Source of the DNA: Phocaeicola faecium | Lineage (GTDB): Bacteria > Bacteroidota > Bacteroidia > Bacteroidales > Bacteroidaceae | Direction: 5' to 3' | DNA length: 64,000 nt | NCBI RefSeq assembly: GCF_014837055.1 | Contig: NZ_JACSPQ010000001.1 | Span: 857,035-921,034 of the forward strand | Part shown: positions 1 through 64,000 of the stretch, in pieces | How positions within the stretch are numbered: position 1 is the stretch's first letter | Layout: every line of letters starts with the position of its first letter | The notes under the pieces: generated by a model | What the model saw: only the letters and a program-made list of their open reading frames with translations | What the model was told of the DNA's origin: nothing | Database searches by the model: none | Translations under genes and position numbers: made by a program

Positions 1-439
1 TGTCGGTCAGCGCGATGTCCCAGTTAGCCACCCCGTCTTTCCCCTTATACGCATATACAGAGGCATCTTCCAGTCCTACATAATATAAGTTTATCTTTTT
101 CTCTTTCAGATAATCGATGGGGTTGATCACCACCACACATTTCTTAAACGAGACGAGCGAATCGGTTTTCTGCCACAGCGTGTCGCGCACGGCCTTCGAA
201 ACCAGCGACCCGTCCGTGAGCTTCAGCCCGAAGCGCGGAAACGAAGAAAAGAAAGTCAGCTCCACGCTCCGCATGTCTAATTTTGCGTTCAGCGAACGGT
301 TCGCCACCTGCAACACCACGGGCGTAAGTTTTTCGGAAGTAAATACAAAATTGATGGCGACCGCAATAACAGCCAGTATCACAACAATGAGCGAGACAAG
401 CGTTATTGAGGTCGCCTTGATTACTTTACGCACTTTCAT
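1..439 (-). CDS. AsmA-family protein, N-terminal part (runs off the window)
   Basis: About 146 residues are visible before the gene leaves the window. A basic start (MKVRKVIKA) leads into one hydrophobic segment at about residues 9-31, followed by periplasmic-looking sequence of the type VANRSLNAKLDMRSVELTFFSSFPRFGLKLTDGSL. This is the usual opening of Bacteroidetes AsmA-like inner-membrane proteins, which have one N-terminal anchor and a long periplasmic domain thought to act in outer-membrane lipid or assembly homeostasis. The ATG lies 5 bases after the stop of the winged-helix gene, so the two are probably co-transcribed. The family call is from sequence style; the C-terminal AsmA domain is outside the window. 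Confidence 0.6.
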   Translation of the reverse strand, partial: MKVRKVIKATSITLVSLIVVILAVIAVAINFVFTSEKLTPVVLQVANRSLNAKLDMRSVELTFFSSFPRFGLKLTDGSLVSKAVRDTLWQKTDSLVSFKKCVVVINPIDYLKEKKINLYYVGLEDASVYAYKGKDGVANWDIALTD

Positions 440-444
440 TTTCT

Positions 445-672
445 CTATCCGATATAGTAACTCAATTCAAGATACAAACACCCTTTATGGTTCTCTTCAT
501 TTTCGCTGAATTGAATTTTTCCTTCGCGTGCCAGCCACCCGATGGCTGCGTTTAATTCCCTGTCTCTAAGCCCTGAAGCCTCTTTTAACTCTTTATACTC
601 CCATCGGCGATTATCGCCATGCAATATGCGCCAGACGATACCGGCGCATTCACCAATCGTTTGTACATTCAT
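445..672 (-). CDS. Small winged-helix domain protein (DUF2582 type)
   Basis: A 75-residue protein opening MNVQTIGECAGIVWRIL, with the pattern YKELKEASGLRDRELNAAIGWLAREGKI. This fits the small Bacteroidetes winged-helix family (PF10771) in which the recognition helix falls around RDRELNAAIGWL. The ATG at 672 is preferred to an in-frame TTG ten codons upstream because family members start at MNVQ. It is probably DNA-binding, but its target is unknown. It sits directly before the AsmA-like gene. Confidence 0.6.
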   Translation of the reverse strand: MNVQTIGECAGIVWRILHGDNRRWEYKELKEASGLRDRELNAAIGWLAREGKIQFSENEENHKGCLYLELSYYIG

Positions 673-832
673 AGTTGTAAGTTTTTTAGATTTGCCTCCC
701 AAATATCATAATTTTTGTCGAATCATCCAAATTTTCATACTTTTTTATTATGCTGCTTCAAAGTTTCTTCCTATATTTATACGTCGTTTTTAAGATTTTA
801 TTTCGATTGTTTAATCTTTAAATTATTAGCGT

Positions 833-1518
833 ATGAGAAAGTATTTAGCAGAAATGATAGGAACGATGGTACTCGTTCTTATGGGATGCGGAAGCGCGGT
901 TTTTGCTGGAAACGCTGCCGCTGAAGTGGGAGCCGGCGTAGGTACGCTGGGTGTTGCTCTGGCATTCGGGCTTGCGGTAGTAGCAATGGCATATACCATC
1001 GGCGGAGTGTCGGGCTGCCACATCAACCCTGCCATTACGCTGGGCGTATGGCTATCGGGCAGGATGACGAATAAAGATGCCATCATGTATATGATATTCC
1101 AGATCATCGGAGCCATCATCGGTTCGCTGATTCTTACGCTGCTGGTTTCTACGGGCGGGCATGGAGGTCCTACCCTGAGCGGCTCGAACACGTTCGACCC
1201 CGGCGAGACGGCTCAGGCGTTTGTTGCCGAGGCGGTGTTTACGTTCATCTTCGTGCTGGTGGTGCTGGGTACGACCGATGAGAAGAAAGGGCCGGAAACT
1301 TGGCGGGACTTGCCATCGGTTTGTCGCTGGTACTGATTCACATCGTGTGTATCCCTATCACGGGGACATCGGTCAATCCGGCACGCAGCATCGGTCCGGC
1401 GCTGATGGAAGGCGGACAGGCACTGTCTCAACTCTGGCTTTTCATCGTGGCTCCTTTTGTGGGGGCGGCATTCAGTTCGATGGTATGGAAGACCATCGGA
1501 GGCGGCAGAAAACGCTAA
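833..1518 (+). pseudogene. aqpZ: Aquaporin Z-like MIP channel, broken by a -1 frameshift
   Basis: Two overlapping frames together encode one MIP-family channel of about 228 residues. The first frame (833-1336) gives MRKYLAEMIGTMVLVLMGCGSAVF and the first NPA box, GCHINPAITLGVW. The second frame (in use by about 1291, to 1518) gives LAGLAIGLSLVLIHIV and the second NPA box, TSVNPARSIGPAL. The frame changes at the GGG run at 1289-1291: adding one G restores EKKGAGNLAGLA with no internal stop. Both pore motifs and all membrane segments are otherwise intact. It is either a very recent inactivating deletion or a homopolymer sequencing error. As written, the product ends after 167 residues without the second pore half. 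Confidence 0.85.
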
Positions 1519-1602
1519 CCGCAGCACCGGCAAGCCTTACGAATAGAAACCATGAACCCTACGGCTTGAAAGAAAGGAGGCTAACGGTAGCGTTCTGACG
1601 GA
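1510..1602 (+). repeat. Intergenic palindromic repeat, copy A
   Basis: The block shares CGAATAGAAACC and the 15-mer GCTAACGGTAGCGTT (1580-1594) with copies at about 11737, 20886 and 48630 (the last two inverted), and the GAATAGAAACC module with the copy at 60517. It lies between the aquaporin stop and a strong terminator. No protein is encoded. Confidence 0.7.
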
Positions 1603-1638
1603 AAAATTTCATAGAGCGGAAGCTCTGCTAATAAAAGA

Positions 1639-1679
1639 AAAAAATCACTCCCCAGAAGCGTCCGGGGAGTGATTTTTTA
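1639..1679. terminator. Bidirectional rho-independent terminator
   Basis: A perfect 13-bp stem (AAAATCACTCCCC at 1641-1653 with its complement at 1664-1676), a 10-base loop, and A/T tracts on both sides. It lies between the convergent aquaporin and ABC-F genes and can serve both. Confidence 0.9.
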
Positions 1680-1696
1680 TACATACGAACAAAGGA

Positions 1697-3565
1697 TTAT
1701 CCTTCGATTTCACTCAGTTCGAGCCAGCGCATGGTCTTTTCGTCCAGCTCATCGTTGAGCACGGGCAGGCGTTTCGATTTCTCCGTCAGCTCGTCTACGC
1801 TCAGCGTACCGCTGCACAGGGCTTCTTCGATGGCTTTCTTTTCACTTTCAAGTCCGGCGATTTCCACCTCTAACTGTTCAAATTCCTTACGCTCCTTGAA
1901 GGTCATGCGGCGGCGTTCGTTGGTGCGGACGCGCTTGGTTTTTTCCTCCTTCGGCTTTGCCGCTGCTTTCCGCTCATGTTCTTCTTTGGCGAGCTTCCAC
2001 TCGCGGTAGTCGGTATAGTTGCCGGGGAAGTCGCGGATGTCTCCCTGCCCTTTGAACACCAACAGATGGTCTACCACCTTGTCCATAAAGTAACGGTCGT
2101 GGCTCACCACGATGACGCACCCCTTGAAGCTCTGCAAGTATTCTTCAAGCACTTGGAGGGTCACGATGTCGAGGTCGTTCGTAGGCTCGTCGAGCACGAG
2201 GAAGTTGGGGTTACGCATCAGTACCGTACACAGGTACAGCCGCCTGCGCTCTCCGCCGCTCAACTTATACACGTAGCTGTGTTGGGTTTCGGGCGTGAAA
2301 AGAAAATGTTGCAGGAACTGCGATGCCGTGAGCCGCTTGCCGTTGCCCAGCTCGATTACCTCGGCGATGTCGGTTATCACGTCGATTACCTTCATCTGTT
2401 CATCGAACTGCAATCCCTCTTGCGAGTAGTAGCCGAAGCGTACCGTTTCGCCGATGTCGAGCCGTCCGCTGTCGGGCTTCTCCAGCCCCATCAGAATCTT
2501 GATGAAGGTAGATTTCCCCGTACCGTTATTGCCCACGATGCCCATCTTTTCGTAGCGGGAAAAGATGTACGAAAAGTCGTCGAGTATCTTCAGGTCGCCG
2601 AAGCTCTTACACAGATGGTCTGCCTCGAATATCTTCGACCCGATGTAGGCAGCCTTCACGTCGAGCTTCACCTGCGCGTCGTACGTGCGGCGTTTCGCCA
2701 CTTTCTCCAGCTCGTAGAACGCCTCCTCGCGGTAGCGTGCCTTGTGTCCGCGCGCCTGCGGCATCCGGCGCATCCACTCCAGCTCGGTACGATACAGGTT
2801 ATTGGCACGGGCGGTCTCGGCATTTGCCGCATCGATGCGCTCTTGCCGTTTCTCTAAATAATAGCTGTAATTTCCTTTATACGAATAAATGCGGCGGTTA
2901 TCTATCTCGATGATTTCCGAACACACGCGGTCAAGAAAGTAACGGTCGTGCGTCACCATGAGCAGGCTGAGTTTCCCACGGTTGAGATACTCTTCGAGCC
3001 ACTCGGTCATGTCGAGGTCCAAGTGGTTGGTCGGCTCGTCCATTATCAGCAAGTCGGGTTCGGTAATCAGCACGTTGGCAAGTGCCACCCGCTTCAGTTG
3101 TCCGCCGGAGAGGTTCTTTATCGGCTGGTTGAAATCGCGAATCTTCAGTTGCGACAGAATCTGTTTCGCCCGCCGCTCGTAATCCCACGCCTTTTCATGC
3201 TCCATGCGCGCCAGCAGGTCGTCCATCCCCGGATTGCCCGGCGTTTCCATGCACCGCTCATACTCTTTTATCAGCTCCACCACAGGCGTGCCGTGATAAA
3301 AGCAGGCTTCGAGCACGGTCAGCTCGCCGGGATAGTGCGGACTCTGCTCCAGATAACCCACGCGCAGGTCTCGCCGATAAGTAATCTTGCCCTCATCATA
3401 CCCCTCCTTGTCTGCCAGAATGTTCAGCAGGGTGGTTTTCCCCGACCCGTTTTTGGCTATCAGCCCGATGCGCTGTCCTTCGGCAATGCCGAACGATATG
3501 TTCTGGAAAAGCACAAGGTCGCCAAACGATTTGGTCAGGTTTTCTACTTGTAAATACGGAACCAT
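1697..3565 (-). CDS. ABC-F family ATPase (Uup/EttA-like)
   Basis: 622 residues with two ABC ATPase domains and no membrane segments. The first domain has Walker A GLIAKNGSGKTT (about 34-45), signature LSGGQLKRVALA and Walker B LLIMDEPTNHLD. The second has Walker A GIVGNNGTGKST, signature LSGGERRRLYLC and Walker B FLVLDEPTNDLD. The linker between domains is charged, and a Lys/Glu-rich coiled coil occupies about 550-620, as in Uup-type members. ABC-F proteins act on the ribosome, and some give antibiotic protection; which applies here cannot be read from sequence. It is last in a leftward cluster and ends just before the terminator at 1639-1679. Confidence 0.85.
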   Translation of the reverse strand: MVPYLQVENLTKSFGDLVLFQNISFGIAEGQRIGLIAKNGSGKTTLLNILADKEGYDEGKITYRRDLRVGYLEQSPHYPGELTVLEACFYHGTPVVELIKEYERCMETPGNPGMDDLLARMEHEKAWDYERRAKQILSQLKIRDFNQPIKNLSGGQLKRVALANVLITEPDLLIMDEPTNHLDLDMTEWLEEYLNRGKLSLLMVTHDRYFLDRVCSEIIEIDNRRIYSYKGNYSYYLEKRQERIDAANAETARANNLYRTELEWMRRMPQARGHKARYREEAFYELEKVAKRRTYDAQVKLDVKAAYIGSKIFEADHLCKSFGDLKILDDFSYIFSRYEKMGIVGNNGTGKSTFIKILMGLEKPDSGRLDIGETVRFGYYSQEGLQFDEQMKVIDVITDIAEVIELGNGKRLTASQFLQHFLFTPETQHSYVYKLSGGERRRLYLCTVLMRNPNFLVLDEPTNDLDIVTLQVLEEYLQSFKGCVIVVSHDRYFMDKVVDHLLVFKGQGDIRDFPGNYTDYREWKLAKEEHERKAAAKPKEEKTKRVRTNERRRMTFKERKEFEQLEVEIAGLESEKKAIEEALCSGTLSVDELTEKSKRLPVLNDELDEKTMRWLELSEIEG

Positions 3566-3596
3566 GATTGTTTTATTTCTATGGATGGTTTTTCGA

Positions 3597-4424
3597 TTAA
3601 ATAACGGCTTCCGCCTCGCGCCGTATCCGCAGGTATTCTGCCTTCAAGTCGCAAGGCTCTCCGCGGCTTACCTTGTTCCAAATCAGCGATACGGGGTAAA
3701 CCATAAGCCGGGTATCGGCAAAACGGAGTGCGGGATATTCTTTTTTCCCGTCGATGACGGTAACCCAGTCCATTCCGTCCATTTCGTTGACTAATATCGT
3801 ACCGAAAGCGATGCCGAAATTCTCCCACGCCTGACGGTTTCCGGGCTTGAATTTCCCCTCGTCTACCATGCGCTGAAGGTTGGCAATGTCTGTCTCATGC
3901 GCCGTGAAATCTTTCGACAACTGCTTTTTCAGCGTAGAAACCGCCCAGTCATAGCCTTCGTTGATGGTGTTGATTTCGAGAACACGTACGGGGATGACGT
4001 CGTGCCACGGTTTTTCGTCCGGCTGACGCACGCGGAGTGATGCCACAATGTCCTCGCCCGGTTTGGGGCTGTCGCCTTTACGCACGGTAAACGAACATTC
4101 CACGCTTATGCTTCCACAACCGGTTATCCAGATGTGGGAAACGTAATCGGTGCCTTCTTCATTAAATGCTTCGGCAAAGTAAACGCAGTCCCACGCGCCC
4201 ACCTTTACGGGTTTGGAACCGGACGTATGGCGCAGTTCGTCTGCCATGCAGTCTTTGGCATAGTTACGGTTCTCGCCCTGATAAGCCGAGATGCGGAAGT
4301 TTCCGTTCCACTTTTCGGGATTGTAGAACAAGAAGCAGTCTTCGGCTTCTTCCGCCTCACACCAGTTGTCGGGATATTCCAACGAAAACCATGACCCCGG
4401 AGATATATATTTCATCATAGGCAT
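3597..4424 (-). CDS. DUF3805/DUF3806 domain protein
   Basis: 275 residues without signal peptide or membrane segment. The first ~145 residues (ISPGSWFSLEYPDNWCEAEEAEDCFLFYNPEKWNGNFRIS...) fit DUF3805. The remainder, with LQRMVDEGKFKPGNRQAWENFGIAFGTILVNE and MDWVTVIDGKKEYPALRF, fits DUF3806. The two domains are commonly joined in Bacteroides and no function is known for either. It lies 4 bases downstream of the glyoxalase-like gene and upstream of the ABC-F gene, in the same leftward cluster. Confidence 0.6.
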   Translation of the reverse strand: MPMMKYISPGSWFSLEYPDNWCEAEEAEDCFLFYNPEKWNGNFRISAYQGENRNYAKDCMADELRHTSGSKPVKVGAWDCVYFAEAFNEEGTDYVSHIWITGCGSISVECSFTVRKGDSPKPGEDIVASLRVRQPDEKPWHDVIPVRVLEINTINEGYDWAVSTLKKQLSKDFTAHETDIANLQRMVDEGKFKPGNRQAWENFGIAFGTILVNEMDGMDWVTVIDGKKEYPALRFADTRLMVYPVSLIWNKVSRGEPCDLKAEYLRIRREAEAVI

Positions 4425-4428
4425 CAGG

Positions 4429-4806
4429 TTATTTTTCGGGAAGAATTTCTATCCAGTAATCATCGGGGTCGTTGATGAAATACAGCCCCATCGCCTCGTT
4501 TTCGAAACATACGCAGCCCATCTCTTTGTGATACGCACGCGCCTCGTCGTAATCGCCGCCCACGCGGAAACAGAGGTGGCTCTCGTTCTCGCCCAGCTCG
4601 TAGGCTTCGGTGTGGTCTCGCAGCCACGTCAGCTCCAGCAGAAAGCCGCTCACCTCGTCGGTAAGGTAAACCAGCGTGAAAGAGCCGTCGGCAGCCTCCT
4701 TGCGGTGAGACTCTTTCAGTCCCAATGCCTTATCGTAGAACTCGATACTGCGCTTCAAATCGGTTACATTGATATTGAAATGGTCAAATCTTCCTTTTAC
4801 TTTCAT
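4429..4806 (-). CDS. VOC/glyoxalase-fold protein
   Basis: 125 residues starting MKVKGRFDHFNINVTDLKRSIEFYDKALGL, the standard opening of a vicinal-oxygen-chelate domain with its early metal-ligand His (DHFNINV). It ends GLYFINDPDDYWIEILPEK, which carries the late Glu ligand. Annotators often call such proteins lactoylglutathione lyase, but VOC members have varied substrates and a role in methylglyoxal removal is only a guess. A longer frame exists upstream, but it would overlap the MBL gene and lacks family similarity, so the ATG at 4806 is used (4812 is possible). Confidence 0.75.
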   Translation of the reverse strand: MKVKGRFDHFNINVTDLKRSIEFYDKALGLKESHRKEAADGSFTLVYLTDEVSGFLLELTWLRDHTEAYELGENESHLCFRVGGDYDEARAYHKEMGCVCFENEAMGLYFINDPDDYWIEILPEK

Positions 4807-4828
4807 ATACATTATTATATATAAGTGA

Positions 4829-5554
4829 TTACTCAAATAATAATTCGCGCTGCCCGCGGCGGGCAAGCACAATCATCCTTCCTCCGTTCGCCTCTGCCAC
4901 GGAGCGGAAAGCTGCTGCCTCGGCATACGCCTCATCGAAGTGCATCGGTACAAACACGGCGGTCTTCACCTGCTCTACAAACTGGCGTGCGCCGCGCATG
5001 TATTCGCGTCCCAAGCGGGGGTCGACGGGAAACATCGCCAAGTCGAGCCCGGAGGTATAACTGCGAAGGTCGGCAAGCTCATGAAGGAAATTCTTTTCGT
5101 ATCCGCGCCACTCCGCCTCGCTGCTCTCGTCCATCCAGTGCCAGTTATTCAAATCGCCCGCATGGAAAATCTTTTTTCCCCCGACTTCTACCAAGAACGA
5201 AACGCCCACATCGGTAGAGCCGAAGGCGCGCACGGCGAGACACTCGTCGGCATACGTATCGCCTTTTTTCAGGAATATGGCTTCATCTTTTCCGGCGCGG
5301 CGGCGGCGCAGGATGTCTTTCGAGAACAGGTAAACGATGTCCGGACGCTGTTCGCGCCACTTCAGCACCTCCCGGCTGAAATGGTCGGCATGAAAATGGC
5401 TCGCCAGCACGTAAAACCGTCCGTCACGTTGCAACAACTCGCTGTGAAGGATTCCGCTGTCCGGACCTTCCGAATCCTCAAAATAATCGAATACCAGCGT
5501 AAAACCGCTGCCCGCCAGAGCGAAACCGCTGTGATACAAATAGATTAATTCCAT
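4829..5554 (-). CDS. MBL-fold metal-dependent hydrolase
   Basis: 241 residues with the metallo-beta-lactamase signature HFHADH (about residues 53-58), the downstream metal ligands in FHAGDLNNWH, and a C-terminal His in VPMHFDE. It lacks the lyase and ribonuclease features of larger MBL families, so it is best called a general metal-dependent hydrolase of unknown substrate. Its ATG (5552-5554) directly abuts the TAA of ridA, indicating translational coupling. The downstream VOC gene follows after about 22 bases. Confidence 0.8.
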   Translation of the reverse strand: MELIYLYHSGFALAGSGFTLVFDYFEDSEGPDSGILHSELLQRDGRFYVLASHFHADHFSREVLKWREQRPDIVYLFSKDILRRRRAGKDEAIFLKKGDTYADECLAVRAFGSTDVGVSFLVEVGGKKIFHAGDLNNWHWMDESSEAEWRGYEKNFLHELADLRSYTSGLDLAMFPVDPRLGREYMRGARQFVEQVKTAVFVPMHFDEAYAEAAAFRSVAEANGGRMIVLARRGQRELLFE

Positions 5555-5932
5555 TTACCGCACGGCGATACATTCGATTTCCACCAATGCCCCTTTCGGC
5601 AACGCTTTTACAGCCACAGCCGAACGTGCCGGGAAATCGCCTTCGAAATACTTGGCATATACGGCGTTCATATCGGCAAAGAGCGACATGTCGGCAAGGA
5701 AAACCGTCGTTTTTACGATGTTCGCCGTGGTAAGTCCGGCTTCAGCCAATACGTTTTTAATATTATCGAAAACCTGAATCGTTTGTTCCGTTACTCCTCC
5801 TTCAACAAACTCACCCGTTGCCGGATTTACCGGAATCTGTCCGGAAAGAAACAACATACCGTTTGCTTCGATAGCTTGGCTGTACGGACCGATTGCCGCA
5901 GGAGCTTTTTCTGTAAAAATAACCTTCTTCAT
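5555..5932 (-). CDS. ridA: RidA-family enamine/imine deaminase
   Basis: 125 residues matching the RidA/YjgF/UK114 family along the full length: KAPAAIGPYSQAIEANGMLFLSGQIPVNPATGEF at the N-terminus, the central TTVFLADMSLFADMNAVYAKYF, and the C-terminal FPARSAVAVKALPKGALVEIECIAVR. This holds the conserved catalytic-site Arg (FPARSAV) and the terminal Glu (VEIE). Such proteins hydrolyse reactive 2-aminoacrylate and related imines made by PLP enzymes, usually as a cytosolic trimer. It is first in the leftward cluster and divergent from rho. Confidence 0.92.
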   Translation of the reverse strand: MKKVIFTEKAPAAIGPYSQAIEANGMLFLSGQIPVNPATGEFVEGGVTEQTIQVFDNIKNVLAEAGLTTANIVKTTVFLADMSLFADMNAVYAKYFEGDFPARSAVAVKALPKGALVEIECIAVR

Positions 5933-6255
5933 CGTTCTTAAATATCTATTTAAATTAATTCAACGGCTAAGTTAGCACAAATCTTTCATTTGTGGGCAGA
6001 AAAGAGAAAAAAAACGGCATTTATTAGATTTTCTGACAAAAAACATTTACCTTTGTCGATGTAATCATGTAAAACGAGGTTAGCAAGACACCTCCGACAT
6101 GGCTACTCCTTATTATACCAAATAAAGAATAATATCAATTAAATCCGTAATTTACTGACGCGCAACGATTACGACACCGGTTCTTTATGATCAGTGTTAA
6201 TCGGCATTATGTACTGCGTTGCCGCTAAATTACTAATCTCATTACACATTTTTAT
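5933..6255. other. Divergent intergenic region between ridA and rho
   Basis: This 323-bp stretch has no convincing gene. It holds a 7-bp inverted repeat with a 5-base spacer (CACAAAT/ATTTGTG, 5976-5994) near the ridA side, a -7-like box for rho at 6048-6055, and about 200 bases of untranslated rho leader. Within the leader, the CGCAACG and CGTTGC segments could close a long imperfect stem. No riboswitch class was recognised. Confidence 0.5.
6048..6055 (+). promoter_or_regulatory. Candidate -7 element of the rho promoter
   Basis: TACCTTTG matches the Bacteroides -7 consensus TAnnTTTG. No clear TTTG is seen at -33. Transcription would begin near 6062 and leave a leader of about 190 bases before rho. 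Confidence 0.5.
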
Positions 6256-8223
6256 ATGTATAACATCATTCAATTAAACGACAAAGACTTGTCGGAACTT
6301 CAACAGATAGCCAAAGAGTTGGGTCTGAAAAAAGTCGAATCGCTTCGTAAAGAAGACTTAGTCTACCGTATCTTAGACGAACAAGCCATCGTAGGCGCAA
6401 ACAAAGCGGCAGAACGGAAAGAGGGACAACCCCGCAAACGTTCACGCATCAGCGTAAAAAAAGAGGGAGACAAAGTTTATACTGCAACAAAAGACAAGGC
6501 ACAAAAATTAGAAGCCAACACACCTGCGTTACCTGCACCTACACTTTTGTTTAAAGAAGAGGCAGCCGCAGCCCCGACTGAAAAAGCCAACGCAACAGAA
6601 GAAGCTAAAACAGAAACATCGGAAGTAAAGCAGCCTAAGAAACGCGGACGCAAACCGGGCTCGAAAAACAAATCGACACTGGCACGCGAGGCAATGGAAG
6701 CACAGAAGAAAGCGGAAGAAGAGAAAAACACAGAAGCCCAAGAGGTAGTTGTTCCTGCTGCTGAAGATGACATGGAGCTTCCACCGCTCGACCTGAAGGG
6801 CGGAGACGATTTCGTTCCCATCGAAGACCTTCCTTCCGAAAAATTTGAAATCCCCTCGGAACTGCTCGGCAAATTCGAAGCTACCAAAGTAGAACCTCCT
6901 ACTCTCCCTGCCAAAGAGCAAAAAAAACCGAAATTCCAACCGCGCCAACAACGGCAGAATAACAATCGGAACAATAACCGCCCGAACGTTAACAATAATC
7001 CGAACAACAATAATAACAATACCCCGGCTGCACAGACGGAAGCACCGGCAAACCAACCTGCCGCAGCTCCGCAACCTGCCAAACCGGTTGAAAAGGTTTA
7101 CGAATTTGACGATATCCTGAAAGGAACCGGCGTTCTGGAAATCATGCCCGACGGTTACGGATTCCTCCGCTCATCTGATTACAACTACCTGTCGTCACCC
7201 GACGATATTTATGTTTCTCAGTCGCAAATCAAACTGTTCGGACTGAAAACCGGAGATACCGTAGACGGAATCATCCGCCCGCCCAAAGAAGGAGAAAAAT
7301 ATTTCCCGCTGGTAAAAGTATCTAAAATCAACGGACTTGAACCGTCGCTGGTGCGCGACCGCGTTCCGTTCGACCATCTTACACCGCTTTTCCCCGACGA
7401 AAAATTCAAGCTCTGCAAAGGTTATGACGACAATCTTTCGGCTCGCGTAGTCGATCTGTTCTCGCCCATCGGAAAAGGACAGCGCGCACTTATCGTGGCT
7501 CAGCCCAAGACGGGTAAGACGATTCTGATGAAAGACATCGCCAATGCCATCGCAGCCAACCATCCGGAGGTGTATATGATTATGCTGCTCATTGACGAAC
7601 GTCCGGAAGAAGTAACCGACATGGCGCGCAGCGTAAACGCCGAAGTGATTGCTTCGACTTTCGACGAACCTGCCGAACGCCACGTGAAGATAGCGGGCAT
7701 CGTACTGGAAAAGGCGAAACGCATGGTAGAGTGCGGACACGATGTGGTTATCTTCCTCGACTCTATCACCCGACTGGCACGCGCTTACAACACCGTTTCG
7801 CCGGCATCGGGCAAAGTGCTTTCGGGTGGTGTGGATGCCAACGCCCTGCACAAACCGAAACGTTTCTTCGGAGCGGCACGAAACATCGAAGGCGGAGGCT
7901 CGCTGACCATCATCGCCACGGCTCTTATCGACACGGGCTCGAAGATGGACGAGGTTATCTTCGAAGAGTTCAAGGGAACGGGTAACATGGAGCTTCAACT
8001 CGACCGCAACTTGAGCAACAAGCGCATCTTCCCGGCTGTCAACATCGTCGCTTCAAGCACGCGCCGCGACGACTTGCTGCTCGACAAGACGACGCTTGAC
8101 CGCATGTGGATTCTGCGCAAGTACCTGTCGGACATGAACCCGATAGAGGCGATGGATTTCGTGAAAGACCGTCTGGAGAAAACGAAAGACAACGAAGAGT
8201 TCCTGATGAGCATGAACTCTTAA
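6256..8223 (+). CDS. rho: Transcription termination factor Rho with a large disordered insert
   Basis: 655 residues, against about 420 in E. coli. The N-terminal helical Rho_N domain (about 1-48, [24 protein letters not shown]) is followed by a low-complexity region to about residue 275. That region is rich in Lys/Glu/Ala/Pro, contains an AT-hook-like [12 protein letters not shown], and ends in an Asn/Gln-rich stretch with runs of five or more Asn. The RNA-binding cold-shock-like domain follows ([17 protein letters not shown]), then the ATPase core with P-loop AQPKTGKT (about 415-422) and [13 protein letters not shown]. In Bacteroides thetaiotaomicron the Rho insert is reported to drive phase separation needed for gut fitness; the same role here is inference. 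Confidence 0.97.
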
Positions 8224-8267
8224 TCCGGAGAAAAAAACGCTATTTTCTTAAAAAAAACGGCATTTTG

Positions 8268-8298
8268 TTTGGAATCACTAAATTTATGCCTACATTTG
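8268..8298 (+). promoter_or_regulatory. Promoter of the trp operon
   Basis: TTTG at 8268-8271 and TACATTTG at 8291-8298, separated by 19 bases, match the Bacteroides -33/-7 consensus and spacing. The start would fall near 8305, about 25 bases before the trp leader peptide. Confidence 0.8.
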
Positions 8299-8329
8299 TG
8301 CATCGAATAACTGAAAAGAACAACTTGAT

Positions 8330-8392
8330 ATGAAACAAACGATGGTAAATACATTCTTCTGGTGGCGCCTCTTACAACTCCATAGGTCGTAA
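8330..8392 (+). CDS. trpL: trp operon leader peptide
   Basis: A 20-codon reading frame between the trp promoter and a strong terminator. It begins ATG, ends TAA and carries two adjacent Trp codons (TGG TGG, 8360-8365) in the context FFWWRLL. Trp codons are rare, so a tandem pair in a very short ORF directly before an attenuator and trpB is the classical sign of a trp leader peptide. A helix between 8386-8394 and 8453-8461 (9 bp with two G-U pairs) can form only if the ribosome stops before the leader's end, and it would disrupt the terminator. Translation is not shown. Confidence 0.85.
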   Translation: MKQTMVNTFFWWRLLQLHRS

Positions 8393-8438
8393 GGGAAATC
8401 AGTCGTGTGTATATACCAATCGAATCAAGATATAGCGT

Positions 8439-8477
8439 AACGGGCTGTCGTACTTTACGGCAGCCCGTTTTTTTTTC
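8439..8477 (+). terminator. trp operon attenuator (intrinsic terminator)
   Basis: AACGGGCTG (8439-8447) pairs with CAGCCCGTT (8461-8469). The stem extends inward with a T-G pair and CG/CG to a 7-base loop, and a run of T follows immediately (8468-8476). It lies between the leader peptide and trpB, so it would stop operon transcription when Trp is plentiful. Confidence 0.9.
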
Positions 8478-8509
8478 GAATCAGAATCATACAAAATACA
8501 AATGCAACT

Positions 8510-9694
8510 ATGAAAACTTATCAAGTAAACGAGAATGGCTATTACGGAGAATTTGGCGGGGCATACATCCCCGAAATTCTCCACCGGTGTGTGGAAGAGC
8601 TGCGAAACGCCTACCTGAAGGTAATGGACAGCGAGGATTTCAAACAAGAATTTACCGCTTTGCTGCGCGATTATGTGGGCCGTCCCTCGCCGCTCTATCT
8701 CGCCCGCCGACTGTCTGACAAGTACGGCTGCAAGATTTACCTGAAGCGTGAGGACTTGAACCACACGGGAGCACACAAGATAAACAACGCCATCGGTCAG
8801 GTACTGATAGCCCGACGGATGGGAAAGAAACGCATCATCGCCGAAACGGGTGCCGGACAACACGGCGTTGCCACCGCTACGGTCTGTGCGCTGATGGGCA
8901 TGGAATGTGTGGTTTACATGGGTAAAACAGACGTGGAACGCCAGCACGTAAACGTAGAGCGGATGAAGATGCTCGGAGCGCGGGTGGAGGCGGTAACATC
9001 GGGCAACATGACGCTGAAAGATGCCACCAACGAAGCGATTCGCGACTGGTGTTGCCATCCTGCCGACACGTATTATGTCATCGGTTCTACCGTAGGGCCT
9101 CATCCCTATCCCGACATGGTGGCACGGCTCCAGTCGGTCATCAGCGAGGAAATCAAAAAGCAGTTGACGGAACAGGAGGGACGCGACTATCCGGATTATC
9201 TGATGGCTTGCGTGGGCGGAGGAAGCAATGCCGCCGGAACCATTTATCATTATTTAGACGACGAGCGCGTGAAAATCGTGCTGGCGGAAGCCGGAGGCAA
9301 GGGCATCGACACGCTGATGTCGGCAGCTACCATCCAATTAGGACGGTTAGGTATCATCCACGGTGCGCGCACGTTAGTGATGCAGGACGAAGACGGACAG
9401 ATAACGGAGCCTTATTCCATCTCTGCCGGACTGGATTATCCGGGTATCGGACCGATGCACGCTAACTTGGCAAGGCAGCATCGCGCCACGGTGCTCGCCA
9501 TAAACGATGATGAGGCTGTACGGGCGGCTTACGAGCTGACCCGGCTGGAGGGTATCATCCCGGCATTAGAGTCGGCTCATGCCCTCGGAGCGTTGGAAAA
9601 GATGAACTTCCGCCCCACCGACGTGGTGGTGCTCACCGTATCGGGACGCGGAGACAAAGACATTGAAACTTACTTGGCAAACAATCCTTACTAA
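8510..9694 (+). CDS. trpB: Tryptophan synthase beta subunit
   Basis: 394 residues, normal for TrpB1. It has the PLP lysine in [15 protein letters not shown], the catalytic Glu in AETGAGQHG and the glycine-rich phosphate loop [10 protein letters not shown]. It joins indole (channelled from TrpA) with L-serine to make tryptophan, with PLP as cofactor, in the cytosolic alpha2beta2 complex. It is the first structural gene after the attenuator, whereas trpA is last, so the two partner subunits are at opposite ends of the operon, as is usual in Bacteroides. Confidence 0.97.
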
Positions 9695-9705
9695 ACTATC
9701 TGATT

Positions 9706-11106
9706 ATGAAAACTTACAGCTATACTGCCCAGCATAAGACGTTATTGGGCGACCTCCATACGCCGGTCAGCACATACATGAAGGTGCGCGACCTTTTTCC
9801 GCAGAGTGTATTGATGGAAAGTTCGGATTATCACGGGGTGGAAAACAACCGCTCGTTCATCGGGCTGAACCCGATAGCAAGCATCGGGGTGAGCCACGGC
9901 GTGGCTACGGCAAAGTATCCCGACGGCAGTACCGAGGAACATCCCATCACAGAGAACTACCGCGTAGAGGATGCCGTCAGTCGGTTCCTGTCGCGCTTCC
10001 ACGTGTCGGGCGAGTATGCCCGCTACTGCGGACTTTACGGTTACACCACGTTCAACGCCGTGCGCTACTTCGAGCATATCCCCATCAAAGACAGTTGCGA
10101 CCCTAAAAACGATGCGCCCGACTTGCTGTACATCCTGTATAAATACCTCGTGGTGTTCAACGATTTCAAGAGCGAAATGGTGCTTATCGAAATGCAGGAC
10201 GAGAAAGAACAGTCGCACATCGGCGAAGTGGAAAAAGCCATCAACAACCGCAATTTTACCGAGTACGATTTCCGTGCTGTGGGAGAAACGACCAGCACGC
10301 TGACCGACGAGGAGCATAAAGCGAACATCCGCCGGGGCATCGGACACTGTATGCGGGGCGACGTGTTTCAGATTGTTCTTTCGCGCCGCTTCGTCCAGCG
10401 TTACGAGGGCGACGACTTCAAGCTCTACCGTGCGCTGCGCAGCATCAACCCGTCGCCGTACCTGTTCTACTTCGATTTCGGAGGCTTCCGCATCTTCGGT
10501 TCTTCGCCCGAAACCCACTGCAAGATAGAAGACGGGCGGGCTACCATCGACCCGATAGCGGGAACCACGCGCCGGAACGGAGACAAGGCGAAGGATGCCG
10601 CACTGACTGCCGCCCTGCTTGCCGACCCGAAGGAGAACGCCGAACACGTGATGCTGGTCGACCTTGCACGGAACGACTTGAGCCGGAATTGCCACGATGT
10701 AAAAGTGGACTTCTACAAAGAGCCGCAGTATTACAGCCACGTTATCCACTTGGTGAGCCGCGTGAGCGGAATGCTGAACGAGGGGGCGAATCCGGTAAAA
10801 ACGTTCGTCGATACCTTTCCGGCCGGTACGCTGAGCGGCGCTCCGAAAGTGCGTGCCATGCAGCTCATCAGCGAATTAGAGCCGCATAACCGGGGGGCAT
10901 ACGGCGGATGTATCGGGTTCATCGGACTGAACGGCACGCTGAATCAGGCTATCACCATCCGCACCTTCGTGAGCCGGAACAACGAGCTGTGGTTTCAGGC
11001 GGGAGGAGGCATCGTGGCAAAAAGCAATGAAGAAAACGAACTGCAAGAAGTAAACAACAAGCTGGGAGCATTGAAAAAAGCAATCCTCTTGGCAGAACAA
11101 TTATAA
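9706..11106 (+). CDS. trpE: Anthranilate synthase component I
   Basis: 466 residues of the chorismate-binding family. The N-terminal domain has VLMESSDYHGVENNRSFIG, which carries the LxES motif used for tryptophan feedback inhibition. The C-terminal catalytic domain has IDPIAGTTRRNGD, ENAEHVMLVDLARNDL and PAGTLSGAPKVRAMQLI. It converts chorismate to anthranilate using ammonia supplied by TrpG. It starts 11 bases after trpB and ends 14 bases before trpG. Enzyme-level feedback is likely in addition to attenuation. Confidence 0.96.
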   Translation: MKTYSYTAQHKTLLGDLHTPVSTYMKVRDLFPQSVLMESSDYHGVENNRSFIGLNPIASIGVSHGVATAKYPDGSTEEHPITENYRVEDAVSRFLSRFHVSGEYARYCGLYGYTTFNAVRYFEHIPIKDSCDPKNDAPDLLYILYKYLVVFNDFKSEMVLIEMQDEKEQSHIGEVEKAINNRNFTEYDFRAVGETTSTLTDEEHKANIRRGIGHCMRGDVFQIVLSRRFVQRYEGDDFKLYRALRSINPSPYLFYFDFGGFRIFGSSPETHCKIEDGRATIDPIAGTTRRNGDKAKDAALTAALLADPKENAEHVMLVDLARNDLSRNCHDVKVDFYKEPQYYSHVIHLVSRVSGMLNEGANPVKTFVDTFPAGTLSGAPKVRAMQLISELEPHNRGAYGGCIGFIGLNGTLNQAITIRTFVSRNNELWFQAGGGIVAKSNEENELQEVNNKLGALKKAILLAEQL

Positions 11107-11120
11107 GACTTAAAGAAACT

Positions 11121-11711
11121 ATGAATATAGCAATTATCGACAATTACGACTCGTTTACCTATAATCTGAGTCATTTGGTGAAAGAATCGGGAGCGGCGGT
11201 CACGGTATTGCGTAACGACCGGTTCTGCATGGAAGAACTTGAAGCATTCGACAAGCTGTTGCTTTCGCCCGGCCCGGGAATCCCTGAAGAGGCGGGTCTG
11301 CTGCTCGATGTCATCCGCACGTATGCCGGACGGAAACCCATCTTGGGGGTATGTCTGGGTGAGCAAGCCATCGGCGAGGCGTTCGGCGCACGGCTTACCA
11401 ACCTGAAGGAAGTGTATCACGGCATCCAAAGCCCCGTACGCATCGTGTGCCGGGACTATCTGTTCGACGGACTGCCCGACGAAATCGCCGTGGGGCGTTA
11501 TCACTCGTGGGTGGTAGATACCGCAGCATTCCCCTCCTGCTTGGAGGTTACTGCCGTGAGCCGCGAGGGATACATCATGGCGTTACGCCACAAGCTGTTC
11601 GACGTGCGCGGCATACAGTTCCACCCCGAATCGGTTCTGACGCCCGACGGCAAGCGCATGATTCAGAACTGGTTGGCTCATCCGGCCGAGGCTTCGGGCA
11701 ACGCCCTGTAA
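11121..11711 (+). CDS. trpG: Anthranilate synthase component II (glutamine amidotransferase)
   Basis: 196 residues of a class-I amidotransferase: IDNYDSFTYNL at the start, oxyanion region LLLSPGPGIPEEAG, nucleophile Cys in GVCLGEQAIGEAFG, and His/Glu of the triad in GIQFHPESVLTPDG. It releases ammonia from glutamine for TrpE. The residue two after the nucleophile Gly is Glu (CLGEQ), where His or Gln is usual (CLGHQ/CLGQQ); all triad residues are intact. The C-terminus (HPAEASGNAL) is followed by 140 bp, holding repeat copy B, before trpD. Confidence 0.95.
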   Translation: MNIAIIDNYDSFTYNLSHLVKESGAAVTVLRNDRFCMEELEAFDKLLLSPGPGIPEEAGLLLDVIRTYAGRKPILGVCLGEQAIGEAFGARLTNLKEVYHGIQSPVRIVCRDYLFDGLPDEIAVGRYHSWVVDTAAFPSCLEVTAVSREGYIMALRHKLFDVRGIQFHPESVLTPDGKRMIQNWLAHPAEASGNAL

Positions 11712-11734
11712 ACGAGGAAGTAAGAGAAAGGAAA

Positions 11735-11826
11735 AATCCTACCCGTAAGACCGACCGGTTCTACGGATAGAAACGGGCATCGCTACCGCTTGGAAAGAAT
11801 GATGCTAACGGTAGCGTTTTCCCGGT
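11735..11826 (+). repeat. Intergenic palindromic repeat, copy B (inside the trp operon)
   Basis: It contains TTCTACGGATAGAA (a TTCTA/TAGAA inverted pair, 11759-11772) and CGCTACCG (11781-11788) facing CGGTAGCG (11809-11816), a perfect 8-bp inverted repeat. It also has the family 15-mer GCTAACGGTAGCGTT (11804-11818). It fills most of the 140-bp trpG-trpD gap, the only large gap in an otherwise tightly packed operon. Confidence 0.75.
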
Positions 11827-11851
11827 ATAAAAACAAAATACAGATACACCT

Positions 11852-12850
11852 ATGAAACAAATACTTATACGACTTTTTAATCACGAGATACTCACGCGCG
11901 AAGAGGCTTGCCGGTTGCTGCAAGACATTACGCGCGGACGATACAACGATACGCAGATAGCCGCCCTGCTTACGGTTTTCCAGATGCGCGGCGTGAAGGT
12001 TGACGAACTCATCGGTTTCCGCGATGCCCTGCTCAGTACACGCATTCCCGTCGACCTCTCGGCTTACCAACCCATCGACATCGTGGGGACGGGAGGCGAC
12101 GGAAAGAATACGTTCAACATCTCTACGTGTGCCTGCTTCGTCGTGGCGGGTGCGGGTTACCGCGTGGCGAAACACGGCAATTACGGGGCTACCTCGGTGA
12201 GCGGGGCAAGCAACGTGATGGAGCTGCACGGAGTAAAGTTCACCAACGATGCCCAACGCCTCATCCGCTCGATAGAGAACTGCAACATGGCTTACCTCCA
12301 CGCCCCGCTGTTTAATCCTGCCATGAAGACGGTTGCCACCATCCGCAAGGCATTGGGCGTGCGCACGCTGTTCAACCTGTTAGGCCCGCTGATAAACCCC
12401 TGTCTGCCCGCCTACCAGTTGCTGGGGGTGGCAGACTTGCCTCAGATGCGCCTCTACACCAACACGCTCCAGCGTCTGGGCATCGGATTTGCCGTGGTCA
12501 ACAATCTGGACGGATACGACGAGATTTCGCTCACCGACGAATTTAAGGTGATGACCAACCGTTACGAAACCATCTACCGCCCTGCCGACTTGGGGTTCTC
12601 CATTGCCCGGCAAGAGGAGCTGTACGGAGGCGATACGCCGCAAGAGGCGGCACGCATCTTCGACAACGTGCTCGAAAACCGCGCCACGAAAGCCCAAACC
12701 GACTGTGTGCTGATTAACGCTTCGTTCGCCATCCAAGCCGTAGAGCCTATGAAACGGATTGAAGAGTGTGTAGCCATCGCACGCGAATCGTTGGAAAGCG
12801 GAAAGGCACTGAAAACTTTCCGTAAATTTATCGAACTAAACGCCGACTGA
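11852..12850 (+). CDS. trpD: Anthranilate phosphoribosyltransferase
   Basis: 332 residues matching TrpD along the full length. It has an N-terminal helical bundle with LTREEACRLLQDI, the PRPP-binding glycine loop DIVGTGGDGKNTFNIST, and KHGNYGATSVSGASNVMELHG. It transfers phosphoribose from PRPP to anthranilate. It is not fused to trpG, unlike in enterobacteria. Its stop is separated from the trpC start by a single base. Confidence 0.96.
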   Translation: MKQILIRLFNHEILTREEACRLLQDITRGRYNDTQIAALLTVFQMRGVKVDELIGFRDALLSTRIPVDLSAYQPIDIVGTGGDGKNTFNISTCACFVVAGAGYRVAKHGNYGATSVSGASNVMELHGVKFTNDAQRLIRSIENCNMAYLHAPLFNPAMKTVATIRKALGVRTLFNLLGPLINPCLPAYQLLGVADLPQMRLYTNTLQRLGIGFAVVNNLDGYDEISLTDEFKVMTNRYETIYRPADLGFSIARQEELYGGDTPQEAARIFDNVLENRATKAQTDCVLINASFAIQAVEPMKRIEECVAIARESLESGKALKTFRKFIELNAD

Positions 12851-12851
12851 C

Positions 12852-13643
12852 ATGAAAGAACAAGATATCCTGCAAACCATCGTTGCCCACAAGCGTATCG
12901 AGATAAAACAGCAAGAAGAGGTGGTTTCGATGACACAGTTAGAAAACCTGCTGGAAGACCTCGCGCCGTGCGTCAGCATGAAGCAGCGTCTCGCCGCATC
13001 GCCCACGGGCATCATCGCCGAGTTTAAACGCCGATCGCCTTCGAAAGACTGGATTAACCGTGAGGCGGACGCTGCGCTAATCCCTCCGGCTTACGAACAG
13101 GCGGGTGCCTCTGCTCTCTCCATCCTGACAGACGAACGGTTTTTCGGCGGAACGCTGAAAGACATCCGCACCGCACGCCCCCGCACCTCGCTCCCTATCC
13201 TGCGCAAAGATTTTACCGTGAGCCGTTACCAGCTCTGCCAAGCAAAGGTGACGGGGAGCGACGCCGTATTGCTCATCGCCTCTGTGCTGTCGGCAGAAGA
13301 ATGCCGGACATTGGCACGCCAAGCCCACGAGCTGCAATTAGAGGTGTTGCTCGAACTGCACGATGAGGCAGAACTGGGACACGTGAATGAGTTCGTTGAC
13401 ATGGTGGGCGTAAACAATCGCCATTTGGGGACGTTCCGCACCGATGTCGAGACCTCGTTCCGTCTTGCCGACCGCCTGCCGAAAGATTTCCTGCTGGTAT
13501 CGGAAAGCGGAATATCGCAGCCCGAAACCGTGCGTCAGTTGCGCGAAGCCGGATTCCGTGGATTCCTGATGGGCGAAGCATTCATGAAAACTGCCGACCC
13601 CGCCGCCACCCTCTCCGGTTTCATAAAAGCCTTACAGCCATGA
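12852..13643 (+). CDS. trpC: Indole-3-glycerol-phosphate synthase
   Basis: 263 residues with a TIM-barrel IGPS pattern: IIAEFKRRSPSKDWI, DERFFGGTLKDI, PILRKDFTVSRYQLCQAK, LEVLLELHDEAEL, VGVNNRHLGTFRTD and VSESGI. The catalytic Lys/Glu residues of the KRRSPS, LRKDF and LLELH motifs are present. It makes indole-3-glycerol phosphate. Its TGA overlaps the ATG of trpF (ATGA, 13640-13643). It is a stand-alone enzyme, not fused to trpF. Confidence 0.96.
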   Translation: MKEQDILQTIVAHKRIEIKQQEEVVSMTQLENLLEDLAPCVSMKQRLAASPTGIIAEFKRRSPSKDWINREADAALIPPAYEQAGASALSILTDERFFGGTLKDIRTARPRTSLPILRKDFTVSRYQLCQAKVTGSDAVLLIASVLSAEECRTLARQAHELQLEVLLELHDEAELGHVNEFVDMVGVNNRHLGTFRTDVETSFRLADRLPKDFLLVSESGISQPETVRQLREAGFRGFLMGEAFMKTADPAATLSGFIKALQP

Positions 13644-14284
13644 TAGTGAAAGTCTGTGGTATGCGCGATGCCGTCAACATCCGCGAGGTGGAACGGGCGG
13701 GAGCCGACTGGATGGGATTTATCTGCTACGAACGCTCTCCGCGCTTTATAGACCGCGTGCCGGAATACCTCCCGCAAAAAGTGGTGCGTGTGGGCGTGTT
13801 TGTCAATGCCGCTCCGGAGGTCTGTCTCCGGCAGGCGGAGGCATTGGCACTGCACGCCGTACAGCTTCACGGTACGGAATCGCCCGACTGTTGCGACCGG
13901 CTGCGCAAGAGCGGACTGAAGGTGGTCAAGGCGTTTGCCATCCACCGTGCGGAGGAACTCCAAATCACCGAGCCGTATGCCGGCGTATGCGATTACTTCC
14001 TCTTCGACACTCCCTGCCTGCAATACGGCGGTTCGGGACGCTCGTTCGACTGGAGCGTCTTGGAACACTATCGCGGCAGTACGCCTTTTCTGCTGAGCGG
14101 AGGGATTCGTCCCGAAAGCATGGAGGCACTGAAGGCTTTCCGTCATCCGCGCTGGGAGGGCATCGACCTGAACAGCGGCTTTGAATCCGCGCCGGGCATG
14201 AAAGACGCGCAAACCCTCGCCCGCTTTATCGCCGAATTTAAAAAAACTACATCCATCAACCCTTTAAACACGTCAACATTATGA
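13640..14284 (+). CDS. trpF: Phosphoribosylanthranilate isomerase
   Basis: 214 residues. The N-terminus VKVCGMRDAVNIREVERAGADWMGFICYERSPRF includes the catalytic Cys of KVCGM. VQLHGTESPD and DYFLFDTPCLQYGGSGRSFDW with the general-acid Asp follow, then the phosphate-binding end FLLSGGIRPE and GIDLNSGFESAPGMKD. It isomerises phosphoribosylanthranilate to CdRP. It overlaps its neighbours by 4 bases at both ends (ATGA), so it is tightly coupled. Confidence 0.95.
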   Translation: MIVKVCGMRDAVNIREVERAGADWMGFICYERSPRFIDRVPEYLPQKVVRVGVFVNAAPEVCLRQAEALALHAVQLHGTESPDCCDRLRKSGLKVVKAFAIHRAEELQITEPYAGVCDYFLFDTPCLQYGGSGRSFDWSVLEHYRGSTPFLLSGGIRPESMEALKAFRHPRWEGIDLNSGFESAPGMKDAQTLARFIAEFKKTTSINPLNTSTL

Positions 14285-15057
14285 ACCGCATCAATCAATT
14301 ATTCAGTACCAAGAAAAGCCGAATTTTCTCACTCTATTTCTGTGCCGGCACTCCTACTTTGGAAGGCACGGCAGACGTCATCCGCACCCTCGAACAAAAA
14401 GGGGTGGACATGATTGAAATCGGTATTCCGTTCAGCGACCCGATGGCAGACGGTGTGGTGATTCAAGCAGCCGCAACCAGTGCCCTGCGCAACGGAATGA
14501 CTCTGCGAAAACTATTCGCCCAATTAGAAAACATCAGAGATACCGTACAGATACCGCTTATACTGATGGGCTATCTGAACCCCATCATGCAATACGGCTT
14601 CGAGAACTTTTGCCGCGACTGCCGGCGCACGGGCATCGACGGAGTTATCATCCCCGACCTTCCTTTCAGGGATTACGAGGAAGAATACCGCCCCATAGCC
14701 GAGCGTTACGATGTAAAAGTCATCATGCTCATCACGCCCGAAACCAGCGAAGAGCGCGTCCGCCAAATCGACGCCCATACCGACGGATTTATCTACATGG
14801 TATCGTCGGCAGCCACCACGGGGGCACAGAAAGATTTTGACGAACAGAAGCAGGCATACTTCCGCCGCATCGAAGCAATGAATTTACGCAACCCGCGCAT
14901 GATTGGTTTCGGTATCTCAAACCGTCAGACGTATGAGGCTGCGGCAGCTCACGCGGCAGGGTGTATCATCGGCAGCAAATTTGTCACGCTGCTCGAAGAA
15001 GAAGGGGGCGATGCCGCCCGTGCTACCGACCGACTGATGGATGCACTCAGCAAATAA
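14281..15057 (+). CDS. trpA: Tryptophan synthase alpha subunit
   Basis: 258 residues. The catalytic Glu is in MIEIGIPFSDPMADGVVIQAA and the second catalytic acid in GVIIPDLPFRDYEEE. LMGYLNPIMQYGFENF and GFIYMVSSAATTGAQKDF follow. It splits indole-3-glycerol phosphate into indole and glyceraldehyde-3-phosphate, passing indole to TrpB. It is the last gene of the operon. No clear intrinsic terminator follows before the asparaginase promoter. Confidence 0.96.
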   Translation: MNRINQLFSTKKSRIFSLYFCAGTPTLEGTADVIRTLEQKGVDMIEIGIPFSDPMADGVVIQAAATSALRNGMTLRKLFAQLENIRDTVQIPLILMGYLNPIMQYGFENFCRDCRRTGIDGVIIPDLPFRDYEEEYRPIAERYDVKVIMLITPETSEERVRQIDAHTDGFIYMVSSAATTGAQKDFDEQKQAYFRRIEAMNLRNPRMIGFGISNRQTYEAAAAHAAGCIIGSKFVTLLEEEGGDAARATDRLMDALSK

Positions 15058-15119
15058 GGTTAAGGAATGTCTGCATCCGCCCCCGATTTTAATCATTTTG
15101 CTATTTTTAGGCGCTCCCG

Positions 15120-15151
15120 TTTCGGTATTTCAACATTAAAAGCTATCTTTG
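15120..15151 (+). promoter_or_regulatory. Candidate promoter of the asparaginase gene
   Basis: TATCTTTG at 15144-15151 matches TAnnTTTG, with a TTTC at 15120-15123 spaced by 20 bases as a near -33 box. Confidence 0.6.
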
Positions 15152-15175
15152 TGGCATAATTAAAAGAAAAAGCCC

Positions 15176-16228
15176 ATGATAAAATCCGACTATCCTTCCG
15201 TTTTGTTAATTTATACCGGAGGAACGATTGGTATGATTGAAAACCCCGAAACGGGAGCATTAGAAGCCTTTAATTTCGACCAACTGCAAGAAAATGTGCC
15301 GGAACTGAAACGCTTCAACTATCGCATTTCTTCTTACCAGTTTTCTCCGCCTATCGATTCTTCGGACATGGAACCGGCATTATGGGCGAAGCTCGTAAAA
15401 ATCATACATTATAATTACGATAATTTCGACGGGTTTGTTATCCTGCACGGTACAGACACGATGGCATATACTGCGTCGGCACTGAGTTTCATGCTCGAAA
15501 ATCTGAGCAAGCCGGTTATTCTTACGGGAAGCCAACTCCCCATCGGGATGTTGCGCACCGACGGAAAGGAAAACCTGATTACTGCCATCGAAATAGCTGC
15601 CGCCAAGTATCCTGACGGTACGGCGATAGTGCCGGAGGTATGTATCTTTTTTGAAAACCACTTGCTGCGCGGAAACCGTACCACGAAGATTAATGCTGAA
15701 AACTTTAATGCCTTCCGCTCATACAACTACCCTGCCCTCGCTACGGCGGGTATCCACATCAAGTATGAGTATGACCGCATCCGCAAGGCAGACCCTTCCA
15801 TCCCCATGCATCCTCACTATGTGTTCGACACGAATGTTATCATCCTGACATTGTTTCCGGGGATTCAAGAAAACATCGTGCGCACGGTACTGAATACGCC
15901 GGGACTGAAAGCTGTGGCGCTAAAAACATACGGTTCGGGCAACGCGCCTCAGAAACCGTGGTTCATCCGCTTGCTGAAAGAGGCTACGCAGCGGGGAATC
16001 GTTATTGTAAACATCTCGCAGTGTCAAACCGGAATGGTGGAAATGGCACGCTACGAAACCGGGCTTCACCTGCTGGACGCAGGCGTTATCAGCGGTTATG
16101 ACTCGACGGCAGAAAGCGTGCTTACCAAACTGATGTTCCTCTTAGGCCACAACATGTCGCCACGCGAAATACGAAACGAAATGAGCCGTCCCATCGCCGG
16201 AGAATTTACACGCCCCGAAATGTTGTAA
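15176..16228 (+). CDS. ansA: Type I (cytoplasmic) L-asparaginase
   Basis: 350 residues without a signal peptide, which points to the cytoplasmic type I enzyme. Catalytic Thr motifs are LLIYTGGTIGM near the N-terminus and VILHGTDTMAYTASALSFM. Also present are LTGSQLPIGMLRTDGKENL and the C-terminal allosteric/assembly region (KTYGSGNAPQ). It hydrolyses asparagine to aspartate and ammonia. It is probably a single-gene unit with its own promoter, downstream of trpA and upstream of the two-component pair. Confidence 0.92.
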   Translation: MIKSDYPSVLLIYTGGTIGMIENPETGALEAFNFDQLQENVPELKRFNYRISSYQFSPPIDSSDMEPALWAKLVKIIHYNYDNFDGFVILHGTDTMAYTASALSFMLENLSKPVILTGSQLPIGMLRTDGKENLITAIEIAAAKYPDGTAIVPEVCIFFENHLLRGNRTTKINAENFNAFRSYNYPALATAGIHIKYEYDRIRKADPSIPMHPHYVFDTNVIILTLFPGIQENIVRTVLNTPGLKAVALKTYGSGNAPQKPWFIRLLKEATQRGIVIVNISQCQTGMVEMARYETGLHLLDAGVISGYDSTAESVLTKLMFLLGHNMSPREIRNEMSRPIAGEFTRPEML

Positions 16229-16276
16229 CAAAATCGTAATAAGTATTTCATAAGGGCGAAACAAAATAAAGTCAAC

Positions 16277-16309
16277 TTTGCAATCGTAAAGATAAATATC
16301 GTATTTTTG
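16277..16309 (+). promoter_or_regulatory. Promoter of the two-component operon
   Basis: TTTG at 16277-16280 and TATTTTTG at 16302-16309 with a 21-base spacer fit the Bacteroides consensus. The ATG follows 29 bases later. Confidence 0.7.
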
Positions 16310-16338
16310 TAAATAACAATTCATTTAGCGGATACAAT

Positions 16339-17025
16339 ATGAACGATTACAGAATATTAGTAGTTGACGACGAAGAAGACCTCTGCGAAATACTGAAGTT
16401 TAATCTTGAGATGGAAGGCTATCAGGTAGACACTGCTACCTCTGCCGAAGATGCTCTCAAACTGAAACTCACCAACTACGACTTGTTGTTACTTGACGTA
16501 ATGATGGGCGAAATATCCGGATTCAAAATGGCAAGCATGATGAAGAAAAACAAGGAAACGGCAGACATTCCCATTATTTTCATCACGGCAAAAGATACGG
16601 AAAACGATACGATTACGGGATTTAACCTCGGAGCAGATGATTACATCTCGAAGCCGTTCTCACTCCGCGAAGTTATCCTGCGTGTGAAGGCCGTACTGAG
16701 AAGAACAAGCAGTACGCCGAACGAAAATGCTGAAAAACTGACCTACAAAGGGCTGGTTATTGATATTCCCAAAAAGAAAGTAACCATCGACGATGAAGAA
16801 GTGGCGCTGACTAAAAAGGAGTTCGAAATCCTGCTTTTCTTACTCCAGAATCAGGGACGGGTGTTCTCGCGCGAAGACATTCTCGCCCGTGTATGGCACG
16901 ATGAAGTGTATGTACTCGACCGCACCATTGATGTCAACATTACCCGCCTGCGCAAAAAAATCGGCGAATACGGACAGTGCATCGTTACGCGGTTAGGTTA
17001 TGGTTATTGCTTTGAATGTGAATAA
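16339..17025 (+). CDS. OmpR/PhoB-family response regulator
   Basis: 228 residues. The receiver domain (about 1-120) has the acidic pocket DDEED, phospho-acceptor Asp53 in LLLLDVMM, Thr in FITAKD and Lys in YISKPF. The OmpR-type winged-helix domain (about 135-228) has LTKKEFEILLFLLQNQGRVFSREDIL, DRTIDVNITRLRKKIG and RLGYGYCFE. It is the DNA-binding partner of the histidine kinase 19 bases downstream. It resembles PhoB, but the stimulus cannot be read from sequence. Confidence 0.93.
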   Translation: MNDYRILVVDDEEDLCEILKFNLEMEGYQVDTATSAEDALKLKLTNYDLLLLDVMMGEISGFKMASMMKKNKETADIPIIFITAKDTENDTITGFNLGADDYISKPFSLREVILRVKAVLRRTSSTPNENAEKLTYKGLVIDIPKKKVTIDDEEVALTKKEFEILLFLLQNQGRVFSREDILARVWHDEVYVLDRTIDVNITRLRKKIGEYGQCIVTRLGYGYCFECE

Positions 17026-17044
17026 ACTATCCTGAAACTTTATT

Positions 17045-18826
17045 ATGACTAAACTTTCTTATCGTATCCTCTCGTTCAGCCAGAGGCTGTTTCTTTCTGT
17101 CCTTATCCTTTTCCTCGTTTTTGCCATCTGCTTCATCGCGTTTCAGTATCAACGCGAAAAAGCCTACAAAAGCGAATTGCTGAACATCCAGTTGCAAAGC
17201 TACAACAACCAGCTTGGCAATTTCATTACCGACCGGGGCGAACTGGATATCGACTCCATGCAAAATTATGTGGCAACCCACATGATGCCCAACCTGCGCG
17301 TTACCCTCATTACGCCGTTGGGGAAGGTTATTTATGACAATATACGAAAAGACTGGAAAAACTTTGAAGATCATTCCACACGCAAGGAAGTACAAGAAGC
17401 ACTGATGTATGGCAGCGGGTATTCCATCGGACGTAACTCGGAAAGCATTGAGGGCGAAGAATATTTCTACTCCGCACGTTACTATCCTCCTTTCCGGCTG
17501 ATTATCCGCTCAGCATTGCCATACAACCTCAGCCTGAGCGAACATCTGAAAGCCGATTCTTCTTTCTTATGGTTTGCCCTTTTCATCAGCCTGATTCTGA
17601 TAGGCGTGTTTTATCAGTTTACACGCAAGTTGGGGATGTCTATCTCCAAACTGCAACAGTTTGCAATGAAGGCCGACCGCAACGAGCCTATCGACCTTGC
17701 TATTTTAGACACTTTCCCGAAAAACGAACTGGGAGAAATATCACAACACATCATAAAAATATATAAGCGTCTGCACCGGGCCAAAGAAGCTCTGTACATT
17801 GAGCGTGAAAAGCTGATTTCACACTTACAGACGTCGCACGAGGGATTGGGTGTATTCACCAAAGAGCGGAAAGAGATTCTGGTGAACAATCTTTTCGTAC
17901 AGTACATCAACAACATTTCCGACCGCAATCTCAGCTCGTCAGATTCTATCTTCCTGATACCGGATCTGAAGCCGATTACCGATTTCCTGACCAAGAACGA
18001 GGGAAATTACAGCAAAGAAGAGAAACGACTGTCGATGCACATCGACAAGAATGCCCGTTCGTTCGTTCTGGAGTGTATCATCTTCCAAGACCTTTCGTTC
18101 GAAATATCCATCAACGACGTAACGCAAGAGGAAGAACGTGCCCGACTGAAACGGCAACTTACCCAAAACGTAGCCCACGAGCTGAAAACTCCCGTCAGCA
18201 GTATTCAGGGATACTTGGAAACCATCATCAGCAATCCGAACATCTCGCCGGAAAATATGCGTACATTCCTCGAACGAAGCTATGCACAGAGTAACAGGCT
18301 CACCTTGTTGCTGCGCGACATCTCGGTACTGACCCGCATGGATGAGGCTCCCGGAATGGTAGAAAAAGAAACGGTAAACCTAAGCCGCATCGTAGAAAAC
18401 ATCTTAAACGAAGTGGCTTTGGGACTGGAGGAAAAACAGATGCGCGTGGTCAACCTCATGCCCCACGACCTTATCCTGACCGGAAGCAGCTCGTTGCTGT
18501 ACTCTATCTTCCGCAACTTGACCGACAATGCCATCGCATACGCGGGAGTAGGCGTACAGGTTACTATCAACTGTTTCCGCGAAGACGAGAAATTCTATTA
18601 TTTCAGTTTTTCCGACACAGGCATCGGAGTACCTGAAGAACATCTTAACCGCCTGTTCGAACGGTTCTACCGGGTAGACAAGGGACGCTCGCGCAAACTG
18701 GGAGGCACGGGGCTGGGACTTGCCATCGTTAAAAACGCCGTGCTTTTCCACGGAGGAACCATCTTTGCCAAAAACGCGCCGTCGGGCGGACTGGAATTTG
18801 TATTTACCTTGCAAAAAGATTTGTAA
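17045..18826 (+). CDS. Membrane-bound sensor histidine kinase
   Basis: 593 residues. A first membrane segment (about 13-33, LFLSVLILFLVFAICFIAF), a periplasmic sensor of about 140 residues and a second segment (about 174-193, LWFALFISLILIGVFYQF) are followed by a HAMP-like linker. A probable PAS-like region spans about 255-365. The kinase core has H-box TQNVAHELKTPVSSIQGYLE (His near 378), N-box FRNLTDNAIAYA, G1 DTGIGVP, F-box LFERFYRV and G2 GGTGLGLAIV. It has a PhoR-like layout and probably phosphorylates the upstream regulator. No hybrid receiver is present. Confidence 0.92.
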   Translation: MTKLSYRILSFSQRLFLSVLILFLVFAICFIAFQYQREKAYKSELLNIQLQSYNNQLGNFITDRGELDIDSMQNYVATHMMPNLRVTLITPLGKVIYDNIRKDWKNFEDHSTRKEVQEALMYGSGYSIGRNSESIEGEEYFYSARYYPPFRLIIRSALPYNLSLSEHLKADSSFLWFALFISLILIGVFYQFTRKLGMSISKLQQFAMKADRNEPIDLAILDTFPKNELGEISQHIIKIYKRLHRAKEALYIEREKLISHLQTSHEGLGVFTKERKEILVNNLFVQYINNISDRNLSSSDSIFLIPDLKPITDFLTKNEGNYSKEEKRLSMHIDKNARSFVLECIIFQDLSFEISINDVTQEEERARLKRQLTQNVAHELKTPVSSIQGYLETIISNPNISPENMRTFLERSYAQSNRLTLLLRDISVLTRMDEAPGMVEKETVNLSRIVENILNEVALGLEEKQMRVVNLMPHDLILTGSSSLLYSIFRNLTDNAIAYAGVGVQVTINCFREDEKFYYFSFSDTGIGVPEEHLNRLFERFYRVDKGRSRKLGGTGLGLAIVKNAVLFHGGTIFAKNAPSGGLEFVFTLQKDL

Positions 18827-18865
18827 ATAATACACACCGACATAAGGAATTTGCCAACTCTACGC

Positions 18866-18895
18866 TGTCAGTCTGACATTTTTTCACTATTTTTG
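18866..18895 (+). promoter_or_regulatory. Candidate grpE-dnaJ promoter with palindromic operator
   Basis: A perfect 6-bp palindrome with one central base, TGTCAGTCTGACA (18866-18878), lies 9 bases before a -7-like TATTTTTG (18888-18895). No TTTG is seen at -33; the palindrome occupies that place. It may be an operator or an alternative-sigma element for heat-shock genes. Confidence 0.5.
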
Positions 18896-18984
18896 CAGCC
18901 GTTCTCGTACAAACGACCGCTCAGGCACACTATTTGCTATTAGCCCCATATAAATATTACAGAAATAATCAAACGAATATAACT

Positions 18985-19584
18985 ATGGATATGAAAAAAA
19001 ATCAGACTTCGGAAAACGAGGAAATATTAAAAGAAAAAGAAGCTGAAGCTGCCGCCGAAAATCGGGAAACGCAAGCCGAACCTCAACCGAACGAAGAGGA
19101 ACAAGCCGAACTGACTCCGGAAGAAACGTTGACTAAGGAGCTTGAAGAAGCTAAAAACATCATTGAAGAACAAAAAGACAAATACCTGCGCTTGTCTGCC
19201 GAATTTGACAATTACCGCAAGCGTACCTTAAAAGAAAAAGCGGAATTGATTAAAAACGGAGGTGAAAAGGCTATCTCGGCTATCCTCCCGATACTGGACG
19301 ACTTGGAACGCGCGCTGGAAAACATGCAGAAAACAGACGATCTGAAAGCTATTCATGAAGGTATTGACTTGATCTACCAGAAATTCCTGAAAAACCTGAC
19401 TCAGGAAGGATTGGAGAAAATGAATCCCATAGGCGAAAACTTCGACACGGATTATCATGAAGCCGTAGCCCTTGTACCTGCTTCTGCCGAAGAACAAAAA
19501 GGCAAGGTGTTAGACTGTGTACAAACGGGATATAAACTTAATGATAAAGTAATCCGCCACGCAAAAGTTGTTGTGGCACAATAA
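18985..19584 (+). CDS. grpE: Nucleotide exchange factor GrpE
   Basis: 199 residues from the ATG at 18985; an upstream in-frame TTG would add 17 unlikely residues. A long acidic, disordered N-terminus (about 1-65) leads to the coiled coil (EEAKNIIEEQKDKYLRLSAEFDNYRKRTLKEKAELIKNGGEKAI). The beta-domain follows, with MNPIGENFDTDYHEAVALVPA and GYKLNDKVIRHAKVVV. It releases ADP from DnaK. It is followed by dnaJ after an 81-bp gap that holds an imperfect hairpin. Confidence 0.95.
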   Translation: MDMKKNQTSENEEILKEKEAEAAAENRETQAEPQPNEEEQAELTPEETLTKELEEAKNIIEEQKDKYLRLSAEFDNYRKRTLKEKAELIKNGGEKAISAILPILDDLERALENMQKTDDLKAIHEGIDLIYQKFLKNLTQEGLEKMNPIGENFDTDYHEAVALVPASAEEQKGKVLDCVQTGYKLNDKVIRHAKVVVAQ

Positions 19585-19592
19585 AAATCAGT

Positions 19593-19650
19593 AAAAGATG
19601 AAGAATCGGGAAAAGGAAAATCTTCTTTCCCCGGTTCTCCATCTTTTTTT
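19593..19650 (+). terminator. Imperfect intrinsic-terminator-like hairpin between grpE and dnaJ
   Basis: AAAGATG...CGGGAAAAG (19594-19615) can fold onto CTTCTTTCCCCG...CATCTTT (19622-19647) with a few mismatches, followed by seven T. It lies inside the chaperone operon, so it would act as a partial terminator that lowers dnaJ relative to grpE. Confidence 0.5.
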
Positions 19651-19665
19651 AATTCTTCTATAAAA

Positions 19666-20835
19666 ATGGCGAAAAGAGATTACTACGAAGTATTAGGCGT
19701 AAGCAAGTCGGCATCGGCAGACGAAATAAAAAAGGCATACAGAAAAAAAGCGATACAATATCATCCTGACAAAAATCCGGGCGACAAGGAAGCGGAAGAG
19801 AAGTTCAAAGAAGCGGCAGAAGCCTACGAGGTTTTGAGCAATCCGGATAAACGCGCCCGCTACGACCAGTTCGGACATGCCGGAGTAGACGGAGCAGCAG
19901 GAGGCGGATTCGGCAGCGGAGGCATGTCAATGGATGACATCTTCTCAATGTTCGGCGATATCTTTGGCGGACACGGCGGATTCGGAGGGTTTGGAGGGTT
20001 TGGAGGAGGAAGCGCCCAGACGCACCAACGCAAATTCCGTGGCGCAGACCTGCGTGTGAAGGTAAAGCTGAGCTTGAAAGAAATCTCTACGGGAGTGGAG
20101 AAGAAATTCAAGGTAAAGAAGTATGTGGAATGTCCTCACTGCCACGGAACAGGAGCTGAAGGTAACGGAGGCGTAGAGACGTGTCCTACCTGTCACGGAA
20201 CAGGAAGCGTTACACGCACGCAGCAAAGCATTTTCGGCATGATGCAGACGCAAACGGTGTGTCCGCAATGTAACGGAGAAGGTAAAATCATCAAGAATAA
20301 ATGTAAGGAATGTAGCGGCGAAGGTGTGGTTTACGGCGAAGAAGTGGTTACGGCGAAGATTCCGGCTGGTGTGGCAGAAGGAATGCAGGTTACCATCAAC
20401 GGCAAAGGTAATGCCGGAAAGCACAACGGTGTGCCGGGCGACTTGCTGGTACTCATCGAAGAGGAAAAACATCCCGAACTGATTCGCGACGAGAGCGACT
20501 TGATTTATAACCTGCTGCTGAGTGTGCCGACGGCTGCATTGGGCGGTACGGTAGAAATCCCCACCATCGACGGGAAGGCTAAGATAAAGATTGAACCGGG
20601 AACGCAACCGGGCAAGGTGCTTCGTTTGCGGGGCAAAGGTTTGCCGAACATCAACCGGTACGGATACAGCACGGGCACGGGCGATTTGCTGGTAAACGTC
20701 AGCGTATATATCCCCGAAACGCTTACGAAGGAAGAACGTCAACTGCTCGAAAAATGGCAGGAGGCTGAAAACTTCCAACCCAATCTCAGCCTGAAAGAAA
20801 AGATATTCAAGAAGTTCAGAAGTCTTTTCGAGTAA
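19666..20835 (+). CDS. dnaJ: Chaperone DnaJ (Hsp40), type I
   Basis: 389 residues with all type I parts. The J domain has the HPD motif at 33-35. A Gly/Phe-rich linker (about 75-115) includes repeated GFGGF units. The zinc-binding region has four CxxCxGxG motifs ([32 protein letters not shown]). The C-terminal substrate-binding domains contain [13 protein letters not shown] and [19 protein letters not shown]. It delivers unfolded clients to DnaK and stimulates its ATPase. Confidence 0.97.
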
Positions 20836-20885
20836 CATCCGGTTACCCCGGACGCTCAGAAGAAATAGCCATCCGTTTGCCACCC

Positions 20886-20972
20886 CAAAACGCTACCGTT
20901 AGCACCTCTATGCGCAAGCGGTAGAGTGACTCGGTTCTAACCGTAAGACACATCAGTCTGACGGGTAGAATT
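20886..20972 (-). repeat. Intergenic palindromic repeat, copy C
   Basis: On the minus strand it reads like copy B: TTCTACCCGTCAGAC, TTACGGTTAGAACC, CTACCGCTTG and GCTAACGGTAGCGTT (20889-20903 as complement). CTACCG and CGGTAG form a 6-bp inverted pair. It lies between the dnaJ stop and the shared terminator. Confidence 0.75.
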
Positions 20973-21010
20973 TCAGGGCTGTGAAACAGAGACAAAAGAT
21001 ACTTCAAATA

Positions 21011-21062
21011 GAAAACGGAATCGCCCGAAGCAGCAGTGGTTGCTTCGGGCGATTCCGTTTTC
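21011..21062. terminator. Bidirectional terminator between dnaJ and ffh
   Basis: A 22-bp perfect stem (21011-21032 with 21041-21062) around an 8-base loop, with A tracts at the 5' foot and T tracts at the 3' foot on both strands. Confidence 0.92.
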
Positions 21063-21084
21063 TTTTGGTATCCGATGCCCGGAC

Positions 21085-22410
21085 TTATTTCCGTTTCATT
21101 TTCTGCATCATGCCGGCCATTTTGCTACCCGTAACCATTTTCATCATCTTACGGGTCTGGTCGAACTGCTTCAACAGGCGGTTTACTTCTTGGATGTTCG
21201 TTCCGCTACCTTTGGCGATACGCATACGGCGCGAACCGTTCAGTATCTCCGGACGTTTGCGTTCTTCGGGAGTCATTGAATAGATAATCGCTTCGATGCT
21301 CTTAAACGCATTGTCGTCGATATCGATGTCCTTGATGGCTTTTCCCACACCCGGAATCATCGATGCCAAGTCTTTCAGGTTACCCATCTTCTTTATTTGC
21401 TGAATCTGTCCGAGGAAATCATCAAAATCGAACTGGTTCTTCTGGATTTTCTTCTGAAGGCGTTTTGCTTCTTCTTCATCGTACTGTTCTTGCGCACGCT
21501 CTACCAGCGAAACGATATCACCCATGCCGAGGATACGGTCTGCCATACGAGCGGGGTGGAACTGGTCGATGGCATCCAGCTTTTCACCTGTACCCACAAA
21601 CTTGATGGGCTTGTTTACCACCGTGCGGATAGAGAGCGCCGCACCACCACGAGTATCACCGTCTAACTTCGTGAGCACTACGCCGTTGAAATCCAAACGC
21701 TCGTTAAACTCGCGTGCCGTGTTTACGGCATCCTGTCCTGTCATGGCATCTACCACGAACAAGGTTTCATCGGGGTTGATGGCGTTTTTGATGGCTTCGA
21801 TTTCGTTCATCATCTGCTCGTCTACCGCCAAGCGACCTGCCGTATCGACGATCACCAAGTCGTATCCTTTCGCCTTAGCCTCTTGGATGGCGTTAAGAGC
21901 AATCTGAACGGGGTTCTTGCTTTCAGGTTCGCTGTAAACGGGCACTTCGATTTGCTGTCCCAACACCCTCAACTGTTCGATGGCTGCCGGACGATACACG
22001 TCGCACGCTACCAAAAGAGGTTTACGGTTTTTCTTGGTTTTCAGCATCCGCGCCAGCTTGCCTGAGAAAGTGGTTTTACCCGAACCTTGCAAACCCGACA
22101 TCAGGATGACTGCGGGACGTCCTTTCAGCTCGATTTCGGCAGTCTCGCCACCCATCAGTTTGGTCAGCTCATCGTGTACGATTTTTACCATCAACTGGCT
22201 CGGTTTCACGGCTGTAAGCACGTTCTGTCCCAACGCCTTTTCTTTTACCGTATCGGTAAAGCTCTTTGCCACTTTATAGTTTACGTCCGCATCCAGCAGT
22301 GCGCGGCGAACATCTTTCAAGGTCTCTGCTACATTGATTTCGGTGATTTTTCCCTCACCTTTCAATATTTTAAACGACCGTTCTAATCTTTCACTTAAAT
22401 TGTCGAACAT
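21085..22410 (-). CDS. ffh: Signal recognition particle protein Ffh (SRP54)
   Basis: 441 residues. The N domain has the ALLDADV motif. The G domain has P-loop GLQGSGKTTFSGKLARM, DVYRPAAIEQL, VDTAGRLAVDEQMM and TKLDGDTRGGAAL. The Met-rich M domain follows (about 300-441: GMGDIVSLVERAQ, SMIPGVG, RRMRIAKGSGTNIQEVNRLLKQF) and ends in Met/Lys repeats (MKMVTGSKMAGMMQKMKRK). It binds 4.5S RNA and signal sequences and docks with FtsY for co-translational membrane targeting. It appears to be monocistronic. Confidence 0.97.
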   Translation of the reverse strand: MFDNLSERLERSFKILKGEGKITEINVAETLKDVRRALLDADVNYKVAKSFTDTVKEKALGQNVLTAVKPSQLMVKIVHDELTKLMGGETAEIELKGRPAVILMSGLQGSGKTTFSGKLARMLKTKKNRKPLLVACDVYRPAAIEQLRVLGQQIEVPVYSEPESKNPVQIALNAIQEAKAKGYDLVIVDTAGRLAVDEQMMNEIEAIKNAINPDETLFVVDAMTGQDAVNTAREFNERLDFNGVVLTKLDGDTRGGAALSIRTVVNKPIKFVGTGEKLDAIDQFHPARMADRILGMGDIVSLVERAQEQYDEEEAKRLQKKIQKNQFDFDDFLGQIQQIKKMGNLKDLASMIPGVGKAIKDIDIDDNAFKSIEAIIYSMTPEERKRPEILNGSRRMRIAKGSGTNIQEVNRLLKQFDQTRKMMKMVTGSKMAGMMQKMKRK

Positions 22411-22450
22411 ATCTTTTGCTTTGCTTAATTTCTTCTTTTACAACGAGGTG

Positions 22451-22480
22451 CAAAATTACAAAAAAAACGATTCACTCAAA
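22451..22480 (-). promoter_or_regulatory. Candidate ffh promoter
   Basis: On the minus strand TAATTTTG (22451-22458) is preceded by TTTG (22477-22480) with an 18-base spacer. The -33 box touches the stop codon of the MATE gene. Confidence 0.6.
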
Positions 22481-23798
22481 TCTTTTTGTTCTGCCATTTT
22501 GCTTTTTTCAGATAAATGAGGCTGAATGTCAGCATCAATACATAGTAAATCAGTTCGGTAGTAAAACAAACATCCACCGGAGCCTGAATAACCATTCCTA
22601 CCACGATGATATAAAGTGCGTAGAAAACCTGCACCCCCACCTCAAGCACCAACGCCGCCTGCGTGTTTCCCGTGCCGGAAATTCCGTTGAAATACACGTT
22701 TGCCACCGATGCCACTACCATTGCCACACAAACCACGTAAAGTGCCGAAACCGACTCGGTAAGCAGTGCGGCTTCGTTCGTGTAAACCGAAAGGATAGCA
22801 TGGGGGAAAATGACGCATAGCGCCACACAAACCAGCATGAACAAAAACGACATTTTGGCTATTTTGTGAAGCAGCCTGATTACTTGGGAAACGCCTCCCG
22901 CACCTATCAGGTTACTAACCAACGTGTTTGCGGTAGTAGAAAGGGCCTGTACCGGAATCAGCATCACCACGTACACGCTCCGCACGATGTTGGCTATGGC
23001 AAGCTGGCGCTGCCCTAACCGTTCGAGTGCCATAAAAAACACAAACCAGATAGCCATTGCCAGAAAATATTGCACCATCGTGAAGCAGGAAATCCGCAAA
23101 ATGCGCCCCACCATCGCCCAGTCGAACCGCCCGAAACGGTTTAATCCGTATTTCTTCAAATCGACCCTGAAATAAGTGTAACACAAGAAAAACACCAGCG
23201 AAGAAGCCTCGGCTATCACCGAAGCAAGTGCGGCTCCCTTGATTCCCATCTCCGGGAATCCGAGTTCACCGAACACCAGTGCATAATCGAGCACCACATT
23301 GACCAGCGCCATCACCACGGCATTCATCGTCAGCGTCTTGGTCTGCGTTATGCCGATATACAGCGCACGGAACATGACATTTACAAATGCAAACAAGAAT
23401 CCCCAAATACGCCACGTAAAAAACTCATAGGTGGCGTGAAAGATTGCATCCGACGTTATGAGCAAACGTATCAAGGGCTCGGCTGCCATATACATCACGG
23501 CAAGCAGCACTACCGCCATCGCAAAGCTGAACGCCGTCCCCTGCCACATCACCTGACCTACCGAACGGTAATTCCCCTCTCCGTTACGCCGGGCGATAAG
23601 AATCTGCGACCCCACGCTGAAACCAAACGCCACGGTGTATACGCAGATGTATAACAAACCGCCCATCGCCGCAGCCCCCAGAGCCACTTCGCTTACGTGT
23701 CCTAAAAACGCCGTATCGGTTACGTTAATAACATTCTGAGCCAACAATCCTAAAAATATAGGATAAGTAACATTCCATATTTCTTTATTGCTATACAT
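22476..23798 (-). CDS. MATE-family multidrug/cation efflux transporter
   Basis: 440 residues and about 12 hydrophobic segments. It starts MYSNKEIWNVTYPIFLGLLAQNVINVTDTAFLGHVSEVALGAAAMGG, the typical first helices of MatE proteins; the second half has VRSVYVVMLIPVQALSTTANTLVSNLIGAGG. The family exports drugs or metabolites using Na+ or H+ gradients; the substrate here is unknown. The ATG at 23798 is used rather than an in-frame TTG seven codons upstream. A -7-like box (TATCTTTG, minus strand, 23840-23847) lies just upstream. Confidence 0.88.
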   Translation of the reverse strand: MYSNKEIWNVTYPIFLGLLAQNVINVTDTAFLGHVSEVALGAAAMGGLLYICVYTVAFGFSVGSQILIARRNGEGNYRSVGQVMWQGTAFSFAMAVVLLAVMYMAAEPLIRLLITSDAIFHATYEFFTWRIWGFLFAFVNVMFRALYIGITQTKTLTMNAVVMALVNVVLDYALVFGELGFPEMGIKGAALASVIAEASSLVFFLCYTYFRVDLKKYGLNRFGRFDWAMVGRILRISCFTMVQYFLAMAIWFVFFMALERLGQRQLAIANIVRSVYVVMLIPVQALSTTANTLVSNLIGAGGVSQVIRLLHKIAKMSFLFMLVCVALCVIFPHAILSVYTNEAALLTESVSALYVVCVAMVVASVANVYFNGISGTGNTQAALVLEVGVQVFYALYIIVVGMVIQAPVDVCFTTELIYYVLMLTFSLIYLKKAKWQNKKI

Positions 23799-23839
23799 AA
23801 AAAAAATTTTATAAACCAAACAAGCGGAAAAACGATTGG

Positions 23840-23847
23840 CAAAGATA
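23840..23847 (-). promoter_or_regulatory. Candidate -7 element for the MATE gene
   Basis: TATCTTTG on the minus strand, about 42 bases before the ATG. No good -33 box is seen. Confidence 0.45.
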
Positions 23848-23971
23848 CAAATAATTCCGCTGACAAGAAACTGTGGGGCAGGCGCGCGCCCTGCATCGGT
23901 TTACAAGCCTGCCGGGAAGGAGCCTTCACTTTAACCAAAAATAACAAAACCGATGAAAATAACGCCCGCTT

Positions 23972-24004
23972 TTTCCCTTCCATTTCATTTTTTTCTTAAC
24001 TTTG
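23972..24004 (+). promoter_or_regulatory. Candidate pgk promoter
   Basis: TAACTTTG at 23997-24004 matches the -7 consensus. A TTTC at 23972-23975, 21 bases upstream, is a weak -33 box. The start would leave a leader of about 45 bases. Confidence 0.6.
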
Positions 24005-24058
24005 CGCTGCAACTGAGATACAAATGTAACACTTTAACATACTTAAAATATTAAGATT

Positions 24059-25315
24059 ATGATGACTATTGACAAATTCAACTTTGCCGGAAAAAAGGCA
24101 ATCGTTCGTGTGGACTTCAATGTACCTTTGAACGAAGAAGGTAAAATTACTGATGACACCCGTATCCGTGGAGCGCTGCCCACATTGAAAAAAATCTTGG
24201 CAGACGGCGGTGCACTTATCATCATGTCACACATGGGTAAACCCAAAGGTAAAGTAAATGCGAAATATTCTTTAAGCCAAATTGTAGATGCAGTTGCTGC
24301 TGCATTAGGTACTCCGGTTCAGTTCGCTCCCGACTGCGCTAAAGCTCAGGAAGCTGCCGCAGCTTTGAAACCGGGCGAAGTGTTGCTGCTCGAAAACCTC
24401 CGTTTCTATCCGGAAGAAGAAGGCAAACCGGTAGGCATTGAAAAAGAAGACCCTGCTTACGAAGACGCTAAGAAAGAAATGAAAGCACGCCAGAAAGAAT
24501 TTGCTAAAACATTGGCTTCTTACGCTGACTGCTACGTAATGGATGCTTTCGGTACAGCTCACCGTAAACACGCTTCTACTGCTGTTATCGCTGACTATTT
24601 CGACGCTGACCACAAGATGTTGGGCTACCTGATGGAAAAAGAAGTTCAAGCGGTAGATAACGTTTTGAAAGACATCAAACGTCCGTTTACTGCCATCATG
24701 GGTGGTTCTAAAGTTTCTACCAAAATCGGTATCATCGAAAACTTGATGGACAAGGTAGACAACCTGATTCTGTGTGGCGGTATGACATTTACTTTCGCTA
24801 AAGCTCAGGGCGGAAAAATCGGTAAATCAATCTGCGAAGAAGACAAACTCGACTTGGCTCTCGAAATCATCGAAAAAGCTAAAGCTAAAGGTGTAAACTT
24901 GGTATTGGGTACTGACTGTGTAGCTGCCGATGATTTCTCTAACGATGCTAACACGCAGATTTGCCCGGCTAACAACATTCCTGACGGATGGGAAGGCTTG
25001 GATGCAGGTCCTGAAAGCCGCGAAGCATTTAAGGCTGCCATCAAGGGTGCCAAGACTATCTTGTGGAACGGTCCTGCCGGTGTATTCGAATTCGACAACT
25101 TTACGGGCGGTTCAAAAGCCATTGCAGAAGCAATCGCTGAAGCTACGAAGGAAGGTGCATTCTCACTGATTGGCGGTGGCGACTCAGTAGCTTGTATCAA
25201 CAAATTCGGTATGGCAGACCAAGTATCATACATCTCAACCGGTGGTGGTGCTTTGCTGGAAGCTATCGAAGGTAAAGTATTGCCGGGTATCGCTGCTATC
25301 CGTGGTGACAAATAA
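24059..25315 (+). CDS. pgk: Phosphoglycerate kinase
   Basis: 418 residues, full length. It has the substrate signature [25 protein letters not shown], the basic-patch segment [40 protein letters not shown], the hinge [17 protein letters not shown], and the nucleotide-binding end [11 protein letters not shown] with [13 protein letters not shown]. It makes ATP from 1,3-bisphosphoglycerate in glycolysis. Codon choice is narrower than in neighbours, rich in GCT, GGT, GTA and AAA, as expected for a highly expressed gene. The true start may be the second Met. Confidence 0.97.
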
Positions 25316-25341
25316 ACATAATATCTTGTCATAAAAACACT

Positions 25342-25381
25342 AAAGGATGCGTCTTTCCAATGAAGGCGCATCCTTTTTTTT
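25342..25381 (+). terminator. pgk terminator
   Basis: AAAGGATGCG (25342-25351) pairs with CGCATCCTTT (25367-25376) around a partly paired loop, followed by a T run to 25381. Confidence 0.88.
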
Positions 25382-25426
25382 AGTTCATTCCTATCCGTCC
25401 GGAATGTCTGTGAAGCTGATTACAGA

Positions 25427-26431
25427 TTAATAGGTTTCCTCGTTAGCCAGATTCCACATGTTCAGGAATGCCGCGCGGGTGATGTCTGTCAGTTTCTCCC
25501 AGTTAATCCGTTCTGCATGGTCCGTAGGCTGGTGGTAATCCGGATGGGCATCCGTGTGATACCAAATGATGGGAATATCCTTCAAAGCAAACGACCCGTT
25601 GTCGCTGCCTCCTATGGGGCGGTCCCAAGCCCGGTAGTCCGGCTCCAGTTTCAAATCATATCGGGCGATGGCATCTTTCAGCCACTGACCGAACACAGGA
25701 TGCGACTCGGTATAGAAATAAACCACGTGTTTGGGCTGCTGCGGTTTGTTATTACGCCCTATCATGTCGAAGTTCAGGTATCCTTTGATTTGGTTTACGA
25801 AAGGACATGACTGCACAAAATATTTTGAGCCCAGCAATCCTTTCTCCTCCCCGTCCCAAAAAGCGAAGATGACGTTTCGTTTCGGCTTCTTGCCCGACAC
25901 AGCAAACGCCCGTGCAATCTGCAAGGCAGCCGATACGCCTGAAGCATTATCGTCTGCTCCGTTATAAATCTGGTCGCCAGCCAAAGTGGGGTCGTAACCG
26001 ATATGGTCGAAGTGTGCCCCGATAACCACATACTCATCAGCACGTTCGCCGGGTATCCATCCCAGCACGTTTGCCAGCTTCAGGCTGCGGTATGTGCCTT
26101 GCTTGAGCCGTGCCACCGAGTCCGGGTGTACTTGGAAACGTCCTTTCTGCTGGCGTTCCACGGCACACGCCTCAAACGGCTGATAATACGTGTCGCCCAG
26201 CAAAGGCCGGATGCCCGCCTCTTTCAGTTCCGAAACCAAATAACGTGCCACGATACGCGACTCCCGCTGTCCGGCCTCACGCCCCAGCAGATTATCATCT
26301 GCCAGAAATTCTACGATAGCTTCCGCCTTGTCACGGCTGATGCTCTGCAATCCTTTCTCTACGGGTGCTTGTGCCCACACCCCCATTGATGCCGCAAAGA
26401 AGCAGCAAACTCCCAAAATTTTCTTATACAT
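25427..26431 (-). CDS. Secreted M28-family zinc aminopeptidase
   Basis: 334 residues from the ATG at 26431, which begins a clear Sec signal peptide (MYKKILGVCCFFAASMGVWAQ); the longer frame upstream is not used. The M28 metal-binding pattern is complete: His in VIGAHFDHIGY, the bridging Asp in GADDNASGVSAAL, the Glu pair in WDGEEKGLLGS, Asp in LNFDMIGR, and the C-terminal His in DYHQPTDHAERI. It probably trims peptides in the periplasm. It is preceded by a -7-like box. Confidence 0.85.
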   Translation of the reverse strand: MYKKILGVCCFFAASMGVWAQAPVEKGLQSISRDKAEAIVEFLADDNLLGREAGQRESRIVARYLVSELKEAGIRPLLGDTYYQPFEACAVERQQKGRFQVHPDSVARLKQGTYRSLKLANVLGWIPGERADEYVVIGAHFDHIGYDPTLAGDQIYNGADDNASGVSAALQIARAFAVSGKKPKRNVIFAFWDGEEKGLLGSKYFVQSCPFVNQIKGYLNFDMIGRNNKPQQPKHVVYFYTESHPVFGQWLKDAIARYDLKLEPDYRAWDRPIGGSDNGSFALKDIPIIWYHTDAHPDYHQPTDHAERINWEKLTDITRAAFLNMWNLANEETY

Positions 26432-26464
26432 ATTCGTTGTGTGTTTTTTAAGGCTATGTTTTCG

Positions 26465-26472
26465 CAAATATA
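26465..26472 (-). promoter_or_regulatory. Candidate -7 element for the M28 peptidase gene
   Basis: TATATTTG on the minus strand, 33 bases before the ATG at 26431. No TTTG at -33 was found. Confidence 0.45.
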
Positions 26473-26545
26473 AAAAATACTTTTCAGAATAAGCCATTCT
26501 GACTTTCTTATCCGCGTGTGTTTATGGGCATATCTATCTTGACAT

Positions 26546-27733
26546 TTACTTGTTACGGCTTCCCATCCACGTCAGCTTATGCCAGATGGTTTCCAGCGGA
26601 CCGCGACGGTAATGACGGAACCACCAATGGGCGAAAGCCAACTGAGCGAGGAAGAACACACAGCCAATCAGGAAACTGTACGTATTACCGCACACCTTAT
26701 GAAGTGCCAGCCCGTAGCCGAAATAAAGGAAACTCCCTATCACCGACTGCATGACGTAATCTGTAAGACTCATTTGTCCGTAGGGAGCCAACCAGCGTTG
26801 CACCTTTCCGTTATTTGCCCAGTAAAGCAATAAGAACGCGCTGACCAACGTCAACATAAAGAACAGATTATACCAAGAATTAAGAATGGTTTTCATGGTT
26901 TCAAGAATGAACTTCGAGTCGATTTGCGAGAAAACGAATTCTTTTACAAAATACATCACAAACGCCGAAGGGATGCTGACGTACAGAACGCGACGCCAGA
27001 ACGAACGAGACCGTGACAAGCTTTCCGGAGCAGATGCACTGAAATATCCCATGCGGCCCAGCAACATTCCGAACATAAAAAGCGATGAAGTCTGGAATAC
27101 GCGCCCGTAACACCAAGCCCAATTCAGACTTGCCAACTGCCCGGTTACAAAGTTTGCCTTCACCATCTCCCACCACGATGTTCCTCCCAACTGCGGATAT
27201 ACATCTCCTAACGAATAAATCATCTGCTTGGGAGCAAACTCCGGATTTACCACAGCACAAATCACTTTAACCCACTCTAAGGGCTGAAGCATCAGAAACA
27301 AAGCGAGTATGAATACTGCCTTATTACTCCAATGACGGACGGGCACCAACACAAAGCCTAAAATGGCGTAAAGCACCAAAATTTCGCCGGGGAAGAAGCT
27401 GGCGTTGATGAATCCGAAACCCAACAGTAACAGCAACCGCCACATATAGCGGTTTTTGAAATCTTCGCCACGCTTTTCTGAACTGCGGCTCTGGAGATAA
27501 AAGGTAAAGCCGAACAGCAGGGCAAAAATGGCGTATGCCTTGCCTGAAAACAGGAAGAAAAGCGTATTCCAAATGTGAGTGTCAAACCACCCCAACAGTC
27601 CGGTAGCGGGCGGAGGGAAAGAATAGAAGTTAAAATGCTCGATATTATGAAGCAACACGATGCCCATTACGGCAAATCCGCGCAACGCATCGACAGCCAA
27701 AATACGTTCTTTTTTTTGAATCGGTGTTCCCAT
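26546..27733 (-). CDS. DUF418-family multipass membrane protein
   Basis: 395 residues with about 9-10 hydrophobic segments. It opens RILAVDALRGFAVMGIVLLHNIEHF, the typical start of YeiB/DUF418 proteins. It ends with the DUF418 block GQMSLTDYVMQSVIGSFLYFGYG...FLAQLAFAHWWFRHYRRGPLETIWHKLTW. The family is predicted to be a membrane transporter or acyltransferase relative, with no established role. It lies upstream of the M28 gene on the same strand. Confidence 0.8.
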   Translation of the reverse strand: MGTPIQKKERILAVDALRGFAVMGIVLLHNIEHFNFYSFPPPATGLLGWFDTHIWNTLFFLFSGKAYAIFALLFGFTFYLQSRSSEKRGEDFKNRYMWRLLLLLGFGFINASFFPGEILVLYAILGFVLVPVRHWSNKAVFILALFLMLQPLEWVKVICAVVNPEFAPKQMIYSLGDVYPQLGGTSWWEMVKANFVTGQLASLNWAWCYGRVFQTSSLFMFGMLLGRMGYFSASAPESLSRSRSFWRRVLYVSIPSAFVMYFVKEFVFSQIDSKFILETMKTILNSWYNLFFMLTLVSAFLLLYWANNGKVQRWLAPYGQMSLTDYVMQSVIGSFLYFGYGLALHKVCGNTYSFLIGCVFFLAQLAFAHWWFRHYRRGPLETIWHKLTWMGSRNK

Positions 27734-27849
27734 AGAAAAATAGAATTAAAGCGGATAAAAAAACAAAGGCACGAATTACAGACTTCCACCCTACGTATTT
27801 AGGTATAACAAGTCTGTAATCCGCGCCCGTTTATAACATCGCGATATAT

Positions 27850-28218
27850 TTATTTAGCCGAATCGCCCGGTGCCGGAGTAGCAGCAGCATCCTGAGTTTC
27901 GGTCTGCGGAGCATCAAAACCAGCAGGAGCATTCAACGGATTTGTTTTTTGTTCTTCTATAGCCTGTTCCATGATAACAGAAGAATTGGTAGTCTGATGA
28001 GGTATCACGTAAGAAGTCGCAATACTGATAACCACCATAAAAACAGCCAATCCCCACGTCAGCTTTTCAATGAAATCGGTTGTCTTACGAACACCCATAA
28101 TCTGATTAGAAGACGCAAATGCGGAAGAAAGACCTCCCCCCTTCGAGTTCTGCACCAATACGACGAAACACATCAATATGGCTGCAAGCACCATTAATAC
28201 AACAAATAATAAGTACAT
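27850..28218 (-). CDS. secG: Preprotein translocase subunit SecG
   Basis: 122 residues with two hydrophobic segments (about 2-22 and 51-71) flanking the conserved loop VLVQNSKGGGLSSAFASSNQIMGVRKTTDFIEKLTW. The C-terminal tail is Ala/Pro/Thr-rich. SecG assists SecYE-mediated export. It is last in a leftward operon with the TPR and LptE genes, 5 bases after the TPR gene. Confidence 0.92.
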   Translation of the reverse strand: MYLLFVVLMVLAAILMCFVVLVQNSKGGGLSSAFASSNQIMGVRKTTDFIEKLTWGLAVFMVVISIATSYVIPHQTTNSSVIMEQAIEEQKTNPLNAPAGFDAPQTETQDAAATPAPGDSAK

Positions 28219-28223
28219 TTTCT

Positions 28224-28970
28224 TTATTTTGATTTAGCGTTAATAATCAATTTCTCTAAAAATCTCATTTGGTCTGCAAAGTAAGTATTTTTTTTCGGAT
28301 ATTTCAAATTTAATTTTTTAATAATTTCCAGAGCTTTATCATATCGTTGCTGCTTGACATAGATTTTAGCCAATGTTTCGGTGAAATAATCTTCTTCGTT
28401 GTCTGTTTCGGGCTCTTTTTCTTCGGTTTCCGTATCTTCATCCTCTGGCTCGGCTGCACCGGCATCCTCGGGTAAAACGTTCCGTTCATCGTCTGCACTT
28501 TCTATGAAATGGTCAATCAGCTCCTGTCCGCGCAAAGGAGGTGTAGCTTCTTCCGCAGCAGGCAAGACGGATTCGCCCATCAGCACCGATGTATAATCCA
28601 CCGCCGCCATATCGGGTACCGGAAGTTCGGCCGGTGCAGCGTCTGAATGTCCGGAAAGGAAACGGTCTATAAGGTCGAGTGTACGGTCGGCTCCGTCGTC
28701 AACAGCACTTACCGGTTCGTGTTCTTCCAGCCGAAAACGGTCTCCCTCAAGATAATAAAACAACACACCTATATCGGCAACAAACAAAGCCCCCCGACGT
28801 AATTCATCGCGGAAAGCCGGGTCATTCAGCAGAAACAGATTCTTCAGATACAATACCCACGCCGTTTGGAAATATGGATAACGCTCCAACAGCGTACGTA
28901 ACTCATACAAACTGTTTTTATCCAACCGTTCGGGGTGTTTTATCCATTCTTGTAATTGCTGTTGCATCAT
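28224..28970 (-). CDS. Acidic TPR-like protein of unknown function
   Basis: 248 residues with no signal peptide. The N-terminal ~95 residues are helical (QEWIKHPERLDKNSLYELRTLLERYPYFQTAWVLYLKNLFLL). A very acidic, low-complexity middle spans about 100-195. A C-terminal TPR-like helix pair follows (YFTETLAKIYVKQQRYDKALEIIKKLNLKYPKKNTYFADQMRFLEKLI). A protein of this shape is often found between lptE and secG in Bacteroides; its function is not known to me. Confidence 0.6.
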   Translation of the reverse strand: MMQQQLQEWIKHPERLDKNSLYELRTLLERYPYFQTAWVLYLKNLFLLNDPAFRDELRRGALFVADIGVLFYYLEGDRFRLEEHEPVSAVDDGADRTLDLIDRFLSGHSDAAPAELPVPDMAAVDYTSVLMGESVLPAAEEATPPLRGQELIDHFIESADDERNVLPEDAGAAEPEDEDTETEEKEPETDNEEDYFTETLAKIYVKQQRYDKALEIIKKLNLKYPKKNTYFADQMRFLEKLIINAKSK

Positions 28971-28974
28971 GAGT

Positions 28975-29502
28975 CTACCAGTTTGCTACTGTGGCGTTAA
29001 AAATCTGCTCCACAATTTCGTCAATCATCTGGTCAACCAACTCCTCCTGCACGGCAGAAAGTTGCTGGCTGGCGTTATATTCACGGCTCGCCGAGAACGA
29101 TTGTTCAAAGTCTTCCACGTGATTGGTATTGTTTACAAAGCGTACATTCACCGTCATACGCAGTTCTGCCATCGTTGAATAACCGTCAGAGCCCACACCC
29201 TTATTATAAGCATCGTAGTTGGTGATTTCTCCCGACAGTTCCAAATCGCCTCCCTGACGTACCTGCTTCAAGCGCGTCTGCTGCATGTAAGCATCCTGCA
29301 AGGCTGTGTTGAACATCGACTCCATCGGCCCCCATACAAACGCCGCCGAACGGTTCGGAAAGTTTTCAAACGAAATGGTTTTTACTTTCTCATAGTTGAT
29401 AGACGAACCGTTAAACTTATAAGACACTGTACAAGCCGCCAGCAAGCACACGGCCGTCATCCACATGCTTATTATTTTCCATTTTCTTTTAATCAAGCCC
29501 AT
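28975..29502 (-). CDS. lptE: LptE-family lipoprotein (LPS assembly)
   Basis: 175 residues with a lipoprotein signal: basic start, hydrophobic MWMTAVCLLAAC, with Cys at the lipobox. The body, beginning VSYKFNGSSINYEKVKTISFENFPN and including LRMTVNVRFVNNTNHVEDFEQSFSASREYN, matches Bacteroidetes LptE. It would plug the LptD barrel at the outer membrane. Its 5' end overlaps the 3' end of the activator gene by 14 bases, so the two are co-transcribed. Confidence 0.8.
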   Translation of the reverse strand: MGLIKRKWKIISMWMTAVCLLAACTVSYKFNGSSINYEKVKTISFENFPNRSAAFVWGPMESMFNTALQDAYMQQTRLKQVRQGGDLELSGEITNYDAYNKGVGSDGYSTMAELRMTVNVRFVNNTNHVEDFEQSFSASREYNASQQLSAVQEELVDQMIDEIVEQIFNATVANW

Positions 29503-30763
29503 ATTCTTTTATTTTTCGATAAAGGGTACGTTCGGATATCTTTAAATCGTTTGCGGCGCTTTTCCGCTTTCCGTGATGCCGCTCAAGCGCCTTGCGAATC
29601 ATTTCTTTTTCTACGTCGTCCAGCGAAAGATTTTCTTCGACATACTCTTCGGTATCTTGCACTTCGGGTTCTTCAGCCGGCACTGTCTTTACGGATGCAA
29701 TATGGTTGACAGAAGGTACGGAACTCATCATCACCGGATTGTTTTGAACAATGCTCACCGGAGTATTCGGTATGTAGCGCACGGAAGCATCCTGATGGGT
29801 GGAAACCGGAGCATTGCCATTACGTTCTGCCATTATGTCATGCATGAATTTCTTCAGCTCCGTTACGTCGCGCCGCATGTCGAACAATACTTGGTAAAGA
29901 ATCTCACGTTCGCTCTCAAAACCTTTATTGCCTGAAGGCTTCACACCGAGCAGTGTTGGCAAATGGGAATCTGACTGGGTGGGCAGATAATTACGAAGAA
30001 TCTCCGGTGTTATATCCCGGTTGGTTTCAATAATAGAAATCTGTTCGGTAATATTTTTAAGCTGACGCACATTTCCCGGCCACGAGTAAGCCGTCAGCAT
30101 CTGCTTTGCTTCTTCGGTCAGCTGAATGGCAGGCATCCGGTATTTTTCTGCAAAATCTCCGGCAAACTTCCGGAACAGCAGCACGATGTCGTCCGGGCGT
30201 TCGCGCAGAGGCGGTATCTTGATAGGAACGGTATTCAAGCGGTAATACAAATCTTCACGGAAACGCCCTTCCGCCAATGCCTCGGCAAAGTTGACATTCG
30301 TAGCAGCAACAATCCGCACATCGGTTTTCTGTACTTTCGAAGAGCCAACCTTGATGTATTCGCCCGATTCGAGCACGCGCAGCAACCGGGCTTGTGTAGA
30401 CAGCGGGAGTTCTCCCACCTCGTCCAGAAAAATCGTACCTCCGTCTGCTTCGGCAAAATAACCTTTCCGGTCACTGATAGCTCCGGTAAAAGCACCTTTC
30501 TCATGCCCGAACAATTCGGAATCGATGGTTCCTTCAGGTATCGCCCCACAGTTTACCGCAATATACGGCCCGTGTTTCCGACGACTGAACTGGTGAATGA
30601 TTTGCGGAAAGCTTTCCTTACCTACCCCGCTTTCCCCAGTTACCAATACGGACAAATCGGTAGGAGCCACTTGCATGGCTATATCTATAGCCCGATTCAG
30701 CCCCTCGGTATTTCCGATGATGCCGAACCGTAATTTCACATTCTGTATTTCTGATTTTACCAT
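29489..30763 (-). CDS. Sigma54-dependent transcriptional activator without a sensor domain
   Basis: 424 residues. The AAA+ domain begins almost at once (about residue 14) and has Walker A TGESGVGKE, the sigma54-contact loop GHEKGAFTGA, Walker B GGTIFLDEVGELP and RFREDLYYRLNTVPI. A linker of about 110 residues (285-385) separates it from a Fis-type helix-turn-helix (VEKEMIRKALERHHGKRKSAANDLKISERTLYRKIKEYGLD). There is no receiver, GAF or PAS domain, so its activity is probably set by expression or a partner protein. It is first in the operon with lptE, the TPR gene and secG. Confidence 0.92.
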   Translation of the reverse strand: MVKSEIQNVKLRFGIIGNTEGLNRAIDIAMQVAPTDLSVLVTGESGVGKESFPQIIHQFSRRKHGPYIAVNCGAIPEGTIDSELFGHEKGAFTGAISDRKGYFAEADGGTIFLDEVGELPLSTQARLLRVLESGEYIKVGSSKVQKTDVRIVAATNVNFAEALAEGRFREDLYYRLNTVPIKIPPLRERPDDIVLLFRKFAGDFAEKYRMPAIQLTEEAKQMLTAYSWPGNVRQLKNITEQISIIETNRDITPEILRNYLPTQSDSHLPTLLGVKPSGNKGFESEREILYQVLFDMRRDVTELKKFMHDIMAERNGNAPVSTHQDASVRYIPNTPVSIVQNNPVMMSSVPSVNHIASVKTVPAEEPEVQDTEEYVEENLSLDDVEKEMIRKALERHHGKRKSAANDLKISERTLYRKIKEYGLD

Positions 30764-30783
30764 ATAATTCGTATTATATATGA

Positions 30784-30791
30784 CAAAATTA
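30784..30791 (-). promoter_or_regulatory. Candidate -7 element for the activator-lptE-secG operon
   Basis: TAATTTTG on the minus strand, 20 bases before the ATG at 30763. The -33 box is not convincing. Confidence 0.4.
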
Positions 30792-30939
30792 TAAAAACTT
30801 TGGCTTGGCTACTTATTCCGAAAAGAAAAAAGTAAGAGCCTGCTTCATTTTTCCAATTAAAGCAACGTTTTATCAGTTTCTTCTGAGTCTGTTTCCGGTT
30901 TGTATTTCTGATTGGTTACAAACCTGTATCCCCACCGAA

Positions 30940-33591
30940 TCAGAATACGGTGCGAATCATAAAGCGGATGCCCCACTTGTTTGCCGTAGGCAGGTCATTA
31001 TAATTTAAACGGCGTACGTATTCTACATGCAGCAACTTGAATATATTATGGATGCCGACACTCAGCTCTACATAAGGTTTCTTTTTATCCATTACATAGC
31101 TGGATGTGTAGAAATTGCCATTTGCATCGTAATGTCCGGGAAACATCATCAGTTCTGCATCGTTTCGGTTCTGCGGCAATAGGGGATTATTCTTGTCGGT
31201 AAGCGTTCCCCACAAACATTTAATGCCGATGAACTCGCGCCATTTCAGTTTCTTCAGCAGCGGGATGCGGTTAAAGAGTTTTCCCTGCATGTTCCACGAA
31301 ACGTCCAGCGAAGCATAGCGGTCGTTCAGAAACTCCATGTTGTTAATCAGGTTGAATGTTTCTTCCTGAATGATATACGACAGGTTGGCAGCGGGCATAA
31401 TCAGCAGCGGGAAGGGAACTTTGTTCCACTGGATTCCTCCCTTTATCGAAGTATCGATGTTTCCCCACGAACTGAGCCACCAACGTTTATAGAAACTCAC
31501 TTCGCTCATGTTATAAGTATAGTCTGACCCCAACACACCTTTCAGCCCCACTGTGTGCTGTAAGGTAAACACCGGAGCATCAAGATTGATGGGCAGACGT
31601 CGCTGCTTGGTATTGATAAATGTTTCGCCGGGGGCATAACGCAAGGCTATTGTAGCCTCCGCCACCGAAAAGTCGTGTACATTATAAGGTGAACGCACCC
31701 ACTCCGTACCCGACAGACTGCCGTCTGCTATCGCCTGCTGCAACTGGGTCTCGCCTGCCATCGTACGGTAGAACAGTTTGCCACACGGCTCGTAATTGGA
31801 GTGTTTCAGAATGAACGTGGTTTTCAGTCCCGACTCGCGTTCCAACTCATATTTCACACTTGCCGTACGTTCGTAATTATATTGGTCTACCGACGTTACT
31901 TTCAGCGATGTAAAGACATTATCCTTGTCCGTAGCCATGAACTTATCGGTTGGCAGCATATTGTCGTACGAATAAGAGAAAGTCAACGAATTAATCGGAT
32001 ATTCCCTCGGCAGATATTCACGTTTCTTGAACGAGTATTCCACTTCTGCCTTGTATTTCGAGCGCGCATCTTTAAATCCGTACGCATAATATCCTCTTAA
32101 AAAGAGATGCGGATGCAGATTTGCCGTAGTTTGAGCAGACGCACGCAAGCGGAGGCCGTCGATGTAGTTGCTTGAAATCATGGTGTTGATAGGCCCTATA
32201 TCCACCTTGCTGGGTTTTCCACGGACACCGGTTTCCACAAAGTTTTCGATAAAGGCTTTTGCCACAAACATGATGTATTTAAATCCCTTTATCTTGCTCA
32301 GGTTATCGACAAACGAATCCATCTGTTTTTCCGAGGTAGTAAGCTGTGTGGGGCGATATTCTTTCCAGAATTCATCGCCACGCATCATGGCATTCACGTC
32401 TTTTATCTCACTGCCTTTCCGCTTGAAAATCCTGTCCGGGATTTCATCGAACCCGAAGTCTGAATACCTTGTGGTACGCCTTACCTGAAACGATCCGAGC
32501 AATTTCCGCAAATAAGAAAGTTCGCAGGTCATGTCGTCAACCATCAACACCCATTCGCCTGAAGGCAACTGACCGAACTCCTGCTCGATAATCATCAAAT
32601 CCACAAAGTTGATATCTGTTTTCTTTGGCAAATTCATGGTGCATTTCTTCACACGATACGTCGAGTCTGCCAATATATACAGACTTCCCGTAAAGCCGAA
32701 ATCTTGCGGATTGTTGGGAACAAACGAGAGCAGGAAACATTCATCGCGGTCTACCGTCAATGTATCCATGATGTAATAGCGGTAAAAATTAATTCCCGCA
32801 TCCGAAATCGGACTGTCAAAAGGATATTGCAAGAAGCGGAAACGGTCTTGGTAGATGTTTACATCCTGAAACACATCCTTCAGCACCGTAGTCAACATGT
32901 CGCCCGTATTAAACAGCTCGTTGATACCCGATGAATTAAGCCCCTTTATGATCGTCTTTTCGCTGTGAGGATTTTTGCGGTATACTTTCTCCGATACGGT
33001 TTCGTCGACAGATATGGGCAGGATATTCTTGCCCGTTACGTCGCTCACCTCCACTTGGTCGCGAAAGAACGGATATTTCTTAAAGAGGTTCGACTCGCGT
33101 AACGAATCGGTCGTGATGTTATTCAGCGAAAAAGTAATCTTCTGGTACTTATTATAGTGATAATAATCGTTTACGCTCAGGTCGTTCAACTCTTTGGCGG
33201 CGATAACCTTTTTCATCATCTCCACCGCCGGATTATTCTTACGCGAATATTTTTCTTTCTTAGGCTTGACTATCACCTCGTCCAATACCAAATCGGCTTT
33301 CATTTTCACATCGAGCCGATGCGTATTCGGAGACACTTTCAGCACTTGCGTGGCATAACCCACCATCGAAAAAGTCAGTTTATCCCACCCCGCACGGGCA
33401 TCTATCGAGTAATTTCCATCTATGTCGGTAATTGTCCCCACCCCTTTTCCGTCGTAATACACATTCAAATAAGGAATGGGTTCTCCTGTTTCAGAGTCTG
33501 TCACAACTCCTTGAATCTGGGCAGAAAGTTTCGCAACTCCCATACACAATACCAACAGAAAAAATAACCTTTTTACCATATATTGTTTCAA
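30940..33591 (-). CDS. Outer-membrane DUF5686 protein with carboxypeptidase-like N-domain
   Basis: 883 residues. A signal peptide (VKRLFFLLVLCMGVAKLSAQ) leads into a CarboxypepD_reg-like domain (QGVVTDSETGEPIPYLNVYYDGKGVGTITDIDGNYSI, about 25-105). A long DUF5686 region follows, with repeated aromatic beta-strand patterns and ending GIHNIFKLLHVEYVRRLNYNDLPTANKWGIRFMIRTVF, typical of a beta-barrel C-terminus. It is widespread in Bacteroidetes with no firm function. It may start at Met5. It has no partner gene in its orientation. Confidence 0.75.
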   Translation of the reverse strand: MKQYMVKRLFFLLVLCMGVAKLSAQIQGVVTDSETGEPIPYLNVYYDGKGVGTITDIDGNYSIDARAGWDKLTFSMVGYATQVLKVSPNTHRLDVKMKADLVLDEVIVKPKKEKYSRKNNPAVEMMKKVIAAKELNDLSVNDYYHYNKYQKITFSLNNITTDSLRESNLFKKYPFFRDQVEVSDVTGKNILPISVDETVSEKVYRKNPHSEKTIIKGLNSSGINELFNTGDMLTTVLKDVFQDVNIYQDRFRFLQYPFDSPISDAGINFYRYYIMDTLTVDRDECFLLSFVPNNPQDFGFTGSLYILADSTYRVKKCTMNLPKKTDINFVDLMIIEQEFGQLPSGEWVLMVDDMTCELSYLRKLLGSFQVRRTTRYSDFGFDEIPDRIFKRKGSEIKDVNAMMRGDEFWKEYRPTQLTTSEKQMDSFVDNLSKIKGFKYIMFVAKAFIENFVETGVRGKPSKVDIGPINTMISSNYIDGLRLRASAQTTANLHPHLFLRGYYAYGFKDARSKYKAEVEYSFKKREYLPREYPINSLTFSYSYDNMLPTDKFMATDKDNVFTSLKVTSVDQYNYERTASVKYELERESGLKTTFILKHSNYEPCGKLFYRTMAGETQLQQAIADGSLSGTEWVRSPYNVHDFSVAEATIALRYAPGETFINTKQRRLPINLDAPVFTLQHTVGLKGVLGSDYTYNMSEVSFYKRWWLSSWGNIDTSIKGGIQWNKVPFPLLIMPAANLSYIIQEETFNLINNMEFLNDRYASLDVSWNMQGKLFNRIPLLKKLKWREFIGIKCLWGTLTDKNNPLLPQNRNDAELMMFPGHYDANGNFYTSSYVMDKKKPYVELSVGIHNIFKLLHVEYVRRLNYNDLPTANKWGIRFMIRTVF

Positions 33592-33736
33592 TACCTTCTC
33601 TATGTTTTTTTATACTTATTGCGCAACGAATGAGCGCGTAAAGTTACAGAGTGTTGAAGTCTCTTACAAATTTATGCCGACAAAAAGCTATAATCTTACC
33701 TTTTTTTATGAATAATAGAATATTATTTCTACCCAA

Positions 33737-34906
33737 TCAGTCTCCCCGATAGTAATAAAGCAAAGCGTGGCGCGCTATGAAATCGGCATTTTCCTGCACC
33801 GTAGTCCGGCTTTCTCCATCCGGGAAAACGGCGTCGGGCAACAAATGATGTTCCAAACAATGCAAGAGCAAGTCGGGCGGACAAAGCGTTTCTTCCGTCA
33901 GTAGCCGGAAAGCATTCTTCGCCGCCGCATCGGGGGCATACATCGGGTTGTCCGGGTCGGCTATACACTCGCATACATCTTTTGCCAGCAGGATGCCTTT
34001 TTCCGGTTCGGTCATCAGCACAAAGTTGCGGAACGGTTTCATTTGAGGCAACGTATGGTTATCATCGTCTGTCCATTTCAGCACCTCCACCAAGAAACGC
34101 CTCAGCTCGCCGTAGCCGTTCAGGTAAACGATTCGCTTTCCGTTCGTTCCTGCCACAAAGTTGCGGTACATCTCTGCACTTTTTTCGCGCACTTCATCGG
34201 GCACGACAGGTTCATCAGGGAACAGTCCTTTTACCTGTTTCCATGCCGGTGCGTTATCTCCCGCCAACCGTTCTATCCACTCGTGAAGGAACAGAGCAAG
34301 CGGCCCTGTGGGGATGATGAAACGGTCGGCAGCGGTAACCCGCTCAATGTATGGCGCCATCGAAGGCTCGGTAAGATACGTATGCCCGAACAGCCACGTC
34401 AGTTTACGGTCGGCATCGCGGGCATCCGAGTAGCCACTCCAATAATTTTCGAGCAACTCATTTTCCGGAGCTTCTTCGTATGCCGTTGCCAACACTTCGT
34501 AAAATGCAGCCGCCTGCTTTGCTATCCGCTCATCGCAGGGGTTAACGTACGGATGTTCGTAAGGAGCTTTCTGCCACGTGTTCCACACGATGAAGCGTAC
34601 ATCTTCTTCATTCACTTCATCGCGCAGGTAATCGTCTGCCAGCGTGTAGAACGGCAAAGGCTTGCCATACAGCCGGATATGCTCGTCGATAAAACTACGC
34701 CACAGCCCCAGTCCGGAAATCACATCTTCCAGATAAGCCGCCACGTAGAGACACATTTTTTTACGGAACGCTTCCGGCATTCCGGAGAGCATAACAGCCT
34801 TGTAGAGTCGCCCTGCAAGTTTTACAAAATACTCGTCTGAGGATTGCGGAGTGGCATAAGGATGGATAGCCATCCAGTCTTTAAGATATATTGTTGGTTT
34901 ATTCAT
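33737..34906 (-). CDS. DUF3843-like protein of unknown function
   Basis: 389 residues, no signal peptide and no membrane segment. It opens MNKPTIYLKDWMAIHPYATPQSSDEYFVKLAGRLYKA, which I associate with the Bacteroidetes family DUF3843. It is rich in Trp, Tyr and acidic residues (YEHPYVNPCDERIAKQAAAFY, YWSGYSDARDADRKLTWLFGHTYL). No catalytic motif was recognised. It is probably a single-gene unit. Confidence 0.5.
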   Translation of the reverse strand: MNKPTIYLKDWMAIHPYATPQSSDEYFVKLAGRLYKAVMLSGMPEAFRKKMCLYVAAYLEDVISGLGLWRSFIDEHIRLYGKPLPFYTLADDYLRDEVNEEDVRFIVWNTWQKAPYEHPYVNPCDERIAKQAAAFYEVLATAYEEAPENELLENYWSGYSDARDADRKLTWLFGHTYLTEPSMAPYIERVTAADRFIIPTGPLALFLHEWIERLAGDNAPAWKQVKGLFPDEPVVPDEVREKSAEMYRNFVAGTNGKRIVYLNGYGELRRFLVEVLKWTDDDNHTLPQMKPFRNFVLMTEPEKGILLAKDVCECIADPDNPMYAPDAAAKNAFRLLTEETLCPPDLLLHCLEHHLLPDAVFPDGESRTTVQENADFIARHALLYYYRGD

Positions 34907-35011
34907 TTTTATTCGTCGGTTGATTATTCTACATAAGAATGAGCTTTTATTGTTCTTGCAAATTTAATAAATATTTCTTTCGTGCGGTTTCTTTTGCAGA
35001 AAAGCATTGTA

Positions 35012-35054
35012 AAACGCCCGGCCTCACTGCTACTGACAGACAAGACCGGGCGTT
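35012..35054 (-). terminator. Terminator of the TonB-receptor operon
   Basis: AACGCCCGG (35013-35021) pairs with CCGGGCGTT (35046-35054) across a 24-base loop; the minus strand ends in TTTTAC. It lies about 20 bases past the receptor's stop. Confidence 0.75.
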
Positions 35055-35074
35055 ATCAATACTAAGAAAGACTC

Positions 35075-37369
35075 TTAGTTAAAGAACTTTATCCCAATGA
35101 AATAAGTACGAGGCTGTGTAGGCCCGTAGAAATACTTCGAGTCACGCAGTTTGCCACGGTCGAGGTCTTTCTGGAAGGCGTTGAAGATGTTCTGCACACC
35201 GCCGTTCAGTTGAAGTTTCAAATGGTCGTTCAGCACGAAGGTATAATTCAACTTCACACCCAAATCCATAAAGTCGGGGGTATGTTCCAAGCGGTCTTTC
35301 GCAATATATCCTGCAAAGTGAGGAACAATCATCTTACCCGTGTAGACACCCGATATGGAGAAATCGAAGTTCTTCAGCGGAGCGGAAGTAAACGTGAAAT
35401 AACCGTAATAATCGGGTGTACGAGGCATCCGCTTGATAGGTGCCACGTCTGCATCCTCGCTCCAATGAATGGCTTCGGTATAACGGCTGCGCTGTACGGT
35501 AAATCCTAATTGGAGCTGCGCCTCCCGCCCGTGAGCTATCTTATAATCAATGTTAGCCCCGTAAACGCGCGCGCCGTGTCCGTTACGCCGTTCCTGCTTC
35601 AATGTTCCGGTCTGAGGGTCTTTGCCCATAGCTTCCAGATAAAACACATCGTTAAGAGCCGTATAGAAACCTTCTATCAAGAGGTTCGACTGAAAGTGCC
35701 CGAAGTTTGCAGTCCAGTCCAGCGAGCCGCTCACACTGTTCGAGCGTTCGGGCTTCAATCCGTCTGCCAGCGTAATCATCATCGCTTCGCCGCCTACCGC
35801 CGCCACGTGAAGGTCTTCATCGTAAGCCTGAGGCGCACGGAATCCGGTGGACCATGTAAGGCGGCCTTGCAGCTTCGACGAAGGATTCCACAGCAGGTTG
35901 ACGCGCGGACTGAAAATAATGTCGTCTACCAAGTTATGCTTATCCAAACGGAATCCGGCAAGCAAGGTGAAATGTTCCATCTTCCATTCGTTTTGCGCAA
36001 AACCGCTGGCTATCCTCACATCCTGACGGAGGTCGCGGTTATACCCCGTCATTACGTCGTGAAGGGAGTTGTAGCTATACTCCAGTCCTCCCGTAAACGT
36101 GGCGGGAGCAAAAAAGCAGTTGTCCATGTTTCCCACATACATCGCCCCGCCCACTGCCGTAAGGTCTTTGGTCTTTCCGTAAGCATTGGGGTCTTCACCT
36201 GCGCCGTAATAACTGTTGCGGTCGATGTGTTGCGCCGAACCATACACCGACAGTTTGTGGCGATATTCGCGGAAGAACACATCATACGTCAGTCCGCCGC
36301 TGTTTATAACGTGTTTCGTCTGCTCGGTAATGTCTGTTTCGTGAGGCTGAAGGTCGAACTTGTTACCTCCGCGCCGGAATTCGTTCGTGGTATGATACTC
36401 GATGCTGATGCGGCTGAACTGTGTGGGGCGGTAGTAAGCACGAAGCCCGAAGGTATTCATGTTCAGTTTACCCAGTTCCGAGAAACCGTCGCCGTCGGCA
36501 TCGTAAGGATTGCGGTTGCGGTACGACTGGTAGAGGGCGATGCCATACGAATTATCAGACGACACCAGCGAGGCATTGGCACCCACGTATTGCTCCCACA
36601 CCTTTCCGTTGAGATTCGACATGGTAGACGATACCTGAAACGAATTGTTCACCGGGTCTTTGGTGATGATGTTGATGGTTCCGCCCACGGCATTTGCCCC
36701 GAACAGCGCCGAGCCGCCGCCACGCACCACCTCTACGCGCTCAATCATGTTGGTAGGAATCTGCTCCAATCCGTACACGCCCGACAGCGCACTCATCACC
36801 GGACGGCTGTTTATCAGAATCTGCGAATAAGGACCTTCCAGTCCGTTGATGCGCACTTGCGGGAATCCGCAATTCTGGCAGTTGTTTTCCACACGCAGTC
36901 CCGACTGAAAGTTAAGCGACTTGGCGAGGTCGTTCGAGTTGACTATCTCAAACAGGCGGTTATTCATCACGTTTACCACCACCGGAGCCAGCTTTCGGTT
37001 GGTCTCGTTGCGGTTGGCAGACACCACCACCTCATCGGTCATAATCGTTTCTTCTTCCATCACAAAGTGCATGTCAACAGTGAAATCATTGCCCACCGTT
37101 ACGCGCTTGGTTTGGGTAGAATACCCCATGCTTTGTACCTTCAGCGTATATTCTCCTGCCGGAACATTCTTAAAGCGGAAGTAGCCTTCGGCATCGGTAG
37201 CCATCCCTACGCCCGTTTCAACTATCAATACATTGGCGTATGGCAAACCTTCCTCCGTATTTTTTTCTATCACATGTCCGGTAATAATGTTTCCCTCTTT
37301 CACCGGATTAACCGCCATGCTTACCAGAGCGCACAGCAATCCCGTCAATATTAATATATGTCTTTTCAT
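35075..37369 (-). CDS. TonB-dependent outer-membrane receptor
   Basis: 764 residues from the ATG at 37369, which starts a good signal peptide (MKRHILILTGLLCALVSMAVN); the open frame continues upstream but without a plausible start. A CarboxypepD_reg-like domain (about 28-110, ITGHVIEKNTEEGLPYANVLIVETGVGMATDAEGYF) is followed by a TonB plug (IERVEVVRGGGSALFGANAVGGTINIIT) and a 22-strand-type barrel ending KYFYGPTQPRTYFIGIKFFN. This size and plug fit siderophore/cobalamin/metal receptors rather than a ~1000-residue SusC. The adjacent His-rich gene suggests a metal substrate; that is inference. Confidence 0.9.
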   Translation of the reverse strand: MKRHILILTGLLCALVSMAVNPVKEGNIITGHVIEKNTEEGLPYANVLIVETGVGMATDAEGYFRFKNVPAGEYTLKVQSMGYSTQTKRVTVGNDFTVDMHFVMEEETIMTDEVVVSANRNETNRKLAPVVVNVMNNRLFEIVNSNDLAKSLNFQSGLRVENNCQNCGFPQVRINGLEGPYSQILINSRPVMSALSGVYGLEQIPTNMIERVEVVRGGGSALFGANAVGGTINIITKDPVNNSFQVSSTMSNLNGKVWEQYVGANASLVSSDNSYGIALYQSYRNRNPYDADGDGFSELGKLNMNTFGLRAYYRPTQFSRISIEYHTTNEFRRGGNKFDLQPHETDITEQTKHVINSGGLTYDVFFREYRHKLSVYGSAQHIDRNSYYGAGEDPNAYGKTKDLTAVGGAMYVGNMDNCFFAPATFTGGLEYSYNSLHDVMTGYNRDLRQDVRIASGFAQNEWKMEHFTLLAGFRLDKHNLVDDIIFSPRVNLLWNPSSKLQGRLTWSTGFRAPQAYDEDLHVAAVGGEAMMITLADGLKPERSNSVSGSLDWTANFGHFQSNLLIEGFYTALNDVFYLEAMGKDPQTGTLKQERRNGHGARVYGANIDYKIAHGREAQLQLGFTVQRSRYTEAIHWSEDADVAPIKRMPRTPDYYGYFTFTSAPLKNFDFSISGVYTGKMIVPHFAGYIAKDRLEHTPDFMDLGVKLNYTFVLNDHLKLQLNGGVQNIFNAFQKDLDRGKLRDSKYFYGPTQPRTYFIGIKFFN

Positions 37370-37429
37370 TACGTCTTTTTGTTCGTTGATTAATGCGTGT
37401 AAAACACCTGCCCACACTGCCGCCAAAAC

Positions 37430-37484
37430 GCATACGGATGTGTTCCCTTGAGCATACGGATGCACACGGGAGTCCATGCGGATG
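37430..37484. repeat. Three 11-bp direct repeats at exact 22-bp spacing
   Basis: GCATACGGATG at 37430-37440 and 37452-37462, and the variant CCATGCGGATG at 37474-37484. The spacing is 22 bp each time, two helical turns, so all three lie on the same DNA face. They lie between the His-rich gene and the TonB-receptor gene, 61 to 115 bases before the receptor ATG. Confidence 0.75.
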
Positions 37485-37516
37485 TTTTCAGCAACACTTC
37501 GGGTAGGATTTTCCAT

Positions 37517-37533
37517 GCCGGGAACAGCCCGGC
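37517..37533 (-). other. Short GC-rich hairpin after the His-rich gene
   Basis: GCCGGG and CCCGGC form a 6-bp stem with a 5-base loop immediately after the His-rich gene's stop. There is no T run, so it is more likely an RNA-stability or processing element than a terminator. Confidence 0.4.
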
Positions 37534-37535
37534 AA

Positions 37536-37889
37536 CTAACTGATTTGAAAAGACATAAAGGGAGGAGCGCGCAGATGGATTCCTGCCGTATGCGCTGATA
37601 CGGCACGGAAGTTATCCTGCACGCAGAATAACGAATAAACAACATGCCAATCCGGTTTAACCAGCTCGGTCTCTTCCTCGTCCAGCGAATAGAAACTGGA
37701 AAGAAAGTGCAACGAAAGGGTTTGCCCGGCAGTATGGGAGTGATGCTGAGTGAAAGGGTGAGAATGGACAATCATTACCCCGCCTACCACATGGACGTGG
37801 GCAAATACGACGACACTCGTATAATACGCCACGAACAGGGTAAGCAGGCTTAACGCCCACACACGAATATGGTATGTCTGCATTCTCAC
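37536..37889 (-). CDS. Small His-rich membrane-anchored protein, possible metal binder
   Basis: 117 residues. One hydrophobic segment (about 9-28) is followed by HVHVVGGVMIVHSHPFTQHHSH, with eight His in about 22 residues. The rest has no recognised domain. It starts 13 bases after the 5'-nucleotidase stop and precedes a TonB receptor gene by about 170 bases, so all three may be co-transcribed. A periplasmic His cluster next to a TonB receptor suggests handling of Zn, Cu, Ni or another transition metal; no family name is known to me. Confidence 0.65.
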   Translation of the reverse strand: MRMQTYHIRVWALSLLTLFVAYYTSVVVFAHVHVVGGVMIVHSHPFTQHHSHTAGQTLSLHFLSSFYSLDEEETELVKPDWHVVYSLFCVQDNFRAVSAHTAGIHLRAPPFMSFQIS

Positions 37890-37902
37890 TTACTCAGTTG
37901 TA

Positions 37903-39642
37903 TTATTTATTGCCAAACAAAAGTAGGTAATCCCTTTTGGCTGCAACTTCCGTCCATGCCTCCGGGATAAATTTCCATTGATTCAACGCTACGGGATGAA
38001 GCGTTTTTACCTCTTCAATGCGTTTCATCAGGTAATAACGCAAATCTTTGTCGGTAGAGAAAACGATACGCTTCGCCAGTTCCGCTTTCGGGATGCCGGC
38101 ACCTTTCGTCAGCAAGTCTCCCCCGCCGTTGCCCCTGTATGAATTAACAGCTACGCGGTAGGTTTTGTTCATATCGAAAGCGCGTCCGTCGGCTAAACTT
38201 TTGATGGAAATCTTTTCGCCCTGCGGCTTGGTTACATCGACAGTATAAATAATGCCGGCGGCCGAATCGAAATTGAAGCTGGGGTTTTTAAAACGTCCGA
38301 ATCCATTATCTTTTTCGTTGAGCAGCAGCAGATGGTCGGATGCCGATTTCATCTGGTTCGTCCAAATGGCATACGACATTTCAAGGAAGTTTTTAATCTC
38401 TTTTCCGCTCAGTTCCATCACGTAGAGCATGTTTTCGTACTTATAAAGATTGAACATGTCGCTCATGTAGATGTCGCCTTTCTTGATTTCAGCGTTAAAC
38501 GACAGCGGGGCGCAGAACGAAATGTCTGCTCCGGTGATGTCTAACTGCAACTGCTGGATGAGGTCGATGAACGCCGACGAACCGAAATAGGCATCGCGTG
38601 TGGAAATGGTGCGGTCGATGCTTCCTATCTTGCGCGAAACAAAAGTATCTACGGCCTGATATTGTTCTTTGAATGCCGACATAAAGTCCTCGTCAACGGG
38701 ATAAGTGGTCATATCGGCAAGTTTGCCTTCTACCGACTTGCTTACTACCCTATCGCCGCGTTTTACTACTTTCAGGGTAACGTCGGATACGGTGCGTGCC
38801 ATATTTGCCGGGTCAATCAACAAGACAGAGTCGCCCGCTACGTTGGCTACCTTTTCGCAACGGCGCACGTGGTCGTGTCCCATAAAGATGACATCGAATC
38901 CCGGAACGTTACGAGCCACCTCACCCGAACCGTTTTCTATCGTATTATCCAGCTTGTTTCCTTCCGGACCAGCGTGAAACAATCCTATCAGTACATCGGG
39001 ATTTTCTTTCTCGCGGATAATCTTCACCCACTTGCGGGCACAGGTTTCCATATCTTCAAAACGGAGTCCGCTCCACAACTTTTCGGGCAACCACGACGGA
39101 ATGGAAGGGGTAATCATTCCCAATACGGCTATCTTTACTCCATCCCGTTCCAACACTTGATAAGGCGGAAGGTAGGGTTCGCCGCTCAGCGTGTCGATAA
39201 CGTTTGCTCCCAGTACGGGGAAGTTACACTGCTTCACCCAACGGTCGTACACGGCGTGTCCGGTTTCCACATCGTGGTTTCCCATGTTTCCCACATCGTA
39301 ACGCAGGTAATTCAGCATTTGGGCACATACGTGGTCCGATACCGTATCAATGAAATTATAGTAATATGCCGTGGGTTGTCCTTGCAGGATGTCGCCGTTA
39401 TCAAGCAACACCACGTTGTCGCCAAACGCCTCGCGCTGTTCTTTTACATACGAACTTACCCGCGCCAGACTGCCGTCGAGGGGTTTTCTGCCGATAAAAT
39501 CGTAGGGGAAATAACACCCGTGAACATCGCTGGTCTCGATAAACTTTAACGTGATTTCTTTTTCGCCGGAAGTAGTACACGACTGTATACAGCCCATACC
39601 GATAATTGCCGTCAGGCAAAGGAGAGATTTCAATGACTTCAT
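37903..39642 (-). CDS. Lipoprotein 5'-nucleotidase / metallophosphoesterase
   Basis: 579 residues. A lipoprotein signal has Cys in GMGCIQSCTTS. The metallophosphatase domain (about 30-290) has the metal-binding motifs ETSDVHGCYFP, DNGDILQGQP, GNMGNHDVETG, GLFHAGPEG and FMGHDHVRRC. The 5'-nucleotidase C-terminal domain (about 335-545) has GADISFCAPLSFNAEIKKGDIYMSDMFNLYKYEN and RVAVNSYRGNGGGD. It probably cleaves nucleotides or cyclic nucleotides outside the inner membrane for nucleoside and phosphate salvage. Confidence 0.88.
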   Translation of the reverse strand: MKSLKSLLCLTAIIGMGCIQSCTTSGEKEITLKFIETSDVHGCYFPYDFIGRKPLDGSLARVSSYVKEQREAFGDNVVLLDNGDILQGQPTAYYYNFIDTVSDHVCAQMLNYLRYDVGNMGNHDVETGHAVYDRWVKQCNFPVLGANVIDTLSGEPYLPPYQVLERDGVKIAVLGMITPSIPSWLPEKLWSGLRFEDMETCARKWVKIIREKENPDVLIGLFHAGPEGNKLDNTIENGSGEVARNVPGFDVIFMGHDHVRRCEKVANVAGDSVLLIDPANMARTVSDVTLKVVKRGDRVVSKSVEGKLADMTTYPVDEDFMSAFKEQYQAVDTFVSRKIGSIDRTISTRDAYFGSSAFIDLIQQLQLDITGADISFCAPLSFNAEIKKGDIYMSDMFNLYKYENMLYVMELSGKEIKNFLEMSYAIWTNQMKSASDHLLLLNEKDNGFGRFKNPSFNFDSAAGIIYTVDVTKPQGEKISIKSLADGRAFDMNKTYRVAVNSYRGNGGGDLLTKGAGIPKAELAKRIVFSTDKDLRYYLMKRIEEVKTLHPVALNQWKFIPEAWTEVAAKRDYLLLFGNK

Positions 39643-39668
39643 AAAGACAATTTGTCAGATTTATGCCG

Positions 39669-39676
39669 CAAAGATA
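39669..39676 (-). promoter_or_regulatory. Candidate -7 element for the 5'-nucleotidase operon
   Basis: TATCTTTG on the minus strand, 26 bases before the ATG. The -33 box is weak. Confidence 0.5.
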
Positions 39677-39854
39677 GTCAAGAAAATCGAGATAGGAAAC
39701 AACTGTCCCAATAATAATAAGCCGCTCGATACATGTTTCGTATGTTTCCGGCACGAAACGTCTCTCTGCCTCCGAAAGGAAGAAAAACAGCCTGCCGGAC
39801 AACCCGATTGGCATGTAATTTGTTCCACTTCAAGCAATTAAACTAACTGACAAT

Positions 39855-40784
39855 ATGGCTTACATAGACTATTACAAAGTGCTTGGCGTTGAGCGGAATG
39901 CAACCCAAGACGACATTAAGAAAGCATACCGTAAGCTGGCAAGGAAGTATCACCCGGACTTGAACCCGAACGACCCTACGGCTAAGGACAAGTTTCAGGA
40001 GATAAACGAAGCCAACGAGGTATTGAGTGACCCGGAAAAGCGTAAGAAATACGACGCTTACGGCGAAAACTGGAAACATGCCGACGAGTTTGAAGCGCAA
40101 CAGCAAGCCTATCGCGCCCAACAGCAAGCAAACGGAAACAGGCAAGGTGAATACTGGTACTCTACCGACGGAGAACATTTTACGAGCGGATTTGGAGGTA
40201 ACGCAAGCGGATTCTCTGATTTCTTCGAGGAATTGTTCGGACATCGGGGGGCAACGGGAGGCAGAACACGCGGCGGATTTCGCGGTCAAGACATTGAAGC
40301 CGAACTTCAACTTTCTTTGCGTGAAGCCGCTGTTACACACAAACAAACGTTCAGCATCAACGGCGAAACATTACGAATCACCGTTCCGGCGGGCGTAGCA
40401 AACGGGCAGGTTATCAAGCTGAAAGGACATGGAGGCAAAGGAATGAACGGAGGTCCGGACGGAGACTTATACATCACGTTCGCAGTAAGCGATGACCCTG
40501 CCTTTAAACGGAAGGATAACGACCTGTACACCGATGTCAACATCGACCTGTACACTGCCGTATTGGGTGGAGACGTGACCGTGAATACCCTCGACGGGCA
40601 GGTTAAACTGAAGGTACGCCCCGGAACGCAAAACGATGCGAAGGTACGTCTGAAGGGCAAAGGATTCCCGGTATATAAACAGGAAGGTAGCTTCGGCGAC
40701 TTGATAGTGACTTATCATGTATCAATTCCTACCACGCTGACCGAACATCAGAAAGATTTGTTCCGTCAGTTGCAACAAGGATAA
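39855..40784 (+). CDS. cbpA: CbpA-type J-domain co-chaperone (DnaJ paralogue without zinc fingers)
   Basis: 309 residues. The J domain (1-70) has HPD at 33-35 and [16 protein letters not shown] Gln/Gly-rich linker (about 75-140) and two C-terminal substrate-binding domains ([64 protein letters not shown]) follow, with no CxxCxGxG zinc region. This is the CbpA/DnaJ type II layout. The next gene encodes its CbpM-like modulator. Confidence 0.9.
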
Positions 40785-40803
40785 CTTTTAAAAACGGACA
40801 ATT

Positions 40804-41094
40804 ATGCAGAACGATTTGATTATCATAAGCGACTATTGCAGCCGCTGTAACATAGAGCCGGACTTCGTCATGATGTTGGGCGAAGACGGGCTGATAGACA
40901 TTGAGATACGAAATAACGTCAGCTATTTCCCTGCCGAACAACTGAACGAACTGGAGCGATACGCTCACCTGTATTATGACCTCTCTATCAACATCGAAGG
41001 CATTGATGCCATCCGCCACCTGCTGGCACGGGTAGAAGACTTGCAGCAAAAGGTTCGCCGGCTTGAAAACGAACTGCGCTTTTACCGCCGGTAA
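40804..41094 (+). CDS. cbpM: CbpM-like chaperone modulator
   Basis: 96 residues, MerR-like fold in outline: IISDYCSRCNIEPDFVMMLGEDGLIDIEIRNNVSYFPAEQLNELERYAHLYYDLSINIEGIDAIRHLLARVEDLQQKVRRLENELRFYR. It has an N-terminal winged-helix-like part and a C-terminal coiled coil. In E. coli CbpM binds the CbpA J domain and inhibits it. Gene order cbpA-cbpM, 19 bases apart, supports the call. Confidence 0.82.
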   Translation: MQNDLIIISDYCSRCNIEPDFVMMLGEDGLIDIEIRNNVSYFPAEQLNELERYAHLYYDLSINIEGIDAIRHLLARVEDLQQKVRRLENELRFYRR

Positions 41095-41104
41095 GCATAA
41101 AAAC

Positions 41105-41160
41105 AAATCAGGCACGGATTACGGTTTCTTTGGAAACACCGTACATCCGTGCCTGATTTT
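41105..41160. terminator. Bidirectional terminator between cbpM and rpmA
   Basis: A long stem, AAATCAGGCACGGAT (41105-41119) with ATCCGTGCCTGATTT, a small internal bulge, further CGGT/ACCG pairing, and A/T runs at both feet. Confidence 0.88.
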
Positions 41161-41185
41161 TTATCGTTTCGTAACAGTACCCTGA

Positions 41186-41455
41186 TTATGCTTCAGCTTC
41201 AGCAAACGGAACTACAGAAACATAGCTTCTGTTTTCACGTCCTTTCTTGAAACATACTGTACCGTCAATCAAAGCGTAAAGAGTGTGGTCACTACCCATA
41301 CCTACGTTGTTACCCGGGTTGTGAACTGTTCCTCTTTGACGAACAATAATGTTACCGGCTTTGCAAACTGAGCCGCCGAATATCTTTACGCCTAATCTCT
41401 TACTTGCTGATTCACGACCGTTCTTAGAACTACCTACACCTTTCTTATGTGCCAT
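41186..41455 (-). CDS. rpmA: 50S ribosomal protein L27
   Basis: 89 residues: [69 protein letters not shown] is a textbook L27. The N-terminus begins directly as MAHKKG with no Firmicutes-type cleaved extension. L27 lies near the peptidyl transferase centre. It is transcribed with rplU, 20 bases upstream. Confidence 0.97.
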
Positions 41456-41475
41456 TTTCTTCTACGTTTTAATGA

Positions 41476-41793
41476 TTAAGCAATAACTTGTTTGATTGTC
41501 AATTCGGTAAACTGCTGACGATGACCGTTCAGCTTCTTGTAACCTTTTCTTCTCTTCTTGTGGAATACCAACACTTTCTTGCCTTTTACGAGGTGAGAAA
41601 CTACTTCGCATACCACTTTTGCACCTTCTACGGTAGGCGCACCTACTTTTACAGTACCGTTGTTGTCTACCAACAAAACTTTGTCAAATTCAACAGTTGC
41701 GCCGTTTTCTGCATTCTGAATGTGTTGAACAAACAGCTTTTTGCCTTCTTCAGCTTTGAACTGCTGACCGTTAATTTCTACAATTACGTACAT
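41476..41793 (-). CDS. rplU: 50S ribosomal protein L21
   Basis: 105 residues: [26 protein letters not shown] and the C-terminal basic motif [25 protein letters not shown] identify L21. It binds 23S rRNA. The rplU-rpmA order is standard. A strong Bacteroides-type promoter lies 87-118 bases upstream, leaving a leader of about 80 bases. Confidence 0.97.
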
Positions 41794-41879
41794 CTTTTAT
41801 TTTATATTAAACGGGTTTTCTCCGCAAGGTGAACCGTCCTCTCCGGTTACTTGTCTACCTCCACGGACTAAATCGGACG

Positions 41880-41911
41880 CAAAGGTACTGCTTTTATCTC
41901 ACATAGCCAAA
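41880..41911 (-). promoter_or_regulatory. Promoter of rplU-rpmA
   Basis: On the minus strand TTTG (41908-41911), a 20-base spacer, then TACCTTTG (41880-41887): a full match to the Bacteroides -33/-7 consensus. Confidence 0.82.
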
Positions 41912-42155
41912 GGGTTGGACAAGTTTTTTATCGGAATAAAATATAAAAACATAAGATAGAGCCCCACTATCGCCACGCTGATTGATATATGTATACCATC
42001 CTTATGAGATTGGCGAAACAGCAAATCCATTTTCTGGTATTCATCGCGCTGAGAGTTTTCGGATTCTGTGTATTTTTGAAACTATATTGCTTTCATTTTT
42101 ATTCACAATGTATAAATTTATAAAGAATAAGCGAAATGAGTTCTCAATATACAGA
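41912..42155. other. Intergenic region between rplU promoter and SEC-C gene
   Basis: With the rplU leader this makes a gene-free stretch of about 360 bases. No intrinsic terminator for the defence block and no RNA gene was recognised. It is AT-rich nearer the SEC-C gene and looks like the downstream junction of the accessory block. Confidence 0.5.
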
Positions 42156-43439
42156 TTACACATCTTTACCATGACACTTCTTATATTTTTTCCCACTTCC
42201 ACATGGACAAGGATCATTCCTTCCAACACCTTTAAATGCTTTATCTAATTTTTCCTTTTGACATTTTCGTTTTTCTTTTATTATACAGTCATCTATCATT
42301 GTTTTCAATTTATCATCAAGGAAAAAATTAGGATGCCATCCCTTTAATATCTTATCAAGAATAAAACTATCAAAGGCTGATGCAACTATACCTGGTATAA
42401 AACCAAACAAGCCTATTAAGTTCGTACCAATAAATCTTATTGGATTTATACATTTAGCCCCCAAAATATTCTGAACAGAATTCATAATTTCCTGTTGCAT
42501 CAATTGTTCTTCATAATCAGATTTCTGCATCCAATAACGAAAAATCTTCCCTTGAAAATCATTCCTTAATTTAAGGATATCATTTAAGCCGATAATTCCT
42601 TTTACAAATAATTCACCAAGATCAGGAAATCCTTTTTGTTGTTCAATTCGTATCAGAGCATCTGTTCCAACATGAATATCTTTACTAAATGCAGAAGCCG
42701 TCTTTCGGAGCATTAACTCATTTATTGCAGCATCCATTTTTATATTATCAATATTCAGCATTGACGCTAAAATCACTGACTTATTAAGCTCTTGTAAACG
42801 TATTAAGTCTGGAACATAATATTCTTTTTCTCCATCATATCGTATACGGCAAAAATTGGGATTAAAAATAGATTCGAGATTTTTAATGTCCCACTTAACT
42901 TCTTCTTTAATCTTCCTTTTTACTTCCTTTTCATCTCTTAAATTCACGCTATTCTCATCAATAAGATAAAGTATTATTCTCTTTTCTTGTTCATCAAATT
43001 TGTATTGATTCAGTATATTTTCAACGTAACTCCACCTATGAATATTACTCTCATTTATTTCTTCTTTTCCTAAAATATATGAAAAGAAATCATATTTGCA
43101 AATGTTATTCTCTGTGATTACAACGGGATTTAAATCTTGATCGGGGATTATATATAATATATGTAACCGTAACAATTCTTTAAGACCATTACATCCTAAA
43201 ATGGGAATAATATTCCATATACTATTCCCTTCAATATAGATTTTATCAAATGACAATAATGCTGTTATCAAATCTCTTGTCATTTGCAAAAACATCGCAG
43301 AACGATTGATTTTAAAATCATATCCGAATCGAACCTCAATTGTTTCTTGTTTATTATTAATCCGCTCTAAAGTTAGGTGTTGATAAACATTCGGATAATT
43401 TGTTATCAGTATTTTTGATTCATCCATATTTCCTGCCAT
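42156..43439 (-). CDS. Unrecognised protein with C-terminal SEC-C zinc motif, beside an R-M gene
   Basis: 427 residues, AT-rich like its upstream neighbour and starting 3 bases after it. The only recognised part is the C-terminus GRNDPCPCGSGKKYKKCHG (about 406-424), a SEC-C/SecA-type zinc-binding motif with ligands CxCx8CH. The N-terminal ~230 residues are alpha/beta with many Ile, Asn and Lys. A hydrophobic helix at about 340-360 (FIGTNLIGLFGFIPGIVASAF) could be buried or membrane-associated. SEC-C motifs occur at the ends of varied proteins, including many next to restriction systems. A role as defence accessory or effector is inference from position. Confidence 0.6.
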   Translation of the reverse strand: MAGNMDESKILITNYPNVYQHLTLERINNKQETIEVRFGYDFKINRSAMFLQMTRDLITALLSFDKIYIEGNSIWNIIPILGCNGLKELLRLHILYIIPDQDLNPVVITENNICKYDFFSYILGKEEINESNIHRWSYVENILNQYKFDEQEKRIILYLIDENSVNLRDEKEVKRKIKEEVKWDIKNLESIFNPNFCRIRYDGEKEYYVPDLIRLQELNKSVILASMLNIDNIKMDAAINELMLRKTASAFSKDIHVGTDALIRIEQQKGFPDLGELFVKGIIGLNDILKLRNDFQGKIFRYWMQKSDYEEQLMQQEIMNSVQNILGAKCINPIRFIGTNLIGLFGFIPGIVASAFDSFILDKILKGWHPNFFLDDKLKTMIDDCIIKEKRKCQKEKLDKAFKGVGRNDPCPCGSGKKYKKCHGKDV

Positions 43440-43442
43440 TAT

Positions 43443-46400
43443 TTATTTCAGATATCTATCAATAATAGCGTTCTTTCTGTTACCATAGCCATCAATCACA
43501 GACTGCGCCTTATCTATATCTGCCTCATACTCTTCTATTTGAGCAACAATAACATTTTGTTGTTCTAACGAAGGTACAGGTATTTCATATTGTTTTAATA
43601 ATCCAGCACTGATATTAGCTTGATTTATTGATTTTGACATAACCGAAAAACCATGTTCACGAATAGGTTTACTATTGAGTATATAATTAAGATACTTAGG
43701 ATTAAGCAAGTCTTTCTTATAATTTACACGAATTAAATAGCCGGCAAATATGGCAGGTCTATCACCTGTATATATAGCAGACTTGCCTACATGAACAGGA
43801 CTATTAGTTCTATTAAACAAAACATCATTTTCATGTAACATATATTGCGCAATATCATCTGGATCGTTGGAATATACAACGTCATCCCAAACAATCCTTC
43901 CGTTCTGTATATTTCCCATTCGCACTACAGCTACCTTACCAGTAGGTAAAGATTTGGAAGAAGTACCATATTCAAAAGACGAGCATAATGTTTCGAGCCT
44001 TTTATGTTCATACAAGCTAAAAACAGGCAGAATGATATCGTTAATCTTCTGATTCATAATATCAATTTGTGATATGGCGATGTCATATTCTTCATCTACT
44101 TGGTTGCATTCATTTACAATTCTATTTATAATATCCTCTGGAACTTTAGGTATTGGTATTCGTTCTATATCTTTCGGATATACATGAGGTTGTGCAGAAC
44201 CTTTTTGCAAATAAAAAATTTGATGCTGAATGCTTTTAAGAAAATTGTAAATAAAAAAAGTTTCTATATCATTCTTACCAACAACTGTAGTACAATCAGA
44301 TGCAAATATTGGTTCTTTCCATAAATTTACAAATCCCGCATTAGCTCCAGAAGCACTAATTGTGATAACATTCGCTTCCCTATTAGCCTCATTGTGATAA
44401 CCAGCATAATTTATTCCACCAGCAACGACTTTTATTTTTCCCTCTTTGCATTCAGCAGAAGTTATTGATTGTCCTTTTTGGATCAAAGCCGTATCTTTCA
44501 ATTTTAAAAGCTCATATTTACTTTGAACTTTAATTTCCCTATTAATAGAAGTTTTTATTACCTTATCAAACTCCACTCGAGAGAAATCAATCAAATCAGC
44601 AAAATTATTAATTGATACATACTCCTCACATTCAGCACTTATATTTAATTCTTCCCCAAGAAAATTATGACGGATAATCATATTGATTTTATTTTCATTA
44701 TGCAGATCGGCAGGGTCGAACAAAGGTGTCTGTATTTGGGCAATGCCTTTATTCCGATCCAATTCATTGTCTTCATCTGCATCACTTACGCCTATGTATT
44801 TAATACCTTCATTTCCTTTGCTACTGCTCCATTCATATCCTAAGAACTTTTTTATTCCAGCGGTTTTTGAGGGGCTTTTAACAATGACCACCGGTTGCTG
44901 ATTACTCATTGCCAACAAGAAGAAATATAGTTTTTCCTTTTCTATTGCTTTTATACTACTAATGATATATGAACGTAATTCCACTTTACGCATTTCTTCC
45001 GTATATTTGGACGTGATGCGTTTTGTCTTAATTTTCTTAGCACGAGAATCATTCTTGAACTTGTCAATGTAATCTTTAAACAAGTCTATTCCAAGTAAAG
45101 ATTCATTGGGAGTGGAAGAAAACAGAGTTTTATAATCTTCTACACTTACTCCGATTCGCTCACAATACCGTTCCAATAAATCAAGGTCTGCATACCGTTC
45201 ATCATGGGTAGTATTGCCCATAAACCATGCATCTACCCGATATTTATAGTGTACTGCCAAAGCCGGATTTTCACTTTTACGACGCAGAAATAAAGTTACC
45301 GTATTAGTACCTGTTTTGCCAAATGTTCCACTCCCCATTTCCACAATGGAAACTATATTAAAATATTTCAGAAGAATCTCACGACACTTGATATAAATAT
45401 TGCCATTGCTCAATACGCTTGAAGGCAAAATAATGGCGGCAACTCCCCCTGGACTTAGCAACTGCTTAGCTCGTTCTATAAAGAATGTTTCAATGCTGTT
45501 GTTCTTTGCCAAATCATTTACTTCTGAGCTTAACTCATATTTTTCTCTTTCCTCTAGACTCAAAGTTTCCAAAAACCCTTTTACACTATAAGGTGGGTTA
45601 GCAATCAAAACAGAAAAAGATGCCTCCTTAAGACCTACCTTATTAGATAATGCATCTGCATAAATGATATTAATCCCTTCCTGCCCATACATAAAAGAAG
45701 AAACTTTAGCTACTTTAGACAGACGATATTCTTTCTCTATGCCAAATATCTCCTTATAATATTCAGTCACCTCATCTCCTTTATATTGCTTAACAAATGA
45801 TCTTATTTGCTGAGCATATTCATTTAAGAAATGCCCGGCACCGCAAGCATAATCTATTACTTTAGGAATACTAGTACTATCCCTAATGATGCTTTCAAGC
45901 GGTAAAGAAGAAACCAAAAAACGCACAATAGGAGTAGGAGTAAAATATTGTCCTTCACTTTGCTTTACACCTTGGTCCAAAAAGCCTTCAAACAAATCCC
46001 CTAAAAATTGATTTTGCTCTTCCGTCTTTAAGCGGATATCTTGCAGCATTTTTACCACTTCTTTCAATATGACCGCATTCTGATTGAATAGCTGTTCATT
46101 GTGTACATCCAAGAAAGCAAAATCACTATTTGAGAAAAATTTCAATTGACGAAAATATTCCAATATCTTTTCTTTAATAGCATCGGGATCATTCTTTTGT
46201 ATCTTAAACGTTTCTTCAATTGTTGCATTATCTATATATGTCACTTCTTCGTTCAAATAGTCTTTCATACCTATCTGATACATCTTTTGCAATCGGTCTT
46301 GAAAATTATAATAATCATCATACGCTGCACCTTTCCATATAAACTGCAATTCTTTTCCATGACGAGTCTCATCTACTATCTTAACCAAAAACAGATTAAC

Positions 46401-47243
46401 CAACTTATCGAAAGCATTTTCACGCCCCGACACATTATATTGACGCATGATAGTTGCAAATTGATTATATTTCTTTTGAATAGCAGTAGCGTCAACCGTT
46501 TGGAGATCATCAATAGTGAATTTCTTTTTACCTATATGGAAAGGAACTGCTTCTTCCTCAAAAATACCTTTTGTATTATAATCCAATTGATAAGTATCTT
46601 TCCAAACTTGATAATATTCATCCCTGTTTCCACCTCTCCTTGTTACCTCCTCAAAACTCTTCAAATTTCTATTAGACAACAAATAATCTTGGTTATCCAA
46701 CATGGAAATAACATGATATGTCTTTTTACATACACCATCTACCCAATCGGATGTATAAAGACAAATATATTGAGCCTTTCGATAAGAATTATAATAATTG
46801 AATAATTGCCCACCGTTATGGAGCATTAATTTCCAAGCCTTATTAAATTCGTCATTCTCTGTTTGTTCCGTAGTCTTACACTCAATCAGCAAATATTCAT
46901 CACCATTATTGTCTTTCACTATAATATCACAGAACCCTCCTGTATCACCATGTCCTCCAGGCATCCCTTTCTCAAGAATAATTTGCTCTGGGTAATAACC
47001 TTTTTCCAAGAGACTGGCTACACATTCGAAAACAACAAAATTCTCAGGCTGATGAAAATTCTTTGTCGTTTCACGCTCAGCCTCTAATCTATCTGGATAT
47101 ATCAACCGCTTATTTGTGAAATCTACAGAAAGTATAGCACCTGATTCTTCGTATTTTTTGGAGTATATGATAGACACAGAATTATCTACCATTTCAAATC
47201 CTATTGCTTGCAATAAATTGTGAAAATTATCTTGTTTAATCAT
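43443..47243 (-). CDS. Single-chain restriction-modification-specificity protein (Type IIG/IIC-like)
   Basis: 1266 residues combining three activities. The N-terminus (about 65-130) has a PD-(D/E)xK nuclease pattern: Asp106 in GFCDIIV, then Glu121 and Lys123 in LIECKT. The middle (about 410-680) is an HsdM-like adenine methyltransferase with GQYFTPTPIVRFLV, SAM loop DYACGAGHFL (about 464-473) and NPPY (549-552). The C-terminus (about 930-1266) holds two HsdS-like target-recognition halves joined by coiled coils, including ALIQKGQSIT, IPIPKVPEDIINRIV and IPVPSLEQQNVIVAQIEEYEADID. There is no translocase motor. It should methylate and cut at a bipartite site alone. It is strongly AT-rich relative to the flanks. 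Confidence 0.85.
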   Translation of the reverse strand: MIKQDNFHNLLQAIGFEMVDNSVSIIYSKKYEESGAILSVDFTNKRLIYPDRLEAERETTKNFHQPENFVVFECVASLLEKGYYPEQIILEKGMPGGHGDTGGFCDIIVKDNNGDEYLLIECKTTEQTENDEFNKAWKLMLHNGGQLFNYYNSYRKAQYICLYTSDWVDGVCKKTYHVISMLDNQDYLLSNRNLKSFEEVTRRGGNRDEYYQVWKDTYQLDYNTKGIFEEEAVPFHIGKKKFTIDDLQTVDATAIQKKYNQFATIMRQYNVSGRENAFDKLVNLFLVKIVDETRHGKELQFIWKGAAYDDYYNFQDRLQKMYQIGMKDYLNEEVTYIDNATIEETFKIQKNDPDAIKEKILEYFRQLKFFSNSDFAFLDVHNEQLFNQNAVILKEVVKMLQDIRLKTEEQNQFLGDLFEGFLDQGVKQSEGQYFTPTPIVRFLVSSLPLESIIRDSTSIPKVIDYACGAGHFLNEYAQQIRSFVKQYKGDEVTEYYKEIFGIEKEYRLSKVAKVSSFMYGQEGINIIYADALSNKVGLKEASFSVLIANPPYSVKGFLETLSLEEREKYELSSEVNDLAKNNSIETFFIERAKQLLSPGGVAAIILPSSVLSNGNIYIKCREILLKYFNIVSIVEMGSGTFGKTGTNTVTLFLRRKSENPALAVHYKYRVDAWFMGNTTHDERYADLDLLERYCERIGVSVEDYKTLFSSTPNESLLGIDLFKDYIDKFKNDSRAKKIKTKRITSKYTEEMRKVELRSYIISSIKAIEKEKLYFFLLAMSNQQPVVIVKSPSKTAGIKKFLGYEWSSSKGNEGIKYIGVSDADEDNELDRNKGIAQIQTPLFDPADLHNENKINMIIRHNFLGEELNISAECEEYVSINNFADLIDFSRVEFDKVIKTSINREIKVQSKYELLKLKDTALIQKGQSITSAECKEGKIKVVAGGINYAGYHNEANREANVITISASGANAGFVNLWKEPIFASDCTTVVGKNDIETFFIYNFLKSIQHQIFYLQKGSAQPHVYPKDIERIPIPKVPEDIINRIVNECNQVDEEYDIAISQIDIMNQKINDIILPVFSLYEHKRLETLCSSFEYGTSSKSLPTGKVAVVRMGNIQNGRIVWDDVVYSNDPDDIAQYMLHENDVLFNRTNSPVHVGKSAIYTGDRPAIFAGYLIRVNYKKDLLNPKYLNYILNSKPIREHGFSVMSKSINQANISAGLLKQYEIPVPSLEQQNVIVAQIEEYEADIDKAQSVIDGYGNRKNAIIDRYLK

Positions 47244-47288
47244 GAATTTTATCTTAATAAATAATTACTATAAAGGTAATAATTCGAT

Positions 47289-48299
47289 TTATAATTCCGA
47301 CTTCCAGTTGTTTCTGTTAATCAAATTCACCACCACTTTTACCATCATGTCTTTTTCCTCCGTACGACTTTCGGCAATCATCAGCGTGAGGGCAACAAGG
47401 GTGTTGTCGGCTATGCGTTTCGTACCGTCCGGATTGTAAAGGATACCGTTGCCTGCCATAAACCATAAGAATAGCGTGGCGGCTATGCGCTTGTTGCCAT
47501 CGCTAAACGAATGATTCTTGGTTACGAGGTAAAGCAGCATGGCGGCTTTTTCTTCTACCGACGGATAGAGGTCTTGCCCGCCAAATGTCTGGTATATCTG
47601 CCCGATGGAGCTCTTGAACGAATCGTCTTTCTCATGGGCAAACCATTGGCTTCCACCGAACTTGGCTTTCAGTTCTTCGATAGCTTGCATGGCTCCTTCG
47701 TAGGTGGCATGAAACTTTGCTTCGTTCGTAGTCTGATCTACCGTCAGTTGTTGATAATCGTACTTATCCAATGTATCGAGGGCATAAGCATAATCGGAAA
47801 CAACTTCTACCAAATTGAGGGCATCATCGGAAGTCAATGTTTCTTGTGCCTTGACCGTCCTGCCTAAGACGGCGACCAACTGTTTCAGTTCCGTGTAACG
47901 TTGCTCCGTCAAAGCCTTATTGACAGCATAGCCTTTCACCAAATAATCTTTCAGAACCTTGTTTGCCCAACGACGGAATTCAACACCCTTTTTAGATTTT
48001 ACACGATAACCTACGGATATAATCACATCCAGATTATAGAATCTTACATCATGTGTCTGGCTTTTCTCTGCCATAGCCCCGTGTTGAGTGGTTGTCGCAA
48101 ATTTTGCGACAACCACTTCTCCCATTAATTCTTCACGAATAGCATTATCAATATGCTTTCGAATAGTTTTAGAATCCCTTCCGAATAATTCTGCCATTTG
48201 GTTTACATTCAACCACACAGTTTCCTTGTCTATTTTAACATCCAACTGTGTTTCTCCATCAGCAGAACGATATATTACAATTTTATCATTCAAGTTCAT
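47289..48299 (-). CDS. RhuM-Fic/Doc fusion protein
   Basis: 336 residues. The N-terminal RhuM domain (about 1-125) has VWLNVNQMAELFGRDSKTIRKHIDNAIREE, FATTTQHGAMAEKSQTHDVRFYNLDVIISVGYRVKSKKGVEFRRWAN. The C-terminal Fic/Doc domain (about 150-330) has HSFSDGNKRIAATLF (263-277), close to the HxFx(D/E)GN(K/G)R active-site loop. Fic proteins transfer AMP or phosphate to targets; the GNKR form is closer to Doc. RhuM genes are common inside Type I R-M loci. Its start overlaps the stop of a small HTH-like ORF by 4 bases. Base composition is less AT-rich than the R-M gene. Confidence 0.85.
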   Translation of the reverse strand: MNLNDKIVIYRSADGETQLDVKIDKETVWLNVNQMAELFGRDSKTIRKHIDNAIREELMGEVVVAKFATTTQHGAMAEKSQTHDVRFYNLDVIISVGYRVKSKKGVEFRRWANKVLKDYLVKGYAVNKALTEQRYTELKQLVAVLGRTVKAQETLTSDDALNLVEVVSDYAYALDTLDKYDYQQLTVDQTTNEAKFHATYEGAMQAIEELKAKFGGSQWFAHEKDDSFKSSIGQIYQTFGGQDLYPSVEEKAAMLLYLVTKNHSFSDGNKRIAATLFLWFMAGNGILYNPDGTKRIADNTLVALTLMIAESRTEEKDMMVKVVVNLINRNNWKSEL

Positions 48300-48469
48300 A
48301 CCCTAACTCTTAAAACAAATTCAACAAACAAAAAAGACGGCTGACCTGTATCGGAGCACCCGCATGAAACTGTTGCTTCGTTTTTCCCTAACTGCCCGGC
48401 TAACCATTTCCCTGTTTTACCTTGCTCTACCCATATTATTTTCAGTCGGTTTATCTTTTCTGCCCCCAT
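48296..48469 (-). CDS. Small helix-turn-helix-like ORF, possibly a decayed XRE regulator
   Basis: 57 residues. KINRLKIIWVEQGKTGKWLAGQLGKNEATVS resembles the first helices and recognition helix of small XRE-type regulators found before Bacteroides restriction loci. The region after it (CGCSDTGQPSF then a Val/Phe-rich end) departs from the usual pattern (KWC..NT.QPSLE.L), and the protein is about 10 residues short. Its TGA overlaps the ATG of the RhuM-Fic gene (ATGA, 48296-48299), so translation is probably coupled. It lies 49 bases after a -7-like box. It could be a true short regulator or a frameshifted remnant kept for coupling. Confidence 0.55.
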   Translation of the reverse strand: MGAEKINRLKIIWVEQGKTGKWLAGQLGKNEATVSCGCSDTGQPSFLFVEFVLRVRV

Positions 48470-48517
48470 ATTCAGTTCATATTACAAGGATGCGATAACA
48501 TAGATTGACGCTACTTG

Positions 48518-48525
48518 CAAAGGTA
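48518..48525 (-). promoter_or_regulatory. Candidate -7 element for the defence block
   Basis: TACCTTTG on the minus strand, 48 bases before the small HTH ORF. No TTTG at the expected -33 place was found. Confidence 0.5.
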
Positions 48526-48628
48526 GTGATTAATCTTAAATGTTTTGAATTTCCAAGAAGTGAACCACTATCTTTTTCTGCAACTGCGTTTTTTGTGTTA
48601 TACTCTTTATGGAGGTTGCGGTGGGACT

Positions 48629-48719
48629 GAAACGCTACCGTTAGCGTTACCTATTTCATGCGGAAGAGTTGCCCGGTTCTACCCATAGCGATGAATGGTC
48701 TAACCGTTAGTGTTTTCCA
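48629..48719 (-). repeat. Intergenic palindromic repeat, copy D
   Basis: AACGCTACCGTTAGCGTT (48631-48648) is the family motif in complement and nearly self-complementary. TTCTACCCATAG (48677-48688) and TAACCGTTAGTGTTTT (48701-48716) follow. It lies between the defence block's upstream end and the ilvC terminator. The rest of the 48470-48859 gap shows no gene. Confidence 0.7.
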
Positions 48720-48792
48720 AGCCTCCGATTCGGTCGGACGAAAATCTTAACAGACTCAATAAGAAAGAGATACAGAAGACTTCGGAAAGGCA

Positions 48793-48835
48793 TAAAAAAA
48801 ATCCGCCTGCAACTCGGCTATGAATTGCAGGCGGA
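48793..48835 (-). terminator. ilv operon terminator
   Basis: TCCGCCTGCAA (48802-48812) pairs with TTGCAGGCGGA (48825-48835); on the minus strand a run of eight T follows. Confidence 0.9.
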
Positions 48836-48859
48836 GGATATACGGATTAACGAACCGTA

Positions 48860-49903
48860 TCAGTTATTTTCCGGACGCAACTTGCGGACGGTAACCGCAG
48901 TCTGCCACATTTCGCTTTCGCGCAATGCTTTCAGTTCGGCATTCAGCTTTTCGCGGTAGTCAGGCTGAGAGTTGCTGTCGATTGAAATCTGTGCTTCGTG
49001 ACCTGATTTTACGCTTTCGTACAGTTTCTGCATAACGGGTTTGATAGCATCGTGGAACGGAGTCATCCAATCAAGCGCACCGCGCTGAGCGGTGGTAGAA
49101 CAGTTGGCGTACATCCAGTCCATACCGTTTTTAGCGAACAGCGGCATCAGTGACTGAGTAAGCTCTTCCACCGTTTCGTTAAATGCTTCGGATGGTGTAT
49201 GTCCGTTTTCACGAAGCACTTCGTATTGAGCCAGCAGCAAACCTTGAATGGCTCCCATCAACGAACCGCGTTCGCCGGTAAGGTCGGAAGTTGCTTCGCG
49301 CTGGAAGGTAGTTTCAAACAAGTAGCCTGAGCCGATGCCGATACCCAGTGCGATGGTGCGGTCGTAAGCCTTTCCCGTAGCATCCTGATAGATGGCGTAA
49401 GAAGAGTTCAAGCCGCGTCCTTCGAGGAACATGGTACGCAAAGATGTACCCGAACCCTTCGGGGCAACCATGATAACGTCAATGTCGGTAGGAGGAACCA
49501 CGCCCGTACGGTCGTTCCATGTGATGGCGAATCCGTGAGAGAAATACAAAGCCTTTCCTGCAGTAAGATACGGCTTGATGGTAGGCCATACAGAGATTAC
49601 GGCTGCATCTGAAAGCAGACACATGATGATGGTACCGCGCTGGCAAGCCTCTTCGATGCTGAACAGCGTTTCGCCCGGCACCCATCCGTCGGCTACTGCC
49701 TTTTCGTAAGTCTTGCCCTGACGCTGACCTACGATTACGTTGAAACCATTATCGCGCAAATTCAATGATTGTCCCGGACCCTGTACGCCGTATCCGATAA
49801 CTGCAATCGTTTCATTCTTTAATACTTCACGTGCTTTTTCCAAAGGAAACTCTTCGCGGGTTACTACGTTTTCGATAACTCCGCCAAAATTCAGTTGTGC
49901 CAT
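48860..49903 (-). CDS. ilvC: Ketol-acid reductoisomerase
   Basis: 347 residues, class I length. The NADP-binding loop is AVIGYGVQGPGQSLNLRDNG, the KARI domain has YFSHGFAITW, VAPKGSGTSLRTMFLEGRGLN and ATSDLTGERGSLMGAIQG, and the Mg-binding acidic residues are present in the last. It isomerises and reduces acetolactate and acetohydroxybutyrate in valine and isoleucine synthesis. It is last in the ilv operon, 56 bases after the thioesterase gene, and is followed by a strong terminator. Confidence 0.96.
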   Translation of the reverse strand: MAQLNFGGVIENVVTREEFPLEKAREVLKNETIAVIGYGVQGPGQSLNLRDNGFNVIVGQRQGKTYEKAVADGWVPGETLFSIEEACQRGTIIMCLLSDAAVISVWPTIKPYLTAGKALYFSHGFAITWNDRTGVVPPTDIDVIMVAPKGSGTSLRTMFLEGRGLNSSYAIYQDATGKAYDRTIALGIGIGSGYLFETTFQREATSDLTGERGSLMGAIQGLLLAQYEVLRENGHTPSEAFNETVEELTQSLMPLFAKNGMDWMYANCSTTAQRGALDWMTPFHDAIKPVMQKLYESVKSGHEAQISIDSNSQPDYREKLNAELKALRESEMWQTAVTVRKLRPENN

Positions 49904-49959
49904 TGTTTTTACAATCTTTTTACGCAGCCCAAAAGCTGCACGGTTAATTATTAAATTAG

Positions 49960-50703
49960 TTACTTAAATATCAGTTTGCTGCGAACCACCACTTCCGAGT
50001 CGTTCTTCTTGACCTCAATGTCATACTCATTGTCGCCCGTCTGCTGGCGATAAAACGTCAGCTTGTCGCCGTAATAACTTTCGGCTACATACGCCATTTC
50101 GAAACGGTGTACGCGCTTTTCGCGAAACGTTTGCAGCGGGAAGAGATCGAGGATGTGTTCGATGTACTTGATGCTGTTTACATGACCGTTGATGTCGATG
50201 TCGCTGTACTTTGCCCGATGCTCTCCCGCCACGGTGTCTTCGCTAACCTTAATCCGGCTCGGTTTGGCTATCGGACAGTCTTTGTCGCAGATATACTCCG
50301 TTATCGACCCGTTATGCAAGGTCAGCAAATCGGCGGGCTTACGGGTTTCCATGCTAATCATCGCCCAAATCGAACGCGCATAGCCTATCGGTCTCCCATC
50401 GGCATTCAGAATGGCAAAGTTGCGGTCGGTAAACAAACGGTATACGTTCTCCACCCACGTTTGAACGCTGAACGATTCATACGCTTTCGGCATTTCTTCC
50501 ATCTCGACAGCCAGACGCGACAACACCCATGTATAACGGTTTTCATTCAACGTGGCGATTCCGAAGCCACGCTCCTCGGCATGGAATCCGGCGCAATTCA
50601 GCAGGTGATTTCCTAAAACCCCCATCGTCAGCCTTTCGTTAAAATCGACATGGAAAGGTTCAGCCACGAAATGATACGTCCCGATTTTGTTTTCTTCAGA
50701 CAT
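49960..50703 (-). CDS. Acyl-ACP thioesterase (hotdog fold) inside the ilv operon
   Basis: 247 residues: VAEPFHVDFNERLTMGVLGNHLLNCAGFHAEERGFG, then WVLSRLAVEMEEMPKAYESFSVQTWVENVYRLFTDRNFAILNADGRPIGYARSIWAMISMETRKPADL, and a second hotdog half with HRAKYSDIDINGHVNSIKYIEHILDLF. The catalytic Asn-His segment (NGHVNS) is present. It fits PF01643, which frees fatty acids from acyl carrier protein. It lies between ilvN and ilvC, which suggests a link between branched-chain precursors and iso-fatty acids; that is inference. Confidence 0.85.
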   Translation of the reverse strand: MSEENKIGTYHFVAEPFHVDFNERLTMGVLGNHLLNCAGFHAEERGFGIATLNENRYTWVLSRLAVEMEEMPKAYESFSVQTWVENVYRLFTDRNFAILNADGRPIGYARSIWAMISMETRKPADLLTLHNGSITEYICDKDCPIAKPSRIKVSEDTVAGEHRAKYSDIDINGHVNSIKYIEHILDLFPLQTFREKRVHRFEMAYVAESYYGDKLTFYRQQTGDNEYDIEVKKNDSEVVVRSKLIFK

Positions 50704-50789
50704 TCTTTTCTGAGTTTATGAGTTTGTAAATATCTTCATTCAAAAGCCTCAACGCGCAAAACACTTACAGGCAGAACCGCCCGGACGGA

Positions 50790-51341
50790 CTAAAGCCCTT
50801 TCTTATAGCGTTCTTCACGGTGAGCCAAATATTCGTTCACACGCTCGAAACAGCTTGTCGACACGGCAATACGTCCCGAACGGACGAACTGCAACACGCA
50901 ATTCAGCGCCTTCAGTTCCTGATAAAGCGAGGTAATATCGTCGCTCATGCCCGTCAGTTCCACGATGGCAAACACCGGATTAACTTCTACGATGTGTGCA
51001 CTGTAACGGCGGACCACTTTCGAGGCTTCGGGATTCGACTGAAATTCAGGCATCGAAACCTTATACATTGCCACTTCACGCTGGAATATTTCGCTGTCGG
51101 TGAAATAATGCGCCTGAATAACGTCTAATTTCTTCTCAATTTGTTTCACTACTTTTTCGATGATATCTCGCGTAGTCCAGCACGTAATGGTGTACTTATG
51201 TACGCCCTTGATAGACGATGCCGAAACATTCAGGCTCTCGATGTTCAACTGCCGGCGAGTAAACACCGCCGTTACCTGATTCAGAATACCGGCGAGGTTT
51301 TCAGAGTGAACAATAATAGTATATAATGTTTTGTTTTCCAT
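50790..51341 (-). CDS. ilvN: Acetolactate synthase regulatory (small) subunit
   Basis: 183 residues from the ATG at 51341; an in-frame GTG three codons upstream would overlap ilvB. An N-terminal ACT domain (TLYTIIVHSENLAGILNQVTAVFTRRQLNIESLNVSAS) is followed by a second ACT-like region (EVNPVFAIVELTGMSDDITSLYQELKALNCVLQFVRSGRIAVS). It binds valine for feedback control and activates IlvB. It begins 2 bases after the ilvB stop. Confidence 0.93.
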   Translation of the reverse strand: MENKTLYTIIVHSENLAGILNQVTAVFTRRQLNIESLNVSASSIKGVHKYTITCWTTRDIIEKVVKQIEKKLDVIQAHYFTDSEIFQREVAMYKVSMPEFQSNPEASKVVRRYSAHIVEVNPVFAIVELTGMSDDITSLYQELKALNCVLQFVRSGRIAVSTSCFERVNEYLAHREERYKKGL

Positions 51342-51343
51342 AA

Positions 51344-53041
51344 TCAACACTCCATTAACATATAGTTAACCGAACTGCCCGGAGGCGTCATCGGCAATAC
51401 GTTTCCTTCTTCCACTACACAGGCTTCCAAGAGAAATGCCCCGTCGGTTTCAAGCATCTCGCGGATGGCATCGTTCAGCTCGGCACGTTCTATTACGCGG
51501 CGCGACTTGATGCCGTATGCTGCTGCTATCTGCATGTAGTCGGGGTTCATCATCGGCGTAAACGAATAACGGCGATTGAAGAACATAGCCTGCCACTGGC
51601 GCACATTGCCCAGATAATTATTATTCAGCAAGATAATCTTCACCGGGGCTTTCTGTTCCATCACCGTGCCCAGCTCTTGCATGGTCATCTGCAAGCCACC
51701 GTCTCCCATAAACACACACACCGTGCGGTCGGGGCGGCCGAATGTAGCACCTATGGCTGCCGGAAGTCCGAACCCCATCGTTCCCATGCCGCCGGAAGTT
51801 ACCACGCTCCGTTCTTTCGTATATTTAAAGTACCTACATGCCATCATCTGGTTTTGTCCCACATCCGTTACCAGTATGGCTTCGTTGTTCGTTGCCTCGC
51901 TTACGGCGTGAACCACTTCTCCCATGTTCAAAGGACCTTCTTTAGGGAACACTTCTTTCTCGATAACCGCAGCATACTCTTTTTCTTCGTACGTCTTGAA
52001 ACTGTCAATCCACTCTTTATGCTCTTGATGCTGGATTAATTCGGTAAGCAAAGCCAATGTACGTTTACAGTTGCCCAAAACCGGTACATCTACCGCCACA
52101 TTCTTTCCTATTTCCGACGGGTCAACATCCAGATGAATAACTTTCGCCTGTTTTGCATAGGTATCCAACTTTCCTGTTACCCGGTCGTCGAAGCGCATAC
52201 CCACGGCTATCAACACATCACACTCGTTGGTTTTCACATTCGGTCCCAAGTTGCCATGCATACCCAACATACCTTTATTTAAAGGATGCTCCGTTGGCAA
52301 CGCGGAAAGTCCCAACAGCGTACACCCGCAAGGAATATCCGCCTTTTCAATAAAGGCACGAAGTTCGGCTTGCGCATTTCCCAACTCTACCCCCTGACCA
52401 ACCAGCGCCAACGGCCTCTTGGCTTCATTAATCAGCGCAACCGCCTCGGCTACTGCCTTCGGGTCGGTTTCAGGGTCGGGGTCATAACTGCGGATGAAAT
52501 CCACCTTCATCGGTTCAAACTCAGTAAGTTCCTGTTGGGCATTCTTGGCAAAATCAAGGACAACCGGTCCGGGACGTCCGCTCCTCGCTATATAAAACGC
52601 ACGTGATACCGCCCACGCCACATCCTCGGCACGGCGAATCTGATAGCTCCATTTCGAAATAGGCTGTGTAATACCCACAAGGTCTACCTCCTGAAACGCA
52701 TCCGTGCCCAACAATCCGGCTCCCACCTGTCCGGCAATCACCACAATCGGTGTGCTGTCTATCATGGCATCGGCAACGCCCGTTATCGTATTCGTGGCTC
52801 CCGGCCCACTTGTTACCAAGCAAACGCCGACTTCCCCCGAAACCCGGGCAAATCCCTGAGCAGCATGTGCAGCTCCCTGTTCGTGACGCACCAATATATG
52901 ATTTAATTTATTCCGATGGTCGTAAAGTGCATCAAACACCGGCATGATAGCTCCGCCCGGATAACCGAAGATGGTTTTTACCCCCTCGTGTTCCAGCGAA
53001 CGCATCAATGCTTCCGACCCTGTTATTTTTTCTTTCGACAT
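51344..53041 (-). CDS. ilvB: Acetolactate synthase catalytic (large) subunit
   Basis: 565 residues of the ThDP enzyme family. The PYR domain has the activating Glu in HILVRHEQGAAHAAQGFARVSGEVGVCLVTSGPGATNTI; a central FAD-binding domain follows. The PP domain has FMGDGGLQMTMQELGTVMEQKAPVKIILLNNNYLGNVRQWQ, the Mg-ThDP motif GDG...N. The gene symbol could equally be ilvI/ilvG. It makes acetolactate and acetohydroxybutyrate. It starts 23 bases after ilvD. Confidence 0.95.
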   Translation of the reverse strand: MSKEKITGSEALMRSLEHEGVKTIFGYPGGAIMPVFDALYDHRNKLNHILVRHEQGAAHAAQGFARVSGEVGVCLVTSGPGATNTITGVADAMIDSTPIVVIAGQVGAGLLGTDAFQEVDLVGITQPISKWSYQIRRAEDVAWAVSRAFYIARSGRPGPVVLDFAKNAQQELTEFEPMKVDFIRSYDPDPETDPKAVAEAVALINEAKRPLALVGQGVELGNAQAELRAFIEKADIPCGCTLLGLSALPTEHPLNKGMLGMHGNLGPNVKTNECDVLIAVGMRFDDRVTGKLDTYAKQAKVIHLDVDPSEIGKNVAVDVPVLGNCKRTLALLTELIQHQEHKEWIDSFKTYEEKEYAAVIEKEVFPKEGPLNMGEVVHAVSEATNNEAILVTDVGQNQMMACRYFKYTKERSVVTSGGMGTMGFGLPAAIGATFGRPDRTVCVFMGDGGLQMTMQELGTVMEQKAPVKIILLNNNYLGNVRQWQAMFFNRRYSFTPMMNPDYMQIAAAYGIKSRRVIERAELNDAIREMLETDGAFLLEACVVEEGNVLPMTPPGSSVNYMLMEC

Positions 53042-53064
53042 ATTCTTACTTTAATGAAGATTTA

Positions 53065-54864
53065 CTATACGATTCTCACCCCACCCTTGTCTGCCGAGCT
53101 TACCATGCTGGCATAAGCGCGTAAGGCTTTCGATACTTCCCGGTTTCGAGTCAGCGGAGCCATCGGACGGGCAGCCAGCTCTTCATCGCTCAGCCGCACA
53201 TTGATGGTACGGTTGGGAATATCTATTTCTATAATGTCTCCGTCTATTATCTTTCCGATGTTTCCGCCTGCTGCCGCTTCAGGGGAAATATGCCCGATGC
53301 TCAGTCCCGAAGTTCCTCCGCTAAAACGTCCGTCGGTTATCAATGCACATTCTTTACCCAAATGTTTCGATTTGATATACGATGTAGGATATAACATTTC
53401 CTGCATTCCCGGACCTCCTTTGGGGCCTTCGTGAGTAATCACCACTACATCGCCGCTCACTACCTTTCCTCCCAAGATACCTTCACAGGCAGCTTCCTGA
53501 GAGTCGAACACCTTAGCCGGACCAGCAAACTTCCAGATGCTTTCGTCTACGCCTGCGGTTTTCACCACACAGCCGTCTTGAGCTATATTTCCCTTCAACA
53601 CAGCCAGTCCGCCGTCTTTGCTGTACGCATGTTGCAGGTCACGGATACATCCTGTCGCACGGTCGGTATCCAGTTCCCGATAAACATTATTCTGCGAACC
53701 GAGGGCGATATTGAACTTCCCGCCCGGAGCGCTGGTGTAAATACGCAAAGCCTCTGCATCCACCTCCGGTTTACAAACATCGTATCGGGTAATGGCCTCT
53801 GCCAGTGTAGTACCATCTACACGGTGAACCGACGTATCGAGCAGTCCGCCTTTTGCCAACTCGCCCAAGATGTTCAGGATACCTCCTGCGCGGTTCACAT
53901 CCTGAATGTGGTATTTCTGTGTATTGGGAGCTACCTTACAGAGGCAAGGAACACGGCGTGACAGCATGTCAATGTCGTCCATCTTAAAATCAACTTCCGC
54001 TTCATGGGCTATCGCCAGAAGATGAAGCACCGTGTTAGTCGACCCTCCCATCGCTATATCCAGCGTCATGGCATTCAAGAAAGCCTGACGAGTGGCTATG
54101 CTTCGCGGAAGTACGCTGTCATCGCCTTCTTCGTAATACTTAAAGGCATTTTTTACTATCAGTGCAGCCGCATCTTTAAAGAGCTGTTTCCGATTAATAT
54201 GAGTAGCCACCACCGTTCCGTTTCCCGGCAATGCCAACCCGATAGCCTCATTCAGACAGTTCATCGAATTGGCTGTAAACATGCCCGAACAGCTTCCGCA
54301 TCCGGGACAGGCATGACGTTCGATTTCGGCAACATCGGCATCGCTCACCGTGGGGTCTGCCGACTTTATCATCGCATCAATAAGGTCAAGATGCTGTCCG
54401 TTCCATTCGCCAGCCTCCATCGGGCCTCCCGACACGAACACCGTAGGGATATTCAAACGCATGGCAGCCATCAGCATCCCCGGCGTGATTTTATCGCAAT
54501 TAGAGATACACACCATCGCATCGGCTTTATGGGCATTGACCATGTACTCCACACTGTCGGCAATCAGGTCGCGTGAGGGCAACGAATACAGCATACCGTC
54601 ATGGCCCATCGCAATGCCATCGTCGATGGCTATGGTGTTAAACTCTGCGGCAAAGCAGCCTAACTTTTCTATTTCGGCTTTTACCTGCTGACCGATTTCG
54701 TGCAGATGCGTATGTCCGGGAACAAACTGCGTAAACGAGTTTACCACAGCTATAATCGGTTTACCCATCATTTCTTTCTTCATTCCGTTTGCCACCCACA
54801 AGGCTCTTGCACCTGCCATGCGGCGACCTTCCGTACTCATCGAACTGCGTAACTGATGTTTCAT
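53065..54864 (-). CDS. ilvD: Dihydroxy-acid dehydratase
   Basis: 599 residues. The iron-sulfur ligands are in [11 protein letters not shown] and [33 protein letters not shown], and the end has SDGRFSGG-like [26 protein letters not shown]. It dehydrates dihydroxyvalerate and its C6 homologue to the keto acids of Val, Leu and Ile. The Fe-S cluster is oxygen-sensitive. It is the first structural gene after the leader and attenuator. Confidence 0.95.
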
Positions 54865-54881
54865 CTCTTTCTCTCTTTTTC

Positions 54882-54920
54882 AATTAAAAAGCCTCTCTCA
54901 TCATCGGTGAGAAAGGCTTT
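54882..54920 (-). terminator. ilv operon attenuator (intrinsic terminator)
   Basis: On the minus strand AAAGCCTTTCTC (54920-54909) pairs with GAGAGAGGCTTT (54899-54888) with one mismatch and a 9-base loop; TTTTT follows. It lies 24 bases before ilvD. Its 5' arm overlaps the partner of an alternative antiterminator helix. Confidence 0.88.
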
Positions 54921-54966
54921 CATACATATCTTTATTTCACAACTACATACGCGAAACTTCCTCACC
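54906..54966 (-). promoter_or_regulatory. ilv antiterminator helix
   Basis: GGTGAGGAAG (minus, 54966-54957), inside leader codons 26-29, can pair over 10 bp with one G-U to CTTTCTCACC (54915-54906), which is the 5' arm and loop of the attenuator. The two helices exclude each other. Confidence 0.75.
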
Positions 54967-55041
54967 TCTTGGTGTCATCACCACGACGCGAATAATAATA
55001 TGCAGGACTGCCAAGTTTGCCAATGTATGAGTTGATGTCAT
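54943..55041 (-). CDS. ilvL: ilv operon leader peptide
   Basis: 32 residues. After MTSTHTLANLAVLH come three Ile codons (ATT x3), an Arg, then three Val codons (GTC GTG GTG), and the frame ends TAG. Upstream are Leu (TTG x2, CTG) and Val codons, so all three branched-chain amino acids are represented. It lies about 23 bases after a consensus promoter start and before an attenuator and ilvD. A ribosome stalled at the Ile/Val run would leave codons 26-29 free to form the antiterminator; one that reaches the stop would block it. This is classical leader-peptide attenuation by design; expression is not shown. Confidence 0.88.
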   Translation of the reverse strand: MTSTHTLANLAVLHIIIRVVVMTPRGEEVSRM

Positions 55042-55070
55042 AATTAAATATCTGTTTTGTTTTACAAATG

Positions 55071-55101
55071 CAAAGGTAAAGTCTTTTTTATTATAAACAA
55101 A
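55071..55101 (-). promoter_or_regulatory. Promoter of the ilv operon
   Basis: On the minus strand TTTG (55098-55101), a 19-base spacer, and TACCTTTG (55071-55078): a full -33/-7 match. The remainder of the 55102-55183 gap shows no gene. Confidence 0.82.
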
Positions 55102-55183
55102 TAAATTGACACTTTTTTTTCGAATAAACTAATATTCGTAAGTATTCATTTGTTTTTATTGTCAGTTTATCAATAAGCTCATC

Positions 55184-55231
55184 ATAAAAAAGCCTGCCCG
55201 CCTTCTGCAAGATGCAGGCAGGCGGGCAGGC
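55184..55231 (-). terminator. Terminator of the S46 peptidase pair
   Basis: GCCTGCCCGCC and GGCGGGCAGGC form an 11-bp stem (55192-55202 with 55221-55231); further inner pairing is possible. A T run follows on the minus strand. Confidence 0.88.
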
Positions 55232-55257
55232 ATATCAAGATGATATCTGTTTTTGTC

Positions 55258-57426
55258 TTAACGGATAATCGTCATTTCGTCTATCAGATGACGCGCTCCG
55301 GCATATTTGTCTATAATAAATAATGTGTAGCGAATGTCAACACAAGCGGCGCGTTGCAACTGGGGATTATAAGCGATATCGCCTGTCAGCCCTTCGTAGT
55401 TGCGGTCGAAGCCGGTACCGATAAGTTCACCTTTCGCATTAAACACCGGCGAACCCGAATTACCTCCGGTATTGTCGGTTGCCGTAGCAAAGCAAACCGG
55501 CATTCTGCCATCGGGCATCGCATACTCGCCATAATCTTTCTTTTCGTAAAGTTCTTTCAGCTTAGCGGGCACTACAAACTCCGGATTATCGGGGTCTTCT
55601 TTTTCCATCACGCCTTTTAAGGTAGTGTAATATAAATACTCCACACCGTCAACAGGTTCGTACGAGCCTATTTTACCGTAAGTCAGACGCAACGTAGAGT
55701 TGGCATCCGGATAAATAGCTTTCCCCTGTCGGCGACGCAGTTCCAACATACCTGCCACCCACGTTTTATGGGCAAGGTTGTAGGCGTTCGTTTCAGCCTT
55801 CATAGCGTCGCTCGTAGCCTGATATCCTTCTTTTACCGACTTGGCGTAGATTACCATCGGGTCATTTTCCAACGTTTCCGCAGCAGGGCGTTTCAAGAAT
55901 TTCTCCAACGCTTCGGCACTGCTGAAAATGGAACGGGTGAAACAAGCGTCTACAAACGCATCGGTACTGCCCTGATATTTATCGTCAATCAGACGGAACA
56001 CACTGATGCGTTGCGCAGCCGGTATCAAACGGGCATAAAGCGCAATAAGCTGTTTCGACACCTTGCAGTCTACCGACGGACTGTAATCTTTATTGAAGAA
56101 TTTCTTTCCTGCCTCGCGGAGCTGTTGGGTTTCTTCGGCTATCGCTTTTTTGTTTTTCTGCTGCAAAGCCTCCAAAAGGTTATCGGTATTGGGGATTTCA
56201 GAAAACTCCGTACCCAACATCAGCGCTTCATAGATGGCTTGCTGGTGATAAACCGCATCCCGACGTTTTGCCACGATGTCTTTAATGGTTTCGTATGCTT
56301 TAAGGTAATCATCATTACCAGTCTCGCGTCCGAACTCAAGCAAGCTCTCCTGCTGTTTTTTCTTCGTATTCAACACCTTCAGCCGTACCAGTCCCTCGTT
56401 CATGCCAATGGCGTTTTTCCAATAATTGGCAGACGAAGCATACTTGGCAGCATACTGGATGCGGGTTTTGTCATCTTTGCTCATCTCCTCACCCAACACG
56501 CGCAAACGCACTCCGCGCACGGTGTCGCGCATGAAGTTGGTGGTTTGCATACGTTCTTCCACTTCATCGCTTATCATATAACGCCAGTTGCGTCCGGGGA
56601 ATCCCATGACGAAAGTAAAGTCGCCCTCTTTCACACCCCGCAGGTTGATGGCGATGTGTTTCTTTACGCGCAGCGGAACATTATCGGCACTGTATTCTGC
56701 CGGTTTTCCGTCTTTCGACGCATAAATACGGAAGATAGAAAAGTCGCCGCAGTGACGGGGCCACATCCAGTTATCCGTATCGGCTCCGAATTTTCCGATA
56801 GAAGAAGGAGGAGCTCCTACCATGCGCACATCCTTATAAACGGTCTTCACAAACAGATAGTATTTGTTGGCACCGTAAAACGGCTTCAGTTCGAGAACAG
56901 TAAACGTATCGACAGCAATGTTTTCCTGTTCGGCAAAACGCGATGCCACCGTAGACAGGTACGACGGAGACAGATAGTTCAACCCTTCCGGGTCTTCGTC
57001 TTTAGCCAACTGTTCGCGCACGTAATCTGTCACGTCAAGGATACGGTCGATAAACGTCACCGTAAGCCCGCTGCAAGGAAGCTCCTGCGAGCGGTTCATA
57101 GCCCAAAAGCCATCCGTCAGGTAATCATGTTCCACCGAGCTGTGTTGCTGGATGTATTTATACCCGCAGTGATGGTTGGTGAGCACCAAACCTTCTGCCG
57201 AAATGACTTCGCCCGTACAGCCGCCTCCGAAGTGGACAACGGCATCTTTCAGGCTGATGCTGTCGGGGCAATATATCTGGTCGATACCGATATCCAGTCC
57301 CAGCTCACGCATTGCCGCCGCATTTTGCTGCTTCAGGTCGGTCAGCATCCACATGCCTTCATCGGCACGCGCCGTAGAGACCGCCAACGAGCCCAGCAAA
57401 GAGCACAATAAAATCGCTTTTTTCAT
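55258..57426 (-). CDS. S46 dipeptidyl peptidase, Dpp11-like (Asp/Glu-specific predicted)
   Basis: 722 residues with a signal peptide (MKKAILLCSLLGSLAVSTARA) and the S46 start DEGMWML. Catalytic His is in VLTNHHCGY (near 85), the catalytic Asp in [17 protein letters not shown] (DTDNW), and the nucleophile Ser657 in [10 protein letters not shown]. In Porphyromonas gingivalis S46 enzymes the residue 18 after the Ser sets specificity: Arg in DPP11, Gly in DPP7. Here it is Arg675 (GTGFDRNYEG), so removal of dipeptides with acidic P1 residues is predicted. It acts in the periplasm. It follows its paralogue by 16 bases. Confidence 0.88.
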   Translation of the reverse strand: MKKAILLCSLLGSLAVSTARADEGMWMLTDLKQQNAAAMRELGLDIGIDQIYCPDSISLKDAVVHFGGGCTGEVISAEGLVLTNHHCGYKYIQQHSSVEHDYLTDGFWAMNRSQELPCSGLTVTFIDRILDVTDYVREQLAKDEDPEGLNYLSPSYLSTVASRFAEQENIAVDTFTVLELKPFYGANKYYLFVKTVYKDVRMVGAPPSSIGKFGADTDNWMWPRHCGDFSIFRIYASKDGKPAEYSADNVPLRVKKHIAINLRGVKEGDFTFVMGFPGRNWRYMISDEVEERMQTTNFMRDTVRGVRLRVLGEEMSKDDKTRIQYAAKYASSANYWKNAIGMNEGLVRLKVLNTKKKQQESLLEFGRETGNDDYLKAYETIKDIVAKRRDAVYHQQAIYEALMLGTEFSEIPNTDNLLEALQQKNKKAIAEETQQLREAGKKFFNKDYSPSVDCKVSKQLIALYARLIPAAQRISVFRLIDDKYQGSTDAFVDACFTRSIFSSAEALEKFLKRPAAETLENDPMVIYAKSVKEGYQATSDAMKAETNAYNLAHKTWVAGMLELRRRQGKAIYPDANSTLRLTYGKIGSYEPVDGVEYLYYTTLKGVMEKEDPDNPEFVVPAKLKELYEKKDYGEYAMPDGRMPVCFATATDNTGGNSGSPVFNAKGELIGTGFDRNYEGLTGDIAYNPQLQRAACVDIRYTLFIIDKYAGARHLIDEMTIIR

Positions 57427-57442
57427 ACTGAGTGTGATTATT

Positions 57443-59614
57443 TTATTCTACAATCGTCATTTCGTCAATCAAATTCTTACAGCCGCCCAACTTCTCGATG
57501 ATGAACAACACGTAACGAATATCCACCGCGATGCAACGCTGAAGGTTATTGTCGAAATTGATATCACCTGAAAGAGACTCCCAGTTGCCGTCGAAAGCTG
57601 CTCCGATCAACTCACCGTCGCCATTCATCACCGGCGAACCGGAGTTACCGCCCGTAATATCGTTCGTAGTCAGGAAGCAAGCAGGCATTTCGCCGTTAGG
57701 CAGAGCATAACGTCCGTAATTCTTGGTAGCATAAAGTTCTTTCAACTTAGCAGGCACTACGAATTCCGGATTGTTCGGGTCTTCTTTTTCCATTACCCCT
57801 TTCAGTGTGGTATAATATTTATAGTGAACACCGTCTTTCGGGTCATACGATTTCACGTTTCCATACGTAAGACGGATAGTGAAGTTTGCATCCGGAGCTT
57901 TCGGCGTGGGAGCATACATTTCGCACAGTCCGCGAACATAAGTTTTATGCAACAGATTGATATCGCCGTTTGCCTCATCCAGCTTGTTGGTCAACTCCTT
58001 ATACATATCGCTTACCGCGTTTGCATATTGTGCCGACAGGTCTTTGTCGATGGCTTCCCAGGTAGGATTAGCGATGAAGGCATTGAAATTTTTCTCATTG
58101 GCAAAGATGCTGTTGTCATACAAAGCGTCTACGTAAGCATTGTAATCGCCCTTAAACTCGGTCTGGATGGTTTTGTAGAATCCGGGCAATGCTTCTGCCG
58201 GCACACTTCCGGCGTACAGCGGCAGCAATACCTTAGCCACCTTGCGGTCTACCTCGTGGTCGTAATCCTTGTTATGGATTTCGGCGTAAGCCTCTTTCAA
58301 GTCGGCTATCGCCTTTTCGATGTCTTTCTTTTTGTTCTTTTCCAAAGCCACACCCAAGTCGCTCAAAACCGACACTTTAGAAGCCAACGAAAATTCGATA
58401 CCGTTACGGAACGTTTCCGCAAAGTAAGTCAACTGGGTACGAATCGGCAATACGCGGTCTACATAAGCATCAATCTGCCCCACCACCTTTGCATACGCAT
58501 CGTTGTTTTTACTGTTGGCAAACTCAAGGAATTTTACTTCCTGCTCTGCCTTCGCCTCCAACACCTTATTATCGATGATGGCTTTATTCATACCGATGGA
58601 GTTTTTCCAGTAGTTGCTTGACGATGCAAACTTGCTGGCATACTGGATGCGCACTTTATCGCTGGCAGCCATTTCTTTACGCAACACAGCCTGACGTGCC
58701 TCGCGCACGGCAATGCGGGGGATATTCGTACCCTCCATACGCAAGCGCACTTCGCTCTCGGTAAGGTAACGGCTTGTACTGCCGGGGAATCCCATAATCA
58801 TGGCATAATCGCCTTCCTGCAACCCTTTCAGCGAGATGGCAAGATGTTTTTTCACTTTGAGAGGAACGTTCTCAGGACTATATTCTGCCGGGTTACCGTT
58901 TTTATCGGCATAGATACGGAACACAGAGAAGTCGCACGTATGCCGGGGCCACATCCAGTTATCCGTTTCGCCGCCAAACTTACCGATGGATGAAGGCGGG
59001 GCAGCCACCATGCGCACGTCGCTGTACGTTTTAATGAAAAACAAATAATATTTATTGCCCTCGTAGAACGGAAGCGCTTGGGTAGAAATGCCCGGTTTGC
59101 CCTTCAGGTCGCTCTTCTTCAGTCCCTCGTCGGCAAGTTTTTTCAGATACTTGCTGCCGAATGATTCGGCTTCGGTAACCTTTCCTTTTTTGATATCCTC
59201 GTTCACCTTGTCGGTAACATCCACAATGCGTTCTACAAACTTGAATGTCAACCCCGGAGTAGGCAACTCTTCCGCATAGCTTTTTGCCCAAAATCCGTCG
59301 GTAAGGTAATCATGCTCAACCGAGCTGTGCTGCTGGATGGCATCGTAACCACAATGATGGTTTGTCAGAATCAATCCGTTCGGCGAAATGATTTCGCCCG
59401 TACATCCGCGTCCGAATATACCTATTGCATCTTTCAACGTCACATGGTCCGGACTATAAATATCGGCAATATCCATTGCCAACCCTTGCGCTTTCATGCG
59501 CTCGGCAAGGTTTTGTTCCTGCATAAGCTGGAGTAACCACATACCCTCGTCCGCCTTTGCCGGAGTGAAGGCTGCACAAATCAATGCGAGTGCTAATACT
59601 TTCAGTTTTTTCAT
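57443..59614 (-). CDS. S46 dipeptidyl peptidase, Dpp7-like (hydrophobic P1 predicted)
   Basis: 723 residues with a signal peptide ([21 protein letters not shown]) and the family start [10 protein letters not shown]. Catalytic His is in ILTNHHCGY, the Asp region is [19 protein letters not shown], and the nucleophile Ser658 is in [10 protein letters not shown]. Position +18 from Ser is Gly676 ([10 protein letters not shown]), the DPP7-type residue, which predicts preference for hydrophobic P1. Together with the downstream Dpp11-like gene it would cover both classes of dipeptide. It is probably first of a two-gene operon. Confidence 0.88.
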
Positions 59615-59682
59615 TGCTTTATTTTTTACATGAGTCTATTAAAATAATCCGTCAGGCCACACGCTACGACCTGTCTGAACTG

Positions 59683-59690
59683 CAAAAATA
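59683..59690 (-). promoter_or_regulatory. Candidate -7 element for the S46 operon
   Basis: TATTTTTG on the minus strand, 68 bases before the Dpp7-like ATG. The -33 box is not clear. Confidence 0.45.
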
Positions 59691-59782
59691 GTAAAAAAAA
59701 GAACATTCCCCCGTAAATCAGTAATAATCCTCTATATAGTTTAATTTATGATAATTTTTTTCCTACCCTAACCGAAAGATTA

Positions 59783-59790
59783 TACCTTTG
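59783..59790 (+). promoter_or_regulatory. Candidate -7 element for the DUF4369 lipoprotein gene
   Basis: TACCTTTG, followed by AAGGAG (59807-59812) and the ATG at 59818. The -33 region is only T-rich. Confidence 0.55.
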
Positions 59791-59817
59791 CTGTGTAAAA
59801 TTCAAAAGGAGATTTAC

Positions 59818-60516
59818 ATGTTTAGATTTTGTTTTTTCCTGTTGTGTGCTGTTCTATGCGCCTCTTGCAGTAAAAAGTATAAAATAGAGGGCTCTTCTTC
59901 CGTCTCTACGCTTGACGGCAAGATGCTTTTTATCAAAGTACCGACGGGCGATAACCTGATTGATATAGACTCGGCAGAAATCATACACGGCCTGTTCAAG
60001 ATGAAAGGAAAGGTCGACTCTACAGTTTTCACGATGCTATACATGGATGACAAGAAAATCATCCCCATCGTGCTTGAGCAGGGTAACATTTCTATCCGGA
60101 TAGATAATGCGCGCATCACCATCAAAGGTACACCGCTGAATGACAGTTTCAACAATTTCATTTTGAGCCAGAACTCGCTGGACGACCGCGCTTCGGAAGT
60201 AGAGTACGAAGAAAGCCGCATGATTATGGACGGCACGTATGGACCGCAGGAGCAACACGAAATTGTAAGAAAACGCAACCAACTGCAAGAAGAGCGAAAC
60301 AATCTCATCAAAAACTTTATCCAAGACAATTACGAAAATGCGCTGGGGCCGGGCATCTTTTTCTGGATAGGAAGCAACATGCCGTTCCCGTTTCTTACGC
60401 CCACGATGGAGGAAATCGTAGAAAAGGCTCCCGATTCGTTCAAGAATAATCCGATGGTAAAAGACTATGTGAGTGCCGCACGCAGCAACATGGAAAAGAT
60501 GGGTATCATTCACTGA
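59818..60516 (+). CDS. DUF4369-type lipoprotein
   Basis: 232 residues from the ATG at 59818, chosen over an upstream frame start because it begins the lipoprotein signal (MFRFCFFLLCAVLCASCSKK, Cys in the lipobox). The body (YKIEGSSSVSTLDGKMLFIKVPTGDNLIDIDSAEIIHGLFKMKGKVDSTVFTMLYMDDKKIIPIVLEQGNISIRID) matches DUF4369, usually the N-terminal part of thioredoxin-like lipoproteins. Here no thioredoxin CxxC domain follows; the last ~100 residues are helical. Its function is unknown. Confidence 0.75.
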   Translation: MFRFCFFLLCAVLCASCSKKYKIEGSSSVSTLDGKMLFIKVPTGDNLIDIDSAEIIHGLFKMKGKVDSTVFTMLYMDDKKIIPIVLEQGNISIRIDNARITIKGTPLNDSFNNFILSQNSLDDRASEVEYEESRMIMDGTYGPQEQHEIVRKRNQLQEERNNLIKNFIQDNYENALGPGIFFWIGSNMPFPFLTPTMEEIVEKAPDSFKNNPMVKDYVSAARSNMEKMGIIH

Positions 60517-60602
60517 TTTTTTCTACCCATAGAACCGGTCGGTTCTACCCATAGAAACACTGAGCTTTCCGAATAGAAACCACCTGCCTTTCGAATAGAA
60601 AA
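60517..60602 (+). repeat. Intergenic palindromic repeat, copy E (module-1 tandem form)
   Basis: TTCTACCCATAGAA occurs twice (60521-60534 and 60543-60556), each with TTCTA/TAGAA arms, followed by two GAATAGAA units (60571 and 60593). It starts at the stop of the lipoprotein gene and abuts a terminator. The GCTAACGGTAGCG module of the other copies is missing. Confidence 0.65.
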
Positions 60603-60604
60603 AA

Positions 60605-60665
60605 ATGCGGGGACATTTCGAGTGAAACGAACGTTACGTTCTGTCGAAATGTCCCCGCGTTTTTA
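60605..60665. terminator. Bidirectional terminator
   Basis: GCGGGGACATTTCGA (60607-60621) pairs with its exact complement at 60644-60658, around a 22-base loop with a further small helix (GAACG/CGTTC), and A/T runs at both feet. Confidence 0.9.
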
Positions 60666-60689
60666 TTGGGATAATGCGCTGAATTCGGC

Positions 60690-61421
60690 TTATTTGTATT
60701 TTTCGTCCAACCCGCTTGCTATCGACTTATACGATTCTTCCATCAGCATTTCGAGATTTTCCGTACCCTTCTTCCCTATCGGATAGATGGGTTTATGAAT
60801 GGTAAGCGTCAGCGGATGACGCGACAGGAGTTTTCCGGTACGGGGAAATATTTCGAACGAACCGTTTATCGTCATCGGCACGACAGGCATTTGAAGCTGG
60901 TCGGCAATGAAAAAAGCTCCTTTTTTAAATTCGTTCATCTTACCCGTAAACGTGCGGCGTCCTTCGGGGAAAACCATGAGTGAAGTACCGTTGGTCAGCA
61001 CCCGTTCGGCATACTTGATGGTTTTATACATCGAACGCGGATTCGACTTGTCGACGAAGATGAAACCTGCCGACTCGCACGCTTTTCCCACAAACGGAAT
61101 CTTGCGCAGACTTTTCTTCATCATCCACTTGAAGTTCCTCCCCAAGAAGCCGTAAATCAGGAAGATATCAAACGCTCCCTGATGATTGGCAAGGAAAACA
61201 TACGAGGTATGATGGTCGATATTTTCGCGCCCTTCGACCTTTACCGGCAACAAGAAAACAAGGCACGTCAGTTGCGACCAGATTTTTCCGGGATAATATC
61301 CCCAGAAGTGTCCGTTCCCCAGCCAGCAACCAACCATCGTGGTGAGAGCGGTAAGCAACGTAAGAACGATAAAGATAGGTAATCCGATACAAATTTGGTA
61401 AACAATATACAAATATCTCAT
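60690..61421 (-). CDS. 1-acyl-sn-glycerol-3-phosphate acyltransferase (PlsC-like)
   Basis: 243 residues. An N-terminal membrane segment (about 9-33) is followed by the acyltransferase motifs: HX4D in FLANHQGAFDIFL, GFIFVDKSNPRSMYKT, the substrate motif MVFPEGRRTFTGK, and PVVPMTINGSFEIFPR. It would acylate lysophosphatidic acid at the inner membrane in phospholipid synthesis. It is last in the leftward cluster after the metallophosphoesterase gene and is followed by a terminator. Confidence 0.9.
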   Translation of the reverse strand: MRYLYIVYQICIGLPIFIVLTLLTALTTMVGCWLGNGHFWGYYPGKIWSQLTCLVFLLPVKVEGRENIDHHTSYVFLANHQGAFDIFLIYGFLGRNFKWMMKKSLRKIPFVGKACESAGFIFVDKSNPRSMYKTIKYAERVLTNGTSLMVFPEGRRTFTGKMNEFKKGAFFIADQLQMPVVPMTINGSFEIFPRTGKLLSRHPLTLTIHKPIYPIGKKGTENLEMLMEESYKSIASGLDEKYK

Positions 61422-61447
61422 AAATCAGTTTTTGTGATGATAAACAA

Positions 61448-62602
61448 TTATTTTTCTTTCTGTAAAGTGATGACTGTGATTTCAGGCCATGCCCCCAAGC
61501 GCATCGGGAACAGTACGTAGCCCAAACCTATATTGACATAAAGTCCGCGCTTGCCTTCCAGATACATTCCGCAATGCTCAGGATAAATGAATTGGGAAGG
61601 CGAAAATCCGAACACACTGACCTGCATTTCGTGGGTATGCCCTGCCAACATCAGTTGAATGTCTGTTTTGGGCAACACCTCACGCCGCCAGTGGGTCGGG
61701 TCGTGACTCAACAGCACTTTAAACATGCCATCCGTTCCGCGCAAGGCTTTGGGCAAGTCGCCGAGGTCTGGGAAAGGCGGATTCCCGCTGTTCTCCACTC
61801 CCACCAGCGCTATCGAATCATTTCCCCTGCGGATGATACGATTTTCGTTAAGCAACATCTGCCACCCCATACGGTTCTCGCGACTGATAAGCGTATCGAC
61901 ATTCGCCAATCGCTCAGCTTCCGAATTCCAATGAGTATAAGTGGCATAATCATGATTGCCCAAGATGGAATAAACACCGTCTTTTGCTTTCAACTGTGAG
62001 AATACAGGCATCAAGTCTTTCATTTCATCGGCACGGCTGTTCACCAAATCGCCGGTAAACACCGCCAAGTCAGGATGCTGCTCATTACACAGGCGGATAG
62101 CATCTTGCAAGGCTTCCTGATTCCGCTCCCAGCTGCCGGAATGAATGTCTGATATTTGCAGAATCCGATAACCGTTGAACGCATCGGGGAGGTCGGGCGA
62201 GACAAACGTTACTTCATTCACCCGGAAATTTTCTTTCCCCTTTGTCCCTCCGTAATAAATATAACAAAACACAGCCAATGCCGGAATCAAAGAAATCATG
62301 CCGTGAGGAACGGCACACCGGAACAGCTTACCGACACCGCGCAGCAAAAGACTGGAAAGGACGTATACCAGTTTCGGCACAGCAATACATAACGTAACCA
62401 CAAGATATACCCCGAAATAGTGTCCGAAATTTTCGTTGATAATCAGAAAAACCAACAATACCAGCAGCAGCAACACGGTAGGCAGCCAATACAGCCTCTT
62501 TATCCACTTACGCTGCGCACCACGTACGTATACTTTATAGATATACCAGTCGGGCAGCAACAGCAGGAGAAGAAACATTAATGATACTCTCAGTAAAATC
62601 AT
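61448..62602 (-). CDS. Membrane-anchored metallophosphoesterase
   Basis: 384 residues. Several hydrophobic segments (about 5-20, 40-55, 64-85 and 105-120) precede a calcineurin-like domain (about 140-384) with ISDIHSGSWERN, VFTGDLVNSRAD, ILGNHDYATY, LLSHDPTHWRRE and MLAGHTHEMQVS. The set of metal ligands is complete. This YkuE-like layout acts at the membrane, possibly on lipid-linked phosphate; the substrate is unknown. It lies upstream of the PlsC-like gene by 26 bases. Confidence 0.85.
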   Translation of the reverse strand: MILLRVSLMFLLLLLLPDWYIYKVYVRGAQRKWIKRLYWLPTVLLLLVLLVFLIINENFGHYFGVYLVVTLCIAVPKLVYVLSSLLLRGVGKLFRCAVPHGMISLIPALAVFCYIYYGGTKGKENFRVNEVTFVSPDLPDAFNGYRILQISDIHSGSWERNQEALQDAIRLCNEQHPDLAVFTGDLVNSRADEMKDLMPVFSQLKAKDGVYSILGNHDYATYTHWNSEAERLANVDTLISRENRMGWQMLLNENRIIRRGNDSIALVGVENSGNPPFPDLGDLPKALRGTDGMFKVLLSHDPTHWRREVLPKTDIQLMLAGHTHEMQVSVFGFSPSQFIYPEHCGMYLEGKRGLYVNIGLGYVLFPMRLGAWPEITVITLQKEK

Positions 62603-62633
62603 ATATCACACTAATAAAAGATTTTCAATTCTC

Positions 62634-63533
62634 TCAAGAGGCGGACTCAATGTTTCCCGCCAAAAATTTTTTCATTGTCTCAAGCGAATATCCGCGCCGC
62701 CGGGCGTAATCGGCAAGCTGCTCGCCGTCAATCTTGCCTACCGAAAAATAGCGCGAAGCAGGATGGGCAAACATCAGTCCGCACACCGAAGCATGAGGCT
62801 GCATCATTCCGTTTTCCGTCAGCCGGATACCGATGCCTTCCATATCCAACAACTCTGCAAGCAAGAAAGATACAGACATATCGGGCAATGAGGGATACCC
62901 CACCGCCGGACGAATCCCCTGATACTCCTCACGCAGGAGTTGTTTCATCGTCAGATTCTCATCCTTAGCATAGCCCCAAATCTTTTTACGGATGGTTTCG
63001 TGGGTTTTCTCCGCAGCAGCCTCGGCAAGCCGTTCGGCAAGTGTCTTTACCAATAAACGCTTATAATCATCATCGGCATAAAGTTCTTCCATTTCCGCAT
63101 CCACGGTTGTGGCAAAAGCTCCCACAGTATCGGTCCCATGAGAAAGCGGGCGTACGAAGTCGCTCAGACAGAGATACGGATCGTCGGGGCGAACGCGGGT
63201 CTGCTGGCGCAACAGCGGAAAACGTTTCCCGTCTAACAACAAATTATCCCCATCGGCATTTGCCTCCATCAACCGATAAACGGCATATACCCGATAGTCT
63301 TCGTCCAGCCCGTCCAGCATCCGGACCGCCTCTTTATAAAGTTGCATGGCCTCTGCCGCTTTACCACGTTCTTCTTCAGGAAATTGGGTCAGCCACATTG
63401 CCCGACAAGAATCGCATCCATGCACATCGGCTATTGCAGCAAAACGAGGCTGGAATCCCCACGCATGAAAGAAATAAATCCAATTGATGTATTCCGTCAG
63501 TTCGTGTATCCGGTAAATAATCTTCCCTTCCAT
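62634..63533 (-). CDS. Stand-alone methionine-synthase activation-domain protein
   Basis: 299 residues. The C-terminal half matches the SAM-binding reactivation domain of cobalamin-dependent methionine synthase (MetH): YQGIRPAVGYPSLPDMS, LLDMEGIGIRLTENGMMQPHASVCGLMFAHPASRYFSVGKIDGEQLADYARRRG. The earlier part (YLCLSDFVRP...DTVGAFATTV, ETIRKKIWGY) also follows MetH's last module. The homocysteine, folate and B12 modules are absent, so it probably works in trans with another protein. It lies 11 bases after pyrC, probably in one operon. Confidence 0.85.
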   Translation of the reverse strand: MEGKIIYRIHELTEYINWIYFFHAWGFQPRFAAIADVHGCDSCRAMWLTQFPEEERGKAAEAMQLYKEAVRMLDGLDEDYRVYAVYRLMEANADGDNLLLDGKRFPLLRQQTRVRPDDPYLCLSDFVRPLSHGTDTVGAFATTVDAEMEELYADDDYKRLLVKTLAERLAEAAAEKTHETIRKKIWGYAKDENLTMKQLLREEYQGIRPAVGYPSLPDMSVSFLLAELLDMEGIGIRLTENGMMQPHASVCGLMFAHPASRYFSVGKIDGEQLADYARRRGYSLETMKKFLAGNIESAS

Positions 63534-63544
63534 AACGGTATCTG

Positions 63545-64000
63545 TTAACGGTCGAACGTCAAAGCCTGTCCACGGCGACTACGGTCTACCTTGCCATCGG
63601 TATAAACCAGCGCACCGTTTACAAACGTTTTTTCTACTTTCGCATGGAAGTGTCTGCCCTCCATCGGACTCCATCCGCATTTGCTCTGAATACAATCAGA
63701 CGTCAGCACCCACTCTTTATCAGGATTAACCAACACCAAGTCTGCCTGATATCCGGGACGAATGTATCCACGGTTTTTAATCTGGAACAGTTCGGCAGGT
63801 GCATGACACATTTTCTGTACCAACTGTTCTACCGTAAACACGCCTTCACGAACCAACTCGAACATGCTTACCAAAGAAAACTGGAGTGAGGGCATTCCCG
63901 ACACCGCCTTTAATGCACCACCCTGCTTTTCAGATAACAGATGGGGAGCATGATCGGTAGCTATTACATCGATAAGGTTGGTAGACAACGCCTTGCGCAA
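63545..64000 (-). CDS. pyrC: Dihydroorotase, C-terminal part (runs off the window)
   Basis: 151 residues of the C-terminal part are visible. They carry a metal-site segment VIATDHAPHLLSEKQGG, then SGMPSLQFSLVSMFELVREGVFTVEQLVQKMCHAPAELFQIKNRGYIRPGYQADLVLVN and the family's end. This is a class I dihydroorotase of the amidohydrolase superfamily, which closes carbamoyl-aspartate to dihydroorotate in pyrimidine synthesis. The start is upstream, beyond 64000. Confidence 0.9.
   Translation of the reverse strand: MRKALSTNLIDVIATDHAPHLLSEKQGGALKAVSGMPSLQFSLVSMFELVREGVFTVEQLVQKMCHAPAELFQIKNRGYIRPGYQADLVLVNPDKEWVLTSDCIQSKCGWSPMEGRHFHAKVEKTFVNGALVYTDGKVDRSRRGQALTFDR

Follow-up and report, generated by a model that had tools for sequence, protein, structure and literature searches.

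The ilvGMEDA and ilvBN operons of Escherichia coli are controlled by leader-peptide attenuators. Attenuation of ilv genes through an upstream open reading frame (uORF) in E. coli and Corynebacterium glutamicum is cited in the available part of PMC10272879, where uORF control of ilvB in Corynebacterium is also described and is proposed for the ilvB-OMG and Leptospira motifs. For Staphylococcus aureus, a firmicute, the available part of PMC5794164 describes an ilv attenuator peptide that is Leu-rich and acts together with CodY. Within the Bacteroidota, the accessible text of PMC9723704 gives strong clues of leader-peptide attenuation before amino-acid operons of Flavobacterium psychrophilum, and that of PMC7366714 reports that long 5' UTRs of B. 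thetaiotaomicron contain sORFs resembling leader peptides, and calls post-transcriptional control in this species sparsely known. A comparative study by Lopatovskaya et al. (2010) is cited in the available parts of PMC4833913 and PMC10272879, and the main text of PMC2965389, as far as it was available, has no match for 'Bacteroid' or 'ilv'. An earlier note on the DNA described below knew of no experimental account of such a leader in Bacteroidetes. This stands to the extent that no experimental account of a Bacteroidales ilv attenuator was identified in the part of the literature covered, but leader peptides as such had already been suggested for the phylum (PMC9723704 and PMC7366714, in the parts available).

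We analysed a window of 64,000 nucleotides of Phocaeicola faecium DNA (the whole stretch, to which all positions refer), in which a short leader precedes an ilv operon. Ribosome-mediated transcription attenuation of ilvDBN-(thioesterase)-ilvC is by far the best explanation of this leader, with a probability that we put at about 0.93. The ORF with its run, the helices with their conservation and covariation, the promoter and the operon are supported by sequence and comparison, and the features are the following:

55071..55101, minus strand: promoter of the Bacteroidetes primary-sigma (sigma-ABfr) type (TTTG at 55101..55098, N19, TAccTTTG at 55078..55071)
54943..55041, minus strand: leader peptide ORF of 32 codons, MTSTHTLANLAVLHIIIRVVVMTPRGEEVSRM (from the sequence; conserved in relatives)
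55024..55038, minus strand: 5' side of the proposed outer helix, codons 2-6 (duplex and swap tests)
54979..54999, minus strand: run of Ile15-17, Arg18 and Val19-21 (sequence and alignment)
54961..54992, minus strand: predicted 1:2 hairpin (single-sequence fold and consensus fold of 19 relatives)
54957..54966, minus strand: region 2, GGTGAGGAAG, codons 26-29, the 5' arm of the antiterminator (10-bp pairing, covariation)
54937..54951, minus strand: 3' side of the proposed outer helix, CGTATGTAGTTGTGA; it follows region 2 directly and spans the leader stop codon (mixed evidence)
54906..54915, minus strand: region 3, CTTTCTCACC, partner of region 2 or partly of region 4 (duplex test, covariation)
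54886..54921, minus strand: attenuator, an intrinsic terminator hairpin with TTTTT (core stem GAAAGCCTTTC / GAGAGGCTTTT, dG -18.5)
53065..54864, minus strand: ilvD, dihydroxy-acid dehydratase, first gene of the operon (TIGR00110, 784 bits)
51344..53041, minus strand: ilvB, acetolactate synthase large subunit (TIGR00118)
50790..51350, minus strand: ilvN, acetolactate synthase small subunit (TIGR00119)
49960..50703, minus strand: thioesterase-like gene, between ilvN and ilvC in the operon (open reading frame)
48860..49903, minus strand: ilvC, ketol-acid reductoisomerase (TIGR00465)

With the attenuators of E. coli ilvGMEDA and ilvBN the locus shares a short Ile/Val/Leu leader, a competing antiterminator and intrinsic terminator and a cognate biosynthetic operon. 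Unlike in E. coli, the promoter is of the Bacteroidetes type, no Shine-Dalgarno sequence was seen by eye ahead of the window's leader ORF, region 2 is part of the ORF and comes a few codons behind the run, and an outer helix is proposed; the two are likened by architecture. The uORF of the Corynebacterium ilvBNC/ilvB-II motif (PMC10272879 and PMC11857589, in the parts available) is likewise a leader rich in branched-chain residues before an ilv operon, with a terminator and an antiterminator, whereas its operon begins with ilvB and belongs to another phylum, a comparison of the features as described. The S. aureus peptide is similar in that a leader peptide controls branched-chain amino acid synthesis, but differs in its Leu-rich composition, its partnership with CodY and its phylum. 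The F. psychrophilum clues concern the same phylum, the same proposed mechanism and amino-acid operons, although the available text of PMC9723704 names no ilv leader or helices ('ilv' occurs 0 times in its main text).

The order on the minus strand from 55101 to 54882 is promoter, 32-codon ORF, region 2 inside the last codons of that ORF and intrinsic terminator, and the gene order behind it is ilvD-ilvB-ilvN-thioesterase-ilvC, also on the minus strand. The nearest named relative of IlvD is that of an uncultured Phocaeicola (94% identity). An NCBIfam search with the gene between ilvN and ilvC (49960..50703) returned no family; presumably it encodes an acyl-ACP thioesterase. Downstream of ilvC, the stretch 42156-48299 (minus strand) contains a gene whose weak DOC-like match stays below the cut-off and a large gene that by eye resembles a restriction-modification enzyme, possibly a defence insertion.

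The ORF has a start and a stop, and codons for end products of the operon (Ile and Val) are clustered in it: Leu at codons 7, 10 and 13, Ile at 15-17 and Val at 19-21. Region 2 and region 3 form an antiterminator of 10 bp with one G-U pair (54966..54957 with 54915..54906; duplex dG -17.8, shuffle p 0.014). Region 3 consists of part of the 5' arm of the terminator and the first bases of its loop, and the antiterminator and the terminator are mutually exclusive in the window (both use region 3). The terminator hairpin spans 54921..54887, its T-run TTTTT lies at 54890..54886 and it ends about 22 nt before ilvD. The predicted 1:2 hairpin pairs the end of the Ile run, the Arg and the Val codons with codons 23-28 and sequesters the first part of region 2. 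As a whole the leader RNA folds with z = -3.65, none of 200 shuffles being equally stable. The earlier note had described a consensus promoter followed by a 32-codon ORF, Leu codons followed by three Ile and three Val codons, and a 10-bp pairing of codons 26-29 with the 5' arm of the attenuator; all three descriptions were confirmed, with the refinement that the partner of region 2 includes the first loop bases.

The promoter fits the Bacteroidetes sigma-ABfr consensus as quoted in the available part of PMC7366714, and transcription is predicted to start near 55065. In 36 of 45 leaders (the set defined below) the 110 nt before the leader ATG contain a match to TTTG-N17-22-TAnnTTTG, compared with a mean of 0.16 and a maximum of 3 in mononucleotide shuffles, which served as the null. 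A promoter and terminator scanner did not pick up the attenuator; it listed E. coli-type promoter matches, which are probably irrelevant.

ILV-run leaders proved to be common upstream of ilvD in the phylum. Counting as a leader any ATG-started ORF of 12-45 codons upstream of ilvD in which at least 6 of 8 residues are Ile, Leu or Val, we found one in 45 of 74 Bacteroidota loci, versus a mean of 3.35 and a maximum of 7 in dinucleotide shuffles, 2/74 on the antisense strand and none in 15 loci of other phyla (phylum taken from record names or by kinship). The 74 loci are those left after the duplicates L003, L006 and L008 were dropped (identical to L002, L018 and L010, respectively, over the aligned stretch). 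The recurrence of Ile/Val runs, for which the earlier note proposed an alignment as a check, is borne out by these 45/74 loci. In the remaining 29, many of them Prevotella-like or from the rumen, no ATG-started leader scoring at least 6 was found; some of these have a leader that begins with a codon other than ATG or that scores 5. Prevotella-like or rumen ilvD loci that lack an ATG-started ILV leader are, for instance, L019, L022, L026, L031, L039 and L050, and the control may have been lost, replaced or missed there. Outside the Bacteroidales, an ILV score of at least 6 was reached by 13 of 40 upstream regions, taken from further families of the class and the phylum, a count on a longer stretch with no null, from which nothing is claimed. 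Leader DNA was matched in 11 of 12 genomes of the same genus.

For 46 leaders the analysis was carried further: 44 of the 45 scoring at least 6, and L011 and L090 (score 5, homologous by eye); L088 (score 6, a 13-residue peptide) was left out. A terminator follows 45 of the 46 by a relaxed rule and 40 by a stricter one, and the set of 45 leaders used hereafter is the 46 minus L047, which has no terminator. The antiterminator duplex outdid spacer shuffles at p<=0.05 in 35 of 45 leaders when the relaxed terminator rule was used and pairing with the loop was allowed. A first, stricter pass in which only the stem arm could pair had given a weak 22 of 40 at the same threshold; after this result was known, the pairing was widened to the loop, since some of region 3 lies there, and the terminator rule was relaxed. 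In 38 of 45 leader-bearing loci a terminator lay no more than 160 nt from ilvD, as it did in 11 of the 28 other Bacteroidota loci (counted with L088 and without L047) and in 1 of 15 loci of other phyla.

These counts bear on the simplest alternative, namely that the hairpin serves the upstream peptidase gene alone, as its terminator, and that the ORF is a chance frame. Intergenic intrinsic terminators are common and the peptidase gene (57426..55258) reads in the same direction as the ilv operon, but it has a GC-rich hairpin and T-run of its own at about 55236-55186, ahead of the ilv promoter, and neither a chance ORF nor a plain terminator agrees with ILV-run ORFs in 45/74 loci, a terminator behind 45/46 leaders and a covarying antiterminator. 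We regard this explanation as extremely unlikely.

Covariation was scored on a sequence-only alignment of the 45 leaders. The antiterminator pairs were paired in 87.9% of 438 cells (47-63% in slid antiterminator controls) with 18 double changes versus 4.2 expected by shuffling, and for the terminator pairs the figures are 95.9% of 491 cells and 29 double changes (5.9 by shuffling), so that the compensatory changes which the earlier note looked for in the helices occur in both, across families. Half of the antiterminator's double changes (9/18) fall in alignment columns 101 and 102, two of its ten pairs, with bases outside the counted terminator pairs. Outside Bacteroides/Phocaeicola, moreover, region 2 prefers its own region 3 over a swapped one (-16.2 versus -12.1 kcal/mol, p 0.0002, the permutation floor), while no preference was detectable in the close set (p 0.16). 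In the latter the helices hardly vary, with a double change in 1 of 24 consensus pairs (n=19), and because of this low variation the covariation signal comes from the distant families.

The close set consists of 19 leaders of the Bacteroides/Phocaeicola group, which were picked because a leader had been found. Loss of the ORF or of both helices in close relatives, which the earlier note considered fatal to its reading, was not seen: an ORF with a branched-chain run and the terminator are present in 19/19, and the antiterminator duplex reached p<=0.05 in 14/19 and stayed above 0.05 in 5/19. The commonest run among the 18 relatives besides the window is exactly II-R-VVVV (8/18), the rest being variants; relative to it, 3 nt are inserted in the window's leader, which adds an Ile codon, and Met replaces the fourth Val, as it does in L009 and L015. 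Up to the end of the run, the 19 leaders differ in length by whole codons throughout, the inserted Ile codon of the window among them, and this is what a translated frame should show; immediately behind the run, a difference of 1 nt (alignment column 77) shifts the stop codon in some close rows. RNAalifold recovered the terminator and the 1:2 hairpin from the 19 leaders, with no pair of the 1:2 hairpin changed on both sides.

In other phyla, ilv operons are also controlled by tRNA- or metabolite-sensing riboswitches, and a T-box, a ppGpp riboswitch or an amino-acid aptamer might work the terminator here, the ORF being incidental. A ppGpp riboswitch is mentioned in the available part of PMC10272879. 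An Rfam scan of 54000-56000 on both strands, with E up to 1, found no riboswitch or T-box and gave only four weak matches, all to eukaryotic families, at 55124-55249; moreover, most columns conserved in the close set belong to the ORF, to region 2 or to the arms of the terminator, so that this alternative seems highly improbable. Another possibility is that the leader ORF acts on ilvD by translational coupling or reinitiation instead of through termination, in line with a peak of leader genes 11-14 bp before structural genes in Bacteroidetes reported in the available part of PMC4833913. Here, however, the leader stop and the ilvD start are about 78 nt apart with a strong terminator between them, and a terminator is kept in 45/46 leaders; coupling is therefore very unlikely.

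For attenuation by a translating ribosome, the position of region 2 relative to the run matters, and we placed a stalled ribosome with the last run codon in its A site, covering 12 nt from the first base of that codon. Region 2 then starts 0-5 nt past the ribosome edge in 41 of 45 leaders (the search for region 2 began at this edge, and a helix that starts at 0 may have been cut short by it). A ribosome at the stop codon covers half of region 2 or more in 43/45. Switching with ribosome position was modelled by folding the RNA cut before region 4, with the RNA behind the ribosome left out. In the window, the modelled antiterminator probability was 0.0001 in naked RNA, at most 0.11 with A-site codons 2-6, 0.77-0.81 at codons 7-22, 0.61 at codon 23 and less than 0.1 from codon 24 onwards up to the stop. 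Averaged over the 45 leaders it was 0.60 for naked RNA, 0.80 with the ribosome at the run and 0.05 with the ribosome at the stop codon, the drop at the stop being partly built into the masking. The interpretation of the earlier note, that a stall at Ile/Val favours read-through and completion favours termination, is supported by the recurring runs and by the compensatory changes in both helices. Protection of region 2 by the 1:2 hairpin in untranslated RNA may occur in the window, whose naked leader combines the predicted hairpin with an antiterminator probability of 0.0001, but region 2 is not predicted to be hidden in the naked RNA of the average leader (mean 0.60 over 45 leaders). By a looser measure, region 3 was held upstream equally in naked and stalled RNA (0.56 and 0.57).

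The model lacks specificity for the run: a ribosome stalled as many as 14 codons upstream of the last run codon gives about the same antiterminator probability (0.77-0.81). The permissive codons 7-22 include Leu7, Leu10, Val12, Leu13, Ile15-17 and Val19-21. The idea that the Leu codons, being far upstream, would escape sensing was rejected, since the per-codon model frees the antiterminator in the window throughout codons 7-22, and this leaves the likelihood of the mechanism as it was; as Leu7, Leu10 and Leu13 fall in this permissive stretch, Leu may, according to the model, be sensed besides Ile and Val. In a full-length equilibrium fold with a stalled ribosome, the terminator of the window still wins (modelled stem probability 0.97), so that read-through must rest on the order of synthesis, i.e. 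on a kinetic decision. Such a decision is assumed for the classical attenuators as well.

We infer leader translation, stalling, termination, read-through and the amino acids sensed, and the events would run as follows. RNA polymerase would start at the TTTG/TAnnTTTG promoter and a ribosome would begin the 32-codon leader. With enough charged tRNA, the ribosome would reach the stop and cover much of region 2 (codons 26-29), region 3 would pair with region 4 to form the intrinsic terminator, and transcription would stop about 22 nt short of ilvD. If the supply of charged Ile-tRNA or Val-tRNA (perhaps Leu-tRNA) is low, stalling would occur on Leu, Ile or Val codons between 7 and 21, and the stalled ribosome would open the structures that hold region 2; the freed region 2 would capture region 3 ahead of the synthesis of region 4, and transcription would continue into the operon. 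If no ribosome is present, the folded leader would hold region 2 and the terminator would form.

The proposed outer helix has a more varied record. When folded naked, many leaders seem by eye to form a single long hairpin: their first codons pair with the segment that directly follows region 2, and this segment is often CGTGTATGTA-like. For the window's leader alone the helix is not significant (duplex p 0.42; folding context p 0.89). The duplex test gave p<=0.05 in 3/19 close and 7/26 distant leaders, with combined p values of 0.0010 and 0.000086, respectively. In the folding context, the close leaders had 12.7 pairs versus 11.7 in shuffles (p<=0.05 in 1/19, combined p 0.44) and the distant ones 10.0 versus 8.0 (5/26, combined p 0.019). 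In the swap test, the ilv leaders favoured their own partner (-9.2 versus -6.9 kcal/mol swapped over 45, p 0.0002), both in the close (p 0.0024) and in the distant subset (p 0.0002).

Leaders of similar appearance precede leu, trp and his genes of the same genome, and behind each of them lies a terminator-like hairpin:

L097:1295-1470: Leu-rich leader MNRLFLHILLCGLINLLETPVGSESCAYNC before leuA, with an antiterminator GGAAGTGAG/CTCACTTCC and a terminator
L093, about 2050-2410, minus strand: His leader MNITATYHVHHHYLTFMR (HVHHH) before hisG, with a terminator-like hairpin (own genome only)
Window 8330-8500, plus strand: Trp leader MKQTMVNTFFWWRLLQLHRS (WW) before trpB, with a terminator-like hairpin

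The DNA of the leuA leader has a match in 11/12 genomes of the same genus and that of the trpB leader in 12/12. A parser found the leu leader in 12/12 loci and a WW leader in 10/13 (own genome included), and in the remaining three trp loci a WW leader was seen on later inspection. The outer helix in its folding context was not significant for the his, the leu or the trp leaders; the swap test gave p 0.015 for trp (9/13 fetched loci usable) and an unclear p 0.10 for leu (11/12 loci usable). Directly behind region 2, a CGTGTATGTA-like stretch is found repeatedly in ilv, leu, trp and his leaders (the patterns used for motif counts after region 2 were chosen after looking); it may pair with the first codons or be a polymerase pause site.

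In three Marinifilaceae loci (L067, L068 and L070, each at 2480-3000), two ILV leaders stand in series before ilvD, each with a terminator-like hairpin (by eye) and the second without a TAnnTTTG promoter within 110 nt; both leaders are apparently part of one transcript. There is an even chance, in our estimate, that the Bacteroidales have a regime of ilv, leu, trp and his attenuators with an architecture of its own, in which an extra outer helix would close the untranslated leader as a pause or protector, initiation would not use a Shine-Dalgarno sequence and the Marinifilaceae tandem would be a two-step gate.

The mechanism itself is classical; what this analysis contributes is a probable ilv attenuator, conserved in an order for which only hints were found in print. 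The control of amino-acid synthesis is little known in the Bacteroidota, a main group of the human gut, and the conserved predicted ilv attenuator, together with its leu, trp and his look-alikes, provides testable candidates for sensors of amino-acid supply in gut bacteria.
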